Source: Kocuria rosea subsp. polaris (lineage in GTDB: Bacteria; Actinomycetota; Actinomycetes; Actinomycetales; Micrococcaceae). Taken from it: 58,013 nucleotides of DNA. Positions within the stretch are counted from its first letter, which is position 1, and the number at the start of each line of letters is the position of its first letter. The notes beneath the pieces are model-generated. The model saw only the letters and a program-made list of their open reading frames with translations. It searched no databases and had not been told where the DNA came from. A program made the translations under genes and the position numbers. This document shows positions 1 to 58,013 of this stretch, piece by piece. The stretch lies in assembly GCF_001483755.1 (NCBI RefSeq), contig NZ_LQBK01000021.1, forward strand, positions 1-58,013, written 5' to 3'.

Positions 1-1
1 G

Positions 2-148
2 CCGTTCGTGCTGCTGAAGGCCCAGTCGGACCCGTTCACCCTGGGGGTCACCGCCGTGGTGGCTCTGGTCATCGTCGTGGCGCAGTGGTTCACCGTGCGG
101 CACCGCTCCGACGATGACGCGCGGCAGGGCGAGCACGAGCAGCACTGA
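2..148 (+). CDS. C-terminal fragment of a membrane protein (5' end outside window)
   Basis: This frame is open from the window edge to a TGA and encodes the last 48 residues of a protein. The visible part has one hydrophobic stretch (about residues 15-33 of the fragment, rich in V, A and L). It is followed by a short basic then acidic/His cytoplasmic-looking tail ending in EHEQH. It is therefore the last transmembrane segment of a membrane protein. It lies 64 bp upstream of the potassium-channel gene on the same strand. The family cannot be told from this fragment. Confidence 0.6.
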   Translation, partial: PFVLLKAQSDPFTLGVTAVVALVIVVAQWFTVRHRSDDDARQGEHEQH

Positions 149-212
149 GGACCGGTGAGCCGCCCCGGGACCCGGGGACCGGAAGAGCAAGAACCAACGA
201 CGGAGGTCGATC

Positions 213-1088
213 ATGGACGTACTGCTGACATCTCTGGGGATCGTGGTCATCGTGGCCGGGCTGATGGACATGTTCCACACCCTGCTGCACCCCAGCGGTC
301 AAGGACGTCTGAGCCGGCTGATGCTCTCCGCGGTGTGGAAGGTCTCGAAGGCCATCGGTCACCGGGCCGGCTCCGCCGTGGGGCCGGCGGCGATGGTGGC
401 TGTGGTGCTCCTCTGGGTGGTGCTGCAAGCAGCGGGGTGGGCGCTGATCTACTACCCGCACATCCCGGGCGGGTTCATGTACTCCTCCGGCATCGACGCG
501 GCCGCCTACCCGGACGCGGTCGAGGCCGTCTACGTCTCCGTGGTGACGCTGTCGACGCTGGGCTACGGGGACGTGGTGGCCACCGACTCGTGGATCCGGG
601 TCGCTTCCCCGTTCGAGGCCCTGACCGGGTTCGCGCTGCTGACTGCGGCACTGACGTGGTTCACGCAGATCTATCCTCCCCTGATGCGGCGCCGGGCGCT
701 GGCCCTGGACCTCAAGGGCCTGGCCGACGCCGACTGTGCCGAGACGATCGGGGAGGTCGAGCCGGCCATCGCCTCCCGGGTCCTGGACTCCCTGCAGGCG
801 GATCTCACGAAGATCTCCGTGGACTTCACCCAGCACACCGAAGGCTTCTACTTCCAGGAGAGCAACCCCGACCTGTCCCTGGCCCGCCAGCTGCCGTATG
901 CGCTGCGGATGCGCGATGCGGCCATGGCCCGGCCCGAGCCGGCGGTGCGGCTGAGCGCCCAGCGGCTGTCCTCGGCCCTGGACCAGCTCGGGTCCGAGAT
1001 CAAGGACGACTTCGTGGGCACCGGGGAGCACCCCGGTGAGGTCTTCGCCGCCTATGCGGCCGAGCACGGCCAGAACACCCGGGCCTGA
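213..1088 (+). CDS. Two-TM potassium channel family protein (Ion_trans_2)
   Basis: The 291-residue protein has hydrophobic segments at about residues 5-25, 58-80 and 135-155. A pore loop carries the K+-selectivity filter TLGYGD (residues 115-120), preceded by a pore helix rich in V, S and T. This is the filter of bacterial two-TM potassium channels. The roughly 130-residue C-terminal part is soluble, helical and acidic. It resembles no RCK/TrkA-N domain that I can see, so gating is unknown. The ATG follows a GGAGG ribosome-binding site 7-8 nt upstream. The gene ends convergently 54 bp from nuoN. It probably acts as a plasma-membrane K+ channel; ligand and regulation are not visible. Confidence 0.85.
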   Translation: MDVLLTSLGIVVIVAGLMDMFHTLLHPSGQGRLSRLMLSAVWKVSKAIGHRAGSAVGPAAMVAVVLLWVVLQAAGWALIYYPHIPGGFMYSSGIDAAAYPDAVEAVYVSVVTLSTLGYGDVVATDSWIRVASPFEALTGFALLTAALTWFTQIYPPLMRRRALALDLKGLADADCAETIGEVEPAIASRVLDSLQADLTKISVDFTQHTEGFYFQESNPDLSLARQLPYALRMRDAAMARPEPAVRLSAQRLSSALDQLGSEIKDDFVGTGEHPGEVFAAYAAEHGQNTRA

Positions 1089-1142
1089 GTTCGCCGTCTC
1101 GGTCTTGCGCACGGGCGGTCCGGGGCGCGGAGGTCGCCGCAC

Positions 1143-2564
1143 CTACATGAGCAGGGGGCCGTCGAGGGCCGCCCACAGGGCGCCGGCCAGGACGCCCAGC
1201 ACCAGGCTCGCGATCGCGGCGGCCCCGGCGGTGACGGCCGGCCAGGCGGCCGCCCCTCCGCGGCGGGGGAACCCCGCGGCGTCCTGGTCCGGGCGGGCGA
1301 AGACGGGAGCGAACCAGCGCAGGTAGTAGAAGAGGCTGAGCACGCTGTTGAGCACCACCACCAGGGCCAACCAGCCGTGCCCGCCGTCCCAGGCCGCGGT
1401 GGCGGTGGTGAGCTTGCCGACGAACACGGCCAGCGGCGGGGTCCCCACCAGTCCCAGCAGCGCCACGAGCAGCGCCAGCCCCAGGCCCGGGCGGGAACGG
1501 GCCAGGCCCCGGTAGGCGGCCAGCTCCCGGTGCCCGGGCAGCGCGGCGGTCACGGCGAACGCGGCGACGTTGGTGACGGCGTAGGCGGCGAGGTAGAACA
1601 GCAGCGAGGGCAGGGCCAGGTCGCTGCGCCCGGCCGCGGCCACGGGCACGAGCAGGAACCCGACCTGGGCCACCGTGGACCAGCCCAGCAGCCGGCGGGG
1701 GTCGGTCTGCCAGTAGGCCGCGAGGTTGCCCAGGAGCATCGAGGCCGTGGCGAGCAGCGCCGCGACGAGCAGCCAGGAGCCGTCCCCGGCGGAGACCGCG
1801 GCCACGAGCCGGTACACGGCCACCAGCGCCCCCACCTTGGGCACGGTGGTGAGGAACGTGGCGGCGGTGGCCCCGGTGCCCTGGGCGGCGTCGGGCACCC
1901 AGAAGTGGAAGGGCACCCCGCCGGCCTTGAAGAGCAGTCCGGCGAGCACGCCCAGCACGCCCGCGCCCACGGCCGCTGCCGGGGCGGCGGGCAGCTCCTC
2001 CTGGAGCAGGGCGTAGTCGGTGCCGCCGGCCAGGGCGTAGAGCACGGTGACCCCGAGCATGAGCAGGATCCCGGACAGCGCCCCCATGAGGTAGGTCTTC
2101 ATGGCGGCCTCCGCCCCGGCGCGGCCGCCCGTGAGGCCGACGATCCCGTACAGGGGAATGCTGGCCAGCAGGAACCCCACGACCAGCACGAGCAGGTCGG
2201 TGGCCCCGGCCAGGACCATCACCCCGGTGGTGGTGAGGAGCAGCAGCGCACACGTGTCCGACTCCCGCGGGGACCCGGCGATCTCCCCGGAGGCCACGCC
2301 CAGGATCAGCAGAGTGGTCAGGGCGGCGATCACCCGGGCGGCCCCGGTGGCGGTGTCCACGGCGAAGGTGCCGCTGAAGGCGCTCTGCGCGGGACCGGCC
2401 ATGGCGAGGGCGGCCAGGAGCGCGGCGCCCAGCAGGGCCAGGGCCGCCGCGGCGCGGGCGATCCACTGCCGGTCGCGGGGCAGGAAGGATCCGCCCAGCA
2501 GCACCACCAGCGCGCCGAGGAAGACGACGATCTCGGGCAGCAGCAGCTCGGGGCGCATCTGCAT
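1143..2564 (-). CDS. nuoN: NuoN-like antiporter subunit of a reduced complex I operon
   Basis: This 473-residue polytopic protein belongs to the NuoL/M/N antiporter family and aligns by eye with NuoN (FKAGGVPFHFWVPDA stretch, then a TTVPKVGAL helix). I chose the ATG at 2564 because a GGAGG lies just upstream; a GTG at 2576 is also possible. Normal NuoN has a glutamate in TM5 within a pattern like LELxSI. Here the equivalent stretch reads FLLASIPLY, so that proton-pathway glutamate appears to be lost, while the lysine of FKAGG remains. It is the last gene of the minus-strand operon nuoA-B'-H-J-K-L-M-N and starts about 16 bp after nuoM. Membrane-arm function is inferred; pumping competence is uncertain. 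Confidence 0.85.
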   Translation of the reverse strand: MQMRPELLLPEIVVFLGALVVLLGGSFLPRDRQWIARAAAALALLGAALLAALAMAGPAQSAFSGTFAVDTATGAARVIAALTTLLILGVASGEIAGSPRESDTCALLLLTTTGVMVLAGATDLLVLVVGFLLASIPLYGIVGLTGGRAGAEAAMKTYLMGALSGILLMLGVTVLYALAGGTDYALLQEELPAAPAAAVGAGVLGVLAGLLFKAGGVPFHFWVPDAAQGTGATAATFLTTVPKVGALVAVYRLVAAVSAGDGSWLLVAALLATASMLLGNLAAYWQTDPRRLLGWSTVAQVGFLLVPVAAAGRSDLALPSLLFYLAAYAVTNVAAFAVTAALPGHRELAAYRGLARSRPGLGLALLVALLGLVGTPPLAVFVGKLTTATAAWDGGHGWLALVVVLNSVLSLFYYLRWFAPVFARPDQDAAGFPRRGGAAAWPAVTAGAAAIASLVLGVLAGALWAALDGPLLM

Positions 2565-2579
2565 CGAGGCCTCCACCGG

Positions 2580-4076
2580 CTACCGTCCCACCAGGCTCAC
2601 GAGGGCGGCCGAGGCCGGCTCGATCACCTCGAGCAGCACCCGGGGCAGCACGCCGATGAGCAGGGACAGCGCCAGCAGGGGGCCGGCGGACCACAGCTCC
2701 GGCGCCCGGAGGTCCTCGAACCCGGGGGTGTGCCCGGCCGCGGGGCCGGTGAAGACCCGCTGCAGCGCCCGCAGGAACAGCGCGGCGGTGACCAGGATGC
2801 CCAGCAGGGCCACCGCGGTGACCGGGGCGACCGCCACGCTGCCGGCGAAGATCTGGAACTCGGCGATGAACCCGGAGAACCCGGGCAGGCCCAGGGAGGC
2901 GAAGGCCCCCACCGCGAACAGCGCCGCGTAGCGCGGGGCGGGAGCGGCCAGCCCGCCGTAGGAGCCCATGTCGTAGGTGCCGGCCCGGTCCTGCATCACC
3001 CCGGCGAGCAGGAACAGGGCGGCCGTGATCAGCCCGTGGCTGACCATCTGCACCACCGCGCCGGTGACCGCCACGGAACGGGCCTGGGCGGCGTCCTCGG
3101 CGAGGAGCCCGGCCGCGCCCAGGGCCAGGACGATGTAGCCCATGTGGTTAACGGAGGTGTAGGCGATCATCCGCTTGAGGTCCGTCTGGGCCAGAGCCAC
3201 GAACGCCCCGTAGAGCACCGAGACGACGCCGACGGCCACGATCACCCAGGCCCACGCCCGCCACGCCTCCGGCAGGATCGGCATGGCGATGCGCACGAAC
3301 CCGTAGGTGCCCATCTTCAGCAGCACGCCCGCCAGCACGGCCGAGCCGGTGGCCGGGGCGTCGGTGTGCGCCGGGGGGAGCCAGGTGTGGAACGGCACGG
3401 TGGGGGTCTTCACGGCCAGGCCCACCAGGATCGCCGCGAGCACCAGCCCGCCGGTGAGCGGGTCGCCCGCCAGGGGCGCCGCCGCGACGAGCTCGGGGAT
3501 GTCGAAGGTGTGCGGCGCCGCCGCCACGTAGAGCCCGATGAAGCCCAGCAGCAGGGCCAGGGAGCCCAGGAAGGTGTAGAGGAAGAACTTCAGCGCCGAC
3601 CGGGCCGCGTTGCCGTGGCCCCATCCGGCGATCACGAAGTACATGCCCACGATGGACAGGTCGAAGAAGACGAAGAACAGGATGAGGTCGGCCGCCACGA
3701 ACACCCCGAGGCTCACACCCTGCAGGAACAGGAACAGCGCCGCCTGCACGCGCGGGCGGTCCGCGTCCCGCAGGGCGTGGACGGCGCAGGCCAGGAACAC
3801 CACGGCCGTCATGGCCAGCAGCGGCAGGGAGAGCCCGTCCACGCCCACGTGGTAGCTGCTGCTGACGCCGGGGATCCACGGGACCTGCTCCTCGAACGCC
3901 AGCCCGTTGGGCCCCGGGTCCTCGTAGCCGGCCCACAGCACGCCCACCAGCAGCAGCTCCACGACGCTCACCGCCACCCACGTCCATCGGGCGGCCGCGG
4001 GCCCGATCGCGGGGACCACAGCCAGGACGGCGGCGGCCAGCAGGGGCAGGAAGACGATCAGGCTCAGCATGCTCAT
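2580..4076 (-). CDS. nuoM: NuoM-like antiporter subunit
   Basis: The 498-residue multipass protein matches NuoM. It contains VKTPTVPFHTWLPPAHT with the conserved lysine and HTWLP, and VNHMGYIVLAL farther on. The ATG overlaps the nuoL stop codon (ATGA), so the two are translationally coupled. The helix that normally carries the essential TM5 glutamate (FFxFFEA in canonical NuoM) reads FFVFFDLS here, with aspartate instead. The charge is kept but the side chain is shorter. The protein would sit in the cytoplasmic membrane as one of three antiporter-like modules. There is no soluble NADH-oxidising arm in the operon. Confidence 0.88.
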   Translation of the reverse strand: MSMLSLIVFLPLLAAAVLAVVPAIGPAAARWTWVAVSVVELLLVGVLWAGYEDPGPNGLAFEEQVPWIPGVSSSYHVGVDGLSLPLLAMTAVVFLACAVHALRDADRPRVQAALFLFLQGVSLGVFVAADLILFFVFFDLSIVGMYFVIAGWGHGNAARSALKFFLYTFLGSLALLLGFIGLYVAAAPHTFDIPELVAAAPLAGDPLTGGLVLAAILVGLAVKTPTVPFHTWLPPAHTDAPATGSAVLAGVLLKMGTYGFVRIAMPILPEAWRAWAWVIVAVGVVSVLYGAFVALAQTDLKRMIAYTSVNHMGYIVLALGAAGLLAEDAAQARSVAVTGAVVQMVSHGLITAALFLLAGVMQDRAGTYDMGSYGGLAAPAPRYAALFAVGAFASLGLPGFSGFIAEFQIFAGSVAVAPVTAVALLGILVTAALFLRALQRVFTGPAAGHTPGFEDLRAPELWSAGPLLALSLLIGVLPRVLLEVIEPASAALVSLVGR

Positions 4077-5983
4077 CCCAACACGGCGTAGACGGACCAG
4101 GCCATGACGCCGACGGCGAGCACCGCGACGGCCTGGAGGAAGTACTGGTGGACGGCCCCGGTCTGCGGGGCCCGGGCCAGCTGCCCGAGCCGGCGGACCC
4201 GGCCGGCGAAGCCCTCGACGGCGCCGTCCACGACGTCGTCGTCGATGCGGGCCGCGCCCCGGCCGGCCGCGGAGGCGGCGTGCGCGGTGACGTCGACCCC
4301 CGCGTCGAGGACCCGGTCGTCGAACCGGGCCGCGGCCCGGGCCAGTCCCGGGACGGCGCCGGCTGCGGCGGTCACGGCACGGTCCAGGACGCGGTCGTCG
4401 AACCGGGCCAGCGCGTGCGCCAGGCCCAGCGCGGGGCGGACGACGACGGCGTGCGCGGCGGCCTCCAGCCCCAGCCACCGCACGGCCCAGCCCGGCTCGG
4501 GGGCGCGCAGGCGCAGCATCAGCAGCAGGACCACCAGGGCGAGAGCGGCCGAGACGAGCAGCTCGGCGGGCGCCACCGCACCGTGCCCGCCCAGGGCCCC
4601 GGCGAGCGTCCGGCTGACCGGGGGCAGGGCCAGGGCCCCCAGCACGGCCGCCCCGGCCGCGAGCACGACCAGCGGGGCCTGCTCCAGCGCGCCCACGCGC
4701 CCAGTGCCGCCGGGCTCCGCCTCGGCGCGGGCACCGCGGCGCCAGACGGTCCACAGGACCTTCCCCGCGTAGGCGGCGGACAGGGCCGCCGCCACGAGCC
4801 CCGCGGCGTAGAGCAGGCCCGAGACCTCGAGGGCCCCGGCCAGCACCGCGTCCTTGGTGGCCCACAGGGACAGCGGGGCGATCCCGGCCAGGGCCAGCGC
4901 CCCCACGGTGGCGGTCATGCCCACCACCCGCCACCGGCGGCCGGCCCCGCGCAGCGCCGTGAGCTCCTCGGTGCCCAGCGCCGTCAGCCACGCCCCGGCG
5001 GCCAGGAACAGCAGGGCCTTGGTGGAGGCGTGGGCCACCAGGTGCGCCGCGCCGCCGCTGACCGCGCCCACCCCGGCGGCCAGCACCACGAAGCCCAGCT
5101 GCGCCACCGTGGACGCCGCCAGCAGCTGCTTGAGCTCCCGCTGGGCCAGTGCCACGATCCCCATCAGCACCGCGGTGACCACCCCGGCCCACGCGGCGGC
5201 CGGGCCCGCCCACCCGGTGGAGGCCAGCAGCGGCTCCACGCGCAGCAGCAGGTAGCCGCCCATGGCCACCATGGCCGCCGAGTGCAGCAGTGCGCTCACC
5301 GGGCTGGGACCCTTCATCGCCCCGGAGAGCCAGAACGAGAACGGCAGCTGCGCCGCCTTGCCCAGCGCCGCCACCAGGATCCCGGCCGCGATCACGTGCC
5401 GCCACGGGCTCTCGGCGCCCGGCAGGGCGGACAGGGCCATTCCGGCGCCGCCGGCCAGGGCGGCGCCGGCGGCGACGTAGAGCCCCAGGTCCGCGGTGCG
5501 GGTCGTGACGAAGGCCGTGAGCCCGGCCGAGACGCGATCGGCGTCCCGCCACCAGAACCCGATCAGGGCGTAGGAGGTCGCGCCCATCAGCTCCCACGCG
5601 AACAGCAGCGCCGGCAGGCTCGCGGCCGTGACCGTGGCCAGGGCGGCGGCGGCGAAGACCAGCATCAGCCCGTGGAAGCGCGGCCGTGCCGCCCGGATGC
5701 TGCCGGCCGCGAAGACCAGGACCAGCAGCGTCACCCCCGCGACCATCGGGAGGGTCAGCGCCGCGAGGGCGTCGACCTCCAGCGCGAACTCGGCGCCGGC
5801 CACGAACGGGACGGACAGGGCTGGCCGGGCCAGGGCGGCGACGGCGGCGAGCACCGTGGTCACCGCGGCGGTGAGCACCGCGACCGGGGCCGCGGCCCGC
5901 TCCGCCCGGGTGAGGGCGAGCACTGCCCCCACGGTGGCCGGGAGCAGCAGCACGGCCGGCAGCACGGCCTGGGCCGCGGTCAT
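4073..5983 (-). CDS. nuoL: NuoL-like antiporter subunit with C-terminal lateral helix
   Basis: The 636-residue protein has the NuoL/MrpA core (FAWELMGATSYALIGFWW with the TM5 glutamate; GKAAQLPFSFWLSGAMKGPSP with the lysine). A long C-terminal extension contains two repeated FDDRVLDxxV-type segments and a last TM (AVAVLAVGVMAWSVYAVLG), consistent with the NuoL lateral helix and anchor. The start is the ATG at 5983, which overlaps the nuoK stop as ATGA. Canonical NuoL reads DAMEGPTPVSAL, whereas this protein has GAMKGPSPVSAL, an acidic-to-basic change typical of divergent complex I relatives. It is predicted to be an ion-translocating subunit in the plasma membrane. Confidence 0.88.
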   Translation of the reverse strand: MTAAQAVLPAVLLLPATVGAVLALTRAERAAAPVAVLTAAVTTVLAAVAALARPALSVPFVAGAEFALEVDALAALTLPMVAGVTLLVLVFAAGSIRAARPRFHGLMLVFAAAALATVTAASLPALLFAWELMGATSYALIGFWWRDADRVSAGLTAFVTTRTADLGLYVAAGAALAGGAGMALSALPGAESPWRHVIAAGILVAALGKAAQLPFSFWLSGAMKGPSPVSALLHSAAMVAMGGYLLLRVEPLLASTGWAGPAAAWAGVVTAVLMGIVALAQRELKQLLAASTVAQLGFVVLAAGVGAVSGGAAHLVAHASTKALLFLAAGAWLTALGTEELTALRGAGRRWRVVGMTATVGALALAGIAPLSLWATKDAVLAGALEVSGLLYAAGLVAAALSAAYAGKVLWTVWRRGARAEAEPGGTGRVGALEQAPLVVLAAGAAVLGALALPPVSRTLAGALGGHGAVAPAELLVSAALALVVLLLMLRLRAPEPGWAVRWLGLEAAAHAVVVRPALGLAHALARFDDRVLDRAVTAAAGAVPGLARAAARFDDRVLDAGVDVTAHAASAAGRGAARIDDDVVDGAVEGFAGRVRRLGQLARAPQTGAVHQYFLQAVAVLAVGVMAWSVYAVLG

Positions 5984-6282
5984 CGGGCGAGCTCCTCGGC
6001 CATGTCGGTCATGTCGGTCTGCCGCCGGCGGTGCAGCAGCGTGGCCACGGCGAAGCCCATGGCCATCTCCACGGTCATGGCCGCCAGGACCACCAGCAGC
6101 AGCACCTGCCCGGAGGGGTCCGGGGCGAGGAACCACCAGAACCCCGCCGCGGCCAGGAGCACCCCGTTGATCATCAGCTCCAGGCCCATCATCACCATCA
6201 CCACCACCTGTTGGGACAGGGCGCCGTAGAGCCCCACCGCGAACAGCGCGGCGGCCACGACCAGCACGGCTTCCAGGGTCAT
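5980..6282 (-). CDS. nuoK: NuoK-like membrane subunit
   Basis: This 100-residue protein has three transmembrane helices. It keeps both membrane-embedded glutamates known from NuoK: GLELMING in helix 2 and MTVEMAMG in helix 3. Length and topology match the family (about 100 residues). It overlaps both nuoJ and nuoL by 4 bp (ATGA junctions), so translation is coupled. Its conserved acidic residues contrast with the losses in the NuoN, NuoH and NuoB-like proteins. This suggests that the E-channel ion path is still under selection. Confidence 0.9.
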   Translation of the reverse strand: MTLEAVLVVAAALFAVGLYGALSQQVVVMVMMGLELMINGVLLAAAGFWWFLAPDPSGQVLLLVVLAAMTVEMAMGFAVATLLHRRRQTDMTDMAEELAR

Positions 6283-6842
6283 CGGCCCACACCGCCCGGC
6301 TGGGGGTCGTCCGCCGGGCGGCGGCGCAGGTCGTCACCGAACCGGTCGTAGCGGGTGCGGTGGGCGGCCAGGACCACCCCGGCCACGATGGTCGCCACCA
6401 TCACCGGCCCCACCACGGCCATCACCAGCATCTTCTCGCCCATGATCTCCAGGCCCAGTGCGTGCGTGAGGTCCTCGGGCGGGGCGCCGCGCCGCTGCGG
6501 CCACGGGATCAGCAGGGCACCGGCGGCCAGCAGCACGAAGACCCCGGCCGAGGCGCCGATCGCGGTCTTCTTCCCGTGGGTCATGTCCATGGGCATCAGT
6601 GCGGGGTTCATGCCCATGAACATCACCATGTAGACGGCCATCACCGCCATCTCCATCACCATCATGAGGATCGTGATGATCCCGAGGTAGCTCTGGCCCA
6701 GTAGCAGGATCTGCACGCCCACGGCGATGAAGGACAGTGCCAGGGCGTAGGTGGCCCGGGCCATGGAGTCCACCACGAACACGAGCGCCCCCGCGGCCAC
6801 GGCCACCACGGCGAGCACCCAGAACACGATTCCGACCAGCAC
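6279..6842 (-). CDS. nuoJ: NuoJ-like membrane subunit
   Basis: The 187-residue protein starts at a GTG 3 bp after the nuoH stop and has about five transmembrane helices. The region LGQSYLGIITILMMVMEMAVMAVYMVMF corresponds to the conserved third helix of NuoJ, although it is unusually methionine-rich. The C-terminal 25 residues are basic and cytoplasmic. In complex I NuoJ lies between NuoA, NuoK and NuoH. Operon position and topology support the call more strongly than sequence identity. Confidence 0.82.
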   Translation of the reverse strand: MLVGIVFWVLAVVAVAAGALVFVVDSMARATYALALSFIAVGVQILLLGQSYLGIITILMMVMEMAVMAVYMVMFMGMNPALMPMDMTHGKKTAIGASAGVFVLLAAGALLIPWPQRRGAPPEDLTHALGLEIMGEKMLVMAVVGPVMVATIVAGVVLAAHRTRYDRFGDDLRRRPADDPQPGGVGR

Positions 6843-6845
6843 GGC

Positions 6846-7781
6846 TCAGCCCTTCCAGACGACGACGAGGGACACGACCAGGTCCTGGAGCACGGCGGCC
6901 GGGAGCAGGACCATCCACCCGATCTCCATGAACCGGTCCGGGCGCAGCAGCGGGAGCTTCCGCCGCAGCCACACGAGCACCGCCAGCACCAGGGTGGTCT
7001 TCACCAGGACCCACGCCCAGCCGGGCAGGACCGGCCCGGCGCCACCGCCGAGGAAGAGCGGCACCGAGAAGGCGGCGCCGGCGGTCAGGAACAGGTAGCG
7101 CCCGGCCTGCAGCACGAGGCGGTCGACCCCCGAGAGCTCGGCCAGCACGCCGCCGCCGATGTCGGCGGCCAGTGCCGGGGCGAAGGGCCCCCACACGGAG
7201 AAGCCCGTCACGCCGATGAGGAAGACGAGGAAGGCGACCGGCATCCAGACCACGAACCACAGTCCGTCCTGCGCGGCCGCGACGTCCCCCACGGCCAGGC
7301 TGCCGGCGGCGATCGCCGGGGCCACCAACGCGAACATCAGGGGCAGCTCGTAGGCCAGCCCGTGCGCCAGGAAACGGTAGCCGCCCACCAGGCCGTGGGC
7401 GGAGTTCGCGCCCCAGCCGGCCAGCCAGACCAGCGCCCAGACCATGACGTCCACGGTGTTGAACCACACGACGCCGACGTCCAGGTCCGCCAGCGTCCAC
7501 CGGTCCAGCGGGAGCACCGCGATCATCAGGAACGCCCCGACCAGCATGCCCGCCCCGCCGACCCGCCACAGCAAGGTGTCCGCGGCCACGGTGGTCCGGC
7601 GCCGCTGCCGCAGCAGCCGCGCCGCGCGGCTCACCGGCGCGCCCCACCCGCCGCCGGTGCCCTGGGCGCGGGCCGAGAGCGCCGCGTCCAGGGCCACGGC
7701 GAAGAAGGCCAGGCCGCACAGGAGGATCCCCGCCAGCACGGCCCATCCGCCGGGGACGGTCGTCACCACGCTCTCAGCCAT
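6846..7781 (-). CDS. nuoH: NuoH-like subunit with altered quinone loop
   Basis: The 311-residue polytopic protein aligns with NuoH through GWGANSAHGLVGGYRFLAHG (canonical GWxSNNKYxxxGGLRxxAQ) and YELPL. Canonical NuoH then has a strongly acidic loop ([20 protein letters not shown]) near the quinone site. The equivalent here is FAPALAADIGGGVLAELSG, so most of those glutamates are gone. The start ATG at 7781 overlaps the preceding NuoB-like gene by 8 bp. The protein probably anchors the membrane arm to the small NuoB-like subunit, but normal quinone reduction looks doubtful. Confidence 0.82.
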   Translation of the reverse strand: MAESVVTTVPGGWAVLAGILLCGLAFFAVALDAALSARAQGTGGGWGAPVSRAARLLRQRRRTTVAADTLLWRVGGAGMLVGAFLMIAVLPLDRWTLADLDVGVVWFNTVDVMVWALVWLAGWGANSAHGLVGGYRFLAHGLAYELPLMFALVAPAIAAGSLAVGDVAAAQDGLWFVVWMPVAFLVFLIGVTGFSVWGPFAPALAADIGGGVLAELSGVDRLVLQAGRYLFLTAGAAFSVPLFLGGGAGPVLPGWAWVLVKTTLVLAVLVWLRRKLPLLRPDRFMEIGWMVLLPAAVLQDLVVSLVVVWKG

Positions 7782-8979
7782 GCCCCACCGCCTGGACGGC
7801 AGGATGCGGCTCGAGGTCCAGGCTCGCCACGGCCAGCCGGACGGAGGCCAGCTCCAGCCCGGTCACCAGGTCCGGCAGCACCGCCCACGGCACCGCGCCG
7901 TCGTCCTCCCGGGCCGGTTGCGCCACTGCGGCCGGCTCCGCGCCACCGGCCTCGGCCCGGATCCGTTCCACCCGGGACAGCAGCCGGTCGTGGGCGTCCC
8001 CGAGGCAGTGCCGCGGCAGCTCGTGGCGCTCCAGAGCGGGCGGGCCGAGCGGGAGCACGCTCCGCAGCGACCAGTGGAGCAGCCGCGATCTCCGCACCGT
8101 CCGGTGCAGCCGCTCGACGGCGTCCCGGGCGGCGCCCCGATCGCCGTGCAGGAGGGCGTCCCGGGTGCGCCGGGCGCAGGCCGCCGCGTCCTCGGCCCCG
8201 GCCAGGGCCAGCAGCGCCATGACCTGGTCGCACCCCACCACCGCAGCAGGTGCGGGACCGGGGTGCGGCCCGGCCGCTGCGGCGCCGTCGTCCTGGGTGT
8301 TGTTCCGGCCGTCGACCACGGAGGCCTCGGCCTCCACCACGACATCCCCCTGCAGGGTGCAGCGCAGCACGAGCCCGGCCGGCCAGAACGGCAGCACGGG
8401 ACCGAGCGGCAGACGGAGCACGTCCATCTCCAGCCCGTCACGGTCCTCTCCGCCCTCGGCCAGGGGGATTCCCCCCGGGGCCATGTCCATCTCGCCGTGG
8501 TCCATGCCGTCATGACCGCCGTGGTCCATCTCGCCGTGGTCCATCTCGCCGTGGTCCATCTCGCCGTGGTCCATCTCGCCGTGGTCCATGCCCCCGTGGC
8601 CCCCATGATCCACGTCGTCGGGGATCTCGGGCTCCTGCGGCCGCTCGCGGGCGTCCGCCCGGTGGTGCGGGGTGTCGAGCAGCAGCGCTGCGGCGTCGTC
8701 GAGGGCTGGTCCCACCCCTCCCGGCGAGGTGATGTCGGCGCGGACCCGAGGACCGGGCATCTGCTCCCAGAGCCGGTCCGCGAGCTCCGAGAGCTCGGGA
8801 CCGGGCGTGCCACACACCGCGAGAACGTCCGCGTCCGCTGGTGCCCAGGCCAGCCGCCACCCGCGGCGGAGCATCTGCTGCTCCAGCTCCATGCGCGCGT
8901 CCCAGTGCCCCGGGACCTCGACGACGAGGACCTGCGCGGCCCGGACCGCGAAGCGGGCGAGGAGTTCGTTCAGGCCCAT
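7774..8979 (-). CDS. Degenerate NuoB-like protein with His-rich repeat and possible NuoD-like tail
   Basis: The 401-residue soluble protein occupies the nuoB position, directly after nuoA and before nuoH. Residues 40-85 resemble NuoB: a GW-W-PADADVLAVCGTPGPEL segment followed by LWEQMPGPRV, like NuoB ADLMVVxGT..YDQMPEPRW. The adjacent Cys-Cys pair and the later cysteines that hold cluster N2 are absent; the five cysteines are scattered. Residues 123-166 are a His/Met/Asp-rich repeat (MDHGE units). Residues 185-220 (LPLGPVLP..., GDVVVEAEA) weakly recall the start of NuoD, and the C-terminus is helical and Arg-rich. It may be a metal-free docking subunit fused from NuoB and NuoD remnants; that origin is inference. 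The gene overlaps nuoA by 10 bp. Confidence 0.6.
   Translation of the reverse strand: MGLNELLARFAVRAAQVLVVEVPGHWDARMELEQQMLRRGWRLAWAPADADVLAVCGTPGPELSELADRLWEQMPGPRVRADITSPGGVGPALDDAAALLLDTPHHRADARERPQEPEIPDDVDHGGHGGMDHGEMDHGEMDHGEMDHGEMDHGGHDGMDHGEMDMAPGGIPLAEGGEDRDGLEMDVLRLPLGPVLPFWPAGLVLRCTLQGDVVVEAEASVVDGRNNTQDDGAAAAGPHPGPAPAAVVGCDQVMALLALAGAEDAAACARRTRDALLHGDRGAARDAVERLHRTVRRSRLLHWSLRSVLPLGPPALERHELPRHCLGDAHDRLLSRVERIRAEAGGAEPAAVAQPAREDDGAVPWAVLPDLVTGLELASVRLAVASLDLEPHPAVQAVGHG
8521..8580. repeat. Four exact tandem copies of a 15-bp unit inside the NuoB-like gene
   Basis: The sequence gtggtccatctcgcc occurs four times back to back with no mismatch, flanked by partial copies at 8486-8520 and 8581-8600. 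It encodes the MDHGE repeat on the minus strand. Because the unit is a multiple of three, copy number can change without breaking the frame. Confidence 0.95.
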
Positions 8980-9314
8980 CGGAAGGCTCCTTCCCGCCAG
9001 GCCCAGGCCACGGCGACGAGCAGGGCTCCGAGGAACAGGAACATCTCCACCACCGCGGAGATCCCCTTCTCGATCACCACCACCGCCCACGGATACATGA
9101 AGAGCATCTCGACGTCGAAGGCCAGGAACACGATCGAGGCGAGGTACCAGCGGGCGTGGAACCGGGACAGCGCGTGCTCCTGGGGCATCCACCCGGACTG
9201 AGCGGGCAGCGCCGTCAGCGGGGCGGCCGCGACAGTGGCAGCGCGGTGAAGTGCGTAGAGAAGGACGACGAGGGACAGTGCCACCAGGGCCATCGCCACG
9301 ATCCCGGAATACAT
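8970..9314 (-). CDS. nuoA: NuoA-like membrane subunit
   Basis: This 114-residue protein has three transmembrane helices. It keeps the NuoA signature region FHARWYLASIVFLAFDVEML followed by FMYPWAVV, including the conserved acidic residues of helix 2. It is the first gene of the eight-gene minus-strand operon and overlaps the NuoB-like gene by 10 bp. The upstream gap (9315-9479) has no other gene. With NuoH, J, K, L, M and N it would complete a membrane arm. Confidence 0.9.
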   Translation of the reverse strand: MYSGIVAMALVALSLVVLLYALHRAATVAAAPLTALPAQSGWMPQEHALSRFHARWYLASIVFLAFDVEMLFMYPWAVVVIEKGISAVVEMFLFLGALLVAVAWAWREGAFRWA

Positions 9315-9428
9315 GAGGGTCTCCTCCGTCCGCCGTCACCTCGCAGTCTGTCACCGGGCGGCGGGGAGATCACCCTGTCGGGCGGCGACCTCCCACCGGT
9401 CGAGGCGTGTCGGCCCGGTGGTCACCGC

Positions 9429-9459
9429 GACGGCCGGAGCGGCAGCCGCTCCGGCCGTC
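9429..9459 (-). terminator. Perfect 14-bp hairpin after the copper-storage gene
   Basis: GACGGCCGGAGCGG (9429-9442) is exactly complementary to CCGCTCCGGCCGTC (9446-9459) across a 3-nt loop. It lies 20 bp beyond the stop codon of the minus-strand copper-storage gene. There is no U-tract, as is common in high-GC actinobacterial terminators. Confidence 0.75.
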
Positions 9460-9479
9460 GGTCAGGTGCTCGACCGTGC

Positions 9480-9887
9480 TCAGCCCAGTGCGGCGAGAAG
9501 GTCGGCACAGGCCTGCTCGCAACGGCGGCAGGCCTCGGCGCAGACCTTGCAGTGCTCGTGCATGCTCGCGTGCTGCTCGCACTCGTCGCCGCAGGCCTTG
9601 CACGCGGCGCGGCACGCCTCCAGCGCCGCCCGGGTGACCTCCACGTTGTTGCCGGTCTGACGCGAGAGCACGTTGCCGGTGGAGGCGCAGACGTCGGCGC
9701 AGTCGAGGTTCTTGCGGATGCAGGTGGTCAGCTCCGCGACCTTGTCCTCGGCCAGGCAGGCGTCGGCGCAGGCGGTGCAGGTCTGGGCACACTCGAAGCA
9801 GGCGGCGATGCACCCGGCCAGCTTCTGCCGGTCGATGTTCCCCAGCTCCTTCGGGTAGGTCTCCAGCATCGAGGTCACATGCGTCAT
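9480..9887 (-). CDS. Four-helix-bundle copper-storage protein (Csp family, DUF326-like)
   Basis: The 135-residue cytosolic-looking protein contains 18 cysteines, mostly spaced CxxC or CxxxC along helices (CIAACFECAQTCTACADAC near the N-terminus; a second cluster near the C-terminus). It has no signal peptide. This pattern is the hallmark of Csp proteins, in which cysteines line the core of a four-helix bundle and bind many Cu(I) ions. The ATG has an AAGGAG ribosome-binding site. It is divergent from the zinc ABC operon and ends at a strong hairpin. The promoter region holds a GGACCGG/CCGGTCC inverted repeat at 9921-9940 and a CAGT-AG-ACTG palindrome at 9954-9963, either of which could be a metal-sensor site. 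Confidence 0.88.
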   Translation of the reverse strand: MTHVTSMLETYPKELGNIDRQKLAGCIAACFECAQTCTACADACLAEDKVAELTTCIRKNLDCADVCASTGNVLSRQTGNNVEVTRAALEACRAACKACGDECEQHASMHEHCKVCAEACRRCEQACADLLAALG

Positions 9888-9992
9888 GGTCTCGCTCCTT
9901 CGTCCGTTCTGCCGTGGCGCGGACCGGCCGGAACCGGTCCACCGTGCAATCGACAGTAGACTGCTGATTCGGTGGATTGAAGTCCCCGTCGT

Positions 9993-10010
9993 TGAAGATT
10001 CTGTGAAGAT
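9993..10010. promoter_or_regulatory. Candidate OmpR-type response-regulator direct repeat
   Basis: TGAAGAT-TCTG-TGAAGAT is an exact 7-bp direct repeat with an 11-bp period, the spacing used by OmpR/PhoB-family regulators. It lies in the divergent region between the copper-storage gene and znuC. A similar element (TCAAGAT-TCCA-TGAAGCT) is at 18472-18489. The two-component pair at 15.2-17.0 kb is the obvious candidate regulator, but this is inference. Confidence 0.4.
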
Positions 10011-10110
10011 CCCGCGTCACGGGCCGGAGCGGGGTGACGGGGCCGTGCCCCCGCCTCCATCGGCGACAGGCTGTTCGCCCTGCCGAGCCCGACCTCGCTC
10101 CGCACGCCGA

Positions 10111-10150
10111 ATTGACCACCGTTCTCATTGGATTGAGAATGGGTCTCATG
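10111..10150 (+). promoter_or_regulatory. Leaderless promoter with Zur-type operator for znuC
   Basis: TTGACC (10112-10117) is followed after 17 bp by GAGAAT (10135-10140), and the ATG comes 7 nt later (10148). A 15-bp imperfect palindrome TGAGAATGGGTCTCA (10134-10148) covers the -10, the expected start point and the A of the ATG. An upstream TTCTCA/TGAGAA pair (10122-10139) adds a second overlapping site. The same arrangement recurs before znuA. Confidence 0.7.
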
Positions 10151-10969
10151 AAAATTTCCTCCGCCCCGCCGGTCGCCGCCCCGGAGGACCGCGCGGCGAT
10201 CCGCACCGAGGACCTCACGGTGGTCCTCGGCGCCGCTCCCGTGCTGCGCGGGGTGGACCTGACCGTGGCCGACGGCGAGGCCGTGGCCCTGATGGGCGGC
10301 AACGGATCCGGGAAGTCGACCCTGCTCAAGGCTCTGCTCGGCATCGTGCCCGTCGCCTCCGGCGAGGCCCGGCTGTTCGGCGCCGACGTCACCGGCGCGC
10401 GCCGGCACGTGCCGTGGTCGCGCGTCGGGTACGTCCCCCAGCGCGTCGGCGTCGGCGCCGGGGTGCCGGCCACCGCGCTCGAGGTCGTCGCCTCGGGGCT
10501 GACGGGGCACCGCCGGCTGCGCCCGGGCGCCGGCGCCCGGCGCGTGTGCCTCGACGCCCTTGAGCAGGTCGGGCTGGCCGACCGGGCCCGCGAGAGCGTG
10601 GCCATCTTCTCCGGCGGTCAGCAGCAGCGGGTGCTGATCGCCCGGGCCCTGGTGCGGCAGCCCCGGCTGCTGCTGCTGGACGAGCCCCTCTCCGGGGTGG
10701 ACCAGGTCTCCAAGGAGGCCATCGCCCGCATCCTGGCGCAGCTCCAGGCCGGTGGCACCACGCTGCTGGTCGTGCTGCACGAGCTGGGCGAACTGGCCCC
10801 CCTGCTGGACCGCGCCGTGGTGCTGCGCCACGGGCGCATCGTGCACGATGGCAGCCCCCCGCTGCCGGCTCCGGGCCACGACGCCCCCGACCACGAGCAC
10901 CTGCACCCCCACGGGGATGCGCCCGCCGCCGTCCCGGCAGCTCCCGACCTCCACGGAAAGCCGCAGTGA
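10148..10969 (+). CDS. znuC: Zinc-type ABC transporter ATP-binding protein
   Basis: The 273-residue ATPase has Walker A GGNGSGKST (about residues 50-58), the ABC signature FSGGQQQR, Walker B LLLLDEP and the H-loop VLHE. The C-terminus is His/Asp-rich (HDAPDHEHLHPHGD), often seen in zinc or manganese importers. I chose ATG 10148 because the promoter -10 ends 7 nt before it and there is no ribosome-binding site, which indicates a leaderless message; an in-frame ATG at 10139 lies within the -10. Its stop overlaps the permease GTG. With the permease and the lipoprotein at 12.3 kb it forms a high-affinity metal importer. Zinc is inferred from the regulator and the His-rich binding protein. Confidence 0.85.
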   Translation: MKISSAPPVAAPEDRAAIRTEDLTVVLGAAPVLRGVDLTVADGEAVALMGGNGSGKSTLLKALLGIVPVASGEARLFGADVTGARRHVPWSRVGYVPQRVGVGAGVPATALEVVASGLTGHRRLRPGAGARRVCLDALEQVGLADRARESVAIFSGGQQQRVLIARALVRQPRLLLLDEPLSGVDQVSKEAIARILAQLQAGGTTLLVVLHELGELAPLLDRAVVLRHGRIVHDGSPPLPAPGHDAPDHEHLHPHGDAPAAVPAAPDLHGKPQ

Positions 10970-11889
10970 CCATGATCGACACCCTCACCGCCATGCTGGC
11001 CAGTCCACTGATGCAGCGCGGTCTGCTGATCGCCGCCCTGGTGGGGATCTCCGCGCCGGTGATCGGCACCTACCTCGTGCAGCGGCGCCTGGCCCTGCTC
11101 GGTGACGGCATCGGCCACGTGGCCCTGACCGGCGTGGCCATGGGCTGGCTGGCCGGCTCCGCGGCCGGGCTGACCTCGCGCGACGCGCTGGCCGTTCCCG
11201 GGGCGGTCGTCGCGGCCGTCGTCGGCGCGGTGCTCATCGAGGTGATGCGCACCAAGGGGCGCACCAGCGGGGACGTGGCCCTGGCCCTGCTGTTCTACGG
11301 CGGCATCGCCGGCGGCGTCCTGCTGATCGGGATCGCCGGCGGCACCTCGGCCAATCTCACCGGGTACCTCTTCGGGTCCATCGCCACCGTCACGCCCCTG
11401 GACGTGTGGCTCACCGCCGGGCTGGCGGCGGTGGTCCTCGGTGTGGGGCTCGGCCTGCGCCCGGCCCTGTTCTCCCTGTGCCACGACGAGGAGTTCGCCC
11501 TCGCCACCGGGCTGCCGGTGCGGTTCCTGAACATCCTGGTGGCCGTCATGGCCGCTCTGACCGTCTCCGTGTCGATGCGCGTGGTCGGCGTCCTCCTGGT
11601 CTCGGCCGTGATGATCGTCCCGGTGGCCGTCGCCCAGCTGGTCACCCGGTCCTTCGCCGGCACCATGGGGGTGGCCATGGCCGTGGGGGTCGGGGTCTGC
11701 GTGACCGGCCTGTCCGTCACCTACTTCTACCCGTTGTCCCCCGGGGCGACGATCGTGGTGCTGGCCATCGCCTGCTACGTGCTCACCCTGCTCGTCCGCC
11801 CCCTCGTGGGCGGCACCCGGCGCCACGGTGCCCACGGCGCGGACCGTTTGCACGACGCCGAGGACGACCTGCAACTTCGAGGAGCATGA
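10966..11889 (+). CDS. znuB: Zinc-type ABC transporter permease (ABC-3 family)
   Basis: The 307-residue protein has eight or nine hydrophobic segments and the ABC-3 family landmarks GDGIGHVALTGVAMGWL near the N-terminus and MRVVGVLLVSAVMIVPVAVA farther on. The GTG at 10966 overlaps the znuC stop (GTGA); an ATG 6 nt later is an alternative. Its own stop overlaps the ATG of the regulator gene (ATGA). It forms the membrane channel for the metal importer. Confidence 0.88.
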   Translation: MTMIDTLTAMLASPLMQRGLLIAALVGISAPVIGTYLVQRRLALLGDGIGHVALTGVAMGWLAGSAAGLTSRDALAVPGAVVAAVVGAVLIEVMRTKGRTSGDVALALLFYGGIAGGVLLIGIAGGTSANLTGYLFGSIATVTPLDVWLTAGLAAVVLGVGLGLRPALFSLCHDEEFALATGLPVRFLNILVAVMAALTVSVSMRVVGVLLVSAVMIVPVAVAQLVTRSFAGTMGVAMAVGVGVCVTGLSVTYFYPLSPGATIVVLAIACYVLTLLVRPLVGGTRRHGAHGADRLHDAEDDLQLRGA

Positions 11890-12281
11890 CCATGTCCCGG
11901 ACCACCCGGCAGCGCTCCGCCCTGGCCGAGCTGCTCGCGCGGACCCCGGAGTTCCGCTCCGCCCAGCAGATCCACGCGATGCTGGGGGAGGAGGGGGAGC
12001 CCGTCTCCCTCGCCACCGTCTACCGCAACCTCAACGCCCTCGCCGAGAACGGGGAGGTGGACGTGCTCGCCACCGAGGGCGGCGAGAGCAGGTACCGCCG
12101 GTGCGTGCGCACCGAGCACCACCACCACCTGGTGTGCCGCCGCTGCGGGCACACCGTGGAGGTCGCCGAGACGTCGGTCGAGCGGTGGGCCGCCCGGACC
12201 GCCCGACGGCACGGGTTCTCGGAGGTCTCCCACGAGATCGAGCTCCACGGCATCTGCGACACCTGCCGACGCGGCTCCTGA
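11886..12281 (+). CDS. zur: Fur-family metal regulator, probably Zur
   Basis: This 131-residue protein has the Fur winged helix (SAQQIHAMLGEEGEPVSLATVYRNLNALAENG) followed by the metal-sensing part. That part carries EHHHHLVCRRCGH with one CxxC and HGICDTCRRG with the second, the pair that forms the structural zinc site. Gene context (coupled to the ABC permease, next to a zinc-binding lipoprotein) favours Zur over Fur. It would bind the TGAGAA-type operators at 10.13 kb and 12.33 kb when zinc is replete, repressing both uptake transcripts and its own synthesis. It starts at the ATG overlapping the znuB stop. Confidence 0.88.
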   Translation: MTMSRTTRQRSALAELLARTPEFRSAQQIHAMLGEEGEPVSLATVYRNLNALAENGEVDVLATEGGESRYRRCVRTEHHHHLVCRRCGHTVEVAETSVERWAARTARRHGFSEVSHEIELHGICDTCRRGS

Positions 12282-12301
12282 GCCGGCCGGCCCGGAGCGT
12301 T

Positions 12302-12341
12302 TTGACAACGATTCTCGATTTGTCTGAGAATTGTTCTCATG
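12302..12341 (+). promoter_or_regulatory. Leaderless promoter with Zur-type operator for znuA
   Basis: TTGACA (12302-12307), an 18-bp spacer and GAGAAT (12326-12331) are followed by the ATG 7 nt later (12339). The palindrome TGAGAATTGTTCTCA (12325-12339) covers the -10, the start point and the first base of the ATG. An overlapping ATTCTC/GAGAAT pair lies at 12311-12331. Layout is nearly identical to the znuC promoter. Confidence 0.75.
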
Positions 12342-13343
12342 AACCTCTCGCGCGGCCTCGCCGTCCCGTTGTCCCTGATCGCCGCTCTCGCGCTGTCCTC
12401 CTGCGCCACCGGCTCGGCTGATCCCGCTGCCACGGCCGGGGGCTCGGGCGGGACGCTGGACGTGCAGGCCTCCTTCTACCCGCTGCAGTACGTCACCGAG
12501 CGCGTCGGCGGGGACCACGTGCAGGTGGAGTCGCTGACCCCCGCCGGGGCCGAGCCGCACGACCTGGAGCTGTCCCCGGCCGCCGTCGACGGACTGCGCA
12601 CCGCGGACGCGGTGGTGTTCCTCTCCGGGTTCCAGCCGGCGGTCGACGACGCCGTGGCCCAGGCCGCCCCCGAGCACGTCCTCGACGCGGTGCATGCCGG
12701 CGTGGAGGGCGAGGAGGCGCACTCGGCCGAGGAGCACGAGGGGGCCGGGTCGTCCCACGGCGGAGAGGCCCACGGCGACGACGCCCCTGCCGAGGAGGGC
12801 GCCGGCGACGACTGGCACGGCCACGCGGGAGAGGACCCGCACTTCTGGCTGGACCCCGAGCGGCTGGCCGCGGTGGCCACGGAGGTCGCCCACGAGCTGG
12901 CCGCGGTCGACCCGGACAACGCGGCGGCCTACGAGTCCAACGCCGAGCAGCTGACCACGGAGCTGGACGCCCTGGACCAGGAGTTCACCGAGGGCCTGGC
13001 CACCTGCGAGCGGGACACCATCGTGGTCTCCCACGACGCCTACGGCTACCTGGCCGACAAGTACGACCTCGAGCAGGTGTCCGTGGCCGGGTTCGAGCCC
13101 GACACCGAGCCCTCCCCGGCCCGCCTGGCCGAGATCGGCGAGGTCGTCGAGGCCGAGGGCGTCACCACGGTGTTCTCGGAGTCCACGGTCAACCCGAAGG
13201 TCGCCGAGACCCTCGCGGCCGAGCACGGGATCGAGACGGCGGTGCTGGACCCGGTGGAGGGCCAGGTCGACGGAGACGCCGACTACCAGCAGGTCATGCG
13301 CACCAATCTCGAGGCCCTGCGCACCGCGCTGGACTGCGCCTAG
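12339..13343 (+). CDS. znuA: Zinc ABC transporter substrate-binding lipoprotein
   Basis: The 334-residue protein begins with a lipoprotein signal peptide (LALSSCATG lipobox, cysteine near residue 24). It has the cluster A-I metal-binding fold: EPHDLELSP, the His/Asp/Glu-rich loop at about residues 115-165 with HGHAGEDPHFWLDP, VVSHDAYGYLADKY and FSESTVNPKVAETLA. The three histidines plus the loop indicate zinc capture. The His-rich loop is characteristic of ZnuA rather than of manganese proteins. It is transcribed separately from znuCB-zur, with its own operator. Confidence 0.9.
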   Translation: MNLSRGLAVPLSLIAALALSSCATGSADPAATAGGSGGTLDVQASFYPLQYVTERVGGDHVQVESLTPAGAEPHDLELSPAAVDGLRTADAVVFLSGFQPAVDDAVAQAAPEHVLDAVHAGVEGEEAHSAEEHEGAGSSHGGEAHGDDAPAEEGAGDDWHGHAGEDPHFWLDPERLAAVATEVAHELAAVDPDNAAAYESNAEQLTTELDALDQEFTEGLATCERDTIVVSHDAYGYLADKYDLEQVSVAGFEPDTEPSPARLAEIGEVVEAEGVTTVFSESTVNPKVAETLAAEHGIETAVLDPVEGQVDGDADYQQVMRTNLEALRTALDCA

Positions 13344-13482
13344 ACCCCCGGCCCCGTCGGGGTGACGACGGCGGCACCGGCGGCGTGCCGGCCACGGATG
13401 CCGAGGCGGTCGCCTCCGGACTGCTGCACCGCCGTCGTCGTCTGCAGGGCCGGGGCCTCCCGGGCGTTCCGCACTGCTAGAG

Positions 13483-13511
13483 TACAGGTGCACGGTGGCG
13501 TACATGTGCAC
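13483..13511 (+). promoter_or_regulatory. Direct-repeat operator before the MFS-ArsR operon
   Basis: TACAGGTGCAC (13483-13493) and TACATGTGCAC (13501-13511) are near-identical repeats with an 18-bp period, placed just upstream of the MFS ATG at 13525. The AGGAGG ribosome-binding site follows immediately at 13514-13519. Such paired sites suit a dimeric ArsR repressor like the one encoded downstream, which would block the promoter. The regulator assignment is inference. Confidence 0.55.
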
Positions 13512-13524
13512 ATGAGGAGGCGGC

Positions 13525-14781
13525 ATGCTGGGCGTTCTGGGACACCAGGTCTACCGGCGGCTGTTCACCGCCCAGGTGGTGGCCCTGCTCGGCACCGGGC
13601 TGCTGACCGTGGCGCTGGGCCTGCTGGCCTTCGACCTGGCCGGAGCCCGCGCCGGGGCGGTGCTGGGCACGGCACTGGCGATCAAGATGATCGCCTACGT
13701 GGCGGTGGCCCCCGTGGTCAACGCCGTGGTGGCCCGTCTGCCCGTGAAACCGGTGCTGGTCGGCGCCGACGTCGTGCGGGCGGCGATGGCCCTGTGCCTG
13801 CCGCTGATCACCGAGGTGTGGCAGATCTACCTGGTGGTGTTCGTGCTGCAGGCGGCCTCGGCCACCTTCACCCCGGCGTTCCAGTCGGTGATCCCGGCGG
13901 TCCTGCCGCGAGAGCGCGACTACACGAGCGCGCTGTCCCTCTCGCGGCTCGCCCACGACCTGGAGGCCCTGGTCAGCCCGGCGCTGGCCGCCGTGGCACT
14001 GAGCGTGCTCGGCTACCACGACCTGTTCCTGGGCACCGCGGCCGGGTTCGCCGCCTCCGCCGCGCTGGTGCTCTCCGCGGCGCTGCCGGCACGAGCCGCG
14101 GGCCCCGGGGACCAGGGCTCCCTGTGGCGCCGGACCACCCTGGGAACCCGGATCTTCTGGGGCACGCCCCGGCTGCGCTCCCTGCTGGCCCTGGACCTCG
14201 CGGTGGCCGCCCCGACCGCCCTGGTGCTGGTGAACACGGTGGTCTACGTCCGCGAGGCACTGGGCCGTCCCGGAACGGACCTGGCGCTCGCCCTGGCGGC
14301 CTTCGGCGTCGGTTCCATGGTGGTGGCGCTCTGCGCTCCCGCGGCGCTCGATCGCTTCGGCAACCGAGCGGTGATGCTCACCGGTGCCGGCGCCGTCCCT
14401 CCGGTGATGCTGGTGACCACGCTGCTGTCCTTCCGGGCCGGCGAGGACACCGGGTGGTGGGTCCTGCTCGGCCTGTGGCTGCTGCTGGGGGCGGCCACCT
14501 CGGCGGTGCTCACCCCCTCGGCGCGGCTGCTGCGGGACGCCTCGGACGAGGCCACCCGCCCCTACGTGTTCACCGCCCAGTTCTCGCTCTCCCACGCCTG
14601 CTTCATCCTCACCTACCCGGTGGCCGGGTGGGTCGGCGCGTCCGCGGGACTCGGCTGGTCGGCGGCCGTGCTGACCCTGATCGCCGCGCTCGGGGCCGGG
14701 GCGGCGATCGCCTCCTGGCCGCGGTGCCCACCGCGCACCAGCGTGGTGGGGGAGGATGGGGCCCGTGAACACCACGTCTGA
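13525..14781 (+). CDS. MFS efflux transporter coupled to an ArsR regulator
   Basis: The 418-residue protein has about 12 transmembrane helices and belongs to the major facilitator superfamily. The first helices contain VALLGTGLLTVALGLLAFDL, and the region around FQSVIPAVLPRERDYTSALSLSR is typical of MFS_3/enterobactin-exporter-like members. The ATG has AGGAGG 8 nt upstream. The 3' end overlaps the ArsR-type gene by 26 bp, so the two are co-expressed. The pairing suggests efflux of a metal or toxic small molecule sensed by the ArsR protein. The substrate is not evident. Confidence 0.8.
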   Translation: MLGVLGHQVYRRLFTAQVVALLGTGLLTVALGLLAFDLAGARAGAVLGTALAIKMIAYVAVAPVVNAVVARLPVKPVLVGADVVRAAMALCLPLITEVWQIYLVVFVLQAASATFTPAFQSVIPAVLPRERDYTSALSLSRLAHDLEALVSPALAAVALSVLGYHDLFLGTAAGFAASAALVLSAALPARAAGPGDQGSLWRRTTLGTRIFWGTPRLRSLLALDLAVAAPTALVLVNTVVYVREALGRPGTDLALALAAFGVGSMVVALCAPAALDRFGNRAVMLTGAGAVPPVMLVTTLLSFRAGEDTGWWVLLGLWLLLGAATSAVLTPSARLLRDASDEATRPYVFTAQFSLSHACFILTYPVAGWVGASAGLGWSAAVLTLIAALGAGAAIASWPRCPPRTSVVGEDGAREHHV

Positions 14782-15130
14782 GAGCACCACGGGTGCCGCC
14801 TCCCTGCGGCACGAGGTGGCCCCGGCCCCGGAGCACCTGGCGGCGGCCACCGCGACGCTGCGGATGCTGGCCGAGCCGACCCGTCTGCACCTGCTGTGGT
14901 TGCTCACCCACGGCGCTCGCAGCGTCACCGAACTGACCCGGGCCACGGGGGCGCCCCGCACCGCGGTGAGTCAGCACCTGGCCAAGCTGCGGCTGTCCGG
15001 GATGGTCGAGACGCACCGCTCCGGCCGGCACGTGATCTACTCCGTGCCCGACGGCCACCTGGTCCGTCTGATCCGCGAGATCGTCAACCACACCGACCAC
15101 CGGATCACCGGCGAACCGGTCCACGACTGA
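14756..15130 (+). CDS. ArsR/SmtB-family transcriptional repressor
   Basis: The 124-residue protein is a single winged-helix domain: LRMLAEPTRLHLLWLLTHG, then recognition helix TGAPRTAVSQHLAKLRLSGM and wing HRSGRHVIYSVPD. The C-terminus has histidines (EIVNHTDHRITGEPVHD) that could form an alpha-5 metal site as in nickel/cobalt or zinc sensors; there is no CxC motif in the DNA-binding helix. It overlaps the MFS gene, so it probably represses that operon via the direct repeats at 13483-13511. An in-frame GTG at 14765 is an alternative start. Confidence 0.85.
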   Translation: MGPVNTTSESTTGAASLRHEVAPAPEHLAAATATLRMLAEPTRLHLLWLLTHGARSVTELTRATGAPRTAVSQHLAKLRLSGMVETHRSGRHVIYSVPDGHLVRLIREIVNHTDHRITGEPVHD

Positions 15131-15181
15131 CGCTGTGCCCGGCCGCCCGGCCCGGAGCGGCATCCCGACGAAGGAGTCACC

Positions 15182-15894
<713 letters not shown>

Positions 15895-15898
<4 letters not shown>

Positions 15899-17031
15899 GC
15901 ACCACCGCCACCGGCCGCGCCCGGGCCTGGGGGCCGCTGACCGTGCGGCTGATGCTGGCCCAGACCGCGGTGCTGCTGGTGGGGCTGGTGATCGTGGTGG
16001 TCGCCGCGGTGCTGATCGGGCCGACCATGTTCTACCACGAGCTCATCGAGGCCGGTCACGCCGACGAGGCCACCGGGCTGGTGCACCTGGACGACGCCTT
16101 CCGCTCGGTGAGCCTCACCGCGCTGGCCATCGGCGGGCTGCCGGCGCTCTACATCGCCGGGCTGCTCACCTATTACCTCTACCGCACCATCAGACGGTCC
16201 CTGGACTCCTTCAGCACCGCCGCCCAGGAAGTGGCCTCGGGCAACTACGAGGTGCGCGTGGCCTCGGCGAAACTGGGACCGGAGTTCGACTCCCTGGCCT
16301 CCTCCTTCAACGAGATGGCCGCCAGGCTCGCCTCCGTGGACACCACCCGCCGCCAGATGCTGGCCGACCTCGCGCACGAGATGCGCACCCCGCTGGCCAG
16401 CCTCAAGGGACACCTGGAGGGCGTCGAGGACGGGGTGGTGGAACTCGACGAGCACACCATCGGGATCCTGCACGCCCAGATCACCCGGCTGGAGCGACTG
16501 GCCCGCGACATCCGCCAGCTCACGGCCGCCGAGGAGGGCACGACCCGGCTCCAGCTCACGCCCCAGGACCCGCAGCACCTGGCGGACCAGGCGGTCGCGG
16601 CCATCGAGCCCGATGCCGTCGGCAAGGGCGTGTCGATCACCTCGGTGAGCACCGGCCCGGAGGTGACCCCGGTGCCGCTGGACCCGGAGCGGATGGGCCA
16701 GGTGCTGAGCAACCTGCTGGAGAACGCCCTGCGGCACACCCCGCCGGGGGGCACCATCGTGCTGCGCACCGACCACTCCCCGGAGGCGGTCACCTACACC
16801 GTCACCGACTCCGGGGAGGGCATCAGCGCCGCGAACCTCCCGCACGTCTTCGAGCGCTTCTACCGCGCGAACACCGGCCGGGAGGCCCACCGCAGCGGCT
16901 CGGGGCTGGGACTGGCGATCAGCAAGGCACTGGTCGAGGCCCAGGGCGGGACCCTGGAGGCCACCAGCGACGGTCCCGGGCACGGGGCCAGCTTCCGGAT
17001 CCGGCTGCCCCGGAACCGGCCCACCGGCTGA
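15895..17031 (+). CDS. Sensor histidine kinase
   Basis: The 378-residue kinase has two transmembrane segments (about residues 15-42 and 80-100) enclosing a short extracellular loop of about 40 residues with several acidic residues and histidines. A HAMP domain follows, then the H-box LADLAHEMRTPLASLKGH, N-box LSNLLENALRHTPP, and G-boxes DSGEGIS and GSGLGLAIS. The small sensor loop suggests detection of membrane stress or a metal, as in BaeS-type kinases, but the signal is unknown. It is translationally coupled to the response regulator (ATGA overlap). Confidence 0.92.
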
Positions 17032-17090
17032 GCCTCCTCCCGGGGCGCCGAGGCCCCGGGACCCGAGCACGACGACGCCTGGGCACGACG

Positions 17091-17140
17091 ACGGGCCGTG
17101 CCCCACCACTCGTCGACCAGCGGCGGCGGGCACGGCCCGT
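17091..17140. terminator. 13-bp inverted repeat between convergent genes
   Basis: ACGGGCCGTGCCC (17091-17103) pairs perfectly with GGGCACGGCCCGT (17128-17140), with a 24-nt loop. It lies between the ends of the convergent kinase and acyltransferase-like genes. The long loop is unusual, so termination is plausible but not certain. Confidence 0.45.
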
Positions 17141-17155
17141 GCGGTGCAGCGGCTC

Positions 17156-18385
17156 CTACCGGCGCGAGGTCCCGGAGGTCCCGCCGAGCACGAGCCGGCG
17201 GGTGCCTTTCACGGACAGGCCGATCACCCGCTCCAGGGGGCCCTGGCCGAGAGCCCGGTGCCAGGCCACCGCGAACAGCGCCGCGACCGCCAGGTGGATG
17301 ACGTACCAGAGGTAGGGCTGGTCGTAGTGGGCCTCGAAGGACAGGGCCACCAGGTGGGCGGTGTAGAGGGTCAGGGTCATGACCCCCATCGCCGCCAGCG
17401 GCAGCAGCCAGGCCTCGGTCTTGCGGGCGATCAGCAGGAAGGCGCCCAGCACGGCCAGGCTCACGCCCAGGCTGGCCGCGATCGCCAGCGGGGTGTTGGT
17501 GTGCGGGGTGGCGATCGCCAGCCACCACACCGTGGAGGTGGGCAGGGAGTCCGGGCCCCAGATCAGGACCTCGGCCAGTTCCTCCTCGCCCATCGCCGAG
17601 GCGTCCAGCAGCCGCTGGTAGCCGCCGAAGGCGTAGAGCAGGAAGTAGGAGGTGGCCTGGGCGAAGATTGCCACCCCGATGCCGGTGACCAGCAGCCGGA
17701 TCTGGACCTCCTGCTTGCGCAGGTTCAGCCGCCCGAGCCCCATGCCGACCAGCAGATAGGTCAGGTACGGCAGGGCCGGGTAGGACCCGGTGAGCAGCAG
17801 CTGGGAGGCCGTGGCGCCCGGCTCGGTGACGAGGGTGGTCAGGGTGGGGTTGTAGGAGCTCCAGGCGGGCAGCTGGTCGAGCAGGCCCTGCATCAGCAGC
17901 GGGGACACGAGCCCGAAGACCGCCGCGGAGCCGAAGAGCGCCTTCGGGCCCGCGTGCAGGAACGGGATCGCCAGCAGGAAGAACACCCCGTAGTAGATCA
18001 GGATGTTGTAGGCGGGCGGGTCCTCGGGCATCAGGGTGCCGATCCACAGTCCCACGGCCGCGATCAGCACGGCACGCACGGCCAGGCCGATCCGGTCGGC
18101 GGTCATCGCCTTCCCCGTGTGCGGGTGGCGTCCCCCGGAGGTCAGGGCCAGCCCGACCCCGGCCAGCAGGGCGAACAGGGCCGCGGAGTCCCCGGAGAAC
18201 ACCCGCCAGGTGAAGCTGGCCTCCCCGGTCTCCTCGTTCCAGGACGGCAGGATGTGGATGGCCATCAGCCCGACCAGCGCCAGGCCCCGGGCCGCGTCGA
18301 TGCCCACCAGCCGGCGGGTGGGCCGGATCAGGGCCTCTCCCGGTCCCGCTGGATCGGTCTTCTCCGCTCGTGGCATCGCGCTCAT
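17156..18385 (-). CDS. Membrane acyltransferase-like protein (DUF1624/DUF418 type)
   Basis: The 409-residue polytopic protein starts with RRLVGIDAARGLALVGLMAIH, the signature of DUF1624/heparan-glucosaminide-acetyltransferase-like and DUF418 proteins. About ten transmembrane helices follow, ending in a DUF418-like C-terminal region (TLTLYTAHLVALSF, then YLWYVIHLAVA). Such proteins are thought to transfer acyl groups to envelope glycans, but the acceptor here is unknown. The ATG is preceded by a G-rich ribosome-binding site. The 168-bp upstream gap holds an OmpR-type direct repeat and a GGAATC-CTCAA-GATTCC inverted repeat. The gene lies beside the two-component system and could be its target. 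Confidence 0.75.
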   Translation of the reverse strand: MSAMPRAEKTDPAGPGEALIRPTRRLVGIDAARGLALVGLMAIHILPSWNEETGEASFTWRVFSGDSAALFALLAGVGLALTSGGRHPHTGKAMTADRIGLAVRAVLIAAVGLWIGTLMPEDPPAYNILIYYGVFFLLAIPFLHAGPKALFGSAAVFGLVSPLLMQGLLDQLPAWSSYNPTLTTLVTEPGATASQLLLTGSYPALPYLTYLLVGMGLGRLNLRKQEVQIRLLVTGIGVAIFAQATSYFLLYAFGGYQRLLDASAMGEEELAEVLIWGPDSLPTSTVWWLAIATPHTNTPLAIAASLGVSLAVLGAFLLIARKTEAWLLPLAAMGVMTLTLYTAHLVALSFEAHYDQPYLWYVIHLAVAALFAVAWHRALGQGPLERVIGLSVKGTRRLVLGGTSGTSRR

Positions 18386-18464
18386 GACTCCCCCCTGATC
18401 GAGCCGGCCCTCTTCGGGGCCGATCTGTCTTCAGGGTGTCGTCCGCGTTTGGCGGTGACCTCGC

Positions 18465-18489
18465 GGAATCCTCAAGATTCCATGAAGCT
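18465..18489. promoter_or_regulatory. Overlapping inverted repeat and OmpR-type direct repeat upstream of the acyltransferase gene
   Basis: GGAATC-CTCAA-GATTCC (18465-18481) is a 6-5-6 inverted repeat. It overlaps TCAAGAT-TCCA-TGAAGCT (18472-18489), which has the same 11-bp period and a similar sequence to the element at 9993-10010. Confidence 0.4.
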
Positions 18490-18553
18490 TCTCCGGGCGG
18501 CGAGGGTCGGCGCACCCCGGCCGTCGTCCGGTCGCGACCGAGCGGTGGCCGGG

Positions 18554-19579
18554 TCAGGGCAGCTGCGGGTCCACGCCGTAGTGCTCGGCCAGCTGCGTGA
18601 TCACGGCGTGGGCGCCCTGGATGCTCACGGAGGCCACGAAGGTCTCGTCGTCGACCGGCAGGACCTCGCCCTCGAGCCGCTCCCAGAGCGGGTTGGTCGT
18701 GAAGCGCTCCTCCTGCTCCCGGGAGGCCTCGCCCTCGGCGCCGTCCGGCGCCCAGGTGCTCACCATGACCAGGTCCGCGTCCGCCTCGAGGATCTGCTCC
18801 TGGGACAGGGGCACGAAGATGCTCTCGGTCGTGTCGGGCGCCCCGTCCGGGCGGGGGATGCCCATGTCGGCCATGATCTCGCCGATGAAGGAGTCCGAGG
18901 AGTACAGGCGTGCGGTGTCCTCGCCCGCGAAGCGCAGCAGCGAGTACGTGGCGTCGGGGTCCTGCGCCAGGATCGCCTCGCCCACCGCGGCGGCGCGCGC
19001 CTCGTAGTCGGCGACCTCCTGCTCGGCCTGCTCCTGCTTGCCCAGGGCCTCTCCGAGGAGGACCACGTTCTCCTTCCACGTCGGCCCGGTGGACTCGGAG
19101 AAGACCGTGGGGGCGATCTTCTCCAGCTGCGGGTACAGGGCCTCCTGGCGGACCTTGGCCGAGACGATGAGGTCCGGGCCGAGCCCCGCGATCTGCTCCA
19201 GGTCCGGCTCGGCGATCGTGCCGACGTTCACGGCGCCGGCCGTCTCCGCCGAGACGTCCCCCAGGTAGTCGGCGAACGGGTCCTCCGGGTCCTGCCGGTA
19301 CTCGGCGTAGCCGACCAGCTCCGCGTCGAGCAGCAGCGCCGCGTCGACGTAGCTGGGATCCAGCGCGACCACGCGCCGGGGCTCCTCCTCGATGACGGTC
19401 TCGCCCATCGCGTGGGTCATCGTCAGGGGATATCCGGCGGCCGTGTCGCCGGTCCCGGCCGAGGCCGGCGCCGGGGACCCGGTCGCAGGGCCGGCGGCAG
19501 GCTCGGTGCCGCCGCACGCCGTGAGGGCGAGCAGGGACAGGCCGAGAACGGCGGCGGGGAGGGTCTTTCCAGGGGTCAT
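18554..19579 (-). CDS. Iron-siderophore ABC transporter substrate-binding lipoprotein
   Basis: The 341-residue protein has a lipoprotein signal (LGLSLLALTACGG) and the FecB/PeriBP_2 fold: RRVVALDPSYVDAALLLDAELVGYA, EQIAGLGPDLIVSAK, EKIAPTVFSES and a C-terminal segment ending HYGVDPQLP. The ATG at 19579 fits the signal peptide; a longer reading frame upstream would cover the operator and was rejected. It is divergent from two FecCD permeases and an ATPase, giving a complete siderophore uptake system. An IdeR/DtxR-type box lies between its promoter and start codon, so it should be repressed by iron. Confidence 0.9.
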   Translation of the reverse strand: MTPGKTLPAAVLGLSLLALTACGGTEPAAGPATGSPAPASAGTGDTAAGYPLTMTHAMGETVIEEEPRRVVALDPSYVDAALLLDAELVGYAEYRQDPEDPFADYLGDVSAETAGAVNVGTIAEPDLEQIAGLGPDLIVSAKVRQEALYPQLEKIAPTVFSESTGPTWKENVVLLGEALGKQEQAEQEVADYEARAAAVGEAILAQDPDATYSLLRFAGEDTARLYSSDSFIGEIMADMGIPRPDGAPDTTESIFVPLSQEQILEADADLVMVSTWAPDGAEGEASREQEERFTTNPLWERLEGEVLPVDDETFVASVSIQGAHAVITQLAEHYGVDPQLP

Positions 19580-19690
19580 GGGGAGGGCCTTCGGTCGGGC
19601 GGATCGGGCGGCAGGTGAGGTGAGCCTCACCTCACTGTGGCAGACTGTAGCAGTCCGCTCGGCATTAGCTCACACATCCCTGACGTAATC
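19577..19690. repeat. Copy 1 of a duplicated iron-regulated promoter block
   Basis: This roughly 115-bp segment matches 25037-25150 from the minus-strand start codon outwards. Shared blocks include gccttcggtcgggcggat, caggtgaggtgagcct, ctgtagcag and cacatccctg in the same order and nearly the same spacing. The copies differ by scattered substitutions and one small indel. Confidence 0.85.
19616..19634. promoter_or_regulatory. IdeR/DtxR-type iron box of the siderophore uptake genes
   Basis: TGAGGTGAGCCTCACCTCA is a perfect 19-bp palindrome that matches the core of the actinobacterial IdeR/DmdR consensus (TTAGGTTAGSCTAACCTAA). It lies downstream of a TACAGT -10 reading leftward and upstream of the binding-protein ATG. 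Confidence 0.85.
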
Positions 19691-19698
19691 GAGGTGGC

Positions 19699-20727
19699 AT
19701 GGCCCTGTCCCCGGCAACCCGGCCCCCACGTGCCCCGGTGCTGCGCCGGGGGCAGTGGCTGGCCGTGCTGCTCGCGGTGGCTCTGGGCGCCGTGGTGCTG
19801 AGCGTGTGCGTGGGCGGGCGGCCCTCCACCCCGGCCGAGGCCTGGCACGCCGTGCTCACCCCCACGGGCACCGTCATGGACGTGACCATCCGCGAACTGC
19901 GCTGGCCGCGCACCGTCACCGCCGTGGTGGTGGGGACCTGTCTCGGCCTGGCGGGGGTGCTGGTGCAGGGCCACACGCGCAATCCGATCGCCGACCCCGG
20001 CCTGCTGGGCATCAACCAGGGCGCCGCCCTGGCGATCGTCGGCGTGACCGCCGCGGCCGGCGCCGTGGCCCCGCTGACCCAGGCGCTGCTGGCCTTCGGC
20101 GGGGCCCTGGCGGCCGTGGTGGTGGTCTTCCTCATCGGCTCCGCCGCCCGGCACGGGGCCACGCCCATCACCCTGGTGCTGGCCGGGGCGGCCGTCTCCG
20201 CCCTGTGCACCGGGCTGGTCTCGGCCATCGTCCTGCTGGACGACCAGGCCCTGGACACCCTGCGCTTCTGGCAGGTGGGCTCCGTCGCGGTCCGCAACGG
20301 CTCCCTCGAGGTGCTCTGGCCCTTCCTGGCCCTGGGGCTCGCCCTGACCGCGGCCAACGTCGGCGCGCTGAACAGCCTCTCCCTGGGCGAGGACGTCGCC
20401 CGCGGCCTCGGGGTCTCCGTGCTGCGGGCCCGGATCACCGGGATCGCGGCGATCACGCTGCTCGCCGGTGCAGCCGTGACCCTGGCCGGGCCGATCGCCT
20501 TCGCCGGGCTCGTGGTCCCGCACGTGGCCCGTGCCGTGATGGGCACGGACTACCGGTGGCTCGTCCCCGCCGGTGCGCTGGCCGGGGCGGCCGTGCTGCT
20601 GCTGGCCGACACCGCCGGCCGGGTCGTCGCCCGGCCGGGGGAGCTGTCGGTCGGGGTGGTGCTGGCCGCCGTCGGCGCACCGTTCTTCGTCCATCTCGCC
20701 CGCCGCCGGAAGCCGGCCACCGCATGA
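19699..20727 (+). CDS. FecCD-family siderophore permease 1
   Basis: The 342-residue permease has about nine or ten transmembrane helices. Family landmarks are [43 protein letters not shown] and [15 protein letters not shown] (coupling helix). It starts at ATG 19699 after GAGGTGG and lies divergent from the binding protein across the iron box. Its stop overlaps the ATG of the second permease. It forms half of the heterodimeric channel. Confidence 0.92.
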
Positions 20728-21857
20728 CCTCGTCCCCCGCCGCCCCGACCCGGGCCCGCACGCCGCCCGCCGCTCCGGGGGCCCCGCCGCCGGGACCGTT
20801 CCGCTCCGTCCGGGCGCTGCGCGCCGGGCCCGTCTCCGTGCGGGTGCACCCCCGGGCGCTGGCGGTCTCGGCCGTGCTGGTGGTCCTGGTGGCCGCGGCC
20901 GCGGCCCTCCACGTGGCCGTGGGCGGCACCCCCATCCCGTACCCGCAGGTCCTCGCCGCGCTCGCCGGCCGGGCGCCGGACGCCGCCGTCCAGCTGGCGG
21001 TGGTCGAGTTCCGCGCCCCGCGCACGGTGGCCGCCGTGCTCGTGGGCGCGTGCCTGGCCGCGGCGGGTGCCATCACCCAGACGGTCGCCCGCAATCCGCT
21101 GGCCAGCCCCGACATCCTCGGTGTGACCTCCGGGGCCTCGGCGGGCGCGGTCGCCGTGCTGATCCTCGGGCAGGGCGGGGCGGCCGGACTCAGCGGCGCG
21201 GCCGCGACCGTGGGCATGCCCGCCGCGGCCTTCGCCGCCGGCACGGTCAGCGGCGTGGCCGTCTACCTGCTGGCCTACCGGCACGGGGTCGACAGCTACC
21301 GGCTGATCCTGGTGGGCCTGGGGGTCTCCGGGTTCACCACCGCGCTGACCACCTGGATGCTCACCCTGGGCGACGTCACCAGCGCCGCCCAGGCCCTGAC
21401 CTGGATGACGGGCTCGCTCAACGGCAAGGACTGGACCCTGGTGCGCCCCATGGCGGGCGTCGCGGCCGCCCTGGTCGGCGCGGCGGTGCTGTCCGGCCGG
21501 TGGCTGCTCCTCTCGTCCCTGCACGAGGACACCGCGGTGGGCCTGGGGCTGCGGCTGGGGCGGGTGCGGGTGGTGGCCCTGAGTCTGGCCGTGCTGCTGG
21601 CCTCGGTCGCCACCGTGGTCGGCGGTCCGCTGGTGTTCGTGGCGCTGGCCTCACCGCAGATCGCCCGTCTGCTCACGCGGGCCCCGGTGCCGCCCGTGGC
21701 CGTCTCGGTCCTGGTCGGGGCGCTGTTCGTGCTGGTCGCCGACACCGCCGCCGCCCACCTGCTGGCGGTGCCCCTGCCGGTCGGCGTCGCCACGGCCGTG
21801 CTGGGCGCCCCGTACCTCATCCACCTCGTCCTGCGATCCCAACGGAGGACTGCATGA
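20724..21857 (+). CDS. FecCD-family siderophore permease 2
   Basis: This 377-residue second permease has a Pro/Ala-rich N-terminal extension of about 50 residues, then the FecCD core: [41 protein letters not shown] and [18 protein letters not shown]. The ATG overlaps the first permease stop (ATGA), and the ATPase ATG overlaps its own stop. It would pair with permease 1. Confidence 0.92.
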
Positions 21858-22663
21858 GCCCCCTGCCCGCCACCGCCCGGCTGGAGGCCCGGGACCTGAC
21901 GCTGGGCTACGACGGGAGGCCCGTCGTCGAGCGCCTGTCCCTGGCCGTCCCGGAGGGCCGCGTCACCACGGTCCTCGGCCCCAACGGGTGCGGCAAGTCC
22001 ACCCTGCTGCGGGGGATGGCGCGCCTGCTGCGCCCGCTCGGCGGCACCGTGACCCTCGACGGCGAACCGCTCGACCGGCTCTCCACCCGGCGGATCGCCC
22101 AGCGGCTGGCCGTCCTGCCCCAGGGACCCACGGCCCCGGAGGGCCTCACCGTGGCCGACCTCGTCTCCCGCGGACGCCACCCGCGGCAGCGCTGGTACCA
22201 GCAGTTCTCGCACGCCGACGAGGACGCCGTGCACCGGGCGCTGGAGGCCACCGGCATCGCCGAGCTCGCCGGGACCCCGGTCGACGAGCTCTCCGGCGGA
22301 CAGCGCCAGCGCGCCTGGATCTCGATGACGCTCGTGCAGGACACCGAGATCGTGCTCCTGGACGAGCCCACCACGTACCTGGACCTGGCCCACCAGGTGG
22401 AGATCCTCGAGCTCGTCCACCGGCTCAACCGGGACCTGGGCCGGACCGTGGTCATGGTGCTGCACGACATCTCCCTGGCCGCCCGCTTCTCCGACCACAT
22501 CGTGGCCATGGCCGGCGGGCGCGTCGTCGCCCGGGGCACGCCCGAGGAGGTCGTGACGGCGGAGCTGCTCGCCGAGGTCTTCGGCCTGCGGGCGCAGGTC
22601 GTTCCCGAGCCGGTCAGCGGCCGCCCGCACGTCATCCCGCTGGCCCGGATCGCCGCGGACTGA
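21854..22663 (+). CDS. Siderophore ABC transporter ATP-binding protein (FepC type)
   Basis: The 269-residue ATPase has Walker [12 protein letters not shown]-loop VLPQGP, the FepC-type [14 protein letters not shown] segment, signature [11 protein letters not shown], Walker [13 protein letters not shown] and H-loop [11 protein letters not shown]. These features are typical of iron-chelate ABC importers. It is the last gene of the three-gene coupled operon. Confidence 0.93.
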
Positions 22664-22797
22664 CCACCGGCGCGTCCACGGCAATTGCGGCACGGAAAAA
22701 TTCGCTATCCATTGTCCCAGGTGAGGCGCATCCTGGAAGGGTCCGACCTGGTCGGGGCAACAGGCACCGGCCCGGAGATCCTCCTGGAGGAGAAGTC

Positions 22798-23094
22798 ATG
22801 GCCACCACCGAGTTCGCTCCCGTCTCCGACTGCACCGTGGGCCAGTGCTCGTTCAACCACGACCACGAGTGCACGGCCCACGCGATCACCGTGACCGGCA
22901 GCGCCGGCCACGCGCACTGCGGCACGTTCATCTCGCTGGGCCCCGACGGCGGTCTGCCCACCGTGCACGCGGAAGTGGGCGCGTGCCAGCGCGGGGAGTG
23001 CGTGCACAACGAGCACCTGATGTGCACCGCCCACGACGTGAAGATCGGTGCGGGCGCCGACGAGGCCGACTGCCTCACCTACCAGGCCGCCTGA
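22798..23094 (+). CDS. Small cysteine-rich protein with two DUF1540 domains
   Basis: The 98-residue protein contains two repeats of a DUF1540-like unit. The first is DCTVGQCSFNHDHECTAHAI...HCGTF and the second is ACQRGECVHNEHLMCTAHDV...DCLTY, each with four cysteines. Such small Cys-rich domains are presumed to bind metal, but no function is established. The ATG has a GGAGGAGAA ribosome-binding site. It follows the siderophore uptake operon after a 134-bp gap with its own possible promoter, so an iron or redox link is possible but unproven. Confidence 0.8.
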   Translation: MATTEFAPVSDCTVGQCSFNHDHECTAHAITVTGSAGHAHCGTFISLGPDGGLPTVHAEVGACQRGECVHNEHLMCTAHDVKIGAGADEADCLTYQAA

Positions 23095-23224
23095 CGCGGC
23101 CCGGCGTGCCCGGCCTGGCGTGCCCGGTCAGCGGCCGGGCGGCGGCGGCGTAGCGTAGAGCGTCCGGGAGCGGTCACCAGGCCGTTCCCGGACCGACCCG
23201 CCGCACCGCTAGGAGACAACGCCC

Positions 23225-23764
23225 GTGGAACCCCTGCCGCTGGAGCCCCTCACCCGCTTCCTGACCGTGGAGCACGCCGCGGACCTCAGCGGGCTGGCCG
23301 CGCGCATCCCGGGATCGGGCTTCCTCTGCTTCTACCCCAACGACGAGGAGTACGCGGGTTTCGCCGACGGGACGGGCCGGCTCTGGCTCCGGGGCGACGA
23401 CGCCACCCCCGCCCGGGAGCTGCTGGAGGTGCTCGAGCCGCCGTTCCGCATCGCCTACCCCGTGGCTCCCTCGGTCACCGGCGACGAGGAGGCGGTCGTC
23501 TCCGCCGGGGTGCTGCAGACCCCCGAGGAGCTCGAGGCCTACCGCGCCCGCTTCACCGACGTCGAGGGGGAGGCGGACCTCGACCACCAGGCCCACGCCG
23601 TGGACGCCGTCGGCCAGCACTGGACCCTGATGGCCGGTGCCGACGCGGGGGAGGTGCTGGCCCTGTGCTTCGGGCGGGACGAGGCGGGCGTGCCGTTCTC
23701 CGAGCAGACCACGTTCACCGCGGAGTCCCTGCCCCTGCCCGTCACCGTGGTGGAGCTCGACTGA
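23225..23764 (+). CDS. Protein of unknown function (179 aa)
   Basis: The 179-residue acidic soluble protein starts at a GTG with AGGAGA about 10 nt upstream. It has no signal peptide or membrane segment. It reads as an alpha/beta protein with many Asp/Glu residues and ends LPLPVTVVELD. I do not recognise the family. It is convergent with the isochorismate-synthase-like gene. The upstream 130 bp include a GGCGTGCCCGG direct repeat at about 23103-23129 and a GCCCGGCC/GGCCGGGC stem, perhaps the terminator of the DUF1540 gene. Confidence 0.65.
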   Translation: MEPLPLEPLTRFLTVEHAADLSGLAARIPGSGFLCFYPNDEEYAGFADGTGRLWLRGDDATPARELLEVLEPPFRIAYPVAPSVTGDEEAVVSAGVLQTPEELEAYRARFTDVEGEADLDHQAHAVDAVGQHWTLMAGADAGEVLALCFGRDEAGVPFSEQTTFTAESLPLPVTVVELD

Positions 23765-23812
23765 GCTCAGGCCCCGGTCGGACGGGCTGTGCGGCGTCGC
23801 GGGCGTGAGCGG

Positions 23813-25039
23813 TCAGGCGGCGTCCGGCACACCGGCGCACAGGCCGTCCCGCTCCCGGGCGCCGGCGGCCGCAAGAGCCGCGCGCACGGTGCCGAAGTTC
23901 GCGGCGGTCTCGGCCACGGCGCCGTCCACGGTGGAGGTCGCGTCCAGCTCCGCGGCGGCGTGCAGCCGGGCCAGCGTGCCGTGCAGGTGGACGCTGCGCA
24001 GCACCGGCACCCACTGGCCGTGCCCCGCGGCGTCGGTCCAGCCCACGAGCCCCGCGAAGGCGCCGCGGGGGCGCGGCTCGAGCTCACGGATCAGGGACAT
24101 GGCCTCCCGGCCCGGGGTGCCGACGGCAGCACGGTGCAGCGCCACCGCGGCGTGCAGCGCACTGGTGCCCCGGTGCAGCCGGCCGGTGAGGCGGGTCGCG
24201 AGATGCCAGGCGGCGTCGGTGCCCAGCACGCTGGGCTGCGCAGGCACGTGCAGCGACGCGGCGTACGGTGCCAGGCCGCGGGCCAGGTGCTCGACGACGT
24301 GCTGGTGCCGCCGGCGCGCGGCGGGGGAGCGCAGCAGGGACTGCTGAGCGGCCGCGTCGCCCGAGACCGTGGGGTGGCGCGCGGCGCAGCCGGTGTGGGG
24401 GTGGGCGGCGAAACCGACCGGGCCCACCTCGGCCGTGAGCTCCGGGCCCGCTCCGAGGACTGCGCCGCCGTCCCGGGGCCGCACCAGGAAGGCGTGGCCG
24501 CCCGCGGCGCGGGCCACGAGCTCCTCCCACAGCCGGTCCAGGTCCACGGGGGCGGGCAGCTCCAGGTCCAGGGCGCGGGCCAGCACCAGGTGCTGCGCGG
24601 CGCCGCGGCCGATCCGGTCGAGGGCCTCGGCGAGCGCCTCGCGGTGGTCCGCGTCCGGCGCCGGGACGGAGGGTGCGAGCTGCCGGACCAGGGGCACCGA
24701 GGACTCCGGCGCCGGCCGGGGTGACCAGACGGGCCGCTCGGCGAGGAACAGGTCGGCCGGCTCGTCCGGGTCGAAGGGGACGGTTCCGCACAGCACCGGC
24801 CCCGTGGCGCGGCGGGCGCCGGAGTCGAACGCCTCGCAGGTGGCCTCGCCCAGGCGGGCCAGCGCCGCCTCGATGCCGCTGCCGGTGATCGGGGCGGCGG
24901 GCAGCGTCCGGTCCCGCCGCGCGAAGAGGACCCCACGGCGGCCCGCGAGCACGAGGTCGCTGTCGAGGCCCGCAGCCGGTGCGGTCTCCGGGGGGAGGGG
25001 GGCGAGCGCCACGGCGGGAGGCGTCGTGCCACGGGTCAT
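23813..25039 (-). CDS. Isochorismate synthase family protein with degenerate active site
   Basis: The 408-residue protein aligns along its length with EntC/DhbC/MenF isochorismate synthases: GAGPELTAEVG, HVVEHLARGLAPY, AWHLATRLTGRL, LIRELEPRPRGAFAGLVGW and the C-terminal AVAETAANF. Compared with E. coli EntC (numbering from memory), the general base Lys147 position reads QHLVLAR (His), the Mg ligand Glu241 position reads RRHQH (Gln) and the Glu376 position reads GHGQW (Gln). The HPTPA motif is replaced by HRAAV and PLAGS by PHTGC. The acid in the PEL motif remains. It is thus probably not a normal isochorismate synthase. The start ATG and promoter are a copy of the siderophore-binding-protein promoter with an iron box. 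Confidence 0.75.
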   Translation of the reverse strand: MTRGTTPPAVALAPLPPETAPAAGLDSDLVLAGRRGVLFARRDRTLPAAPITGSGIEAALARLGEATCEAFDSGARRATGPVLCGTVPFDPDEPADLFLAERPVWSPRPAPESSVPLVRQLAPSVPAPDADHREALAEALDRIGRGAAQHLVLARALDLELPAPVDLDRLWEELVARAAGGHAFLVRPRDGGAVLGAGPELTAEVGPVGFAAHPHTGCAARHPTVSGDAAAQQSLLRSPAARRRHQHVVEHLARGLAPYAASLHVPAQPSVLGTDAAWHLATRLTGRLHRGTSALHAAVALHRAAVGTPGREAMSLIRELEPRPRGAFAGLVGWTDAAGHGQWVPVLRSVHLHGTLARLHAAAELDATSTVDGAVAETAANFGTVRAALAAAGARERDGLCAGVPDAA

Positions 25040-25150
25040 GCGCGGGGCCTTCGGTCGGGCGGATGGGGGCAGGTGAGGTGAGCCTTACCTGGTGGTGGAG
25101 GGAACTGTAGCAGGTCGATCCGGATTAGCTGACACATCCCTGCCCTAATT
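25037..25150. repeat. Copy 2 of the duplicated iron-regulated promoter block
   Basis: This segment is homologous to 19577-19690, from the minus-strand ATG through the -10 TACAGT to the ACACATCCCTG block. In copy 1 the plus side leads to a permease gene. In copy 2 the plus side faces only the 3' end of a convergent MFS gene, so one half of the divergent promoter appears orphaned. Confidence 0.85.
25074..25092. promoter_or_regulatory. IdeR/DtxR-type iron box of the isochorismate-synthase-like gene
   Basis: TGAGGTGAGCCTTACCTGG is a near-palindromic 19-bp box equivalent to the one at 19616-19634. It lies between the TACAGT -10 and the start codon on the minus strand, so iron should repress this gene. 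Confidence 0.8.
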
Positions 25151-25234
25151 CCCGCGAAGGTGTGCGTCGGCCGGCGTGCTCGGCGCCGCGGCCGTCCCGC
25201 GCACGGGTCCTGCCGACAGGTCCTGCGGCTCCGC

Positions 25235-25266
25235 GCGCCCCGTCGAGGAGCCCGAGGACGGGGCGC
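25235..25266 (-). terminator. Hairpin just after the CynX-type MFS gene
   Basis: GCGCCCCGTC (25235-25244) pairs exactly with GACGGGGCGC (25257-25266) across a 12-nt loop, 4 bp beyond the MFS stop codon on the minus strand. Confidence 0.65.
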
Positions 25267-25270
25267 ACCC

Positions 25271-26488
25271 CTACCGGGAACGGTCCTGGGACTCCCGGAC
25301 GGCCAGGAGGCCGCCGGCCAGGAACGCCACCGTGGCACCGAGGACGACCAGCAGGGGGACGGTCCAGCCCCCGGTGCCGGAGTTCAGTGCGCCGATCAGG
25401 GGTGGACCGACGGTCGCGGCCAGGTACCCGCTGCCCTGGATGCGGGCGGAGGTCCCCGCGGCCTCGGCGTCGGAGCGCACGATGCGCGCGACGATGGAGA
25501 AGATCGTGGTGAAGCCCCCGCCCTGGGCGATGCCGCCGACAGCGGACCACAGGAGATAGCCGTCGGGGGCGAGCAGCAGCCCGACGGGCAGCGCGATCCA
25601 CAGCCCTCCGACGAGGACCACCGGCGTCCACGCCGGGGCCCGGTCGGCCAGCAGGGGCACCCCCAGGGCGCCGGCGATGGCGGCGACCTGGAACAGGGAA
25701 GCGCTGGCTCCGGAGGCGGCCAGGCTCAGCCCCCGGGTGTCGGCCAGCAGGGTGGGCAGCCAGGCGGTGATGGAGTAGTAGGAGAAGGCCTGCCCGCAGA
25801 AGGCGAACGTCAGCCACCAGCCGACGCGCCGGATCTGGGCGGCGCCCCGGGCCTGCCTCAGCGCTCCGGTGGCCGTGCTGGGTTCGGTGGGGGTGGGGGC
25901 CGCGGGGGGTGCGCCGGTCCGGCGGCGCGCCACGACCAGCCAGAAGACCAGGGCCACCACGGTCAGGGTGCCCCAGGCGACCAGGGCCCAGCGCCAGCCG
26001 ACCGCCGCAGCCAGCGGTGCGGTGCCCAGGGCGGTGATCATGGACCCGACGTTGAGGGCGGCGGTGTAGGCGGCGGTCACCGTGGGGATCCGGCGCCAAG
26101 GGACGTCGCGGCGGATGATCACCGGGACCACGATGTTGCCCACGGCGATCGCGGCGCCGATGACCACGGCGCCGGCCAGGACCACCGCGGTGGGGCCCGC
26201 CGAGCGGATCACGGTCCCGGCCAGCACGCCGCTCAGGCACGCCAGGACGGCAGCCTCGGGCCCGAAGCGTCCGATCAGCTTGGAGGCCAGCGGGGTGACC
26301 AGGGCGAAGAGCAGCACCGGCAGGCCCGTGAGCAGGCCCGCGGTCGCCGCCGAGAGACCCAGCTCGGACTGGATCTGCGTGATCACCGGCGTCGGGGCGA
26401 TGATCGGCCCGCGCAGGCTCAGCGCGACGAGCACGATGCCGACGACGACCCACGGCAGGGCGCGCGGCGTCAAAGTGCGCGAGGTCAT
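25271..26488 (-). CDS. MFS transporter, CynX/NimT-like family
   Basis: The 405-residue protein has 12 transmembrane helices. The N-terminal motif LVALSLRGPIIAPTPVITQIQ and the helix TAGLLTGLPVLLFALVTPLASKL are typical of CynX/NimT (cyanate/2-nitroimidazole) transporters. The family mostly exports or imports small anionic or nitro compounds; the substrate here is unknown. It is divergent from the PTS operon across 296 bp that contain no other gene. A hairpin terminator follows its stop codon. Confidence 0.85.
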   Translation of the reverse strand: MTSRTLTPRALPWVVVGIVLVALSLRGPIIAPTPVITQIQSELGLSAATAGLLTGLPVLLFALVTPLASKLIGRFGPEAAVLACLSGVLAGTVIRSAGPTAVVLAGAVVIGAAIAVGNIVVPVIIRRDVPWRRIPTVTAAYTAALNVGSMITALGTAPLAAAVGWRWALVAWGTLTVVALVFWLVVARRRTGAPPAAPTPTEPSTATGALRQARGAAQIRRVGWWLTFAFCGQAFSYYSITAWLPTLLADTRGLSLAASGASASLFQVAAIAGALGVPLLADRAPAWTPVVLVGGLWIALPVGLLLAPDGYLLWSAVGGIAQGGGFTTIFSIVARIVRSDAEAAGTSARIQGSGYLAATVGPPLIGALNSGTGGWTVPLLVVLGATVAFLAGGLLAVRESQDRSR

Positions 26489-26745
26489 CTCAGCGGCCCC
26501 GGACGGAGTGGGGCTGCGGGGACCGGCGGGCGGTGCGGTGCGCGGCGGTCTCCGGGCACGACTGGGACGGGATGCTCATGGCGGCTCCTGGGACAGGACG
26601 AGGCGTGGCGTGGGCGCGGAGGCGCTTCCGGTGGCCTCCTGCCGGTGGAGCAGGTGCCACTGCCAGCCTGCCAGATCCCGATCGGGGCACATGCCTCGGG
26701 CGAGCGCGAACGACGTATATCGTCCATGGAAGATCTACAAAGATA

Positions 26746-26787
26746 ACTACTGTGTAGTATGTCAAGTACGCTACGATATGTTTCATG
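26746..26787 (+). promoter_or_regulatory. AT-rich leaderless promoter and palindrome before the PTS operon
   Basis: ACTAC-TGT-GTAGT (26746-26758) is a perfect 5-3-5 palindrome in a strikingly AT-rich stretch. TACGAT (26772-26777) ends 7 nt before ATG 26785 and there is no ribosome-binding site, so the message is probably leaderless. No clear -35 is seen; the palindrome occupies that position, which would suit an activator or a repressor. The rest of the 26489-26784 gap shows no gene. Confidence 0.6.
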
Positions 26788-27630
26788 TCTGAGATCAGCC
26801 GCTTGTTGGACCTCGAATCCATCTGTCTGGACGAAGCGGCCGGGGACTGGCGCACCGCCATCGCCCTGGCCGGTCAGGTGCTCGAGCGGCAGGGCGCCAT
26901 CACCGCCGAGTACACCCAGGCCATGATCACGAGCGTCGAGGAGAAGGGGCCCTACATCGTGGTGGCGCCGGGCTTCGCCTTCGCCCACGCCCGGCCCTCG
27001 GAGGCCGTGCACCGCACGGCCATGTCCTGGGTCCGGCTCGCCCAGCCCGTGGAGTTCGGGCACGCGGCGAACGACCCCGTGACCCTCGTCGTCGCCCTCT
27101 CCGCGAAGGACAAGAAGGATCACCTGCAGGCCATGCGCACGCTGGCCACGCTGCTGGGCTCGCCGGAGACCCGGACCGCCCTGGACACCGCCGCGACGCC
27201 CGAGGAGGTGCTCGCCGTGCTGACCCAGGAGGCCCCGGCGGCGCCCGCCCGGGACTCGACGGCGGAGGCGCCCACCCACGACTCGACGGCGGAGGCGCCC
27301 GCCGTCGAACCGGCGGGGGAGCGGAACGGGGGCGGCCCGGACAGCCGCAACAAGATCCTGACCGTGTGCGGCAACGGCCTCGGCACCAGCCTGTTCCTGA
27401 AGAACACCCTGGAGCAGGTGCTCGACCGCTGGGGCTGGAGCAAGTACCTCACGGTCGAGGCCACTGACACCATCTCCGCGCGCGGCAAGGCCAAGGAGAC
27501 CGACCTGATCCTCACCTCCGGGGAAATCGCCCGCACCCTCGGGGACGTCGGCGTCCCCGTGAAGGTGATCGAGAACTTCACCAGCACCTCCGAGCTCGAC
27601 GCCGCCCTGCGCGAGCTCTACGACGTCTGA
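26785..27630 (+). CDS. PTS ascorbate-type IIA-IIB fusion protein
   Basis: The 281-residue cytosolic protein has an N-terminal EIIA domain of the mannitol/fructose/ascorbate type (about residues 1-150; phospho-His in PGFAFAHARPSE). A Ser/Pro/Glu-rich linker (about 150-185) with a repeated DSTAEAP unit follows. The C-terminal EIIB domain of the ascorbate type begins with KILTVCGNGLGTSLF, where the cysteine is the phosphorylation site. It relays phosphate from HPr to the sugar taken up by the downstream IIC. Fusion of IIA and IIB is an arrangement seen in some actinobacteria. No sugar-catabolic gene accompanies it, so the substrate is uncertain. Confidence 0.9.
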   Translation: MSEISRLLDLESICLDEAAGDWRTAIALAGQVLERQGAITAEYTQAMITSVEEKGPYIVVAPGFAFAHARPSEAVHRTAMSWVRLAQPVEFGHAANDPVTLVVALSAKDKKDHLQAMRTLATLLGSPETRTALDTAATPEEVLAVLTQEAPAAPARDSTAEAPTHDSTAEAPAVEPAGERNGGGPDSRNKILTVCGNGLGTSLFLKNTLEQVLDRWGWSKYLTVEATDTISARGKAKETDLILTSGEIARTLGDVGVPVKVIENFTSTSELDAALRELYDV

Positions 27631-27643
27631 AGGCAGGCACCCC

Positions 27644-29191
27644 GTGAACTGGCTCGTCAGCATTCCCGAGTTCCTGGTCAGCGAGATCCTCGCCGTCCCG
27701 GCGTTCCTGATCGGCATCATCACCGCCGTGGGCCTGGCCGCCCTGCGCAAGAGCACCGGCCAGATCATCGGCGGCGCCATCAAAGCGACGCTGGGCTTCC
27801 TCCTGATCGGCGCCGGGGCCACCCTCGTGGTGGCCTCCCTGGAGCCCTTGGGCGCCATGATCCTGGGCGCCACCGGCGCCCAGGGCGTGATCCCCACCAA
27901 CGAGGCCATCGCCGGGATCGCCCAGGCCGAGTACGGCGCCCAGGTCGCCTGGCTGATGATCCTCGGCTTCGCCGTCAGCCTGGTGCTCGCCCGCTTCACC
28001 CCGCTGCGCTACGTCTTCCTCACCGGCCACCACGTCCTGTTCATGGCTACGATGCTGACCATCATCCTGGCCACCGCCGGCTACGACGCCTGGGTGACCG
28101 TGTCGCTGGGCGCCCTGCTCCTGGGCATCCTGATGGTCTCGCTCCCGGCGCTCGCCCACCCGTGGACCCGCCGGATCACCGGCGACGACAGCGTGGCCAT
28201 CGGCCACTTCGGGACCGCCGGGTACATCGCCGCCGGCGCCGTCGGGCAGGTGGTGGGCAAGAAGAGCCGGTCCACCGAGGACACGAAGCTGCCGGAGGGC
28301 CTGCGCTTCCTGCGCGACTCCATGGTGGCCACCGCGCTGTCCATGGCGCTGATGTACGTGGTCCTCGCCGTGCTCTTCCTGGTCCGAGCCGGCACCGAGG
28401 AGGCCTTCACCGCGTTCGACGGCGGCGCCACCGGCGTGGGCAATTACATCATGATGTCCATCACCCAGGGCCTGCAGTTCGGCGTGGCCGTGGCCGTCAT
28501 CCTCTTCGGCGTGCGCACCATCCTCGGCGAGCTCGTCCCGGCCTTCCAGGGCATCGCCGCGAAGGTCGTCCCCGGCGCCATCCCGGCCCTCGACGCGCCC
28601 ATCGTCTTCCCGTACGCGCAGAACGCCGTGCTCCTGGGCTTCATCTCCAGTTTCGTGGGCGGGCTGATCGGGCTCCTCGTGCTGTCCGTGTGGCTCAACC
28701 CCGCCCTCGGCATCGCGCTGATCCTGCCCGGCCTGGTGCCGCACTTCTTCACCGGCGGCGCGGCCGGTGTCTACGGCAACGCCACCGGCGGGCGCCGTGG
28801 CGCCCTCGCCGGCGGGTTCGTCAACGGCCTGATCATCACGTTCCTGCCCGCGTTCCTGCTCTCGGTCCTGGGGACCTTCGGCTCCGAGAACACCACCTTC
28901 GGGGACGCCGACTTCGGGTGGTTCGGCATCGCCGTGGGCTCCGCCGCCAAGATCGGGTCCGTCGGCGGCATCGTGCTCATCGCGCTCATCGGCTTCGGCC
29001 TGCTCGCACTGGCCGTGCTCGTGCAGCGCAAGGTGGTCGACGCACACTGGGACCCGTCCCCCGGCCGCGCCTGGCCTGGGAATGCGGCCGGCGAGGAGAC
29101 CGCGGCGGCCCAGGCGGCGAGCCCTTCCCGGGTGTTCCCCAAGATCGCCCCGCCGAAGGGTGCGCCCGCTCCGCCGCCGCCGCCCAGCTGA
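27644..29191 (+). CDS. PTS ascorbate-type IIC permease (UlaA/SgaT family)
   Basis: The 515-residue multipass protein starts at a GTG 13 bp after the IIAB gene with AAGGCAGG upstream. It matches SgaT/UlaA: FLIGIITAVGLAALRKSTGQ, GVIPTNEAIAG, LTGHHVLFMATMLTIIL, FGTAGYIAAGAVGQ and PHFFTGGAAGVYGNATGGRRG. It is the membrane channel for ascorbate or a related sugar acid. The C-terminal 45 residues are a Pro/Ala-rich cytoplasmic tail ending in a poly-Pro stretch. It ends convergently with the PLP enzyme gene. Confidence 0.9.
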   Translation: MNWLVSIPEFLVSEILAVPAFLIGIITAVGLAALRKSTGQIIGGAIKATLGFLLIGAGATLVVASLEPLGAMILGATGAQGVIPTNEAIAGIAQAEYGAQVAWLMILGFAVSLVLARFTPLRYVFLTGHHVLFMATMLTIILATAGYDAWVTVSLGALLLGILMVSLPALAHPWTRRITGDDSVAIGHFGTAGYIAAGAVGQVVGKKSRSTEDTKLPEGLRFLRDSMVATALSMALMYVVLAVLFLVRAGTEEAFTAFDGGATGVGNYIMMSITQGLQFGVAVAVILFGVRTILGELVPAFQGIAAKVVPGAIPALDAPIVFPYAQNAVLLGFISSFVGGLIGLLVLSVWLNPALGIALILPGLVPHFFTGGAAGVYGNATGGRRGALAGGFVNGLIITFLPAFLLSVLGTFGSENTTFGDADFGWFGIAVGSAAKIGSVGGIVLIALIGFGLLALAVLVQRKVVDAHWDPSPGRAWPGNAAGEETAAAQAASPSRVFPKIAPPKGAPAPPPPPS

Positions 29192-29262
29192 CAGGGCTGC
29201 CCGCCGCCTGACACGGCTCACCGGTCCGGCGCGTCGGGGATGGCACGCCGGCGGCGGCGGGG

Positions 29263-30393
29263 TCAGGAGTTCTTGCCCCGCGCGGCCACGGTCCAGCGCT
29301 CCAGCAGCGTCCCGCCGCGCACCACGGCCACGTCGTCGACGAGGTTCATGGTGAGGCACACGTGGTTGGGGATCACCCGCAGGCGCTCGCCGAGGGCGGG
29401 CAGCGGGGCGTCCTCGGGCCAGACGACGGTGGCGTGGTGCTCGGACAGGGCCGTGATCCGGGCGTCCGGGTGGTCCATCAGCCGCCCGTACCCGGTGGCC
29501 CAGGCCGGGCGGTCGCTGCCGAGGACCTTGCTGCCGGCGTCGAGGACGACCCGCCGCGGCACGTCGTCCTCGCCACCGCCCCCGGCGCTGCTCGCAGTGC
29601 CGCCCTCGTGCCGGCTGACCACGGTCGCGGCCACGGTCAGGGCGATGTCCTCCGGGGCGCACCGGCCGAGCTCCAGCTGCTGGGCGTCGCCGAAGACGTA
29701 GACCCCCGGCCGCACCTCCGTGGCGGCGGTGCTGTCGGTCAGCAGCGCGCTGGGCGTGGACCCGCCGCTGCGGCGCAGCACCTCGAACCCCGCGGCCTCC
29801 AGCTGCCCGGAGGCCCGGTCCAGGGCCCGCTGCTCCTGCGCGGCGGCCTCGACCGGCATGCCCGGGGCGTAGCTGTGGCCGGGAAAGGTGAAGACGCCCT
29901 CGACGCGCAGCCCGGCCCGGGCCGCGGCGCGGGCGACGTCCGCGGCGGCGTCCGGGTGGACCCCGCTGCGGTGGTGGCCGCTGTCGACCTCCACGAGCAC
30001 GGCGACGTCCCCCGCGGCGTCCCCCAGCTGCTCGCCCATGACGGCGGCCGCCTCGGCCGAGTCCGTCCCCACACTGATCCGGGCGGTGGCGCTCAACCGG
30101 CGCAGACGATCCGCCTGGCGCGGGCCGACCCACAGCGGGTACGCCACGAACAGGTCGCCGGCCCCGTGCGCGGCGAACACTTCGGCCTCCCCGAGCGTGG
30201 CCACGGTCAGCCCGGCCGCGCCCGCGGCGAGCTGCAGCGCCGCGATCTGCGGGACCTTGTGCGTCTTGGCGTGCGGGCGCAGGTGCAGCCCCCGCTCGCG
30301 CACGGCCGCGGCCATCCGCTCGATGTTGTGCTGGAGCACGTCCCGGTCGATCAGGACGTCCGGGGTGTCGACTGCGTCGGGAATGCGGTGCAC
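29263..30393 (-). CDS. D-threonine aldolase / D-serine dehydratase-like PLP enzyme
   Basis: The 376-residue protein has a fold-type III PLP barrel like alanine racemase. The PLP lysine lies in RPHAKTHKVP, followed by LVEVDSGHHRSGV and the phosphate loop of GGSTPS. A C-terminal beta domain contains PNHVCLTMN, whose His and Cys form the metal site of eukaryotic-type D-serine dehydratase and D-threonine aldolase. It would remove or cleave D-hydroxy-amino acids in the cytosol. The start is a GTG with a nearby GAGG. It is monocistronic and convergent with the PTS permease. The exact substrate cannot be told. Confidence 0.85.
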   Translation of the reverse strand: MHRIPDAVDTPDVLIDRDVLQHNIERMAAAVRERGLHLRPHAKTHKVPQIAALQLAAGAAGLTVATLGEAEVFAAHGAGDLFVAYPLWVGPRQADRLRRLSATARISVGTDSAEAAAVMGEQLGDAAGDVAVLVEVDSGHHRSGVHPDAAADVARAAARAGLRVEGVFTFPGHSYAPGMPVEAAAQEQRALDRASGQLEAAGFEVLRRSGGSTPSALLTDSTAATEVRPGVYVFGDAQQLELGRCAPEDIALTVAATVVSRHEGGTASSAGGGGEDDVPRRVVLDAGSKVLGSDRPAWATGYGRLMDHPDARITALSEHHATVVWPEDAPLPALGERLRVIPNHVCLTMNLVDDVAVVRGGTLLERWTVAARGKNS

Positions 30394-30635
30394 GGGGCTC
30401 CTCGCCGGTGGAACGATCTGGTGGGCTGCACCCAGCCTAGGGCCCCTCTTCCCACGGGCGTCCCGGACGGCGGCCGTCGGCCCCTCCGCCGCCGGTCCGG
30501 GCCCGTGCGGTGTTCCAGCACGGGGCGAACGGCCGTCGCGTCATGTTGACGTGGGTTTATGTTCTTCCGGGCATGTTCTGCGGGATCTCTTCTAGTCTGG
30601 ACCGCACGTGACCGACCGATCCCGGAGGCGGCACC

Positions 30636-32726
30636 ATGCCAGCCATCGCCCTGCGCCGACTTCTGCTGTCCGGCACCGCCGTCGTGGTCGTGCTGGCACC
30701 GGCAGCCGCAACAGTCCTTCCCCGGCTCCCCGCCGATCCGGTTCCTGCGGTCGCGGAGCACCCGTCCCCGGGGGTGGGCCACGGCCGGGAGGAGCCCCAG
30801 GGGCAGGCAGACGACGTCGACCCCATTTCCTACGTGGGCGGACCGCAGGTGCTGCGCGACGGTGCGGACGCCGACGGTTCCGCCGGGCGGATCAGCGGCC
30901 ACGTGTTCGACGACAGCAACAGGGACAGCGTCCGGCAGGAGCACGAGGAGGGCCTGGAGGACGTCGCCGTGTCCAACGGCCTGGACGTGGTGCGCACCGA
31001 CCGCCAGGGGTACTGGGAGCTGCCGCTGGCCGAGGGGCAGACCGTGTTCGTCACCAAGCCCGCCGGCTGGGACACCCCGGTCGACGAGACGAACTTCGCC
31101 CGGTTCCACTACCACCACGAGCCCGAGGGCACCGCCCAGGACCTGCGGTTCGGCGGTCTGGCCGCCACGGGGGAGGCCCCCGACGCCCTGAACTTCCCCC
31201 TGGCGCGCAACGAGGACAGCGCTCGCCGGGACCAGACCTGCGGGTTCCTGGGCGACGTGCAGACCTACTCCCACCAGGAGATCGGCTTCGCCCGCACCGG
31301 GCTGGTGCGGGACCTCGCCGCGCGCCAGGACCTGGAGGACTGCGGCCTGCTCCTGCTGGGCGACCTGGCCGGCGGCGACCTGGGGCTGTACCCGCGGCTG
31401 AAGGAAATCCTCTCCGGCGCCGGAGCCCCGATCCGCGCGGTACCGGGCAACCACGACTACGACATCGACTCCACGGACCCCGAGGAGTCCTTCGACACCT
31501 TCAAGCAGCACGTCGGCCCGGAGAACTTCTCCTACGACGTGGGCGAGATGCACGTCGTCGGACTGAACAACCTCTCCTACCCGTGCCGGCCCGAGGAGAA
31601 CGCCGACGGCAGGCACGGCCAGTGCGCCGATCCGGAGAACGACCCCCAGTACAACGGTGTCCTCGGCGAGGAGACCCTGGCCTGGATCGAGGCGGACCTC
31701 GCCACGGTGCCGGAGGACAAGCTCGTGGTCGTCGCCACGCACGTGCCGCTGGTCTCCTACGCCGACTCCTCCAGCACCATGCACCAGACCGACGACGTCA
31801 CCGAGCTCTACGCCCTGCTCGAGGGCCGCGAGGCGATCTCCTTCTCCGGGCACACCCACTCGGTCGAGAACATGACGGCCGGCACCGCTGTGGCCGGGTG
31901 GCAGGAGTCGACGGGCGTCCAGGAGCTGCCCTTCCACCACATCGTGGCCGGCGCCCCGAGCGGCGACTGGTACATCGGCGATCTCGACGTCGACGGCGTG
32001 CCCATGGCGCTGCAGCGGGACGGGGCCCCGCCCGGCTGGTTCTCGCTCGACGTGCACGGCACCGGCTACCGGGAGGACTTCCACGCGATCGGCCGGGACG
32101 GGGACCGGATGGGACTGGCCGTGAACTCCCCGCACTGGCGGGACTGGTACAACACCCTCGCCGCGTGGGGCGAGGCCAACCTGGGCAACTGGGACGCCGT
32201 GCCCCCGGTGAACGTCAACGACCTCGGGGACCCCGGCATGGTCACGGCCGAGGACCTGCGGGGCGGCACCCGGCTGTCCGCCAACGTGTGGAACGGCACC
32301 CGGGAGGCCCGCGTGACCATCTCCGTCGACGGCGGGGAGCCGCTGGAGGCCACCCACACCCAGCCCGGCGCCGGCGAGGAGAAGGCCCAGGGCGCCGAGG
32401 TGGCGGACCCCTACGCGGCCACCCGCCAGCTGATGATCGCCCGCCACGCCTTCGAGTCCACCTCCGGGAACGAGGACGCCCAGGGGTTCCAGGCCTTCTA
32501 CGGGATCCAGGCCGGCCCGGCGGCCCCGCGGCCGGGCTACCACGTCGCCCGGAGCACGACCCATCTCTGGCAGCTCGAGCTCCCGGCCGGCCTGGAGCCC
32601 GGCGTGCACACCGCGGAGGTGACGGCCACGGACCGCCACGGACGCGAGAGCACCGAGTGGCTGACCTTCGAGGTCGTCGAGGAGCGACCGCAGATGTCGT
32701 TCCGCACCGAGGTCTTCGCGGGCTGA
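30636..32726 (+). CDS. Secreted calcineurin-like phosphoesterase with flanking beta domains
   Basis: The 696-residue protein has a Sec signal peptide (LLLSGTAVVVVLAPAAATVLP). An N-terminal SdrD-B/carboxypeptidase-like beta domain follows (GRISGHVFDDSNRDSVRQ, VVRTDRQGYWELPL; about residues 85-180). The metallophosphoesterase core then has GDVQT, LLLGDLAGGD, AVPGNHDYD, ATHVPLV and FSGHTHS, all metal-ligand motifs being present. The C-terminal region (about 430-696) is another beta domain. This is the MetallophosN/Metallophos/MetallophosC layout of extracellular phosphoesterases. ATG with GGAGGCACC upstream. Substrate is not known; phosphate scavenging or envelope processing is plausible. Confidence 0.88.
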   Translation: MPAIALRRLLLSGTAVVVVLAPAAATVLPRLPADPVPAVAEHPSPGVGHGREEPQGQADDVDPISYVGGPQVLRDGADADGSAGRISGHVFDDSNRDSVRQEHEEGLEDVAVSNGLDVVRTDRQGYWELPLAEGQTVFVTKPAGWDTPVDETNFARFHYHHEPEGTAQDLRFGGLAATGEAPDALNFPLARNEDSARRDQTCGFLGDVQTYSHQEIGFARTGLVRDLAARQDLEDCGLLLLGDLAGGDLGLYPRLKEILSGAGAPIRAVPGNHDYDIDSTDPEESFDTFKQHVGPENFSYDVGEMHVVGLNNLSYPCRPEENADGRHGQCADPENDPQYNGVLGEETLAWIEADLATVPEDKLVVVATHVPLVSYADSSSTMHQTDDVTELYALLEGREAISFSGHTHSVENMTAGTAVAGWQESTGVQELPFHHIVAGAPSGDWYIGDLDVDGVPMALQRDGAPPGWFSLDVHGTGYREDFHAIGRDGDRMGLAVNSPHWRDWYNTLAAWGEANLGNWDAVPPVNVNDLGDPGMVTAEDLRGGTRLSANVWNGTREARVTISVDGGEPLEATHTQPGAGEEKAQGAEVADPYAATRQLMIARHAFESTSGNEDAQGFQAFYGIQAGPAAPRPGYHVARSTTHLWQLELPAGLEPGVHTAEVTATDRHGRESTEWLTFEVVEERPQMSFRTEVFAG

Positions 32727-32742
32727 TCCCGTCCCACGGTGC

Positions 32743-32779
32743 GGCGGGCTCCGGCCGATGCGTCCGGCCGGACCCCGCC
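32743..32779. terminator. Hairpin between convergent phosphoesterase and flavoprotein genes
   Basis: GGCGGGCTCCGGCC (32743-32756) pairs with GGCCGGACCCCGCC (32766-32779) with one mismatch and a 9-nt loop. It sits between two convergent stop codons and could serve both strands. Confidence 0.7.
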
Positions 32780-32783
32780 GACG

Positions 32784-33728
32784 TCACACGGCCGCCCGGG
32801 CCCGCACGGCGGCGGCCGCGTCCGCGGCCACGAGATCCGCGTTGATCGCCGCGGCCGCGCCGAGCCCCGCTCCCGCGGCGGAGGAGACCATGGCCGAGAG
32901 ATCACCGGCGTTGCCGGCCGCCCACACCCCGGGGACCTCGGTGGCGCCCATCGGACCCGTGGCGATCAGCGTCCCGGCGGGGTGGTCGGTCAGGGTGCCG
33001 CCGAGCTGCTCGTAGAGCTCCGCCCGGGCCACGAACCGGGGCGCCACGACCACGGCGTCCACCGGGACCTCCCGGCCGTCGTCGAGGACCACCGCGCGCA
33101 GCGCGCCCTCCTCGAGGCGCAGCCGCCGGACGGGTCCCTCGACCACCCGGACCCCCAGGGCGTCGAGCTGCTCCCACGCCTCGGCGCCGGGATCCGGCAT
33201 CCGGTGCGGGAAGAAGGTGACGTCCTCGCTGAGCTGCCGGAACAGCAGCGTCTGGTGGATGCTCATGGGCACCGCGCCGAGCACCCCGATGCGCCGGCCG
33301 CGGACCTCCCAGCCGTGGCAGTAGGGGCAGTGCAGCACGCTGCGCCCCCACAGCTCGGCCACCCCGGGCACGTCGGGGAGCTCGTCGACCAGCCCGGTGG
33401 CGAGCAGCAGCCGCCGCGCCCGCAGCACGCCGCCGCCCGCGAGGCCGAGCGTGAACCCGTCCGCCCCGGCCCGGGCGGTCACGGCCCGGCCGGCCACGAT
33501 CGGCGCCCCGTACTGCTCCGCCTCGCGCCGGCCGGCGGCCAGCAGCTCCAGCGGCGAGATCCCCTCGCGGCCGAGGAGGTTGTGCGCGCCGGCGGCCGGG
33601 GCGTTGCGCGGTTCGCCGGCGTCCACCACGACCACCGAGCGCCGCGAGCGCGCCAGGGCCACGGCGGCACTCAGGCCGGCGGCGCCGCCGCCGACGACCA
33701 CCACGTCATGGGTCGGTTCCGGGCTCAT
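32784..33728 (-). CDS. Thioredoxin-reductase-like NAD(P)/FAD oxidoreductase
   Basis: The 314-residue flavoprotein has the FAD-binding GGGAAGLSAAVALARSRRSV motif and the redox-active CPYCHGWE pair. The usual NADPH-binding glycine motif is reduced (GRRIGVLGAVPMS). It ends with a typical second FAD motif (GVWAAGNAGDLSAM). The length and missing NADPH-site basic residues resemble the ferredoxin- or unknown-donor thioredoxin reductase-like group. The ATG at 33728 was chosen because the long upstream extension overlaps the divergent regulator gene. It is divergent from an XRE-cupin regulator, a common arrangement for this flavoprotein. Confidence 0.85.
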   Translation of the reverse strand: MSPEPTHDVVVVGGGAAGLSAAVALARSRRSVVVVDAGEPRNAPAAGAHNLLGREGISPLELLAAGRREAEQYGAPIVAGRAVTARAGADGFTLGLAGGGVLRARRLLLATGLVDELPDVPGVAELWGRSVLHCPYCHGWEVRGRRIGVLGAVPMSIHQTLLFRQLSEDVTFFPHRMPDPGAEAWEQLDALGVRVVEGPVRRLRLEEGALRAVVLDDGREVPVDAVVVAPRFVARAELYEQLGGTLTDHPAGTLIATGPMGATEVPGVWAAGNAGDLSAMVSSAAGAGLGAAAAINADLVAADAAAAVRARAAV

Positions 33729-33790
33729 GGCACACCTCAGGCTTTCCTGCGCTCTCGTCCGGCCGGGAACTCCCGGCCACAGCACCACGG

Positions 33791-33830
33791 TAGACGCACT
33801 GTGCGTACACGACATAGCATCTTGCTCATG
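33791..33830 (+). promoter_or_regulatory. Leaderless promoter of the XRE-cupin regulator
   Basis: TAGACG (33791-33796), an 18-bp spacer and TAGCAT (33815-33820) are followed 7 nt later by ATG 33828, with no ribosome-binding site. The 99-bp divergent region must also serve the flavoprotein gene. Confidence 0.55.
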
Positions 33831-34499
33831 ACGCAAGAACTGGACCTGGACGCCGTGATCCGCCGGCGCATCCGCGGCCTCCGGCTGGCGCGCGGCTGGT
33901 CCCTGGACGCGCTCGCGGCCCGGTGCCGGCTCAGCCCGTCCACGCTGAGCCGACTCGAGACCGGGCACCGCCGGATCGCCCTGGACCAGCTGGTGCCCAT
34001 CGCCCGCGCGCTCGACACCTCGCTGGACCAGCTCGTCGAGTCCCCCGAGGACGAGGACGTCGTGATCCGCCCGCAGCCCAGCAGCACGCCGGGGCTGACC
34101 ACGTGGTTGCTGTCCACCGAGCGGGCGCTGCACGGGATGACCGTGGCCAAGATGCGCATCCTGCCGGGCCGCCCGCCCGCCCCGGAGCGGCTCGCGGTGC
34201 ACCCCGGCCGGGACTGGTTCACCGTGCTCTCCGGGACCGCCCGCCTGCACCTGGGGGAGCGGGTGATCGTGGTCGAGGCGGGTCAGGCGGCGCAGTTCTC
34301 CACGATGGTCCCGCACGCCATCGTGGCGCAGGGCGGGCCGGTGGAGATCCTCACCGTGCTCGACCACGACGGCGAGCGCGCCCATCTGCACGCGGACGGT
34401 CCGGCCGGGGGCCCGGAGCCCTGCAGCGCCGAGCACGACCGGGGCGCATCCCGGGACCGGCCGGGGCGCCCCGGCCGAGGAGCAGGGCCCGGAGAATAA
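33828..34499 (+). CDS. XRE-family regulator with C-terminal cupin domain
   Basis: The 223-residue protein has an N-terminal helix-turn-helix (LRLARGWSLDALAARC, SPSTLSRLETGHRRIALDQL; about residues 15-70) and a C-terminal cupin barrel (HPGRDWFTVLSGTARLHLGE, VVEAGQAAQFSTMVPHAI; about 115-190). The tail is disordered and Arg/Gly-rich. Such proteins sense a small ligand through the cupin. It is divergent from the flavoprotein gene and probably regulates it. The start is supported by the -10 placed 7 nt upstream. Confidence 0.88.
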   Translation: MTQELDLDAVIRRRIRGLRLARGWSLDALAARCRLSPSTLSRLETGHRRIALDQLVPIARALDTSLDQLVESPEDEDVVIRPQPSSTPGLTTWLLSTERALHGMTVAKMRILPGRPPAPERLAVHPGRDWFTVLSGTARLHLGERVIVVEAGQAAQFSTMVPHAIVAQGGPVEILTVLDHDGERAHLHADGPAGGPEPCSAEHDRGASRDRPGRPGRGAGPGE

Positions 34500-34583
34500 T
34501 TGCCGCCCCCGCCCGGTTGTACACTCGACCAGGCGCCGCCCGTGCGAGGGCGCGCCGCTCCCGCCTCGATCCAGGACCGTGCG

Positions 34584-35444
34584 ATGACCTGTGCCCTGCC
34601 GTCCTTCCGGACGCCCCCGACCGTCCCCCTGCCCGTTCCCGGCGGGGACGACGACGCCCGCTGCCTCGGGGTGGACATCGGCGGGACGACCATCAAGTAC
34701 GCGGTCGTGGACCCGGTCCGCGGCACCACCGTCGGCCCCGTCCGCCGGGTGCCCACGCCGGCGCCGGCGACCCCGGCGGCAGTGGTGGCCGCCCTGCGCG
34801 GGGTCCTGGCGGGGCTGGAGGACGCACCGGAGCTGGACCGGCCCCTGACCGGGGTCGGCGTGGGCGTCCCGGCCATCATCGACCACGGCATCGCCCGCTC
34901 GGCCGCCCACCTCGACGACTCCTGGATCGGCGCGGACGCCCGGGAGCTGCTCGCCACCGGGCTGGGGCGGCAGGTCGCGGTGCTCAACGACGCCGACGCC
35001 GCCGGGCTGGCCGAGGTGCGCTTCGGCGCCGCCCGGGACGCCCGGGGCACGGTGCTGGTGATCACGCTGGGCACCGGGATCGGCTCGGCGCTGTTCCTGG
35101 ACGGGGAGCTGATCCCCAACAGCGAGTTCGGCCACGTCTGGCTGGACGGCCGCGACGTGGACGGCTGGGCCGGCGCCTCCGCCCGGACGGTGGAGGCGCT
35201 GGACTGGCCGACCTACACGGACCGGCTCCAGCGCTACCTGTCCCACCTCGAGCGCCTGATCTCTCCGGACCTGATCGTCCTCGGCGGGGGCATCAGCGAG
35301 CGGCACCAGGAGTTCCTGCCCCACCTGCGGCTGCGCGCCCGCGTGGCCCCCGCGCAGCTGCGCAACGCGGCCGGCATCGTCGGCGCCGGCCGCCAGGCCC
35401 ACCTCGGGGCGGAGCAGGCGGGCCGCCTCACCGGGATCCGCTGA
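34584..35444 (+). CDS. ppgK: Polyphosphate glucokinase (ROK family)
   Basis: The 286-residue kinase has the phosphate loop LGVDIGGTTIKYAVVD, LNDADAAGLAE with the catalytic Asp, and TLGTGIGSALFLDGELIPN followed by EFGH. These match actinobacterial polyphosphate/ATP glucokinases, which phosphorylate glucose using polyP. The start was taken at ATG 34584. A longer in-frame extension to 34500 would begin within the promoter area (TACACT at 34520-34525 is a likely -10). The stop codon lies in the loop of a perfect hairpin. Confidence 0.88.
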   Translation: MTCALPSFRTPPTVPLPVPGGDDDARCLGVDIGGTTIKYAVVDPVRGTTVGPVRRVPTPAPATPAAVVAALRGVLAGLEDAPELDRPLTGVGVGVPAIIDHGIARSAAHLDDSWIGADARELLATGLGRQVAVLNDADAAGLAEVRFGAARDARGTVLVITLGTGIGSALFLDGELIPNSEFGHVWLDGRDVDGWAGASARTVEALDWPTYTDRLQRYLSHLERLISPDLIVLGGGISERHQEFLPHLRLRARVAPAQLRNAAGIVGAGRQAHLGAEQAGRLTGIR

Positions 35445-35455
35445 GCGGATCCCGG
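35431..35455 (+). terminator. Perfect hairpin whose loop is the ppgK stop codon
   Basis: CCGGGATCCGC (35431-35441) and GCGGATCCCGG (35445-35455) are exactly complementary, and the 3-nt loop is the TGA stop itself. It is the only strong stem near the gene end, so it is probably the terminator. No U-tract follows. Confidence 0.6.
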
Positions 35456-35580
35456 GCACGGCTGCCTGAACGTCCGTGCACCACGGGCCGCGGTCCCTGG
35501 ACCGATGCGAAGGACTCTTCCCCCGTGTGACGTGGATCTCTATCATGGACAGGGACAGCGTGGTCGAGCACCCCGCCCGG

Positions 35581-35606
35581 CACGGGGACCTCAGCAGGTC
35601 CCCGTG
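35581..35606 (+). promoter_or_regulatory. Perfect 11-bp hairpin in the leader of the 115-aa gene
   Basis: CACGGGGACCT (35581-35591) and AGGTCCCCGTG (35596-35606) flank a CAGC loop. It lies between a likely -10 (TATCAT, 35541-35546) and the GGAG ribosome-binding site (35620-35623), 26 nt before the ATG. It could stabilise the transcript, bind a factor or act in attenuation; no alternative partner strand is obvious. Confidence 0.6.
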
Positions 35607-35632
35607 CGCTTCCACGACTGGAGATCCCCGCC

Positions 35633-35980
35633 ATGAGCCTTTCCGCACTGAGCCCTGTTCCCGACGACACCGGTGCCCTCGACGTCCTCCCGGGCATCGG
35701 CGTGGGTCCGGCCGTCGAGCCGGTCGCGTCGATCACCGTCTCCCACGTCGCCCGGTACCGCATGCGCACCGACCGTGCCGGCCTGGACCTCCGCGCCGGT
35801 GAGGCGGTGCTGTGCGCCCCCTACGAGCCGGTCGAGCTCGGGATGGTCGTGCTGGTCCGCTGCGAGGTCGACGGCTACACCCCGGGCGCCCTGATCCCGG
35901 CGGCCGACGTCGAGTACCTCGAACCGGTCGGACCGTCCTCCGGTCCGTTCGTCTGGGGCACGCCCGGCGTCCGCGACTGA
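35633..35980 (+). CDS. Small protein of unknown function (115 aa)
   Basis: The 115-residue protein has no signal peptide or membrane helix. Its centre (about residues 38-95: YRMRTDRAGLDLRAGEAVLC, VELGMVVLVRCEVDGYTPGA) looks like a small beta barrel of the SH3/KOW or S1-like kind, but I cannot assign a family. The promoter, leader hairpin and GGAG site suggest a genuinely expressed gene. It is convergent with the Tudor-like gene. Confidence 0.65.
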   Translation: MSLSALSPVPDDTGALDVLPGIGVGPAVEPVASITVSHVARYRMRTDRAGLDLRAGEAVLCAPYEPVELGMVVLVRCEVDGYTPGALIPAADVEYLEPVGPSSGPFVWGTPGVRD

Positions 35981-36002
35981 GCGCCGTGCCCGGCCCGCGG
36001 CG

Positions 36003-36206
36003 TCACGCCTCGGTCAGGGCGTCCGCCTTGTGGGTCGCACGGGCCCCGGTGTCGGCGGACTCCACGATGTAGTGCGGGTCGTCCGTGCTCGCGCGGTACG
36101 TGCGGCCGTCGAACTCGAAGTCCTCGGTCCTCTTCTCGACCACGGTGCCCTCGGTGGTGCCCTGGGGGGTGTTCCAGGTGACCTTGGTGCCCTTGCTCAG
36201 ACCCAT
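36003..36206 (-). CDS. DUF2945 / HVA1 Tudor-like small protein
   Basis: The 67-residue protein (MGLSKGTKVTWNTPQGTTEG..., YIVESADTGARATHKADALT) matches the hypervirulence-associated Tudor-domain/DUF2945 family: a single beta barrel with the GxxVxW start and the KxxAL end. Function is unknown in bacteria. The ATG is preceded by GGAGCAG. A GC-rich hairpin lies upstream at 36264-36296. Confidence 0.8.
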   Translation of the reverse strand: MGLSKGTKVTWNTPQGTTEGTVVEKRTEDFEFDGRTYRASTDDPHYIVESADTGARATHKADALTEA

Positions 36207-36263
36207 CAGCTGCTCCTTCTCCCGTGCTCGTCCGCGCCGGCGTCCGTGCATCCTTGCGCCGGT

Positions 36264-36296
36264 CCCGGCCGCCGCGGCGCGCCCTCGGCGGCCGGG
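36264..36296 (-). terminator. Perfect 11-bp hairpin downstream of the DHA2 exporter
   Basis: CCCGGCCGCCG (36264-36274) pairs exactly with CGGCGGCCGGG (36286-36296) across an 11-nt loop, about 110 bp past the exporter stop codon on the minus strand. It separates that operon from the downstream Tudor-like gene. The remainder of 36207-36408 shows no gene. Confidence 0.55.
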
Positions 36297-36408
36297 CACT
36301 CCCGGGTGTGGGGCCCAACCTACCGACGGATCGGGGCCCTGGCGAGGGTCTGTGGGCGCAGGGCGGGGGCAGGTCACGTCGGCCGGGCCGCCGCTGCCGC
36401 GCCGCCGG

Positions 36409-38094
36409 CTACCGGGCGGAGGCGGCGGGCTCGCGGGTGGCCGGGCCCTCGCGCGACGTGCGGGCACCGCGTCCTCCGGTGTCCCGGTCCTCGTCACCGG
36501 TCCGCCGGTCGGCAGGCCGGCCGGCGGTGCCCCCGAGGCGGCCCTCGGCGAGTGCCTCGGGCTCGACGTCCTGCTCGATCGTCGTGGCCAGCGGCTTCTC
36601 GGTCACGAAGCACAGCAGGGCGGCCGCGAGCAGCCCCAGGGGCAAGATCCACAGGAAGATGGGGGTCAGGGCGTCGTTGTAGGAGGTCACGATGGGGTCC
36701 TGCAGCGCCTGGGGGAGCGAGGCGACCACGGCAGGGGTCAGCGAGTTGGTCCCGCCCGTGCCACCCTCGAGCGCGGCCGCCGGCAGGCGCTCGGCCAGCA
36801 GATCGGCCAGCCGGCCCGCGAAGACGCTGCCGACCACGCCCGAGCCCAGGGTGGCGCCGATCTGGCGAAAGAAGTTGTTCGCCGCGGTGGCGGTGCCGAC
36901 CTGCCGCAGCGGGAAGGTGTTCTGCACGATCAGCACCAGCACCTGCATGGACAGGCCCAGGCCGAGGCCCAGGACCGCGATGTAGAGGCACACGTGCCAC
37001 ACGCCCTGCTCGGAGGTCAGGGTCGCGAGCAGACCCATGGCCACGGCCACGAGCACGCTCCCGGCCACCGGCAGCCACTTGTAGCGGCCCGTCCGGCTCA
37101 CTGCCCGCCCGGCGAGCACCGAGGTCAGGAGCATGGTGCCCATCATCGGCACCATCAGCAGCCCGGAGCGGGTGGCGTCGATGCCGAAGACCATCTGCAG
37201 GTAGGTGGGCAGGTAGCCGAGGGCCCCGAACATCGCCACGCCGGTGAGCAGCCCGGCCAGGGTGGTGAGGACGAAGTTGCGCTCGCGGAACAGGTGCATC
37301 GGGATGATCGGCTCGGCGGTGCGCCGTTCCACGGCCACGAAGGCCGCGGAGGTCACGAGCGTCCCGGCGATCAGGCCGAGGATCACGGGGTCGGTCCAGG
37401 CGTACTTGCCGCCGCCCCAGGTGGCGAACAGCACCAGGCAGGTCGTGGCCACGGCCAGCAGCGCCATGCCGCCGATGTCCAGGCGCGGCCGGCCGCTGTG
37501 CCGGGGGAGCTTGAGGAACAGGACGGCCCCGGCCAGCGCCAGGAGCCCGAGCGGGAGGTTGATCCAGAAGACCCAGCGCCAGCCGGGACCTTCGGTGAAG
37601 AACCCGCCCAGCAGCGGGCCGGCCACCGAGGCGAGGGCGAAGACGCCGCCCATGACGCCCATGTACTTGCCGCGCTCCCGGGCGGGGACCACGTCGGCGA
37701 TGGCGGCCTGGGAGAGGATGATCAGCCCGCCGCCGCCGAGGCCCTGGACGGCGCGGGCGGCGATGAGGACCTCGATGCTGCCCGCGAGCGCGCCGATCAC
37801 GGAGCCGGCCATGAACACCAGGATCGCGCCCAGGAGCAGGGGCTTGCGGCCCATCAGGTCCCCGAGCTTGCCGTAGACGGGCATCATGATGGTCGAGGCC
37901 AGGATGTAGGCGGTGATCACCCACAGCATCTCGTCGACCCCGTTGAGCTCGCCCACGATCGTGGGCAGCGCGGTGCTGAGCACGGTCTGGTTGAGCGCGG
38001 CCAGCAGCATGGAGAGCATGAGGCCCACGAAGAGCAGCACGAGGTGCCGGGAGCCGGTGGCCTGCTCGGTCCGGTGGGTGGGGGTGCGGGTCAT
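36409..38094 (-). CDS. DHA2-family (EmrB/QacA) drug exporter
   Basis: The 561-residue protein has 14 transmembrane helices. DHA2 landmarks are ALNQTVLSTALPTIVGELNG (motif D1), YGKLGDLMGRKPLLL (motif A) and GGVFALASVAGPLLGGFFTE (motif C). The C-terminal 60 residues form an Arg/Glu-rich cytoplasmic tail. It uses the proton gradient to expel hydrophobic drugs or metabolites. It starts at the ATG overlapping the TetR stop (4 bp) and is co-transcribed with that repressor. Confidence 0.92.
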   Translation of the reverse strand: MTRTPTHRTEQATGSRHLVLLFVGLMLSMLLAALNQTVLSTALPTIVGELNGVDEMLWVITAYILASTIMMPVYGKLGDLMGRKPLLLGAILVFMAGSVIGALAGSIEVLIAARAVQGLGGGGLIILSQAAIADVVPARERGKYMGVMGGVFALASVAGPLLGGFFTEGPGWRWVFWINLPLGLLALAGAVLFLKLPRHSGRPRLDIGGMALLAVATTCLVLFATWGGGKYAWTDPVILGLIAGTLVTSAAFVAVERRTAEPIIPMHLFRERNFVLTTLAGLLTGVAMFGALGYLPTYLQMVFGIDATRSGLLMVPMMGTMLLTSVLAGRAVSRTGRYKWLPVAGSVLVAVAMGLLATLTSEQGVWHVCLYIAVLGLGLGLSMQVLVLIVQNTFPLRQVGTATAANNFFRQIGATLGSGVVGSVFAGRLADLLAERLPAAALEGGTGGTNSLTPAVVASLPQALQDPIVTSYNDALTPIFLWILPLGLLAAALLCFVTEKPLATTIEQDVEPEALAEGRLGGTAGRPADRRTGDEDRDTGGRGARTSREGPATREPAASAR

Positions 38095-38723
38095 GAGAGC
38101 TTCTCCTGGAGGCGGTGGAAGAGGGCGAGCGCCGACTCGTGGTCCTCGGTCGGCAGCCCGCGTGCCGGGGAGTAGCCCTCGGCGGTGATGGCGAAGCGCA
38201 GGGGGACCCCGGCGAGGAGCACCAGCATCCGGGCGACCTCGTCCACGGGGTGCTCCCCGATCCCGGGGGACCACTCCGGCTCCCGGGCGAGCAGCTCCGC
38301 GAGGGTGTGGCGCACCAGGGCCTCGGCCTCGAGCATCAGCTCGTGCCGGCGGCGGCCCAGGCTCGGATGGTCCTGCAGGAGCCTCCGGCGCCGCTCGGCG
38401 TCCGGGCCCGCGTAGGCGCTGCGGGACACGGCCAGGAGCAGGCGGGAGACCTGGCCCAGCAGGTCGTGCTCGAGGGAGAAGCCCGCCAGGAGCTCCGGGT
38501 CCAGCGAGGGGGCCCGCATGCCCAGGACGGCGTCCTCCTTGGCGGGGAAGTAGTTGAAGAAGGTGCGCGGGGAGACTCCGGCCGCGGCGGCGACGGCCTC
38601 CACCGTGGTGCCCTCGACCCCGTGCTCGACCGCGAGGGCTGCGGCCGCCTCGTGGATCGCGGACCAGGTCTCGGCCTTCTTGCGGGCGCGCAGGGTGGGG
38701 GCAGGATCGGTGGGCATGCCCAT
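38091..38723 (-). CDS. TetR-family repressor of the DHA2 exporter
   Basis: The 210-residue regulator has an N-terminal TetR helix-turn-helix (ARKKAETWSAIHEAAAALAV, TTVEAVAAAAGVSPRTFFNYFPAKEDAVLG). A helical ligand-binding domain with a C-terminal MftR-like region follows. Start options are ATG 38723 (MGMPTD) or 38717 (MPTD); a longer frame to 38750 would run through the operators and was rejected. It is translationally coupled to the exporter and probably binds the paired sites at 38728-38758. Confidence 0.9.
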   Translation of the reverse strand: MGMPTDPAPTLRARKKAETWSAIHEAAAALAVEHGVEGTTVEAVAAAAGVSPRTFFNYFPAKEDAVLGMRAPSLDPELLAGFSLEHDLLGQVSRLLLAVSRSAYAGPDAERRRRLLQDHPSLGRRRHELMLEAEALVRHTLAELLAREPEWSPGIGEHPVDEVARMLVLLAGVPLRFAITAEGYSPARGLPTEDHESALALFHRLQEKLS

Positions 38724-38727
38724 ATTC

Positions 38728-38758
38728 TTGCACTTCTGCACTTTTTGCACAACTGCAA
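38728..38758 (-). promoter_or_regulatory. Paired operators for the TetR-exporter operon
   Basis: TTGCACTTCTGCA (38728-38740) and TTGCACAACTGCA (38745-38757) differ only at two positions of the spacer and repeat with a 17-bp period. Each contains a TGCA/TGCA inverted pair. They cover the expected promoter immediately upstream of the TetR start codon in an otherwise GC-rich region. Confidence 0.65.
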
Positions 38759-38802
38759 TATTTTGGGCCGGCCGCTCGCCCGCACGGGTGGGGCCGGGCG
38801 GC

Positions 38803-39132
38803 TCAGTCCTCGAGCGGGTCGTGCCCCCAGTTCATGAGGGAGTAGCGCCACCGGGTCTCCCGCACGTCCCCGTCGGGCCGCTGGGCCAGGTGGCGGTGGA
38901 CGTAGCCGACGACCTTGCGCATGTGCTCGTGGTCGGCGTCCGTGCGCTCGCTCTTCGGCGTCCGCAGGATCTCCACGATGCGCCGCCCGGAGCGGTGGCC
39001 CACGGACTCCCCGCCGTCGTCCTGGCCCACCGAGGCGGACACCTCGGTCTCCAGCCAGTCCGACAGCTGCCCGGCGGTCATGTTGACGGCCTCGTCGAAG
39101 TCCTTGCCGGTGGTGTCGTCGCCGCTGCTCAT
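38803..39132 (-). CDS. DUF3140 family protein
   Basis: The 109-residue protein (DFDEAVNMTAGQLSDWLETE, SVGHRSGRRIVEIL, VVGYVHRHLAQRP, YSLMNWGHDP) matches the actinobacterial DUF3140 family, which is small, helical and DNA-binding-like but uncharacterised. The ATG overlaps the stop codon of the GntR/FCD regulator (ATGA), so it is translated with that regulator. Its coupling to a malonate regulator is probably incidental, or at least unexplained. Confidence 0.8.
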   Translation of the reverse strand: MSSGDDTTGKDFDEAVNMTAGQLSDWLETEVSASVGQDDGGESVGHRSGRRIVEILRTPKSERTDADHEHMRKVVGYVHRHLAQRPDGDVRETRWRYSLMNWGHDPLED

Positions 39133-39770
39133 GTCTCGCTCCTCAGGACCAGTTCGGTGTACTCGTCTGCTTGGATCTGCACGTGCGCCCGCGCCTGCGC
39201 CCGGGCCGTCTCCGGGTCGTGCGCCAGGACGGCCTCCGCGATCGCCCGGTGCTCGTCCAGGCTCCTGGCCATCCGGTCGCCCACGCGCAGCTGGAGGCGG
39301 CGGTAGACCTCCAGGACGCCCTGCAGCTTCTCCGCCTCCGCGCGCAGGAACTCGTTGCCGGAGCCCGCGTAGATCGCCCGGTGGAAGCGGCTGTTGGCGT
39401 CGTAGTAGCCGTCCGGGTCGCCCTCCTGCACGAAGCGCCGGCACGCCTCGAGCGCCGCGGTCATCTCCGCGGCCGTCCCGGGGGGCATCCGCCGGGCGGC
39501 CAGCTCGGCGCAGAGGCCCTCCAGGTCCGCCATGACCTCGAACCGCTCCGCGAGCTCGCGCACGCCCAGACGGGAGACGAAGGTCCCGTGCTTGGGCCGG
39601 ATCTGCACCATCCCCGAGTTGCTGAGGTGCTGGAGCGCGTCGCGGATCGGGGTCCGGGAGCACCCGTACTCGGCGGAGATGCTCGTCAGGTCCAGCTTGT
39701 CGCCCGGTCGGTAGCGGCCGGCGACGATGGCCTCCTCCAGGCCCCGCCGCACGCGCACGGCTTCGGTCAT
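39129..39770 (-). CDS. GntR/FCD-family regulator of the malonate operon
   Basis: The 213-residue regulator has an N-terminal winged helix (LEEAIVAGRYRPGDKLDLTS, GCSRTPIRDALQHLSNSGMV) and a C-terminal FCD domain. The FCD metal/ligand residues are visible in DANSRFHRAIYAGSGNEFL and DEHRAIAEAV. It is divergent from the malonate genes, the arrangement of MatR/MdcY-like regulators, and presumably responds to malonate or malonyl-CoA. The ATG has AAGGAGC upstream. Confidence 0.88.
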   Translation of the reverse strand: MTEAVRVRRGLEEAIVAGRYRPGDKLDLTSISAEYGCSRTPIRDALQHLSNSGMVQIRPKHGTFVSRLGVRELAERFEVMADLEGLCAELAARRMPPGTAAEMTAALEACRRFVQEGDPDGYYDANSRFHRAIYAGSGNEFLRAEAEKLQGVLEVYRRLQLRVGDRMARSLDEHRAIAEAVLAHDPETARAQARAHVQIQADEYTELVLRSET

Positions 39771-39810
39771 CGTTGCTCCTTCGACGAGTGGTCCAAATCT
39801 ATCCCAGCCG

Positions 39811-39880
39811 AGCTGTGGTGCAGCTCACACGAATGCTCTACAGTGCCGTGATATATACAACAGCGCTCGAGATGTACACA
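39811..39880. promoter_or_regulatory. Divergent malonate promoter region with candidate GntR/FCD operators
   Basis: AGCTG-TGGTG-CAGCT (39811-39825) is a palindrome. TATACA (39854-39859) and TGTACA (39873-39878) fit the tGTAC-a core used by FadR/FCD regulators and are 19 bp apart. TACAGT (39839-39844) could be the -10 for the malonate operon. The ATG at 39903 has AGGAGC upstream. Confidence 0.5.
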
Positions 39881-39902
39881 TCATTCCCGTCAGGAGCTGA
39901 CC

Positions 39903-41165
39903 ATGGACGCGTCACCCCATCTGCCGAGGCGGCTGACCGAGCAGTGCGCCGCGCTGCTCGACGTCGGCGACGGCCACTTCAAGCCGACCCTGGCCTCCGC
40001 CGTGCTGGACGGGTTCGAGGGGCTCGGCCCCGAGGGTCAGCTCGCGTTCTTCCGCCACCTCCACGGCGACCTGGGGGCGGCCCCGGCCGCCGTGGACGAC
40101 GCCATCGCCCGGTGGCGGGACGCGCCCTCCCAGCAGTCGGCCCAGCGGCTGCACGCGGCCAGCGAGTCGCCGCGCCAGGCGCTGCTGCGCGCCCTGAACC
40201 TCGCGGAGGACGGCACCTTCCGTCTCGTCTCCATGCGCTCGCGCTTCCTGGCGGTGCTGGCCGAGCACCCGGAGCTCGAGCCGGTGGACCAGGACTTCCT
40301 GCACCTGTTCCGGTCCTGGTTCAACGCCGGCTTCCTCAAGCTGCACGAGCTCTCCTGGGACTCGCCGAGCTCGCTCGTGGAGCACGTCCTCGAGTACGAG
40401 TCCGTGCACCCGCTCGGCGGCTGGGCGGACCTGCGGTCCCGGCTCCAGCCGGCGGACCGCCAGTGCTTCGCCTTCCTGCACCCCTCCATGGGGGACCGCC
40501 CGCTGATCTTCGTGGAGGTGGCCGTGACCGAGGAGATCCCCTCCTCCACGGACTTCATCACCGACCTCGACCGGGCGCGGCAGGGCTCCGGCAGGACGGT
40601 GGCGACGCTGTACTCCATCAACAACACGTTCCCGGGGCTGCGCGGCATCCCGTTCGGCAACCACCTCATCAAGCAGGTGATCGCCCACGTGCGGCGGCAC
40701 GACCCGGAGGTGACCACGTTCGTGACGCTCTCGCCGGTGCCGGGGTTCCGCCGGTGGCTCGAGACGCGCCCGGCCGGCGGGACCGGGGGGAGGCGCCTGG
40801 CCGCGGAGGCGGACGACGCCCTGCGCCCCGGAGCCCCGGCCGGCGCCGTCGAGGCCGTCCGGCCGGCGATCGTGGCCGCGGCCCGCAGCTACCTCCTGGA
40901 GAGCACCGACGGCCGCGGCAGACCCCTGGACCGCGTGGCACGGTTCCACCTGCGCAACGGCGCCGTGCTGGACCGCATCAACTGGCCGGCGAGCACGGAG
41001 CCGCACGTTCTCGACCAGTCCTTCGGGCTCATGGTCAATTACCTCTACGACGCACCCAGCGGCAGCGACGAGCGCGCGAGGGACGACACCGAACGGGCCG
41101 CCGTCCCGGCGTCCCGCGCCGCGGCAGCGGCCCACCGACCGACCACCACCGAGGAGACGACATGA
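39903..41165 (+). CDS. matA: Malonyl-CoA decarboxylase
   Basis: The 420-residue protein matches malonyl-CoA decarboxylase along its length: LFRSWFNAGFLKLHELSWDS, FLHPSMGDRPLIFVEVAVTE, SINNTFPGLRGIPFGNHLIK, FVTLSPVPGFRRWL, and near the end VARFHLRNGAVLDRINWPAS and GLMVNYLYD. The GNAT-like catalytic Ser/His residues lie in the HPSMGD and FHLRNGA regions. It converts malonyl-CoA to acetyl-CoA and CO2 in the cytosol. The acidic C-terminal tail (about 40 residues) is extra. Its stop overlaps the synthetase ATG. Confidence 0.92.
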   Translation: MDASPHLPRRLTEQCAALLDVGDGHFKPTLASAVLDGFEGLGPEGQLAFFRHLHGDLGAAPAAVDDAIARWRDAPSQQSAQRLHAASESPRQALLRALNLAEDGTFRLVSMRSRFLAVLAEHPELEPVDQDFLHLFRSWFNAGFLKLHELSWDSPSSLVEHVLEYESVHPLGGWADLRSRLQPADRQCFAFLHPSMGDRPLIFVEVAVTEEIPSSTDFITDLDRARQGSGRTVATLYSINNTFPGLRGIPFGNHLIKQVIAHVRRHDPEVTTFVTLSPVPGFRRWLETRPAGGTGGRRLAAEADDALRPGAPAGAVEAVRPAIVAAARSYLLESTDGRGRPLDRVARFHLRNGAVLDRINWPASTEPHVLDQSFGLMVNYLYDAPSGSDERARDDTERAAVPASRAAAAAHRPTTTEETT

Positions 41166-42688
41166 GGACCATCCACCAGCTGTTCGAGGACGCCGTGGAG
41201 AGACACGGCGAGAAGGCGCTCAGCATCGAGCCGGACGGGCGCCGGCTGACCTACGCCGCGGTGCACGCGCTGACCGAGGAGCTGGCCGGCACCCTGACCG
41301 CGCTCGGCGTGCGGCCCGGCGACCGGGTCGCGGTCAGGACCGAGAAGCTGCCCGAGGTCGTCGCGCTCTACCTGGCCACCCTGCGGGTGGGCGCGATCTA
41401 CCTGCCGCTGAACACGGCGTACACCGGCAGCGAGCTCCGGTACTTCGTCGAGGACGCCCGGCCGGCCCTGTTCGTCTGCATCCCCGGCGAGGAGGAGGAC
41501 CTGGCCGGGGACAGCCCGGACGGCGTCCGCTACCTGTCGATGGGCCCGCACCGGACCGGCACGCTCTTCGCGCAGGGGAGTGCCCGCCCGGGGCCCCCGG
41601 CCGCCGTGGACCTCGACGCGCCGGCCGCCATCCTCTACACCTCGGGCACCACCGGGCGCTCCAAGGGCGCCGTGCTGACCCACCGCAACCTCGCCAGCAA
41701 CTGTGCCACCCTGACCGAGGCGTGGCAGTACACGCACGACGACGTGCTCATCCACGCGCTGCCGATCTTCCACATCCACGGGCTCTTCGTGGCCGTCAAC
41801 ATGTCGGTGACCACCGGGGCCACCATGCACTTCCTGCCGAAGTTCGACCCGCAGGCGGTCCTCGACCTGATGCCCGAGGCCACGGTGCTCATGGGGGTGC
41901 CCACGTTCTACACCCGTCTGCTCCGGCACCCGGACCTGACGGCCGAGCGCACGCGGACCATGCGGCTGTTCGTCAGCGGGTCGGCGCCCCTGACCGCCGA
42001 GACCCACCACGAGTGGCAGGACCGCACCGGCCACGCCATCCTCGAGCGCTACGGCATGACCGAGACCGGCATGATGTGCTCCAACCCGTACGCCGGTGAG
42101 CGCAGGGCCGGAACCGTCGGCCCGCCCCTGCCGGGCATCAGCATCCGCGTGGCCGAGCGCGGGAGCAGCGCCGAGCTCCCGGCCGGGGAGGTCGGCTCGA
42201 TCCAGGTCGCGGGCCCCAACGTGTTCCGGGAGTACTGGAACCAGCCGGAGAAGACCGCCGAGGAGTTCACCGACGACGGGTTCTTCGTCACCGGCGACCT
42301 GGGCGTGGTCGACGACGACGGCTACCTCGCCATCGTGGGGCGGGACAAGGACCTCATCATCTCGGGCGGCTACAACATCTACCCCAAGGAGATCGAGGAG
42401 CTCATCGACGAGCACCCCGCCGTGCGGGAGTCCGCGGTCGTCGGCGTGCCGCACCCCGATCTCGGGGAGGTGCCCGTCGCCGTCGTCGTGCCCCAGGACG
42501 GCGCTCCGGCCGACCCGGAGGAGATCCTCGAGAGCATCCGGCCGCGGCTGGCGCGGTTCAAGCAGCCCCGGCGGGTCGAGTTCGCCGGCGAGCTGCCCCG
42601 GAACGTCATGGGCAAGATCCAGAAGGCGGCGCTGCGCCAGGAGCACGCGGCGCTGTTCCAGCAGGCACCGACCGGACCGAAGGGCTGA
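41162..42688 (+). CDS. matB: Malonyl-CoA synthetase (AMP-dependent ligase)
   Basis: The 508-residue enzyme is an ANL-superfamily ligase. It has the P-loop LYTSGTTGRSKGAVLTHRN, FHIHGLFVAVN, the adenine motif ERYGMTETGM, the hinge GRDKDLIISGG and the catalytic lysine in NVMGKIQKAAL. Context with the decarboxylase and malonate carrier makes malonate the substrate: malonate + CoA + ATP gives malonyl-CoA. It starts at the ATG overlapping the matA stop. The adjacent madL begins 10 bp after its stop. Confidence 0.92.
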   Translation: MRTIHQLFEDAVERHGEKALSIEPDGRRLTYAAVHALTEELAGTLTALGVRPGDRVAVRTEKLPEVVALYLATLRVGAIYLPLNTAYTGSELRYFVEDARPALFVCIPGEEEDLAGDSPDGVRYLSMGPHRTGTLFAQGSARPGPPAAVDLDAPAAILYTSGTTGRSKGAVLTHRNLASNCATLTEAWQYTHDDVLIHALPIFHIHGLFVAVNMSVTTGATMHFLPKFDPQAVLDLMPEATVLMGVPTFYTRLLRHPDLTAERTRTMRLFVSGSAPLTAETHHEWQDRTGHAILERYGMTETGMMCSNPYAGERRAGTVGPPLPGISIRVAERGSSAELPAGEVGSIQVAGPNVFREYWNQPEKTAEEFTDDGFFVTGDLGVVDDDGYLAIVGRDKDLIISGGYNIYPKEIEELIDEHPAVRESAVVGVPHPDLGEVPVAVVVPQDGAPADPEEILESIRPRLARFKQPRRVEFAGELPRNVMGKIQKAALRQEHAALFQQAPTGPKG

Positions 42689-42697
42689 GGGGCGGAC

Positions 42698-43105
42698 ATG
42701 ATCATCACAGGCGTAGCGGTACTGGCCGGGTGCTTCCTGACGGGAATGCTCATCGGTGAATTCCTGGGGCTGTTGTTGGGGGTCGACGCCAATGTGGGCG
42801 GTGTCGGCTTCGCCATGGTCCTGCTCGTGCTCGTCACCCACCGGATGCGCCGGGCGGGCATGCTGCCCTCGGCGACCGAGCACGGGGTGTTCTTCTGGAG
42901 CGTGATGTACATCCCGATCGTGGTGGCCATGGCGGCCACCCAGAACGTGGTCTCCGCCGTGAGCGGCGGCCCCATGGCGCTGCTGGTCGGGCTCGCGGCG
43001 CTCACCGCGGGGGCCGCACTGGTCCCGGTGCTCGCCCGGATCGGGGGGCAGGCGGACCCGCTGCCTCCCCGGGAGCAGGACAAAGCGATGGAGGAGGTCT
43101 CCTGA
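42698..43105 (+). CDS. madL: Malonate transporter subunit MadL
   Basis: The 135-residue membrane protein with four helices matches MadL: LTGMLIGEFLGLLLGVDANVGGVGFAM and HRMRRAGMLPSATEHGVFFWS. It works with MadM as a sodium- or proton-coupled malonate importer. The C-terminus is charged and cytoplasmic. Its stop codon shares a base with the madM start. Confidence 0.92.
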   Translation: MIITGVAVLAGCFLTGMLIGEFLGLLLGVDANVGGVGFAMVLLVLVTHRMRRAGMLPSATEHGVFFWSVMYIPIVVAMAATQNVVSAVSGGPMALLVGLAALTAGAALVPVLARIGGQADPLPPREQDKAMEEVS

Positions 43106-43869
43106 TGGACGTCGTCGCAGAACTGCTGGAGTCCAACGGGCTCGTCTTCGCGTTCCTCGTGGTCGGGGTGCTCATCCTGGTCTCGAACTACTTCTCCCGG
43201 CGGCTGACCCGCGGCCGGCTCCAGGGCTCGGCCATCGCCATCACCGTCGGCCTCGTCCTCGCGTACTTCGGCGGCCTGCACACCGGTGGTGAGCGCGGGC
43301 TCGCGGACATCGCGGTCTTCGCCGGGCTCGGCCTCATGGGCGGCTCCATGCTGCGGGACTTCGCCATCGTCTCGACCGCCTACGGGGTGGACCTGGACGT
43401 GATCAAGAAGGCCGGCGTCACCGGGGTGCTCGCCGTGCTGCTGGGCGTCTTCGTCTCGGCCGTCGTCGGTGCGGCCATCGCCGCCGGGTTCGGGTACACC
43501 GACCCGGTCAGCATGGCGACGATCGGCGGCGGCGCGGCCACCTACATCGTCGGCCCGGTCACCGGCACGGCGCTGGGCGCGAGCAGCGAGGTCATCGCGC
43601 TCAGTGTCGCCGCCGGCCTGGTCAAGTCCGTGGTCGTGATGATCGGCACGCCGTTCATCGCCCCGCTGATCAAGCTCGACAACTACAAGTCGGCCATGGC
43701 GTTCGGCGGGCTGAGGGGCACCACCTCCGGAGTGGCCGGCGGGCTGGCCGCCACGGACGAGCGGCTCGTGCCGTACGGCGCCATGACCGCGACGTTCTTC
43801 ACGGGGATGGGCGTGCTGCTGGTGCCCTCGGTCTTCTACTTCGCCCTGGTGCTCCTCACCGGCGGCTGA
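43105..43869 (+). CDS. madM: Malonate transporter subunit MadM
   Basis: The 254-residue polytopic protein matches MadM: LILVSNYFSRRLTRGRLQGS, FAGLGLMGGSMLRDFAIVST, GGGAATYIVGPVTGTALGAS and MAFGGLRGTTSGVAGGLAAT. Together with MadL it imports malonate, which matB activates and matA decarboxylates. It is the last gene of the operon and is followed by a 17-bp perfect hairpin. Confidence 0.93.
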   Translation: MDVVAELLESNGLVFAFLVVGVLILVSNYFSRRLTRGRLQGSAIAITVGLVLAYFGGLHTGGERGLADIAVFAGLGLMGGSMLRDFAIVSTAYGVDLDVIKKAGVTGVLAVLLGVFVSAVVGAAIAAGFGYTDPVSMATIGGGAATYIVGPVTGTALGASSEVIALSVAAGLVKSVVVMIGTPFIAPLIKLDNYKSAMAFGGLRGTTSGVAGGLAATDERLVPYGAMTATFFTGMGVLLVPSVFYFALVLLTGG

Positions 43870-43887
43870 GCCACCGGCTTCTGCTGC

Positions 43888-43926
43888 GGGTGTGCCCCCG
43901 GTCCTGGCAGGACCGGGGGCACACCC
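43888..43926 (+). terminator. 17-bp perfect hairpin terminator after madM
   Basis: GGGTGTGCCCCCGGTCC (43888-43904) and GGACCGGGGGCACACCC (43910-43926) pair without mismatch around a TGGCA loop. It lies between the convergent madM and VOC-protein genes (the latter ends at 43942) and could stop both transcripts. Confidence 0.9.
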
Positions 43927-43941
43927 GTGCGCGGAGGGGCC

Positions 43942-44853
43942 TCAGGCGGCGACGCCCACCTGGATCAGGGTGTTCCAGGGGTCCTCGAAGCGCAGCACGG
44001 CGCCGTCGTGCCGGGTGGGGACCCGGTGGTCCGCGAGCCGGGCCTCGAGGGCCGCGACGTCGTCGGCGCCCGGCAGGTCGATGTTGACCTGGCCCAGCCC
44101 CAGGGAGGCCGCGCGCGGGCCCGCCCCGGCGCTCTGCCAGGTGTTGAGCGCGATGTGGTGGTGGTAGCCGCCGGCGGCGATGAACAGCGCGGAGCCGATG
44201 TCGCTCATCACCTCGAAGCCGAGGACGTCCACGTAGAACTGCCGGCCCAGCGGGATGTCGCCCACCTGCAGGTGGACGTGGCCCAGGGTGGCGGGCGGCG
44301 CCGCCGGGCGCTGCCCGTCCTGCGGGACCAGGTGCTCCTGCAGGAAGCCGTTCGGGTCCAGCGGGTTGGAGGCCAGCGTCAGGAGGCCGTTGGCCTCCCG
44401 CCGCCACGTGTCGCGGGGGCGGTCGGCGTAGAGCTCCACGCCGTTGCCCTCGGGGTCGTCGAAGTAGAAGGCCTGGCTGTAGAGGTGGTCGGCGCTGCCG
44501 GTGAAGGAGCGGGGCGCCACGGTCGCCACGGAGGCCAGCGCCGCGGCCAGGGCGGGCTCGTCCTCGAAGACCACCGCGGTGTGGAACAGCCCGGCCTGCC
44601 CGCGGCGGGCCGGCGGCAGCTCCTTGACCTGGCGCAGCCGCACCACCGTCCGGCCGTCCCGGCCCAGCACCGCGGTGTCCCCGGAGTGGGCGAGCACGTC
44701 GAGGGTGATGGCATCCGAGTAGTAGGCGACCATCGTGCCCAGGTCGCAGACCAGCAGCTCCACGGCGCCCATGCGGGTGCCGGCGGACAGCAGGTCCTCG
44801 GCGGGACGCCTCGTCAGGCTCTCGGGGGCGGGGTTCTGGGGAAAGATCGGCAT
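43942..44853 (-). CDS. Two-domain VOC protein (catechol-2,3-dioxygenase/glyoxalase-like)
   Basis: The 303-residue protein has two VOC (vicinal oxygen chelate) units. The first (about residues 25-150) ends in FYFDDPEGNGVELYAD. The second (about 190-300) has LGHVHLQVGDIPLGRQFYVD, GGYHHHIALNTWQS and DPWNTLIQV. His and Glu positions fit a divalent-metal site like that of CatE-type extradiol dioxygenases. The start was set at ATG 44853; a longer frame extends to 44931 but would cover the promoter. The substrate is unknown. Confidence 0.82.
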   Translation of the reverse strand: MPIFPQNPAPESLTRRPAEDLLSAGTRMGAVELLVCDLGTMVAYYSDAITLDVLAHSGDTAVLGRDGRTVVRLRQVKELPPARRGQAGLFHTAVVFEDEPALAAALASVATVAPRSFTGSADHLYSQAFYFDDPEGNGVELYADRPRDTWRREANGLLTLASNPLDPNGFLQEHLVPQDGQRPAAPPATLGHVHLQVGDIPLGRQFYVDVLGFEVMSDIGSALFIAAGGYHHHIALNTWQSAGAGPRAASLGLGQVNIDLPGADDVAALEARLADHRVPTRHDGAVLRFEDPWNTLIQVGVAA

Positions 44854-44882
44854 CTCGGGGTTCTCCGTCGGCGTGGGCAGCG

Positions 44883-44931
44883 CATTGGTTGATGTGTCCC
44901 CAATGCTAGCCCGAGAAGCTTTCCGAGGCAA
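44883..44931 (-). promoter_or_regulatory. Promoter and inverted repeat of the VOC gene
   Basis: On the minus strand TTGCCT (44931-44926), a 17-bp spacer and TAGCAT (44908-44903) form a good sigma-70 promoter. CATTGG (44883-44888) and CCAATG (44900-44905) are an 11-bp-spaced inverted repeat overlapping the -10 and start point, a likely repressor site. Confidence 0.65.
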
Positions 44932-45088
44932 GTAAATGGTCGGTAGGACTCTCCGGGGGCCGCCCGGTCACGGGCGCGGGCGCCGTGACCGGGCCGCCGC
45001 GCCGTCCGCGCTCGCCGCGGCCCGAGCCGCGCCGGAGCCACGGCGGACCCGTGGCGGCCCCGTGGCAGCCCCGTGGCCGGAGGACCGG

Positions 45089-46144
45089 TCAGAGGACGAA
45101 GATCAGGGCGGCGATGACGCCCAGGATCACCAGGAAGACGATGCCCCAGGCCTTGAGGTTGTCGGAGTCGTCCTCCTCGGGCTCGGCCGGGCGCGGCGGC
45201 CAGCCGCCCGGACCGGGGCCGAACACCGGTCCGGAGGGTCCCTGCCCACCCGCTCCCGGTCCTGCGGGCGTTCCCTGCTCGGCGCCGTGCCCGGGAGCGC
45301 CGTACTGAGGGGCGCCGTACCCGGGTCCGCCGTATCCCGGTGCGCCCTGACCGGGAGCCCCCTGGCCGGGGTACTGCCCGGGCGGCGGGGGAGCCGGCGT
45401 CGCGGGACTCACGCCCCACCGCGGCGCCTCGGGCGGGTCCGCGGGCGGGGCCTCCGGTGGCGGCGACCCTGCGCCGGGACCGCCCGCCGCGGGCGGCGCC
45501 GGGGCGGGCGGCGGTCCCGCGACCGGGCCCGGCGTCGGCGGCAGGGCCTCGCCCGAGAGCACGGGGCCGTCCTCGCGGTGGCCCTTCTCCGCCTCGGTCA
45601 GCAGGGTCACGAACTGCTCGAGCGGCTCGGAGCCGTCGTGCTCCCGCGCCAGGAAGCGCTCGGCGCGGCGGCGCACCACCTTGTAGACGCGCCCGTCGTC
45701 GGGAACGCCCAGGTCCCGGGCGGCCCGCGCCACGGCGAGCGGGGGCTGCTCCGGCAGGGGGTTCGTGCCCCACTCCAGGAGCCCGGTCAGCAGCGGGCGC
45801 TCGAGCACCGAGGACAGCGCCGCCCGGGCGCCCGGCACCCGGGTCAGCTCCAGCAGCCCGCTCGGCGGGGCGGACGGGCACCCCGGCACGTCGCTGGGCA
45901 GCCGGGCCGCGCGCTCCAGCCAGAAGGTGTCGCCGAAGAGGGTGGCGAGCAGCACGGCCGCGGCCAGCCGGTCGTCGCCCGGCGCGGCGTCCTCCGGGGC
46001 GCCCTGCTCCCAGTGGGTGCCGAGCGCGCGGCGGGCGGGCTCACCGGCCAGCCGGACGCGCAGCTGCACGTCCTCCGGGCCGCGGGCGGTCTCCGCGGGA
46101 CGCTCCACCGCGTGCCGCACCTGGGGGTCGAGCTCGGGGTCCAT
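45089..46144 (-). CDS. Tail-anchored protein with Pro/Gly-rich linker, unknown function
   Basis: The 351-residue protein has a folded helical N-terminal part (about residues 1-185). A long Pro/Gly/Ala-rich disordered region with repeated APGYG/PQYG units follows (about 190-320), then an acidic cluster (EPEEDDSD) and one C-terminal transmembrane helix ([20 protein letters not shown]). It is thus tail-anchored with the bulk in the cytosol. I do not recognise the N-terminal domain. The ATG at 46144 has a GGAGGA site; an upstream in-frame ATG at 46177 lacks one. Confidence 0.65.
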
Positions 46145-46220
46145 GGGCCAATCCTCCGTCGTCGTCCGTGGGTCCATGCTCTCAGAACGTGCTGAGCGCA
46201 GGCGGGGAGCCGGGGAGGGA

Positions 46221-46955
46221 TCAGGCGGGGAGCAGGCTGCGCAGCTGCCCCGCGGCGACCCGGGGATCGGGGGCCTCGGTGACGGCGCGGACGACGACGA
46301 CGCCGCGCGCCCCGGCCGCCAGCACCTGCGGGAGCCGCGGCTCGTCGATGCCGCCGATGGCGAACCACGGCACGGGCAGGATCTCCGGGTCCGCGTCCAG
46401 CCGGGCCTCCGTGAGCTCGGCGACCGCGCGGACGAACTCCAGGCCGGTGGCGGGGCGCCCCGGCTTGGTGGGGGTGGCCCAGACGGGGCCCGTGCAGAAG
46501 TAGTCGACGTCCGGATCCTCCAGCGCCTCCCGGGCCTGACCGAGGTCGTGGGTGGACCGCCCGATCAGCACGTCGGGGCCCAGCAGCTGCCGGGCCTGCG
46601 CGGGAGAGAGGTCGTGCTGGCCCACGTGGAAGACGTCGGCGCCCACGAGGGCGGCGATGTCGGCGCGGTCGTTGACGGCGAACAGGGCGTCGTACTCGGC
46701 GGCCACCCGGCCCAGCAGCCGCAGTGCGGCGATCTCCTGGTCCGCGTCGATGCTCTTGTCCCGCAGCTGGACGATGTCCGCGCCCCCGGCGTACGCCGCG
46801 TGCAGGAACTCCTCGAGGTCGCCCCGGTCCCGGCGGGCGTCCGTGCACACGTACAGCCGGGCGGCGTGGAGCGCGGCCGTCCGGGCGTCGCGCAGGGAGG
46901 AGTCGGCGGGGACGGAGTCGGCGGGGGAGGAGGCGGCACGGGTATGCTGGGTCAC
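46221..46955 (-). CDS. thiE: Thiamine-phosphate synthase
   Basis: The 244-residue TIM-barrel enzyme has VQLRDKSID with the phosphate-binding Arg/Lys, [43 protein letters not shown] and WFAIGGID. It joins the thiazole and pyrimidine moieties to make thiamine phosphate. The start is taken as a GTG at 46955: TATCAT ends 6 nt before it with no ribosome-binding site, indicating a leaderless message. It is divergent from the thiO operon. Because its transcript runs the other way, it is not under the TPP riboswitch. The N-terminal 30 residues are low-complexity. Confidence 0.9.
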
Positions 46956-46977
46956 ACGCTGATGATAGGTCAGCGGT

Positions 46978-47064
46978 TCTGCGGGAGCCCCACCGGGGGC
47001 TGAGAGGGCGTCCAGCGCCGACCGCCACACCTGATGCGGGTCATGCCGCCGTAGGAAAGGACAG
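46978..47064 (+). ncRNA. TPP riboswitch (THI box) of the thiO operon
   Basis: The conserved THI-box blocks are all present: GGAGCCCC...GGGGGCTGAGAGGG (46984-47009), then ACCTGATGCGGGTCATGCCG (47029-47048) and CGTAGGAAAG (47050-47059). These correspond to the P2/P3 CUGAGA element and the ACCUGA...AUGCCA-type P4/P5 element of TPP aptamers. The GTG start of thiO is only a few bases beyond the aptamer, suggesting control of ribosome access rather than a long terminator. Confidence 0.92.
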
Positions 47065-47069
47065 CCCGA

Positions 47070-48547
47070 GTGACGTCTGCGCACCCCGCCCCGGCGACCG
47101 CGCCCCATCCCCTGGTCGAGCAGCCCATGCACGTCCGGGCCGACGTCGTCGTGGTCGGCGCGGGGGTGATCGGCCTGGCCACCGCCTGGGAGCTGCGCCG
47201 CCGCGGCCGCTCCGTGGCCGTGGTGGACCCCGAGCCGGGCTCCGGCGCCAGCCGTGCCGCGGCCGGGATGCTGGCCCCGGTGAGCGAGGTGCAGTACCAG
47301 CAGGAGCCCCTCTACCCCCTCATGACCGCCTCAGCGGCCGAGTACCCGGCGTTCGTGGCCGCCCTCGAGCAGGCCGCCGGCGGGACGGTGGGCCACCGGG
47401 CCACCGAGACCCTGGTCTGCGGCGTGGATGCCGCCGACCGGCAGGCCCTGGCGGACCTCCGCGAGCTGCAGGCCCGGCACGGCATGACCGTGGAGCAGCT
47501 GAGCCTGCGGGCCGCCCGGGCCCTCGAACCGGCCCTGAGCCCCCGGCTGTCCGCCGCGTTCCGGATCCCCGACGACCACCAGGTGGACCCGCGCGGCCTC
47601 GTGGCCGGACTGCTCGCCGCCCTCACCGCCCCGCAACCCTCGGAGCCTTCCGAGTCCGCTCAGCCCCCGGAGCCCCCGGAGCCCCCGGCATCCCCGGGAT
47701 CCTCCCGGACCCCGGCTTCGTCGGAATCCCCGGAATCCTCTGAATCTCCGGGGCCCCCGCGGTCCCCGGAGGGCACCGGGCTCCCCGGCCTCCCGGGCGG
47801 GCGCGACGGCGGCCCGGCCCGCCTCGTCCACGGCCGCGCCACGGGACTGCGCCGCAGCGCCGAGGGCGCCGTGACCGGCGTCCGCCTGGCCGACGGCGGG
47901 ATGGTCTCGGCGTCCTGGACCGTGCTCGCCCCGGGGACCGGCCTCGGCGACTTCGAGGAGCTGCCGGAGGGCTGGCACCCGCCCCTGCGCCCGGTGCACG
48001 GGGACATCCTGCGCGCCCGGGCCCCGGACGGAGCGCCCGAGCTGCTCGAGCGCACCGTCCGCGGCCTGGTGCACGGGACACCCGTCTACCTGGTGCCCCG
48101 CACCGACGGGACCGTGGTGATCGGGGCGACCTCCCGCGAGGACGACCTCGCCGGACCCAGCGCCGGCGGCGTGTTCCGGCTGCTGCGCGACGCCCAGGCG
48201 CTGGTGCCCGGCGTCGCCGACCTCGAGCTCGTCGAGGTGCTGGCCCGCGCCCGGCCCGGCACCCCGGACGACATCCCGTACCTGGGGCGGGTCCGCGACC
48301 CGGACGGCACGCCCGTGCCGGGGCTCGTGGTCTCCACCGGCTACTTCCGCCACGGCGTCCTGCTGGCCCCGCTGGCCGCCCGGCTCGCCGCGCAGCTCGT
48401 CGCCGGCGGCGCCGGGCCGGACCCCGGCGCCGACGCCGAGCACCTCGCCACCACCGACCCGCACCGCTTCGACCGCCCCGTCGAGGCCCGTCGAGGGGAC
48501 CCCGCCCCGGCCGCCGCCGGGCCCGGCCCCGGGAACAGGAGCACCCG

Positions 48548-48551
<4 letters not shown>
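47070..48551 (+). CDS. thiO: Glycine oxidase ThiO with a low-complexity insertion
   Basis: The 493-residue FAD enzyme has a dinucleotide-binding motif [20 protein letters not shown] at about residues 30-50, [10 protein letters not shown], the FAD-side HQVDPRGL and the C-terminal [16 protein letters not shown]. It oxidises glycine to dehydroglycine for thiazole formation. Residues about 187-249 are a Ser/Pro/Glu-rich low-complexity segment absent from normal ThiO, which makes the protein over 100 residues longer than usual. It starts at a GTG directly downstream of the TPP riboswitch and overlaps thiS by 4 bp. Confidence 0.88.
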
Positions 48552-50833
<2,282 letters not shown>

Positions 50834-51189
50834 GGCGGTCCGCCGCACTCCCCTCCTTCCCCGGGCGGACGACCGGGTCGATACACCACTCCGGACGAGA
50901 TGACCGTCTGTGACGCCGTCGTGACATCCGATGACGCGCACAGGTCATCGGCTGGCTCCGGACCCGGGTGGTCTGGTGCGATGTCGGACGTCCCATTCAG
51001 AGCGGCTGAGAGATCTGGCTCGACGACGCCGCAGCAACCCGCCCTCCCCCGGGGCCAGGGTGCTAAGGCCAGAACCGATGGAGATCCCGGATCTGCAGCC
51101 GGTCCCTGACGTCGGCGCCCGGCGCTGCCGTCACCGGGCCGGACCCTGGCGCGACCGGCACTCCTCGGTGCGACCGAGAGGACCACCGC
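50834..51189 (+). other. Intergenic leader region carrying the SAM riboswitch
   Basis: This 356-bp gap contains no credible protein gene. After the thiF stop there is a weak GC stem around 50838-50873. The 3' two-thirds hold the S-box aptamer, and a GAGAGGA ribosome-binding site follows at 51175-51181. Short open frames across it overlap the structured RNA and were dismissed. Confidence 0.7.
50985..51090 (+). ncRNA. SAM riboswitch (S-box clan) of the organosulfur operon
   Basis: The S-box landmarks appear in order: GAGCGGCTGAGAGATCTGGC (51000-51019), CGACGACGCCGCAGCAACCC (51021-51040), a GC hairpin (GCCCTCCCCCGGGGC), then GGGTGCTAAGGCCAG (51058-51072). The outer P1 helix can form between CCAT (50992-50995) and ATGG (51078-51081). 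These match SAM-I/SAM-IV class aptamers. High SAM should shut off the downstream operon. Confidence 0.82.
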
Positions 51190-52503
51190 ATGACCCGCAC
51201 CACGGACGAGAGGACCGCTGTCCGTTCCCGCGCCGGCACGAACCCCGCCGCCGGCCTGCCCCGGGACTACGCCGGGCTCCAGGAGCACTTCCGGCCCCTG
51301 TTCGCGGAGATCGCCGCCGGCTCCCTGGACCGGGACCTCCAACGCGTGCTGCCCCACGCGGAGGTCCGCCGGCTGGACCGGGCCGGCTTCGGCGCCCTGC
51401 GCGTCCCGGCGGCCCACGGCGGTCCGGAGGTCGGCCTCGAGGACTTCACCCGGCTGCTGATCGACCTGGCCGAGGCCGACTCCAACATCGCCCACCTCTA
51501 CCGCTCCCACGCCGGCTTCGTGGAGTCCCTGCGCTTCCTGCCCCGGGAGCTCCAGGAGGTCTGGTACCCGCGGGTGCTGGCCGGGGCCACCGTGGGCAAC
51601 GCCTCCACGGAGAAGGGCGGCAACGCGCTCGGCACCCTGAACACCGTGCTGAGCCGGACCGCCGGGGGCTGGGAGCTCACCGGCCGGAAGTACTACGCCA
51701 CCGGCTCGGTCTTCTCCGACTACACCCGCGTCTCGGCCGCCCTGGACGGCCAGGACGGCCGCCGCTTCGCCGTCGTCCCCACGGACGCCGAGGGCGTCAC
51801 GCTCGAGGACGACTGGGACGGCTTCGGGCAGAAGCTCACCGGCACCGGCACCGCGGTCTTCGACCGGGTGCGCGTCCCGGACGACGCCGTGCTGGACCGC
51901 ACCGCCGGCAGCGCGGAGGCCGTCCACGAGGCCGCCTTCTTCCAGCTGGTGCTGCTGGCCGTGCTGGCCGGCATCGCCCGGGCCGCCCGGCGGGACGCCG
52001 TGGACACCATTGCCGCCCGCCGGCGGACCTTCAACACCGGGCTCGGCCTGCCGTTCCGGGAGGACCCGCTGATCCAGGAGGCCACCGGACGGATCTCCGC
52101 CAAGGCCTTCGCCGCGGAGGCCACCGTGCTGCACGCCGCCCGTGCCCTGGACGCCGGGATCGCCGCCGCCGCCGCGGCCGGCGCCGACCGGCCGGAGTTC
52201 ACCGGAACCCTCCCGGCGGCGCTGCACCAGTCCGAGATCGCCGTGGAGCACGCCCAGGTCACCGTGCCGGAGCTGGCGCTCGGCGCGGCCCAGGACCTGT
52301 TCCTCACCGTGGGCGCCTCCGCCACGTCCACGGCCAAGGGGCTGGACCGGCACTGGCGCAACGCCCAGACCGTGGCCACCCACAACCCGATCGCCTTCCG
52401 TGCCCGCGCCCTCGGCGACTACCTCATCAACGGCACCCTGCCGGAGGGCCTGAACGCCATCGGCGACGCGAAGACCCCCGCCGACCGAACCCCAGGAGCC
52501 TGA
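51190..52503 (+). CDS. Acyl-CoA-dehydrogenase-fold flavin monooxygenase (SfnB/DszC-like)
   Basis: The 437-residue protein has the acyl-CoA dehydrogenase fold with GRKYYATGSVFSDYTRVSAA in the FAD/FMN region, DDWDGFGQKLTGTGTAVFDRV and a C-terminal HNPIAFRARALGDYLING. These features are those of SfnB and DszC-type reduced-flavin-dependent oxygenases rather than true acyl-CoA dehydrogenases. Such enzymes take part in sulfone/sulfonate desulfurisation. It is first in a SAM-riboswitch operon and is followed 3 bp later by an MFS gene. No flavin reductase lies nearby. Confidence 0.85.
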   Translation: MTRTTDERTAVRSRAGTNPAAGLPRDYAGLQEHFRPLFAEIAAGSLDRDLQRVLPHAEVRRLDRAGFGALRVPAAHGGPEVGLEDFTRLLIDLAEADSNIAHLYRSHAGFVESLRFLPRELQEVWYPRVLAGATVGNASTEKGGNALGTLNTVLSRTAGGWELTGRKYYATGSVFSDYTRVSAALDGQDGRRFAVVPTDAEGVTLEDDWDGFGQKLTGTGTAVFDRVRVPDDAVLDRTAGSAEAVHEAAFFQLVLLAVLAGIARAARRDAVDTIAARRRTFNTGLGLPFREDPLIQEATGRISAKAFAAEATVLHAARALDAGIAAAAAAGADRPEFTGTLPAALHQSEIAVEHAQVTVPELALGAAQDLFLTVGASATSTAKGLDRHWRNAQTVATHNPIAFRARALGDYLINGTLPEGLNAIGDAKTPADRTPGA

Positions 52504-52506
52504 CCC

Positions 52507-53931
52507 ATGACCACCACGAGCACGGCCGCCGCGGGCCGCAGCAGCATCGTCCACGGCAAGAAGCGCGTCCTGGCCTCGGCCTTCGCCGGCACCACCATCG
52601 AGTGGTACGACTTCTACCTCTACGGCACCGCCGCCGCGCTGGTCTTCAACGTCCAGTTCTTCCCCATGGCCACCGAGGTCGGCGGCATCGTCGCGTCCTT
52701 CGCCACGCTCGCGGTCGGGGTCATCGCCCGGCCCCTGGGCGGGATCATCGCCGGGCACCTGGGCGACCGGATCGGCCGCAAGGCCCTGCTGGTGGCCTCC
52801 CTGATGCTCATGGGCGTGGCCTCCACCCTGATCGGGTTGCTGCCGACCTACGAGGTGATCGGCTGGTGGGCCGTCGTCGGGCTCGTGGTCCTGCGCATCC
52901 TCCAGGGCCTGTCCGCCGGCGCCGAGTGGGGCGGCTCCGCGCTGCTGAGCGTGGAGCACTCACCGGCCCGGCACCGCGGGTTCTTCGGGTCCTTCACCCA
53001 GATCGGCTCCTCGGCCGGCATGCTGCTGGCCACCGGGGCGTTCTTCATCGTGCAGAACGTCATGAGCGAGGAGCAGTTCGCCGCCTACGGCTGGCGCATC
53101 CCCTTCCTGCTCTCCGCCCTGCTCGTGGCGATCGGCCTGTGGATCCGCCTCGGCGTGGCCGACGCCCCGGAGTTCCTGGCGCACCGGGCCTCGGGCAACG
53201 TGGCCACCGCGCCCCTGCGGGAGCTGCTGACCCACCACCGCCGCCCACTGCTGGTCACGATCGGCCTGCGCCTGGCCCAGAACGCCGTCTACTACCTGGT
53301 GACGGTCTACATGCTGACCTACCTGCGGGACGTGCGCGGGGACAGCGCCGCGGGCGTGACCGCGGTGATGATCGCCTCGGCCATCGGCCTGTTCTCGACC
53401 CCGTTCTGGGGCTGGCTCTCCGACCGGGTGGGCCGCAAGGTCGTCTCGGTGACCGCCTACGCGGCGATCGGCGTCTTCGGCTGGGTGCTGTTCGCCTTCC
53501 TCGACACCGGCCCGCTCGCCCTGCTGCCGCTCGTGGTGATCCTGGGCATCAACCTCGTCCACGACGCGATCTACGGGCCGCAGGCGGCCTGGTTCGCCGA
53601 GCAGTTCCCGGTGCACGTGCGCTACTCGGGGGTGAGCTTCGGCTACCAGGTCGGCACCGTCCTGGGCGGCGGGCTGATGCCGATGATCGCCGCCCTGCTC
53701 TTCGCCGCCGGCGGGGGCACCCCGTGGCTGATCGCCGGCTACCTCTCCGGACTGGCGGTGCTCTCGATCGTCGCCGCCCTGGCCGCGAAGGACCCCGCCC
53801 GCGAGCAGCGCGGCACCGAGCTCACCGACCTGCACGACATCCGCAGCGCCCTCGGCGCGACCCGAGCCGCCGACGCCGGGACCACCCCCGGGACCACCCC
53901 CGAGACAACCCCTGCGAGGAGCACCGTATGA
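52507..53931 (+). CDS. MHS-family MFS transporter in the organosulfur operon
   Basis: The 474-residue transporter has 12 helices and metabolite:H+ symporter features: AGTTIEWYDFYLYGTAAALVF at helix 1, HLGDRIGRKALLV in loop 2-3 and SDRVGRKVVSV in loop 8-9. Members import organic acids and similar anions. In this operon it probably imports the organosulfur compound attacked by the two monooxygenases; that substrate is an inference. Its stop overlaps the LLM monooxygenase ATG. Confidence 0.87.
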   Translation: MTTTSTAAAGRSSIVHGKKRVLASAFAGTTIEWYDFYLYGTAAALVFNVQFFPMATEVGGIVASFATLAVGVIARPLGGIIAGHLGDRIGRKALLVASLMLMGVASTLIGLLPTYEVIGWWAVVGLVVLRILQGLSAGAEWGGSALLSVEHSPARHRGFFGSFTQIGSSAGMLLATGAFFIVQNVMSEEQFAAYGWRIPFLLSALLVAIGLWIRLGVADAPEFLAHRASGNVATAPLRELLTHHRRPLLVTIGLRLAQNAVYYLVTVYMLTYLRDVRGDSAAGVTAVMIASAIGLFSTPFWGWLSDRVGRKVVSVTAYAAIGVFGWVLFAFLDTGPLALLPLVVILGINLVHDAIYGPQAAWFAEQFPVHVRYSGVSFGYQVGTVLGGGLMPMIAALLFAAGGGTPWLIAGYLSGLAVLSIVAALAAKDPAREQRGTELTDLHDIRSALGATRAADAGTTPGTTPETTPARSTV

Positions 53932-55298
53932 GCCGCCCCCTGCTGCTGAACGCCTTCGACATGATGGTGCCCGTGCACCAGTCACCGGGACTGTGGCGCC
54001 ACCCCGAGGCCGGGGTCACGCGGTTCGACACGCTCGAGTACTGGACGTCCCTGGCTCGCACCCTCGAGGAGGGCGGCTTCGCCTCGCTGTTCCTGGCGGA
54101 CATCCCCGGCGTCTACGACGTGTACGGCGGCGGGACCGAGGCCACCGCCCGCGGAGGAGTGCAGTACCCGCTGCTCGACCCGCTCGTCGCGGTGCCGGCG
54201 ATGGCCGCGGCGACCGAGCGGCTCGGCTTCGGGGTGACCGCCTCGGTCACCTACGAGGCCCCCTACCTGCTGGCCCGCACCTTCGCGACCCTGGACCACT
54301 TCACCCGCGGCCGGGTGGCGTGGAACGTGGTCACCTCCTACCAGGACTCCGCCGCCCGGAACCTGGGCATGGACCGGCAGATCCCGCACGACGAGCGCTA
54401 CGACCGCGCCGACGAGTACATGGAGGTCATGTACAAGCTCCTCGAGGGATCCTTCGAACCCGGGGCCGTGAAGGCCGACGCCGGCGCCGGGGTCTTCGTG
54501 GACCCCGACCTCGCGCACCCCGTCGGCCACGAGGGGACCTGGTTCTCCGTGCCCGGCCACGCGCTGACCCACCCCGGGCCCCAGGGCACCCCGCTGCTGT
54601 TCCAGGCCGGCGCCTCGAAGCGCGGACAGCAGTTCGCCGTCGACCACGCAGAGGCCATCTTCTTCATCGGCAACACCCCGCAGCTCGTGCGCCGGTGGAC
54701 CGACGGGGTCCGGGCCGAGCTCGCCGAGCGGGGGCGGGCCGAGGACGCCGTGAAGACCTTCACCATGGCCACGGTGGTGGTCGCCGAGACCGATGAGGAG
54801 GCCCACGCCAGACTGGCGGGGTACCGCCGGCACGTGGACATCGAGGGGGCGCTGTCCCTGTTCGGCGGCTGGACCGGGGTGGACCTCTCCGGGGCGGACC
54901 CCGAGGCGCCGCTCGAATACGCGGCCACCGACGCCAACCAGTCCGCGCTCGCGGCGTTCACCTCGCTGTCCCCCGACCGGACCTGGATGGTGCGGGACCT
55001 GGCCGAGTTCGTGGCCATCGGCGGCCGCGGGCCCGTCATCGCCGGCGCCCCCGGCACCGTGGCGGACGAGCTGGAGCGCTGGCGCGAGGAGGCCGGAGTC
55101 GACGGCTTCAACATCTCGGCTGCCGTGCGGCCGGCGGACCTGGAGCGGTTCAGCACGATGGTGTCACCGGAGCTGCGGCGCCGGGGCCTGCTGCCGGAAC
55201 CCGGCACCGTCCCCGCCGGCAGGACGCTGCGCGAGGCGCTGACCGGGGCCGGTCCGCGTCTGGCCGACGACCACCGCGGGGCCTCCTACCGCCGGTGA
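53928..55298 (+). CDS. LLM-class FMN-dependent monooxygenase (NtaA/SnaA/DszA group)
   Basis: The 456-residue luciferase-like enzyme has LARTLEEGGFASLFLADIPGV, ASVTYEAPYLLARTFATLDH, GRVAWNVVTSYQDSAARNLG and GTPLLFQAGASKRGQQFA. These are hallmarks of the NtaA/SnaA/DszA group, which use FMNH2 to oxidise sulfones, nitrilotriacetate or related substrates. The ATG overlaps the MFS stop (ATGA). It is the last gene of the SAM-regulated operon. Confidence 0.9.
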   Translation: MSRPLLLNAFDMMVPVHQSPGLWRHPEAGVTRFDTLEYWTSLARTLEEGGFASLFLADIPGVYDVYGGGTEATARGGVQYPLLDPLVAVPAMAAATERLGFGVTASVTYEAPYLLARTFATLDHFTRGRVAWNVVTSYQDSAARNLGMDRQIPHDERYDRADEYMEVMYKLLEGSFEPGAVKADAGAGVFVDPDLAHPVGHEGTWFSVPGHALTHPGPQGTPLLFQAGASKRGQQFAVDHAEAIFFIGNTPQLVRRWTDGVRAELAERGRAEDAVKTFTMATVVVAETDEEAHARLAGYRRHVDIEGALSLFGGWTGVDLSGADPEAPLEYAATDANQSALAAFTSLSPDRTWMVRDLAEFVAIGGRGPVIAGAPGTVADELERWREEAGVDGFNISAAVRPADLERFSTMVSPELRRRGLLPEPGTVPAGRTLREALTGAGPRLADDHRGASYRR

Positions 55299-55357
55299 CC
55301 GCTGGGCCTTCGAGGCACACCGCTCGACGGGTCCGTCGGACGGTCACTGTCCCGGTT

Positions 55358-55416
55358 CCTCGGCGCGGCGGAGTGCACCTGCCCCGGAGAGGGCGGAGCA
55401 CTTCGCCGCGCCGAGG
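55358..55416. terminator. 19-bp near-perfect inverted repeat between convergent operons
   Basis: The 5' arm at 55358-55376 (starting CCTCGGCGCGGCG) pairs with the 3' arm at 55398-55416 (ending CGCCGCGCCGAGG) with one mismatch. The loop is 21 nt and C/G-rich. It lies between the ends of the LLM and SQR-like genes and could terminate both strands. The rest of 55299-55525 holds nothing recognised. Confidence 0.65.
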
Positions 55417-55525
55417 CGCAGAAGGCGACCAGCGGCCGCCGGGGAACGGATCATGGGGGTCGCGGGCAATCAGGTGCCATCGGAGAGGGGAACGAGGCGC
55501 CCCGGATGTGTCCACACATGGTCCA

Positions 55526-56743
55526 CTAGAAGCCCCGGAGGATCACGTTCCAGTAGTCCCGGGGGAGGACCTCGAGGTCGAAGAACCAGGAGGCGCGGTT
55601 CGGGGCCAGCAGCGGCACACCGGGGATGCTGGGTGCCAGTTCGTTGTCCCGGTCGAACTCGGCCAGCACGGCCCGGCCCCGCTGCACCGTCACGGGGGTC
55701 ACGGTGTACCCGTCGTAGAAGGCGGTGGGCTCCCGGCCATCGCGGGTGGCCAGGAGATTCTCGGTGAGGATCTTCGTCTGGTGGCGCAGTGCCCCGCCGG
55801 ACGAGGTGGTCTCCAGCGCGGCAGCGTCCCCGCAGGCCCACACGCCGGGCACACGGCGGTGACGCAGGGTCTGTGCATCCACGTCCGCGTAGCCGGCCCA
55901 AGCGGTGCCCGCGCCCGGCGCGACGCCCAGTCCCGCGTCGGCGATCCAGGCCGGGGCCCGGTGGACGGGGCTGTGGTGCAGCAGGTCGTAGGGCAGGTCC
56001 CGGGGCGTCCCGTCGACCGTGGCCCGCAGCCGGCGGGAGCCGGCCTCGATCGACTGCACGTGGGCGCTCGTCAGGACCGTGATGCCGTAGCGCCGGACCC
56101 AGGGCTGCAGCACCCGGTCCACGTCCGGCTGGCCGAACACGGTGGCGGTGGGCGTCAGCAGGGTCACCTCGATGTCCTGCAGGACACCCTGGCGCTGCCA
56201 GTAGTCGCAGGCCAGGTAGAGGATCTTCTGCCCGATCTGCGGAGTGGGCGCCGGGCCGTCCGGGATGGTGAACAGCGCCCGGCCGCGGCGCAGCCCGCGG
56301 ATCAGCTCCCAGGTCTTGGGTGCCAGCTCCACGGTGTAGTTGGTCGAGGCGTGCGGGCCGGCCATCGCCTCGGCACTGCCGGGGACACGGTCCCAGTCCG
56401 GGGTGGAGCCGGCGCAGATCACGACGTCCCGGTAGCCGATGTGCTCGCCGGACGACAGCGTGGCCGTCCGTGCTGCCGGATCCAGTGCCTGGACACGGTC
56501 CTGGACCCATCGCACGCCGCGAGGCATCACGCGGTGCTGGGCCCGGGACATCTGCCGCACGGTCTTCAGCCCGGCGCCCACGTAGGAGAGCATCGGCCGG
56601 TAGTGGTGCGTGGACTTCGGCTCCGCGATCACGATGTCCGTGATGCCCCTGCGGCGCAGTCGTGCGGCCAGCGAGATCCCGGCATTGCCGCCGCCGATCA
56701 CGAGGACGTCAGTGGCGTGATCCGAGGGTGCAGTGGTCATCAT
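55526..56743 (-). CDS. SQR-like FAD-dependent oxidoreductase lacking canonical cysteines
   Basis: The 405-residue flavoprotein has DVLVIGGGNAGISLAARLRR at the N-terminus and a second FAD motif GVWACGDAAALE. A type II SQR-like region follows (GQKILYLACDYWQRQGVL, TATVFGQPDVDRVLQPW). In human-type SQR one catalytic cysteine precedes the QKIMYL segment and the other is in GDC. Here the first region has Thr/Pro and the second reads GDA, with a cysteine three residues earlier. The enzyme may use a different mechanism or substrate. The C-terminal amphipathic tail could attach it to the membrane. The start is ATG 56743 with GGAG upstream. Confidence 0.75.
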   Translation of the reverse strand: MMTTAPSDHATDVLVIGGGNAGISLAARLRRRGITDIVIAEPKSTHHYRPMLSYVGAGLKTVRQMSRAQHRVMPRGVRWVQDRVQALDPAARTATLSSGEHIGYRDVVICAGSTPDWDRVPGSAEAMAGPHASTNYTVELAPKTWELIRGLRRGRALFTIPDGPAPTPQIGQKILYLACDYWQRQGVLQDIEVTLLTPTATVFGQPDVDRVLQPWVRRYGITVLTSAHVQSIEAGSRRLRATVDGTPRDLPYDLLHHSPVHRAPAWIADAGLGVAPGAGTAWAGYADVDAQTLRHRRVPGVWACGDAAALETTSSGGALRHQTKILTENLLATRDGREPTAFYDGYTVTPVTVQRGRAVLAEFDRDNELAPSIPGVPLLAPNRASWFFDLEVLPRDYWNVILRGF

Positions 56744-57139
56744 GACTCCGTGGGACGAGGATGGCTCCACGGCCCCGAGCGGGGCCGCCCGACCATTCGA
56801 CCACGAGCCGCGGCGCCCGCGCCCGAGCGGTGGGCATCCGAGGATTGAGAGGCTCCATGGGCGTCCATGTCGAGGAACTTGCCCGTCAGGACAGCTGATC
56901 GACGGTGCGATGCCGGTGCCTGTTCCGCCAAGGGTCCGGATGAAGTGGCGTCCTGTGTCCCATGGGATGCGAGACGTCTCGTCGAGCTCGAGGTGACTGT
57001 GCCACTTCCTTGGTAATGGGACGGCCGGCTTCCGAATCTCCATTCGCGGTCCGTAGTCGGCGAGTTGTGTTCCAGAAGTTGATTCAAAACTGTTGTCTCG
57101 TTTTCTTCGTACGGAACCGACTTTCAGTACGCTGAGCCG
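56744..57139. other. 396-bp intergenic region, no gene found
   Basis: No convincing gene is present on either strand. The last 80 bp before the resolvase are AT-richer than the surroundings and contain a likely -10 (TACGCT, 57128-57133) 6 nt from the resolvase ATG. A divergent promoter for the SQR-like gene should lie at the left end, but I cannot point to a clear one. Confidence 0.5.
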
Positions 57140-57771
57140 ATGGATTTGGGGTACGCGCGGGTCTCGACGGCCAAACAGGACCTGGACCGGCAGATCGATG
57201 CCCTTCGGCAGGTCGGCATCGCCGCCGAGCGGATCTATGTGGACAAGAAATCCGGGGCCACCACCGACCACCCGGGTCTGACCGCGGCCCTGGCCTACGC
57301 CCGGGAGGGCGACGTGATCGTGGTGCACGCCCTGGACCGGCTCGGACGCACCGTGTGCGACACCCTGAACCTGATCCACGACCTCGCCGAGCGAGGGATC
57401 GGGGTGCGCAACCTGGCGGATCCAATCAAAGTCGACTCCACCAACCCGAGTGACCCGATGGTGCAGCTGGCGGTGGTGCTGCTGGCGTTGTTCGGGCAGA
57501 TGGACGCACCTACACCCTCGAACGCACCGCCCACGCGGGGGCGGTGGCTACCGCGAAGGGCCGGCGGACAGGGCGGCCCTCGGTGGTGGACCCGGACAAG
57601 CTGGCCTACGCGGCGCACCTGCGCGATACCGGGAACACGATCGCGGAGATCGTGGTCAAGACCGGGATCGCCCGCACCACCCTCTACCGTCACCTGCCTC
57701 CCCGGGCGCCGGAGCCGGTGACCGCTGGGCCAGTGGCCACCGCTGAGCCCGGCCCTGGCTCGGTGGACTGA
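57140..57771 (+). pseudogene. Frameshifted serine recombinase (Tn3-type resolvase/invertase)
   Basis: The first frame encodes a normal resolvase catalytic domain: YARVSTAKQDLDRQIDALR with the catalytic serine, VHALDRLGRTVCDTL and PMVQLAVVLLALFGQM. After 57504 the homology continues in the next frame: RTYTLERTAHAGAVATAKG, then RRTGRPSVV and a helix-turn-helix NTIAEIVVKTGIARTTLYRH. A typical sequence would read ATG-GAG-CGC at the junction, while here it is ATG-GA-CGC, consistent with a one-base deletion. It is likely a decayed mobile-element remnant, unless it is a sequencing error. Confidence 0.8.
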
Positions 57772-58013
57772 CTCCTATGGGTCGCCGTAGGAGTGGCGTT
57801 TGTCGGTCCTGGTGATCTTCAGCAGCGCGTGGCCTCCCCAGGTTTGGAGTGCGACCAGGAGCGTGTACCCACAGTGTCTGCCCGGCGCTCTACAGATCCA
57901 GGGGTCTCACGATGAGGCGCAGAATCTTCGCCGCGAACTGCTGGTTGCGGGTTTGCAGGCGGTGCGCAGTCCCCTGCGTGTCAGGGTGAGTTGAGTCCAG
58001 TGGTTCACAGCAA
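57772..58013. other. Region after the resolvase, no gene assigned
   Basis: A small stem CTCCTA/TAGGAG (57771-57792) follows the resolvase. The rest shows only short frames, none recognisable, though a piece reading NLRRELLVAGLQAV could be a fragment of a mobile-element gene. The window ends here. Confidence 0.4.

Follow-up and report, generated by a model that had tools for sequence, protein, structure and literature searches.

A complex I-derived operon with a NuoB-NuoD fusion subunit as a candidate metal pump in Kocuria and other bacteria

Salinispora, Streptomyces and Kocuria carry what earlier work has called a "partial NDH-1 operon", described as a proton-pumping portion of NADH dehydrogenase and associated with marine or osmotic adaptation (PMC3314556, PMC4018334, PMC6002675, PMC6676996). 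In the accessible text of one of these papers its order is given as nuoA-hypothetical-nuoHJKLMN (PMC6676996). By gene order this is the operon reported here, and Kocuria flava S43 appears among the carriers in the accessible part of that literature. In Marinobacter atlanticus, a NuoADHJKL set lies inside a copper operon, is co-expressed with copper resistance genes and was reported without nuoM and nuoN; in the passages available, it is explained as a copper-redox-driven pump or by a need for redox cofactors (PMC8233155). A paper on copper in Acidithiobacillus concerns, in its accessible portion, methylation of nuo genes. For the Mrp antiporter, the available text places the Na+ exit path where the E-channel lies (PMC7419157). 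As far as these partial texts go, the operon is already in print under its earlier name and a similar set has been tied to copper in one Marinobacter paper; in the accessible open-licence PMC texts we found no NuoB-NuoD fusion, methionine ladder or pump model.

The window, the whole stretch of DNA that was analysed (58,013 nucleotides, Kocuria rosea subsp. polaris), carries an intact eight-gene operon on the minus strand (1143..9314), in which neighbouring genes overlap or lie 3 bases apart. In the order of transcription, the genes are nuoA (8970..9314; PF00507, E 6.7e-22), a "NuoB-like" gene (7774..8979; 401 aa), nuoH (6846..7781; PF00146, E 1.2e-41), nuoJ (6279..6842; PF00499, E 2.7e-10), nuoK (5980..6282; PF00420, E 1.5e-13), nuoL (4073..5983; PF00361, E 5.9e-45), nuoM (2580..4076; TIGR01972, 483.7 bits against a cut-off of 263.8) and nuoN (1143..2576; PF00361, E 1.6e-48). 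Pfam assigns A, H, J, K, L, M and N among the products. The positions, order and tight coupling given in the preliminary description were borne out for all eight genes. We regard it as close to an even call, leaning slightly towards yes, that these genes encode a redox-dead, proton-driven Cu(I) exporter derived from complex I and working from the cytoplasm to the outside; we infer the transport, the metal and the direction.

Genes in the other loci were called with a codon-usage model, and the open reading frame between nuoA and nuoH, our definition of NuoBD, was found in 78 of 81 loci. The nuoA-hypothetical-nuoHJKLMN order is present in the Kocuria window and in the surveyed loci. Its conservation, for which a check across Micrococcales had been suggested, extends far beyond that order: the operon spans Actinomycetota and Pseudomonadota and is also plasmid-borne in Arthrobacter, Rhodococcus and mycobacteria. 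Three candidate loci (L124-L126) were discarded, as the operon is missing there. A wider search gave matches in 347 of 398 genomes; among the matches listed, most were HMBD domains or ordinary NuoB or NuoD, judged by the matched stretch. Seven of the matching genomes were checked at the DNA level. One further match (G1069) looks genuine. The dN/dS values of the operon genes (0.02-0.32) indicate purifying selection and, with the residue invariance described below, led us to reject a pseudogene or degeneration.

We searched the whole genome of the window (3.83 Mb in 42 contigs, 100% complete) for further NuoD, NuoB and NuoF. No match to the NuoD (PF00346), NuoB (PF01058) or NuoF (PF01512) profile was found anywhere in it, so the second full nuo operon or scattered peripheral genes for which a check had been suggested are not represented by any other NuoB, NuoD or NuoF. 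None of the NADH-module genes (NuoE/F/G) is in the operon. Four other PF00361 genes occur elsewhere as two separate pairs, and by this pairing they are probably Mrp.

Structure prediction indicates that the product of the "NuoB-like" gene is a NuoB fused to a shortened NuoD. In the AlphaFold2 model, compared using Foldseek/VIA and with the N-domain also run alone, a NuoB fold (aa 1-113) is followed by a linker and a NuoD fold (about aa 180-395). A NuoBD HMM matched NuoB (E 1.7e-4) and the 49 kDa subunit (E 0.017) in the PDB, and profile-profile comparison with references of five or fewer rows gave a moderate match to NuoB (79%, E 1.5e-5) and a weak one to NuoD (16%, E 0.0016). The window NuoBD has nothing above the Pfam cut-off and no NCBIfam match; a GGDEF_2 match below cut-off (E 0.0078) was taken as chance. 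PF00346 scored above cut-off in all seven proteobacterial NuoBD relatives scanned; in the window species the fused NuoD has diverged beyond the reach of this profile. The earlier statement that nuoC, D, E, F, G and I are absent therefore stands for C, E, F, G and I, none of which is in the operon, but not for D, which persists in shortened form.

Cluster N2 of NuoB requires four cysteine ligands. The NuoBD N-domain has one to three cysteines in 74 of 76 rows and four in the other two, with C56 alone conserved (75/76), and the ten proteobacterial N-domains have none or one; the loss of the N2 cysteines noted at the outset is thus confirmed. The NuoD-type C-domain is about 215 residues long, against 432-441 in three canonical rows, and the canonical GPQHPSTHG reads GPVLPFWPAG. 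By alignment, both quinone-head histidines are replaced (Leu at position 196 in 74/76 rows, Pro at position 200 in 72/76). A histidine at position 198, two residues from one of the lost ones, is present in 26/76 rows and counts against the pump reading.

The linker (aa 114-177; 8449..8640, minus strand) consists in the window of His/Met repeats (DHGEM) without a Pfam domain. Linker statistics were taken by alignment over 76 rows, leaving out two NuoBD under 300 aa. Among Pseudomonadota, between one and five heavy-metal-binding (HMBD) motifs are present in the linkers of 11 of 17 operons, and a short Met-rich stretch also occurs in linkers of relatives from this phylum; PF19335 (HMBD) was above cut-off in six of the seven relatives scanned (E 1.4e-12 to 2.5e-70). 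All four Salinispora linkers are short and nearly devoid of histidine, which argues against a copper pump.

Membrane-arm residues were numbered as in E. coli by alignment, and the window is included in the row counts. In NuoH, the acidic quinone loop is gone (the window has FAPALAADIGGG): D213 is lost and E218 deleted in 80/80 rows, E220 is Asp in 80/80 and E216 is not Glu in at least 76/80. Proteobacterial-type NuoH partly keeps the loop (D213 and E220 each in 8/10). NuoH E157 is kept in all 80 actinobacterial-type rows and lost in the 10 proteobacterial ones, a point against the pump reading. NuoN E133 is replaced by Leu or Phe in 78/78 rows (Leu in the window), and the Lys scored in the TM7 test is Glu in 17/78. 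In NuoM, Asp takes the place of E144 in every row that has a residue at this column (76 of 78), K234 is kept in 77/78, the other tested path residues are also kept, and the proteobacterial type retains Glu in 8/10. NuoL keeps E144, D178, K229, H254, H338, K342 and K399 in 80/80 rows each; NuoK keeps E36 in 80/80, with E72 as Glu in 78 and Asp in two. Among the antiporter-like subunits, the TM5 Glu and TM7 Lys pair is hence complete in NuoL, altered to Asp in NuoM and without its Glu in NuoN. The by-eye calls on all five subunits (the NuoH loop and the NuoN TM5 Glu lost, Asp for Glu in NuoM, both NuoK glutamates and the NuoL Glu and Lys retained) agree with these counts, and the lost residues were not present at shifted positions. 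In a tree without Mrp rows, L, M and N each branch with their complex I namesake.

The retained tested proton-path residues in NuoL, NuoM and NuoK would also suit an antiporter-like complex that exchanges Na+(K+) for H+ under salt or pH stress, with NuoBD only gating or regulating its activity by binding metal. We consider this unlikely, although it accords with the marine and osmotic proposals in the available texts on the partial operon (PMC3314556, PMC4018334, PMC6002675, PMC6676996) and with a K+-channel-like gene near nuoN in 11/81 loci and a CPA1-type antiporter gene in five. NuoN lacks the TM5 Glu that couples Na+ in the Mrp model, the enrichment among the tested neighbours concerns copper families, and Na+ or K+ would fit poorly with the soft ligands of the E-channel subunits.

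These ligands are 16 family-specific methionines in NuoJ, NuoK and NuoA, with no variation across the family rows and no counterpart in the canonical controls (five operons, or four in the case of NuoA; at least three of the control NuoJ/NuoK reading frames begin too far upstream). NuoJ has ten, comprising a ladder from M60 to M87 (6582..6665, minus strand) with M27 and M138, and a held-out check on seven further operons, close to types already in the family set, gave 7/7. One NuoJ position, Met in 80/80 rows, corresponds to E. coli Tyr59, the pi-bulge residue. NuoK has M29, M31, M69 and M73, beside both glutamates (7, 5, 7 and 7 of 7 held out), and NuoA has M70 and M73 in FDVEMLFMYPW (identical in 78+10 rows, 7/7 held out). 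The overall Met content of NuoK is only modestly above that of canonical rows (median 10.0% against 1.8-8.1%).

Copper-resistance genes are frequent neighbours of the operon; in Arthrobacter sp. FB24 it sits on a plasmid next to a multicopper oxidase gene. Genes of the DUF305/CopM type occur near the operon at about 34 times the expected number and multicopper oxidase genes are enriched, with p-values that leave shared ancestry and the carriage of whole islands out of account. The named neighbour families are a RicR-like regulator, CopM, a copper P-type ATPase and copper_res_A. Copper-associated clusters are missing in 34 of the 81 loci (DNA surveyed), including all four Salinispora, which again speaks against a copper pump. 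In the window, a gene for a Csp1-like four-helix copper-storage protein (9480..9887, minus strand; PF03860 above cut-off, TIGR04401 below it at E 1.7e-7) lies 165 bp upstream of nuoA on the same strand. A Csp1-like cluster occurs in 5/81 loci, and the protein is likely an accessory to the operon.

The enriched multicopper oxidases would also fit an ion pump driven by copper redox chemistry, in which oxidation or reduction of Cu at NuoBD expels protons through the membrane arm, as proposed in the accessible text for the similar Marinobacter operon (PMC8233155). We think this quite improbable: the copper oxidases are separate proteins, NuoBD offers no recognisable electron acceptor site once the N2 cysteines and NuoD head histidines are gone, and the NuoH quinone loop is lost in the actinobacterial type, if partly kept in the proteobacterial one.

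No more probable is the same pump with another cargo or direction, working as an importer or moving a different thiophilic ion such as Ag(I) or Zn(II). The metal may be other than copper because a zinc-type ABC uptake system lies beyond the Csp1-like gene in the window; a cation diffusion facilitator gene is near the operon in L118, and HMBD is named merely for heavy metal binding. Against this stand the copper families next to the operon and the methionine-only tracks, as such sites favour Cu(I) or Ag(I) over Zn(II). It is very improbable that the operon is a remnant in decay, or that it encodes an extra membrane arm working with a peripheral arm borrowed from an ordinary complex I. Although a PF00346 protein is also present in 35 of 49 operon-bearing genomes, and in 9/9 proteobacterial ones, there is none in the other 14 or in the window's own, NuoBD would occupy the docking place, and conservation is strict at the dN/dS values given above. 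In CO2-hydration complexes of the DAB and NDH-1MS kind, a soluble metal protein accompanies the antiporter-like subunits; a complex of this type was set aside, as the operon has no soluble metal partner and its relatives carry HMBD.

In Cu(I) export, the reading we prefer, the NuoBD linker at the cytoplasmic face would capture the ion, as suggested by its composition and by the metal-binding domains found in its place in relatives. Cu(I) would then enter the cavity that once took quinone, bounded by NuoBD, NuoH and NuoA, and move along the observed methionines of NuoA, NuoJ and NuoK, a track that would occupy the E-channel. Protons entering through the tested path residues kept in NuoL and NuoM (Asp for Glu in NuoM) would drive export, with NuoN, lacking its TM5 Glu, as a modified link. 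Outside, the multicopper oxidase and CopM/DUF305 proteins, adjacent in part of the loci, may oxidise or bind the metal. The preliminary reading of a conserved, antiporter-like ion-conducting assembly uncoupled from NADH and quinone holds; its plain membrane-potential device is less favoured than a metal-coupled machine because of the NuoBD fusion, the metal-type linker, the methionine ladder and the copper-resistance setting. All four features are missing from that description.

A little short of even, in our estimation, is the broader proposal that complex I became a non-redox pump for heavy metals, in an event old enough for both Actinomycetota and Pseudomonadota to carry the result. Such a pump would have a fused copper-capturing subunit, derived from the electron-input module, and an E-channel methionine ladder conducting Cu(I) outward; driven by the proton gradient and carried on plasmids, it would work beside copper ATPases without using ATP. 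If true, this would be a new kind of metal-resistance pump common to many bacteria and a third energy coupling for the complex I architecture, alongside Na+ antiport and the redox chemistry of quinones or hydrogenases. A metal pump would also be an overlooked copper-resistance determinant, including on the actinobacterial plasmids mentioned above, and a natural complex I variant that runs its membrane arm with a metal ion instead of quinone, so that the coupling between the E-channel and the antiporter-like subunits could be probed with a substrate that is countable and visible in structures.

Among known systems, the partial NDH-1 operon papers, in their accessible passages, describe no NuoB-NuoD fusion, metal link or methionine ladder. 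The Marinobacter atlanticus set, compared by its description in the available text, is alike in tying complex I-like genes to copper. Membrane-bound hydrogenases, MBS and formate hydrogenlyase share, by fold matches, a NuoB/NuoD-type module on a related membrane arm, whereas the Kocuria-type NuoBD has no N2-type cysteines and joins B and D through a metal-type linker. Mrp Na+/H+ antiporters are likewise non-redox with antiporter-like subunits; unlike them, the Kocuria-type complex has NuoA, NuoH, NuoBD, three antiporter-like subunits and a methionine track. With respiratory complex I (NDH-1, nuoA-N) the operon shares homologues of A, B, D, H, J, K, L, M and N in the same relative order and the tested NuoL, NuoM and NuoK proton-path residues, with Asp for the TM5 Glu of NuoM. 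It differs in having B and D fused, D shortened and no C, E, F, G or I, and the Kocuria-type complex has lost the N2 ligands, the quinone loop, the NuoN TM5 Glu and the NuoJ Tyr59 and has gained the methionine ladder.

The eight genes nuoA-NuoBD-H-J-K-L-M-N run from 9314 to 1143 on the minus strand, with neighbours overlapping or 3 bases apart, and seven of the eight were recognised by Pfam. The second gene, which encodes NuoBD, had no match over any cut-off in Pfam or NCBIfam. A genome-wide search of the assembly (3.83 Mb, 42 contigs, completeness score 100%) found no further copy of NuoB, NuoD or NuoF. Four other PF00361 genes are arranged as two pairs, which are probably Mrp. The preliminary description had reported a tight succession of eight genes for a membrane arm only and had proposed a check for a second nuo set; given the gene order, the Pfam matches and the absence of other NuoB, NuoD or NuoF, it therefore stands. 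An ion-channel protein gene (PF07885, 213-1088) is convergent with nuoN, and 11 of the 81 loci have a member of its cluster close to the operon. A zinc-type ABC uptake system (10034-13343) is divergent from a Csp1-like gene and nuoA, with a Fur-type repressor in between. It comprises an ATPase, an AztB-like permease and an AztC-like His-rich binding protein; the permease and binding protein were named by family match, the ATPase and Fur by eye.

Each subunit was aligned with canonical versions from E. coli and four genomes having both systems, and site numbers derive from the alignment. The sites that matter were chosen from general knowledge of complex I. Some of them are named in PMC3046159. 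NuoN E133 is replaced by Leu or Phe (78/78), NuoM E144 by Asp (76/76 rows with a letter), and NuoH D213 and E218 are absent (80/80). The alignments thus bear out the losses first seen by eye (the NuoN Glu, Asp for Glu in NuoM, the NuoH acidic loop), which are fixed differences and not drift. Further replacements are NuoJ Y59 to Met and NuoK loop Arg25/Arg26 to Gln/Gln (80/80 each). Arg also stands in place of NuoH E241 in 79/80, and Glu replaces NuoN K217 in 17/78 rows, those of mycobacteria and Actinomycetospora. NuoK retains both glutamates and NuoL is canonical at seven tested sites (E144, D178, K229, H254, H338, K342 and K399); NuoL H334 is Gln in 28/80.

A protein search with NuoBD returned 901 relatives, and among the best 120 of these, which were inspected, the nearest are Kocuria proteins. 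Scanning 84,980 species gave 108 places; the 80 retained, plus the window, make up a table of 81 loci. We found nuoH, J, K and L called in 80/81 and nuoA, M, N and NuoBD in 78/81, with missing calls mostly at loci cut by a contig end; gene order and strand are the same throughout. The operon is carried by 38/395 genomes of the window's family and 8/27 of its genus, and is therefore accessory. Sixteen plasmid records carry it (two conjugative and nine mobilizable by type). Those from Mycobacterium avium and M. intracellulare (records H4-H8) have nuoBD annotated as DUF4779 or hypothetical protein. In comparisons with four relatives, each of the eight genes has a pairwise dN/dS within 0.02-0.32. 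In a tree of 53 rows, which includes no Mrp, NuoM of the family and of the proteobacterial operons cluster together, separate from the five canonical NuoM (100/97), and NuoL (97/93) and NuoN (100/97) split likewise on fewer rows, although several branches are long and some joins may be false, as the program warned. Two of the loci are from Lysobacter, and because NuoM of both is nested in the actinobacterial group, these operons were likely gained sideways.

The NuoBD linker resembles a metal-binding segment. It consists of DHGEM repeats in the window, and across 76 rows His accounts for 18% and Met for 8% of its residues. Among 274 genomes of Lysobacter's class, 13 matched: Lysobacter, nine genomes with ten further operons (nuoK uncalled in two), and three candidates rejected as false. 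A phylum-wide search added seven operons, each verified on DNA. The linkers of 11 of these 17 operons outside Lysobacter contain one to five copies of motifs (CPMHP...CPKCGM) like those of the heavy-metal-binding domain (HMBD, PF19335), and the other six have a short Met-rich stretch; Pfam confirmed HMBD in 6/7 relatives scanned (E 1.4e-12 to 2.5e-70). Unlike the window's genome, 9/9 proteobacterial genomes tested also have an ordinary NuoD. Proteins of ~1110 aa lie upstream of nuoA at two proteobacterial loci (L120:3515-6862 and L121:2624-5956); in the L120 protein the N-terminal half matches a molybdopterin oxidoreductase and the C-terminal half NifS cysteine desulfurase. Directly upstream of nuoA is a pyridine-nucleotide oxidoreductase-like gene at L121:6418-7605 (by eye) and L123:10794-11978 (a weak TIGR03169 match).

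Neighbour clusters were named via Pfam and NCBIfam, and include copper P-type ATPase, CopM/DUF305, multicopper oxidase, HMA, Csp1-like, a RicR-like CsoR-family regulator (174.7 bits, just under the cut-off of 175), and F510_1955 and DUF1541, both tied to copper. When surrounding DNA was examined, at least one such neighbour was near the operon in 47/81 loci, and in many cases the surroundings are a copper island. Relative to genome-wide copy numbers in 49 genomes, the 50 loci counted have 26 DUF305 genes (0.77 expected), 10 multicopper oxidases (0.74) and 6 CsoR-type genes (0.67). A clear example is a plasmid of Arthrobacter sp. FB24, on which sulfocyanin-like, DUF305, F510_1955 and multicopper oxidase genes are followed by an 87 bp gap and nuoA to nuoN. 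On one Rhodococcus plasmid inspected, the operon is flanked by transposases and the stretch viewed has no copper gene. Linker His has a median of 17 at loci with copper-type neighbours versus 8 without (p 0.0024), and at least five His occur in 44/45 versus 22/31 (Fisher p 0.001), tests that overstate the association because relatives are counted as independent. Small conserved genes (clusters 26, 27 and 28; L035-L037, L044, L047, L053) are interspersed with the F510_1955, multicopper oxidase and nuoA genes or adjoin them; the two run against NCBIfam received no name.

The NuoJ stretch of the window, MMVMEMAVMAVYMVMFMGMNPALMPMDM, belongs to a 36-column region with 3-4 Met in five canonical rows versus 11-13 in the 14 family rows printed. 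We defined family-specific columns as identical in all family rows (78-80 actinobacterial-type and 8-10 proteobacterial) and found in no canonical row. There are 39 such columns over seven subunits. Met accounts for 16 of them: NuoJ has ten (27, 60, 61, 65, 68, 72, 76, 85, 87, 138), NuoK four (29, 31, 69, 73) and NuoA two (70, 73), while NuoH, L, M and N have none. NuoJ Met 61, 65, 68, 72 and 76 share one helix face (mean vector 0.88); adding M60 gives 0.67, matched by 2.7% of random six-residue sets. Seven held-out operons, unused in defining the columns yet near to types already seen, all keep the ten NuoJ Met, NuoK 29, 69 and 73 and both NuoA Met (NuoK 31 in 5/7); in each of them the NuoN E133 position holds Leu or Val. 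NuoJ, NuoK and NuoA flank the E-channel, and soft Met ligands that line a route through the membrane typify Cu(I)/Ag(I) transporters. According to the Mrp structure paper, the Na+ exit path coincides with the E-channel (PMC7419157).

The operon itself is known in print (PMC6676996; in Kocuria flava, PMC6002675). As reported in PMC8233155, a Marinobacter NuoADHJKL set lies within a copper operon and is co-expressed with it, and copper redox is suggested as its possible fuel. Within the open-licence literature searched, no description of the NuoB-NuoD fusion, HMBD linker or methionine ladder was found.

The redox ligands and NADH module are missing and the tested NuoL/M/K proton-path residues are retained; the counterpart of NuoBD in complex I faces the cytoplasm. 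To judge from sequence, the complex is most likely a proton-paid Cu(I) exporter. Cu(I) would be captured by NuoBD, handed into the former quinone cavity and moved outward along the methionine ladder, with the cost met by protons entering through NuoL and NuoM. The missing coupling Glu of NuoN is consistent with a site whose former way of sensing a hard cation or E-channel charge has been given up. The metal may instead be a mere switch and not cargo. As a proton-paid exporter of Cu(I), the complex would work in like manner to Mrp, for which PMC7419157 proposes proton-paid export of Na+.
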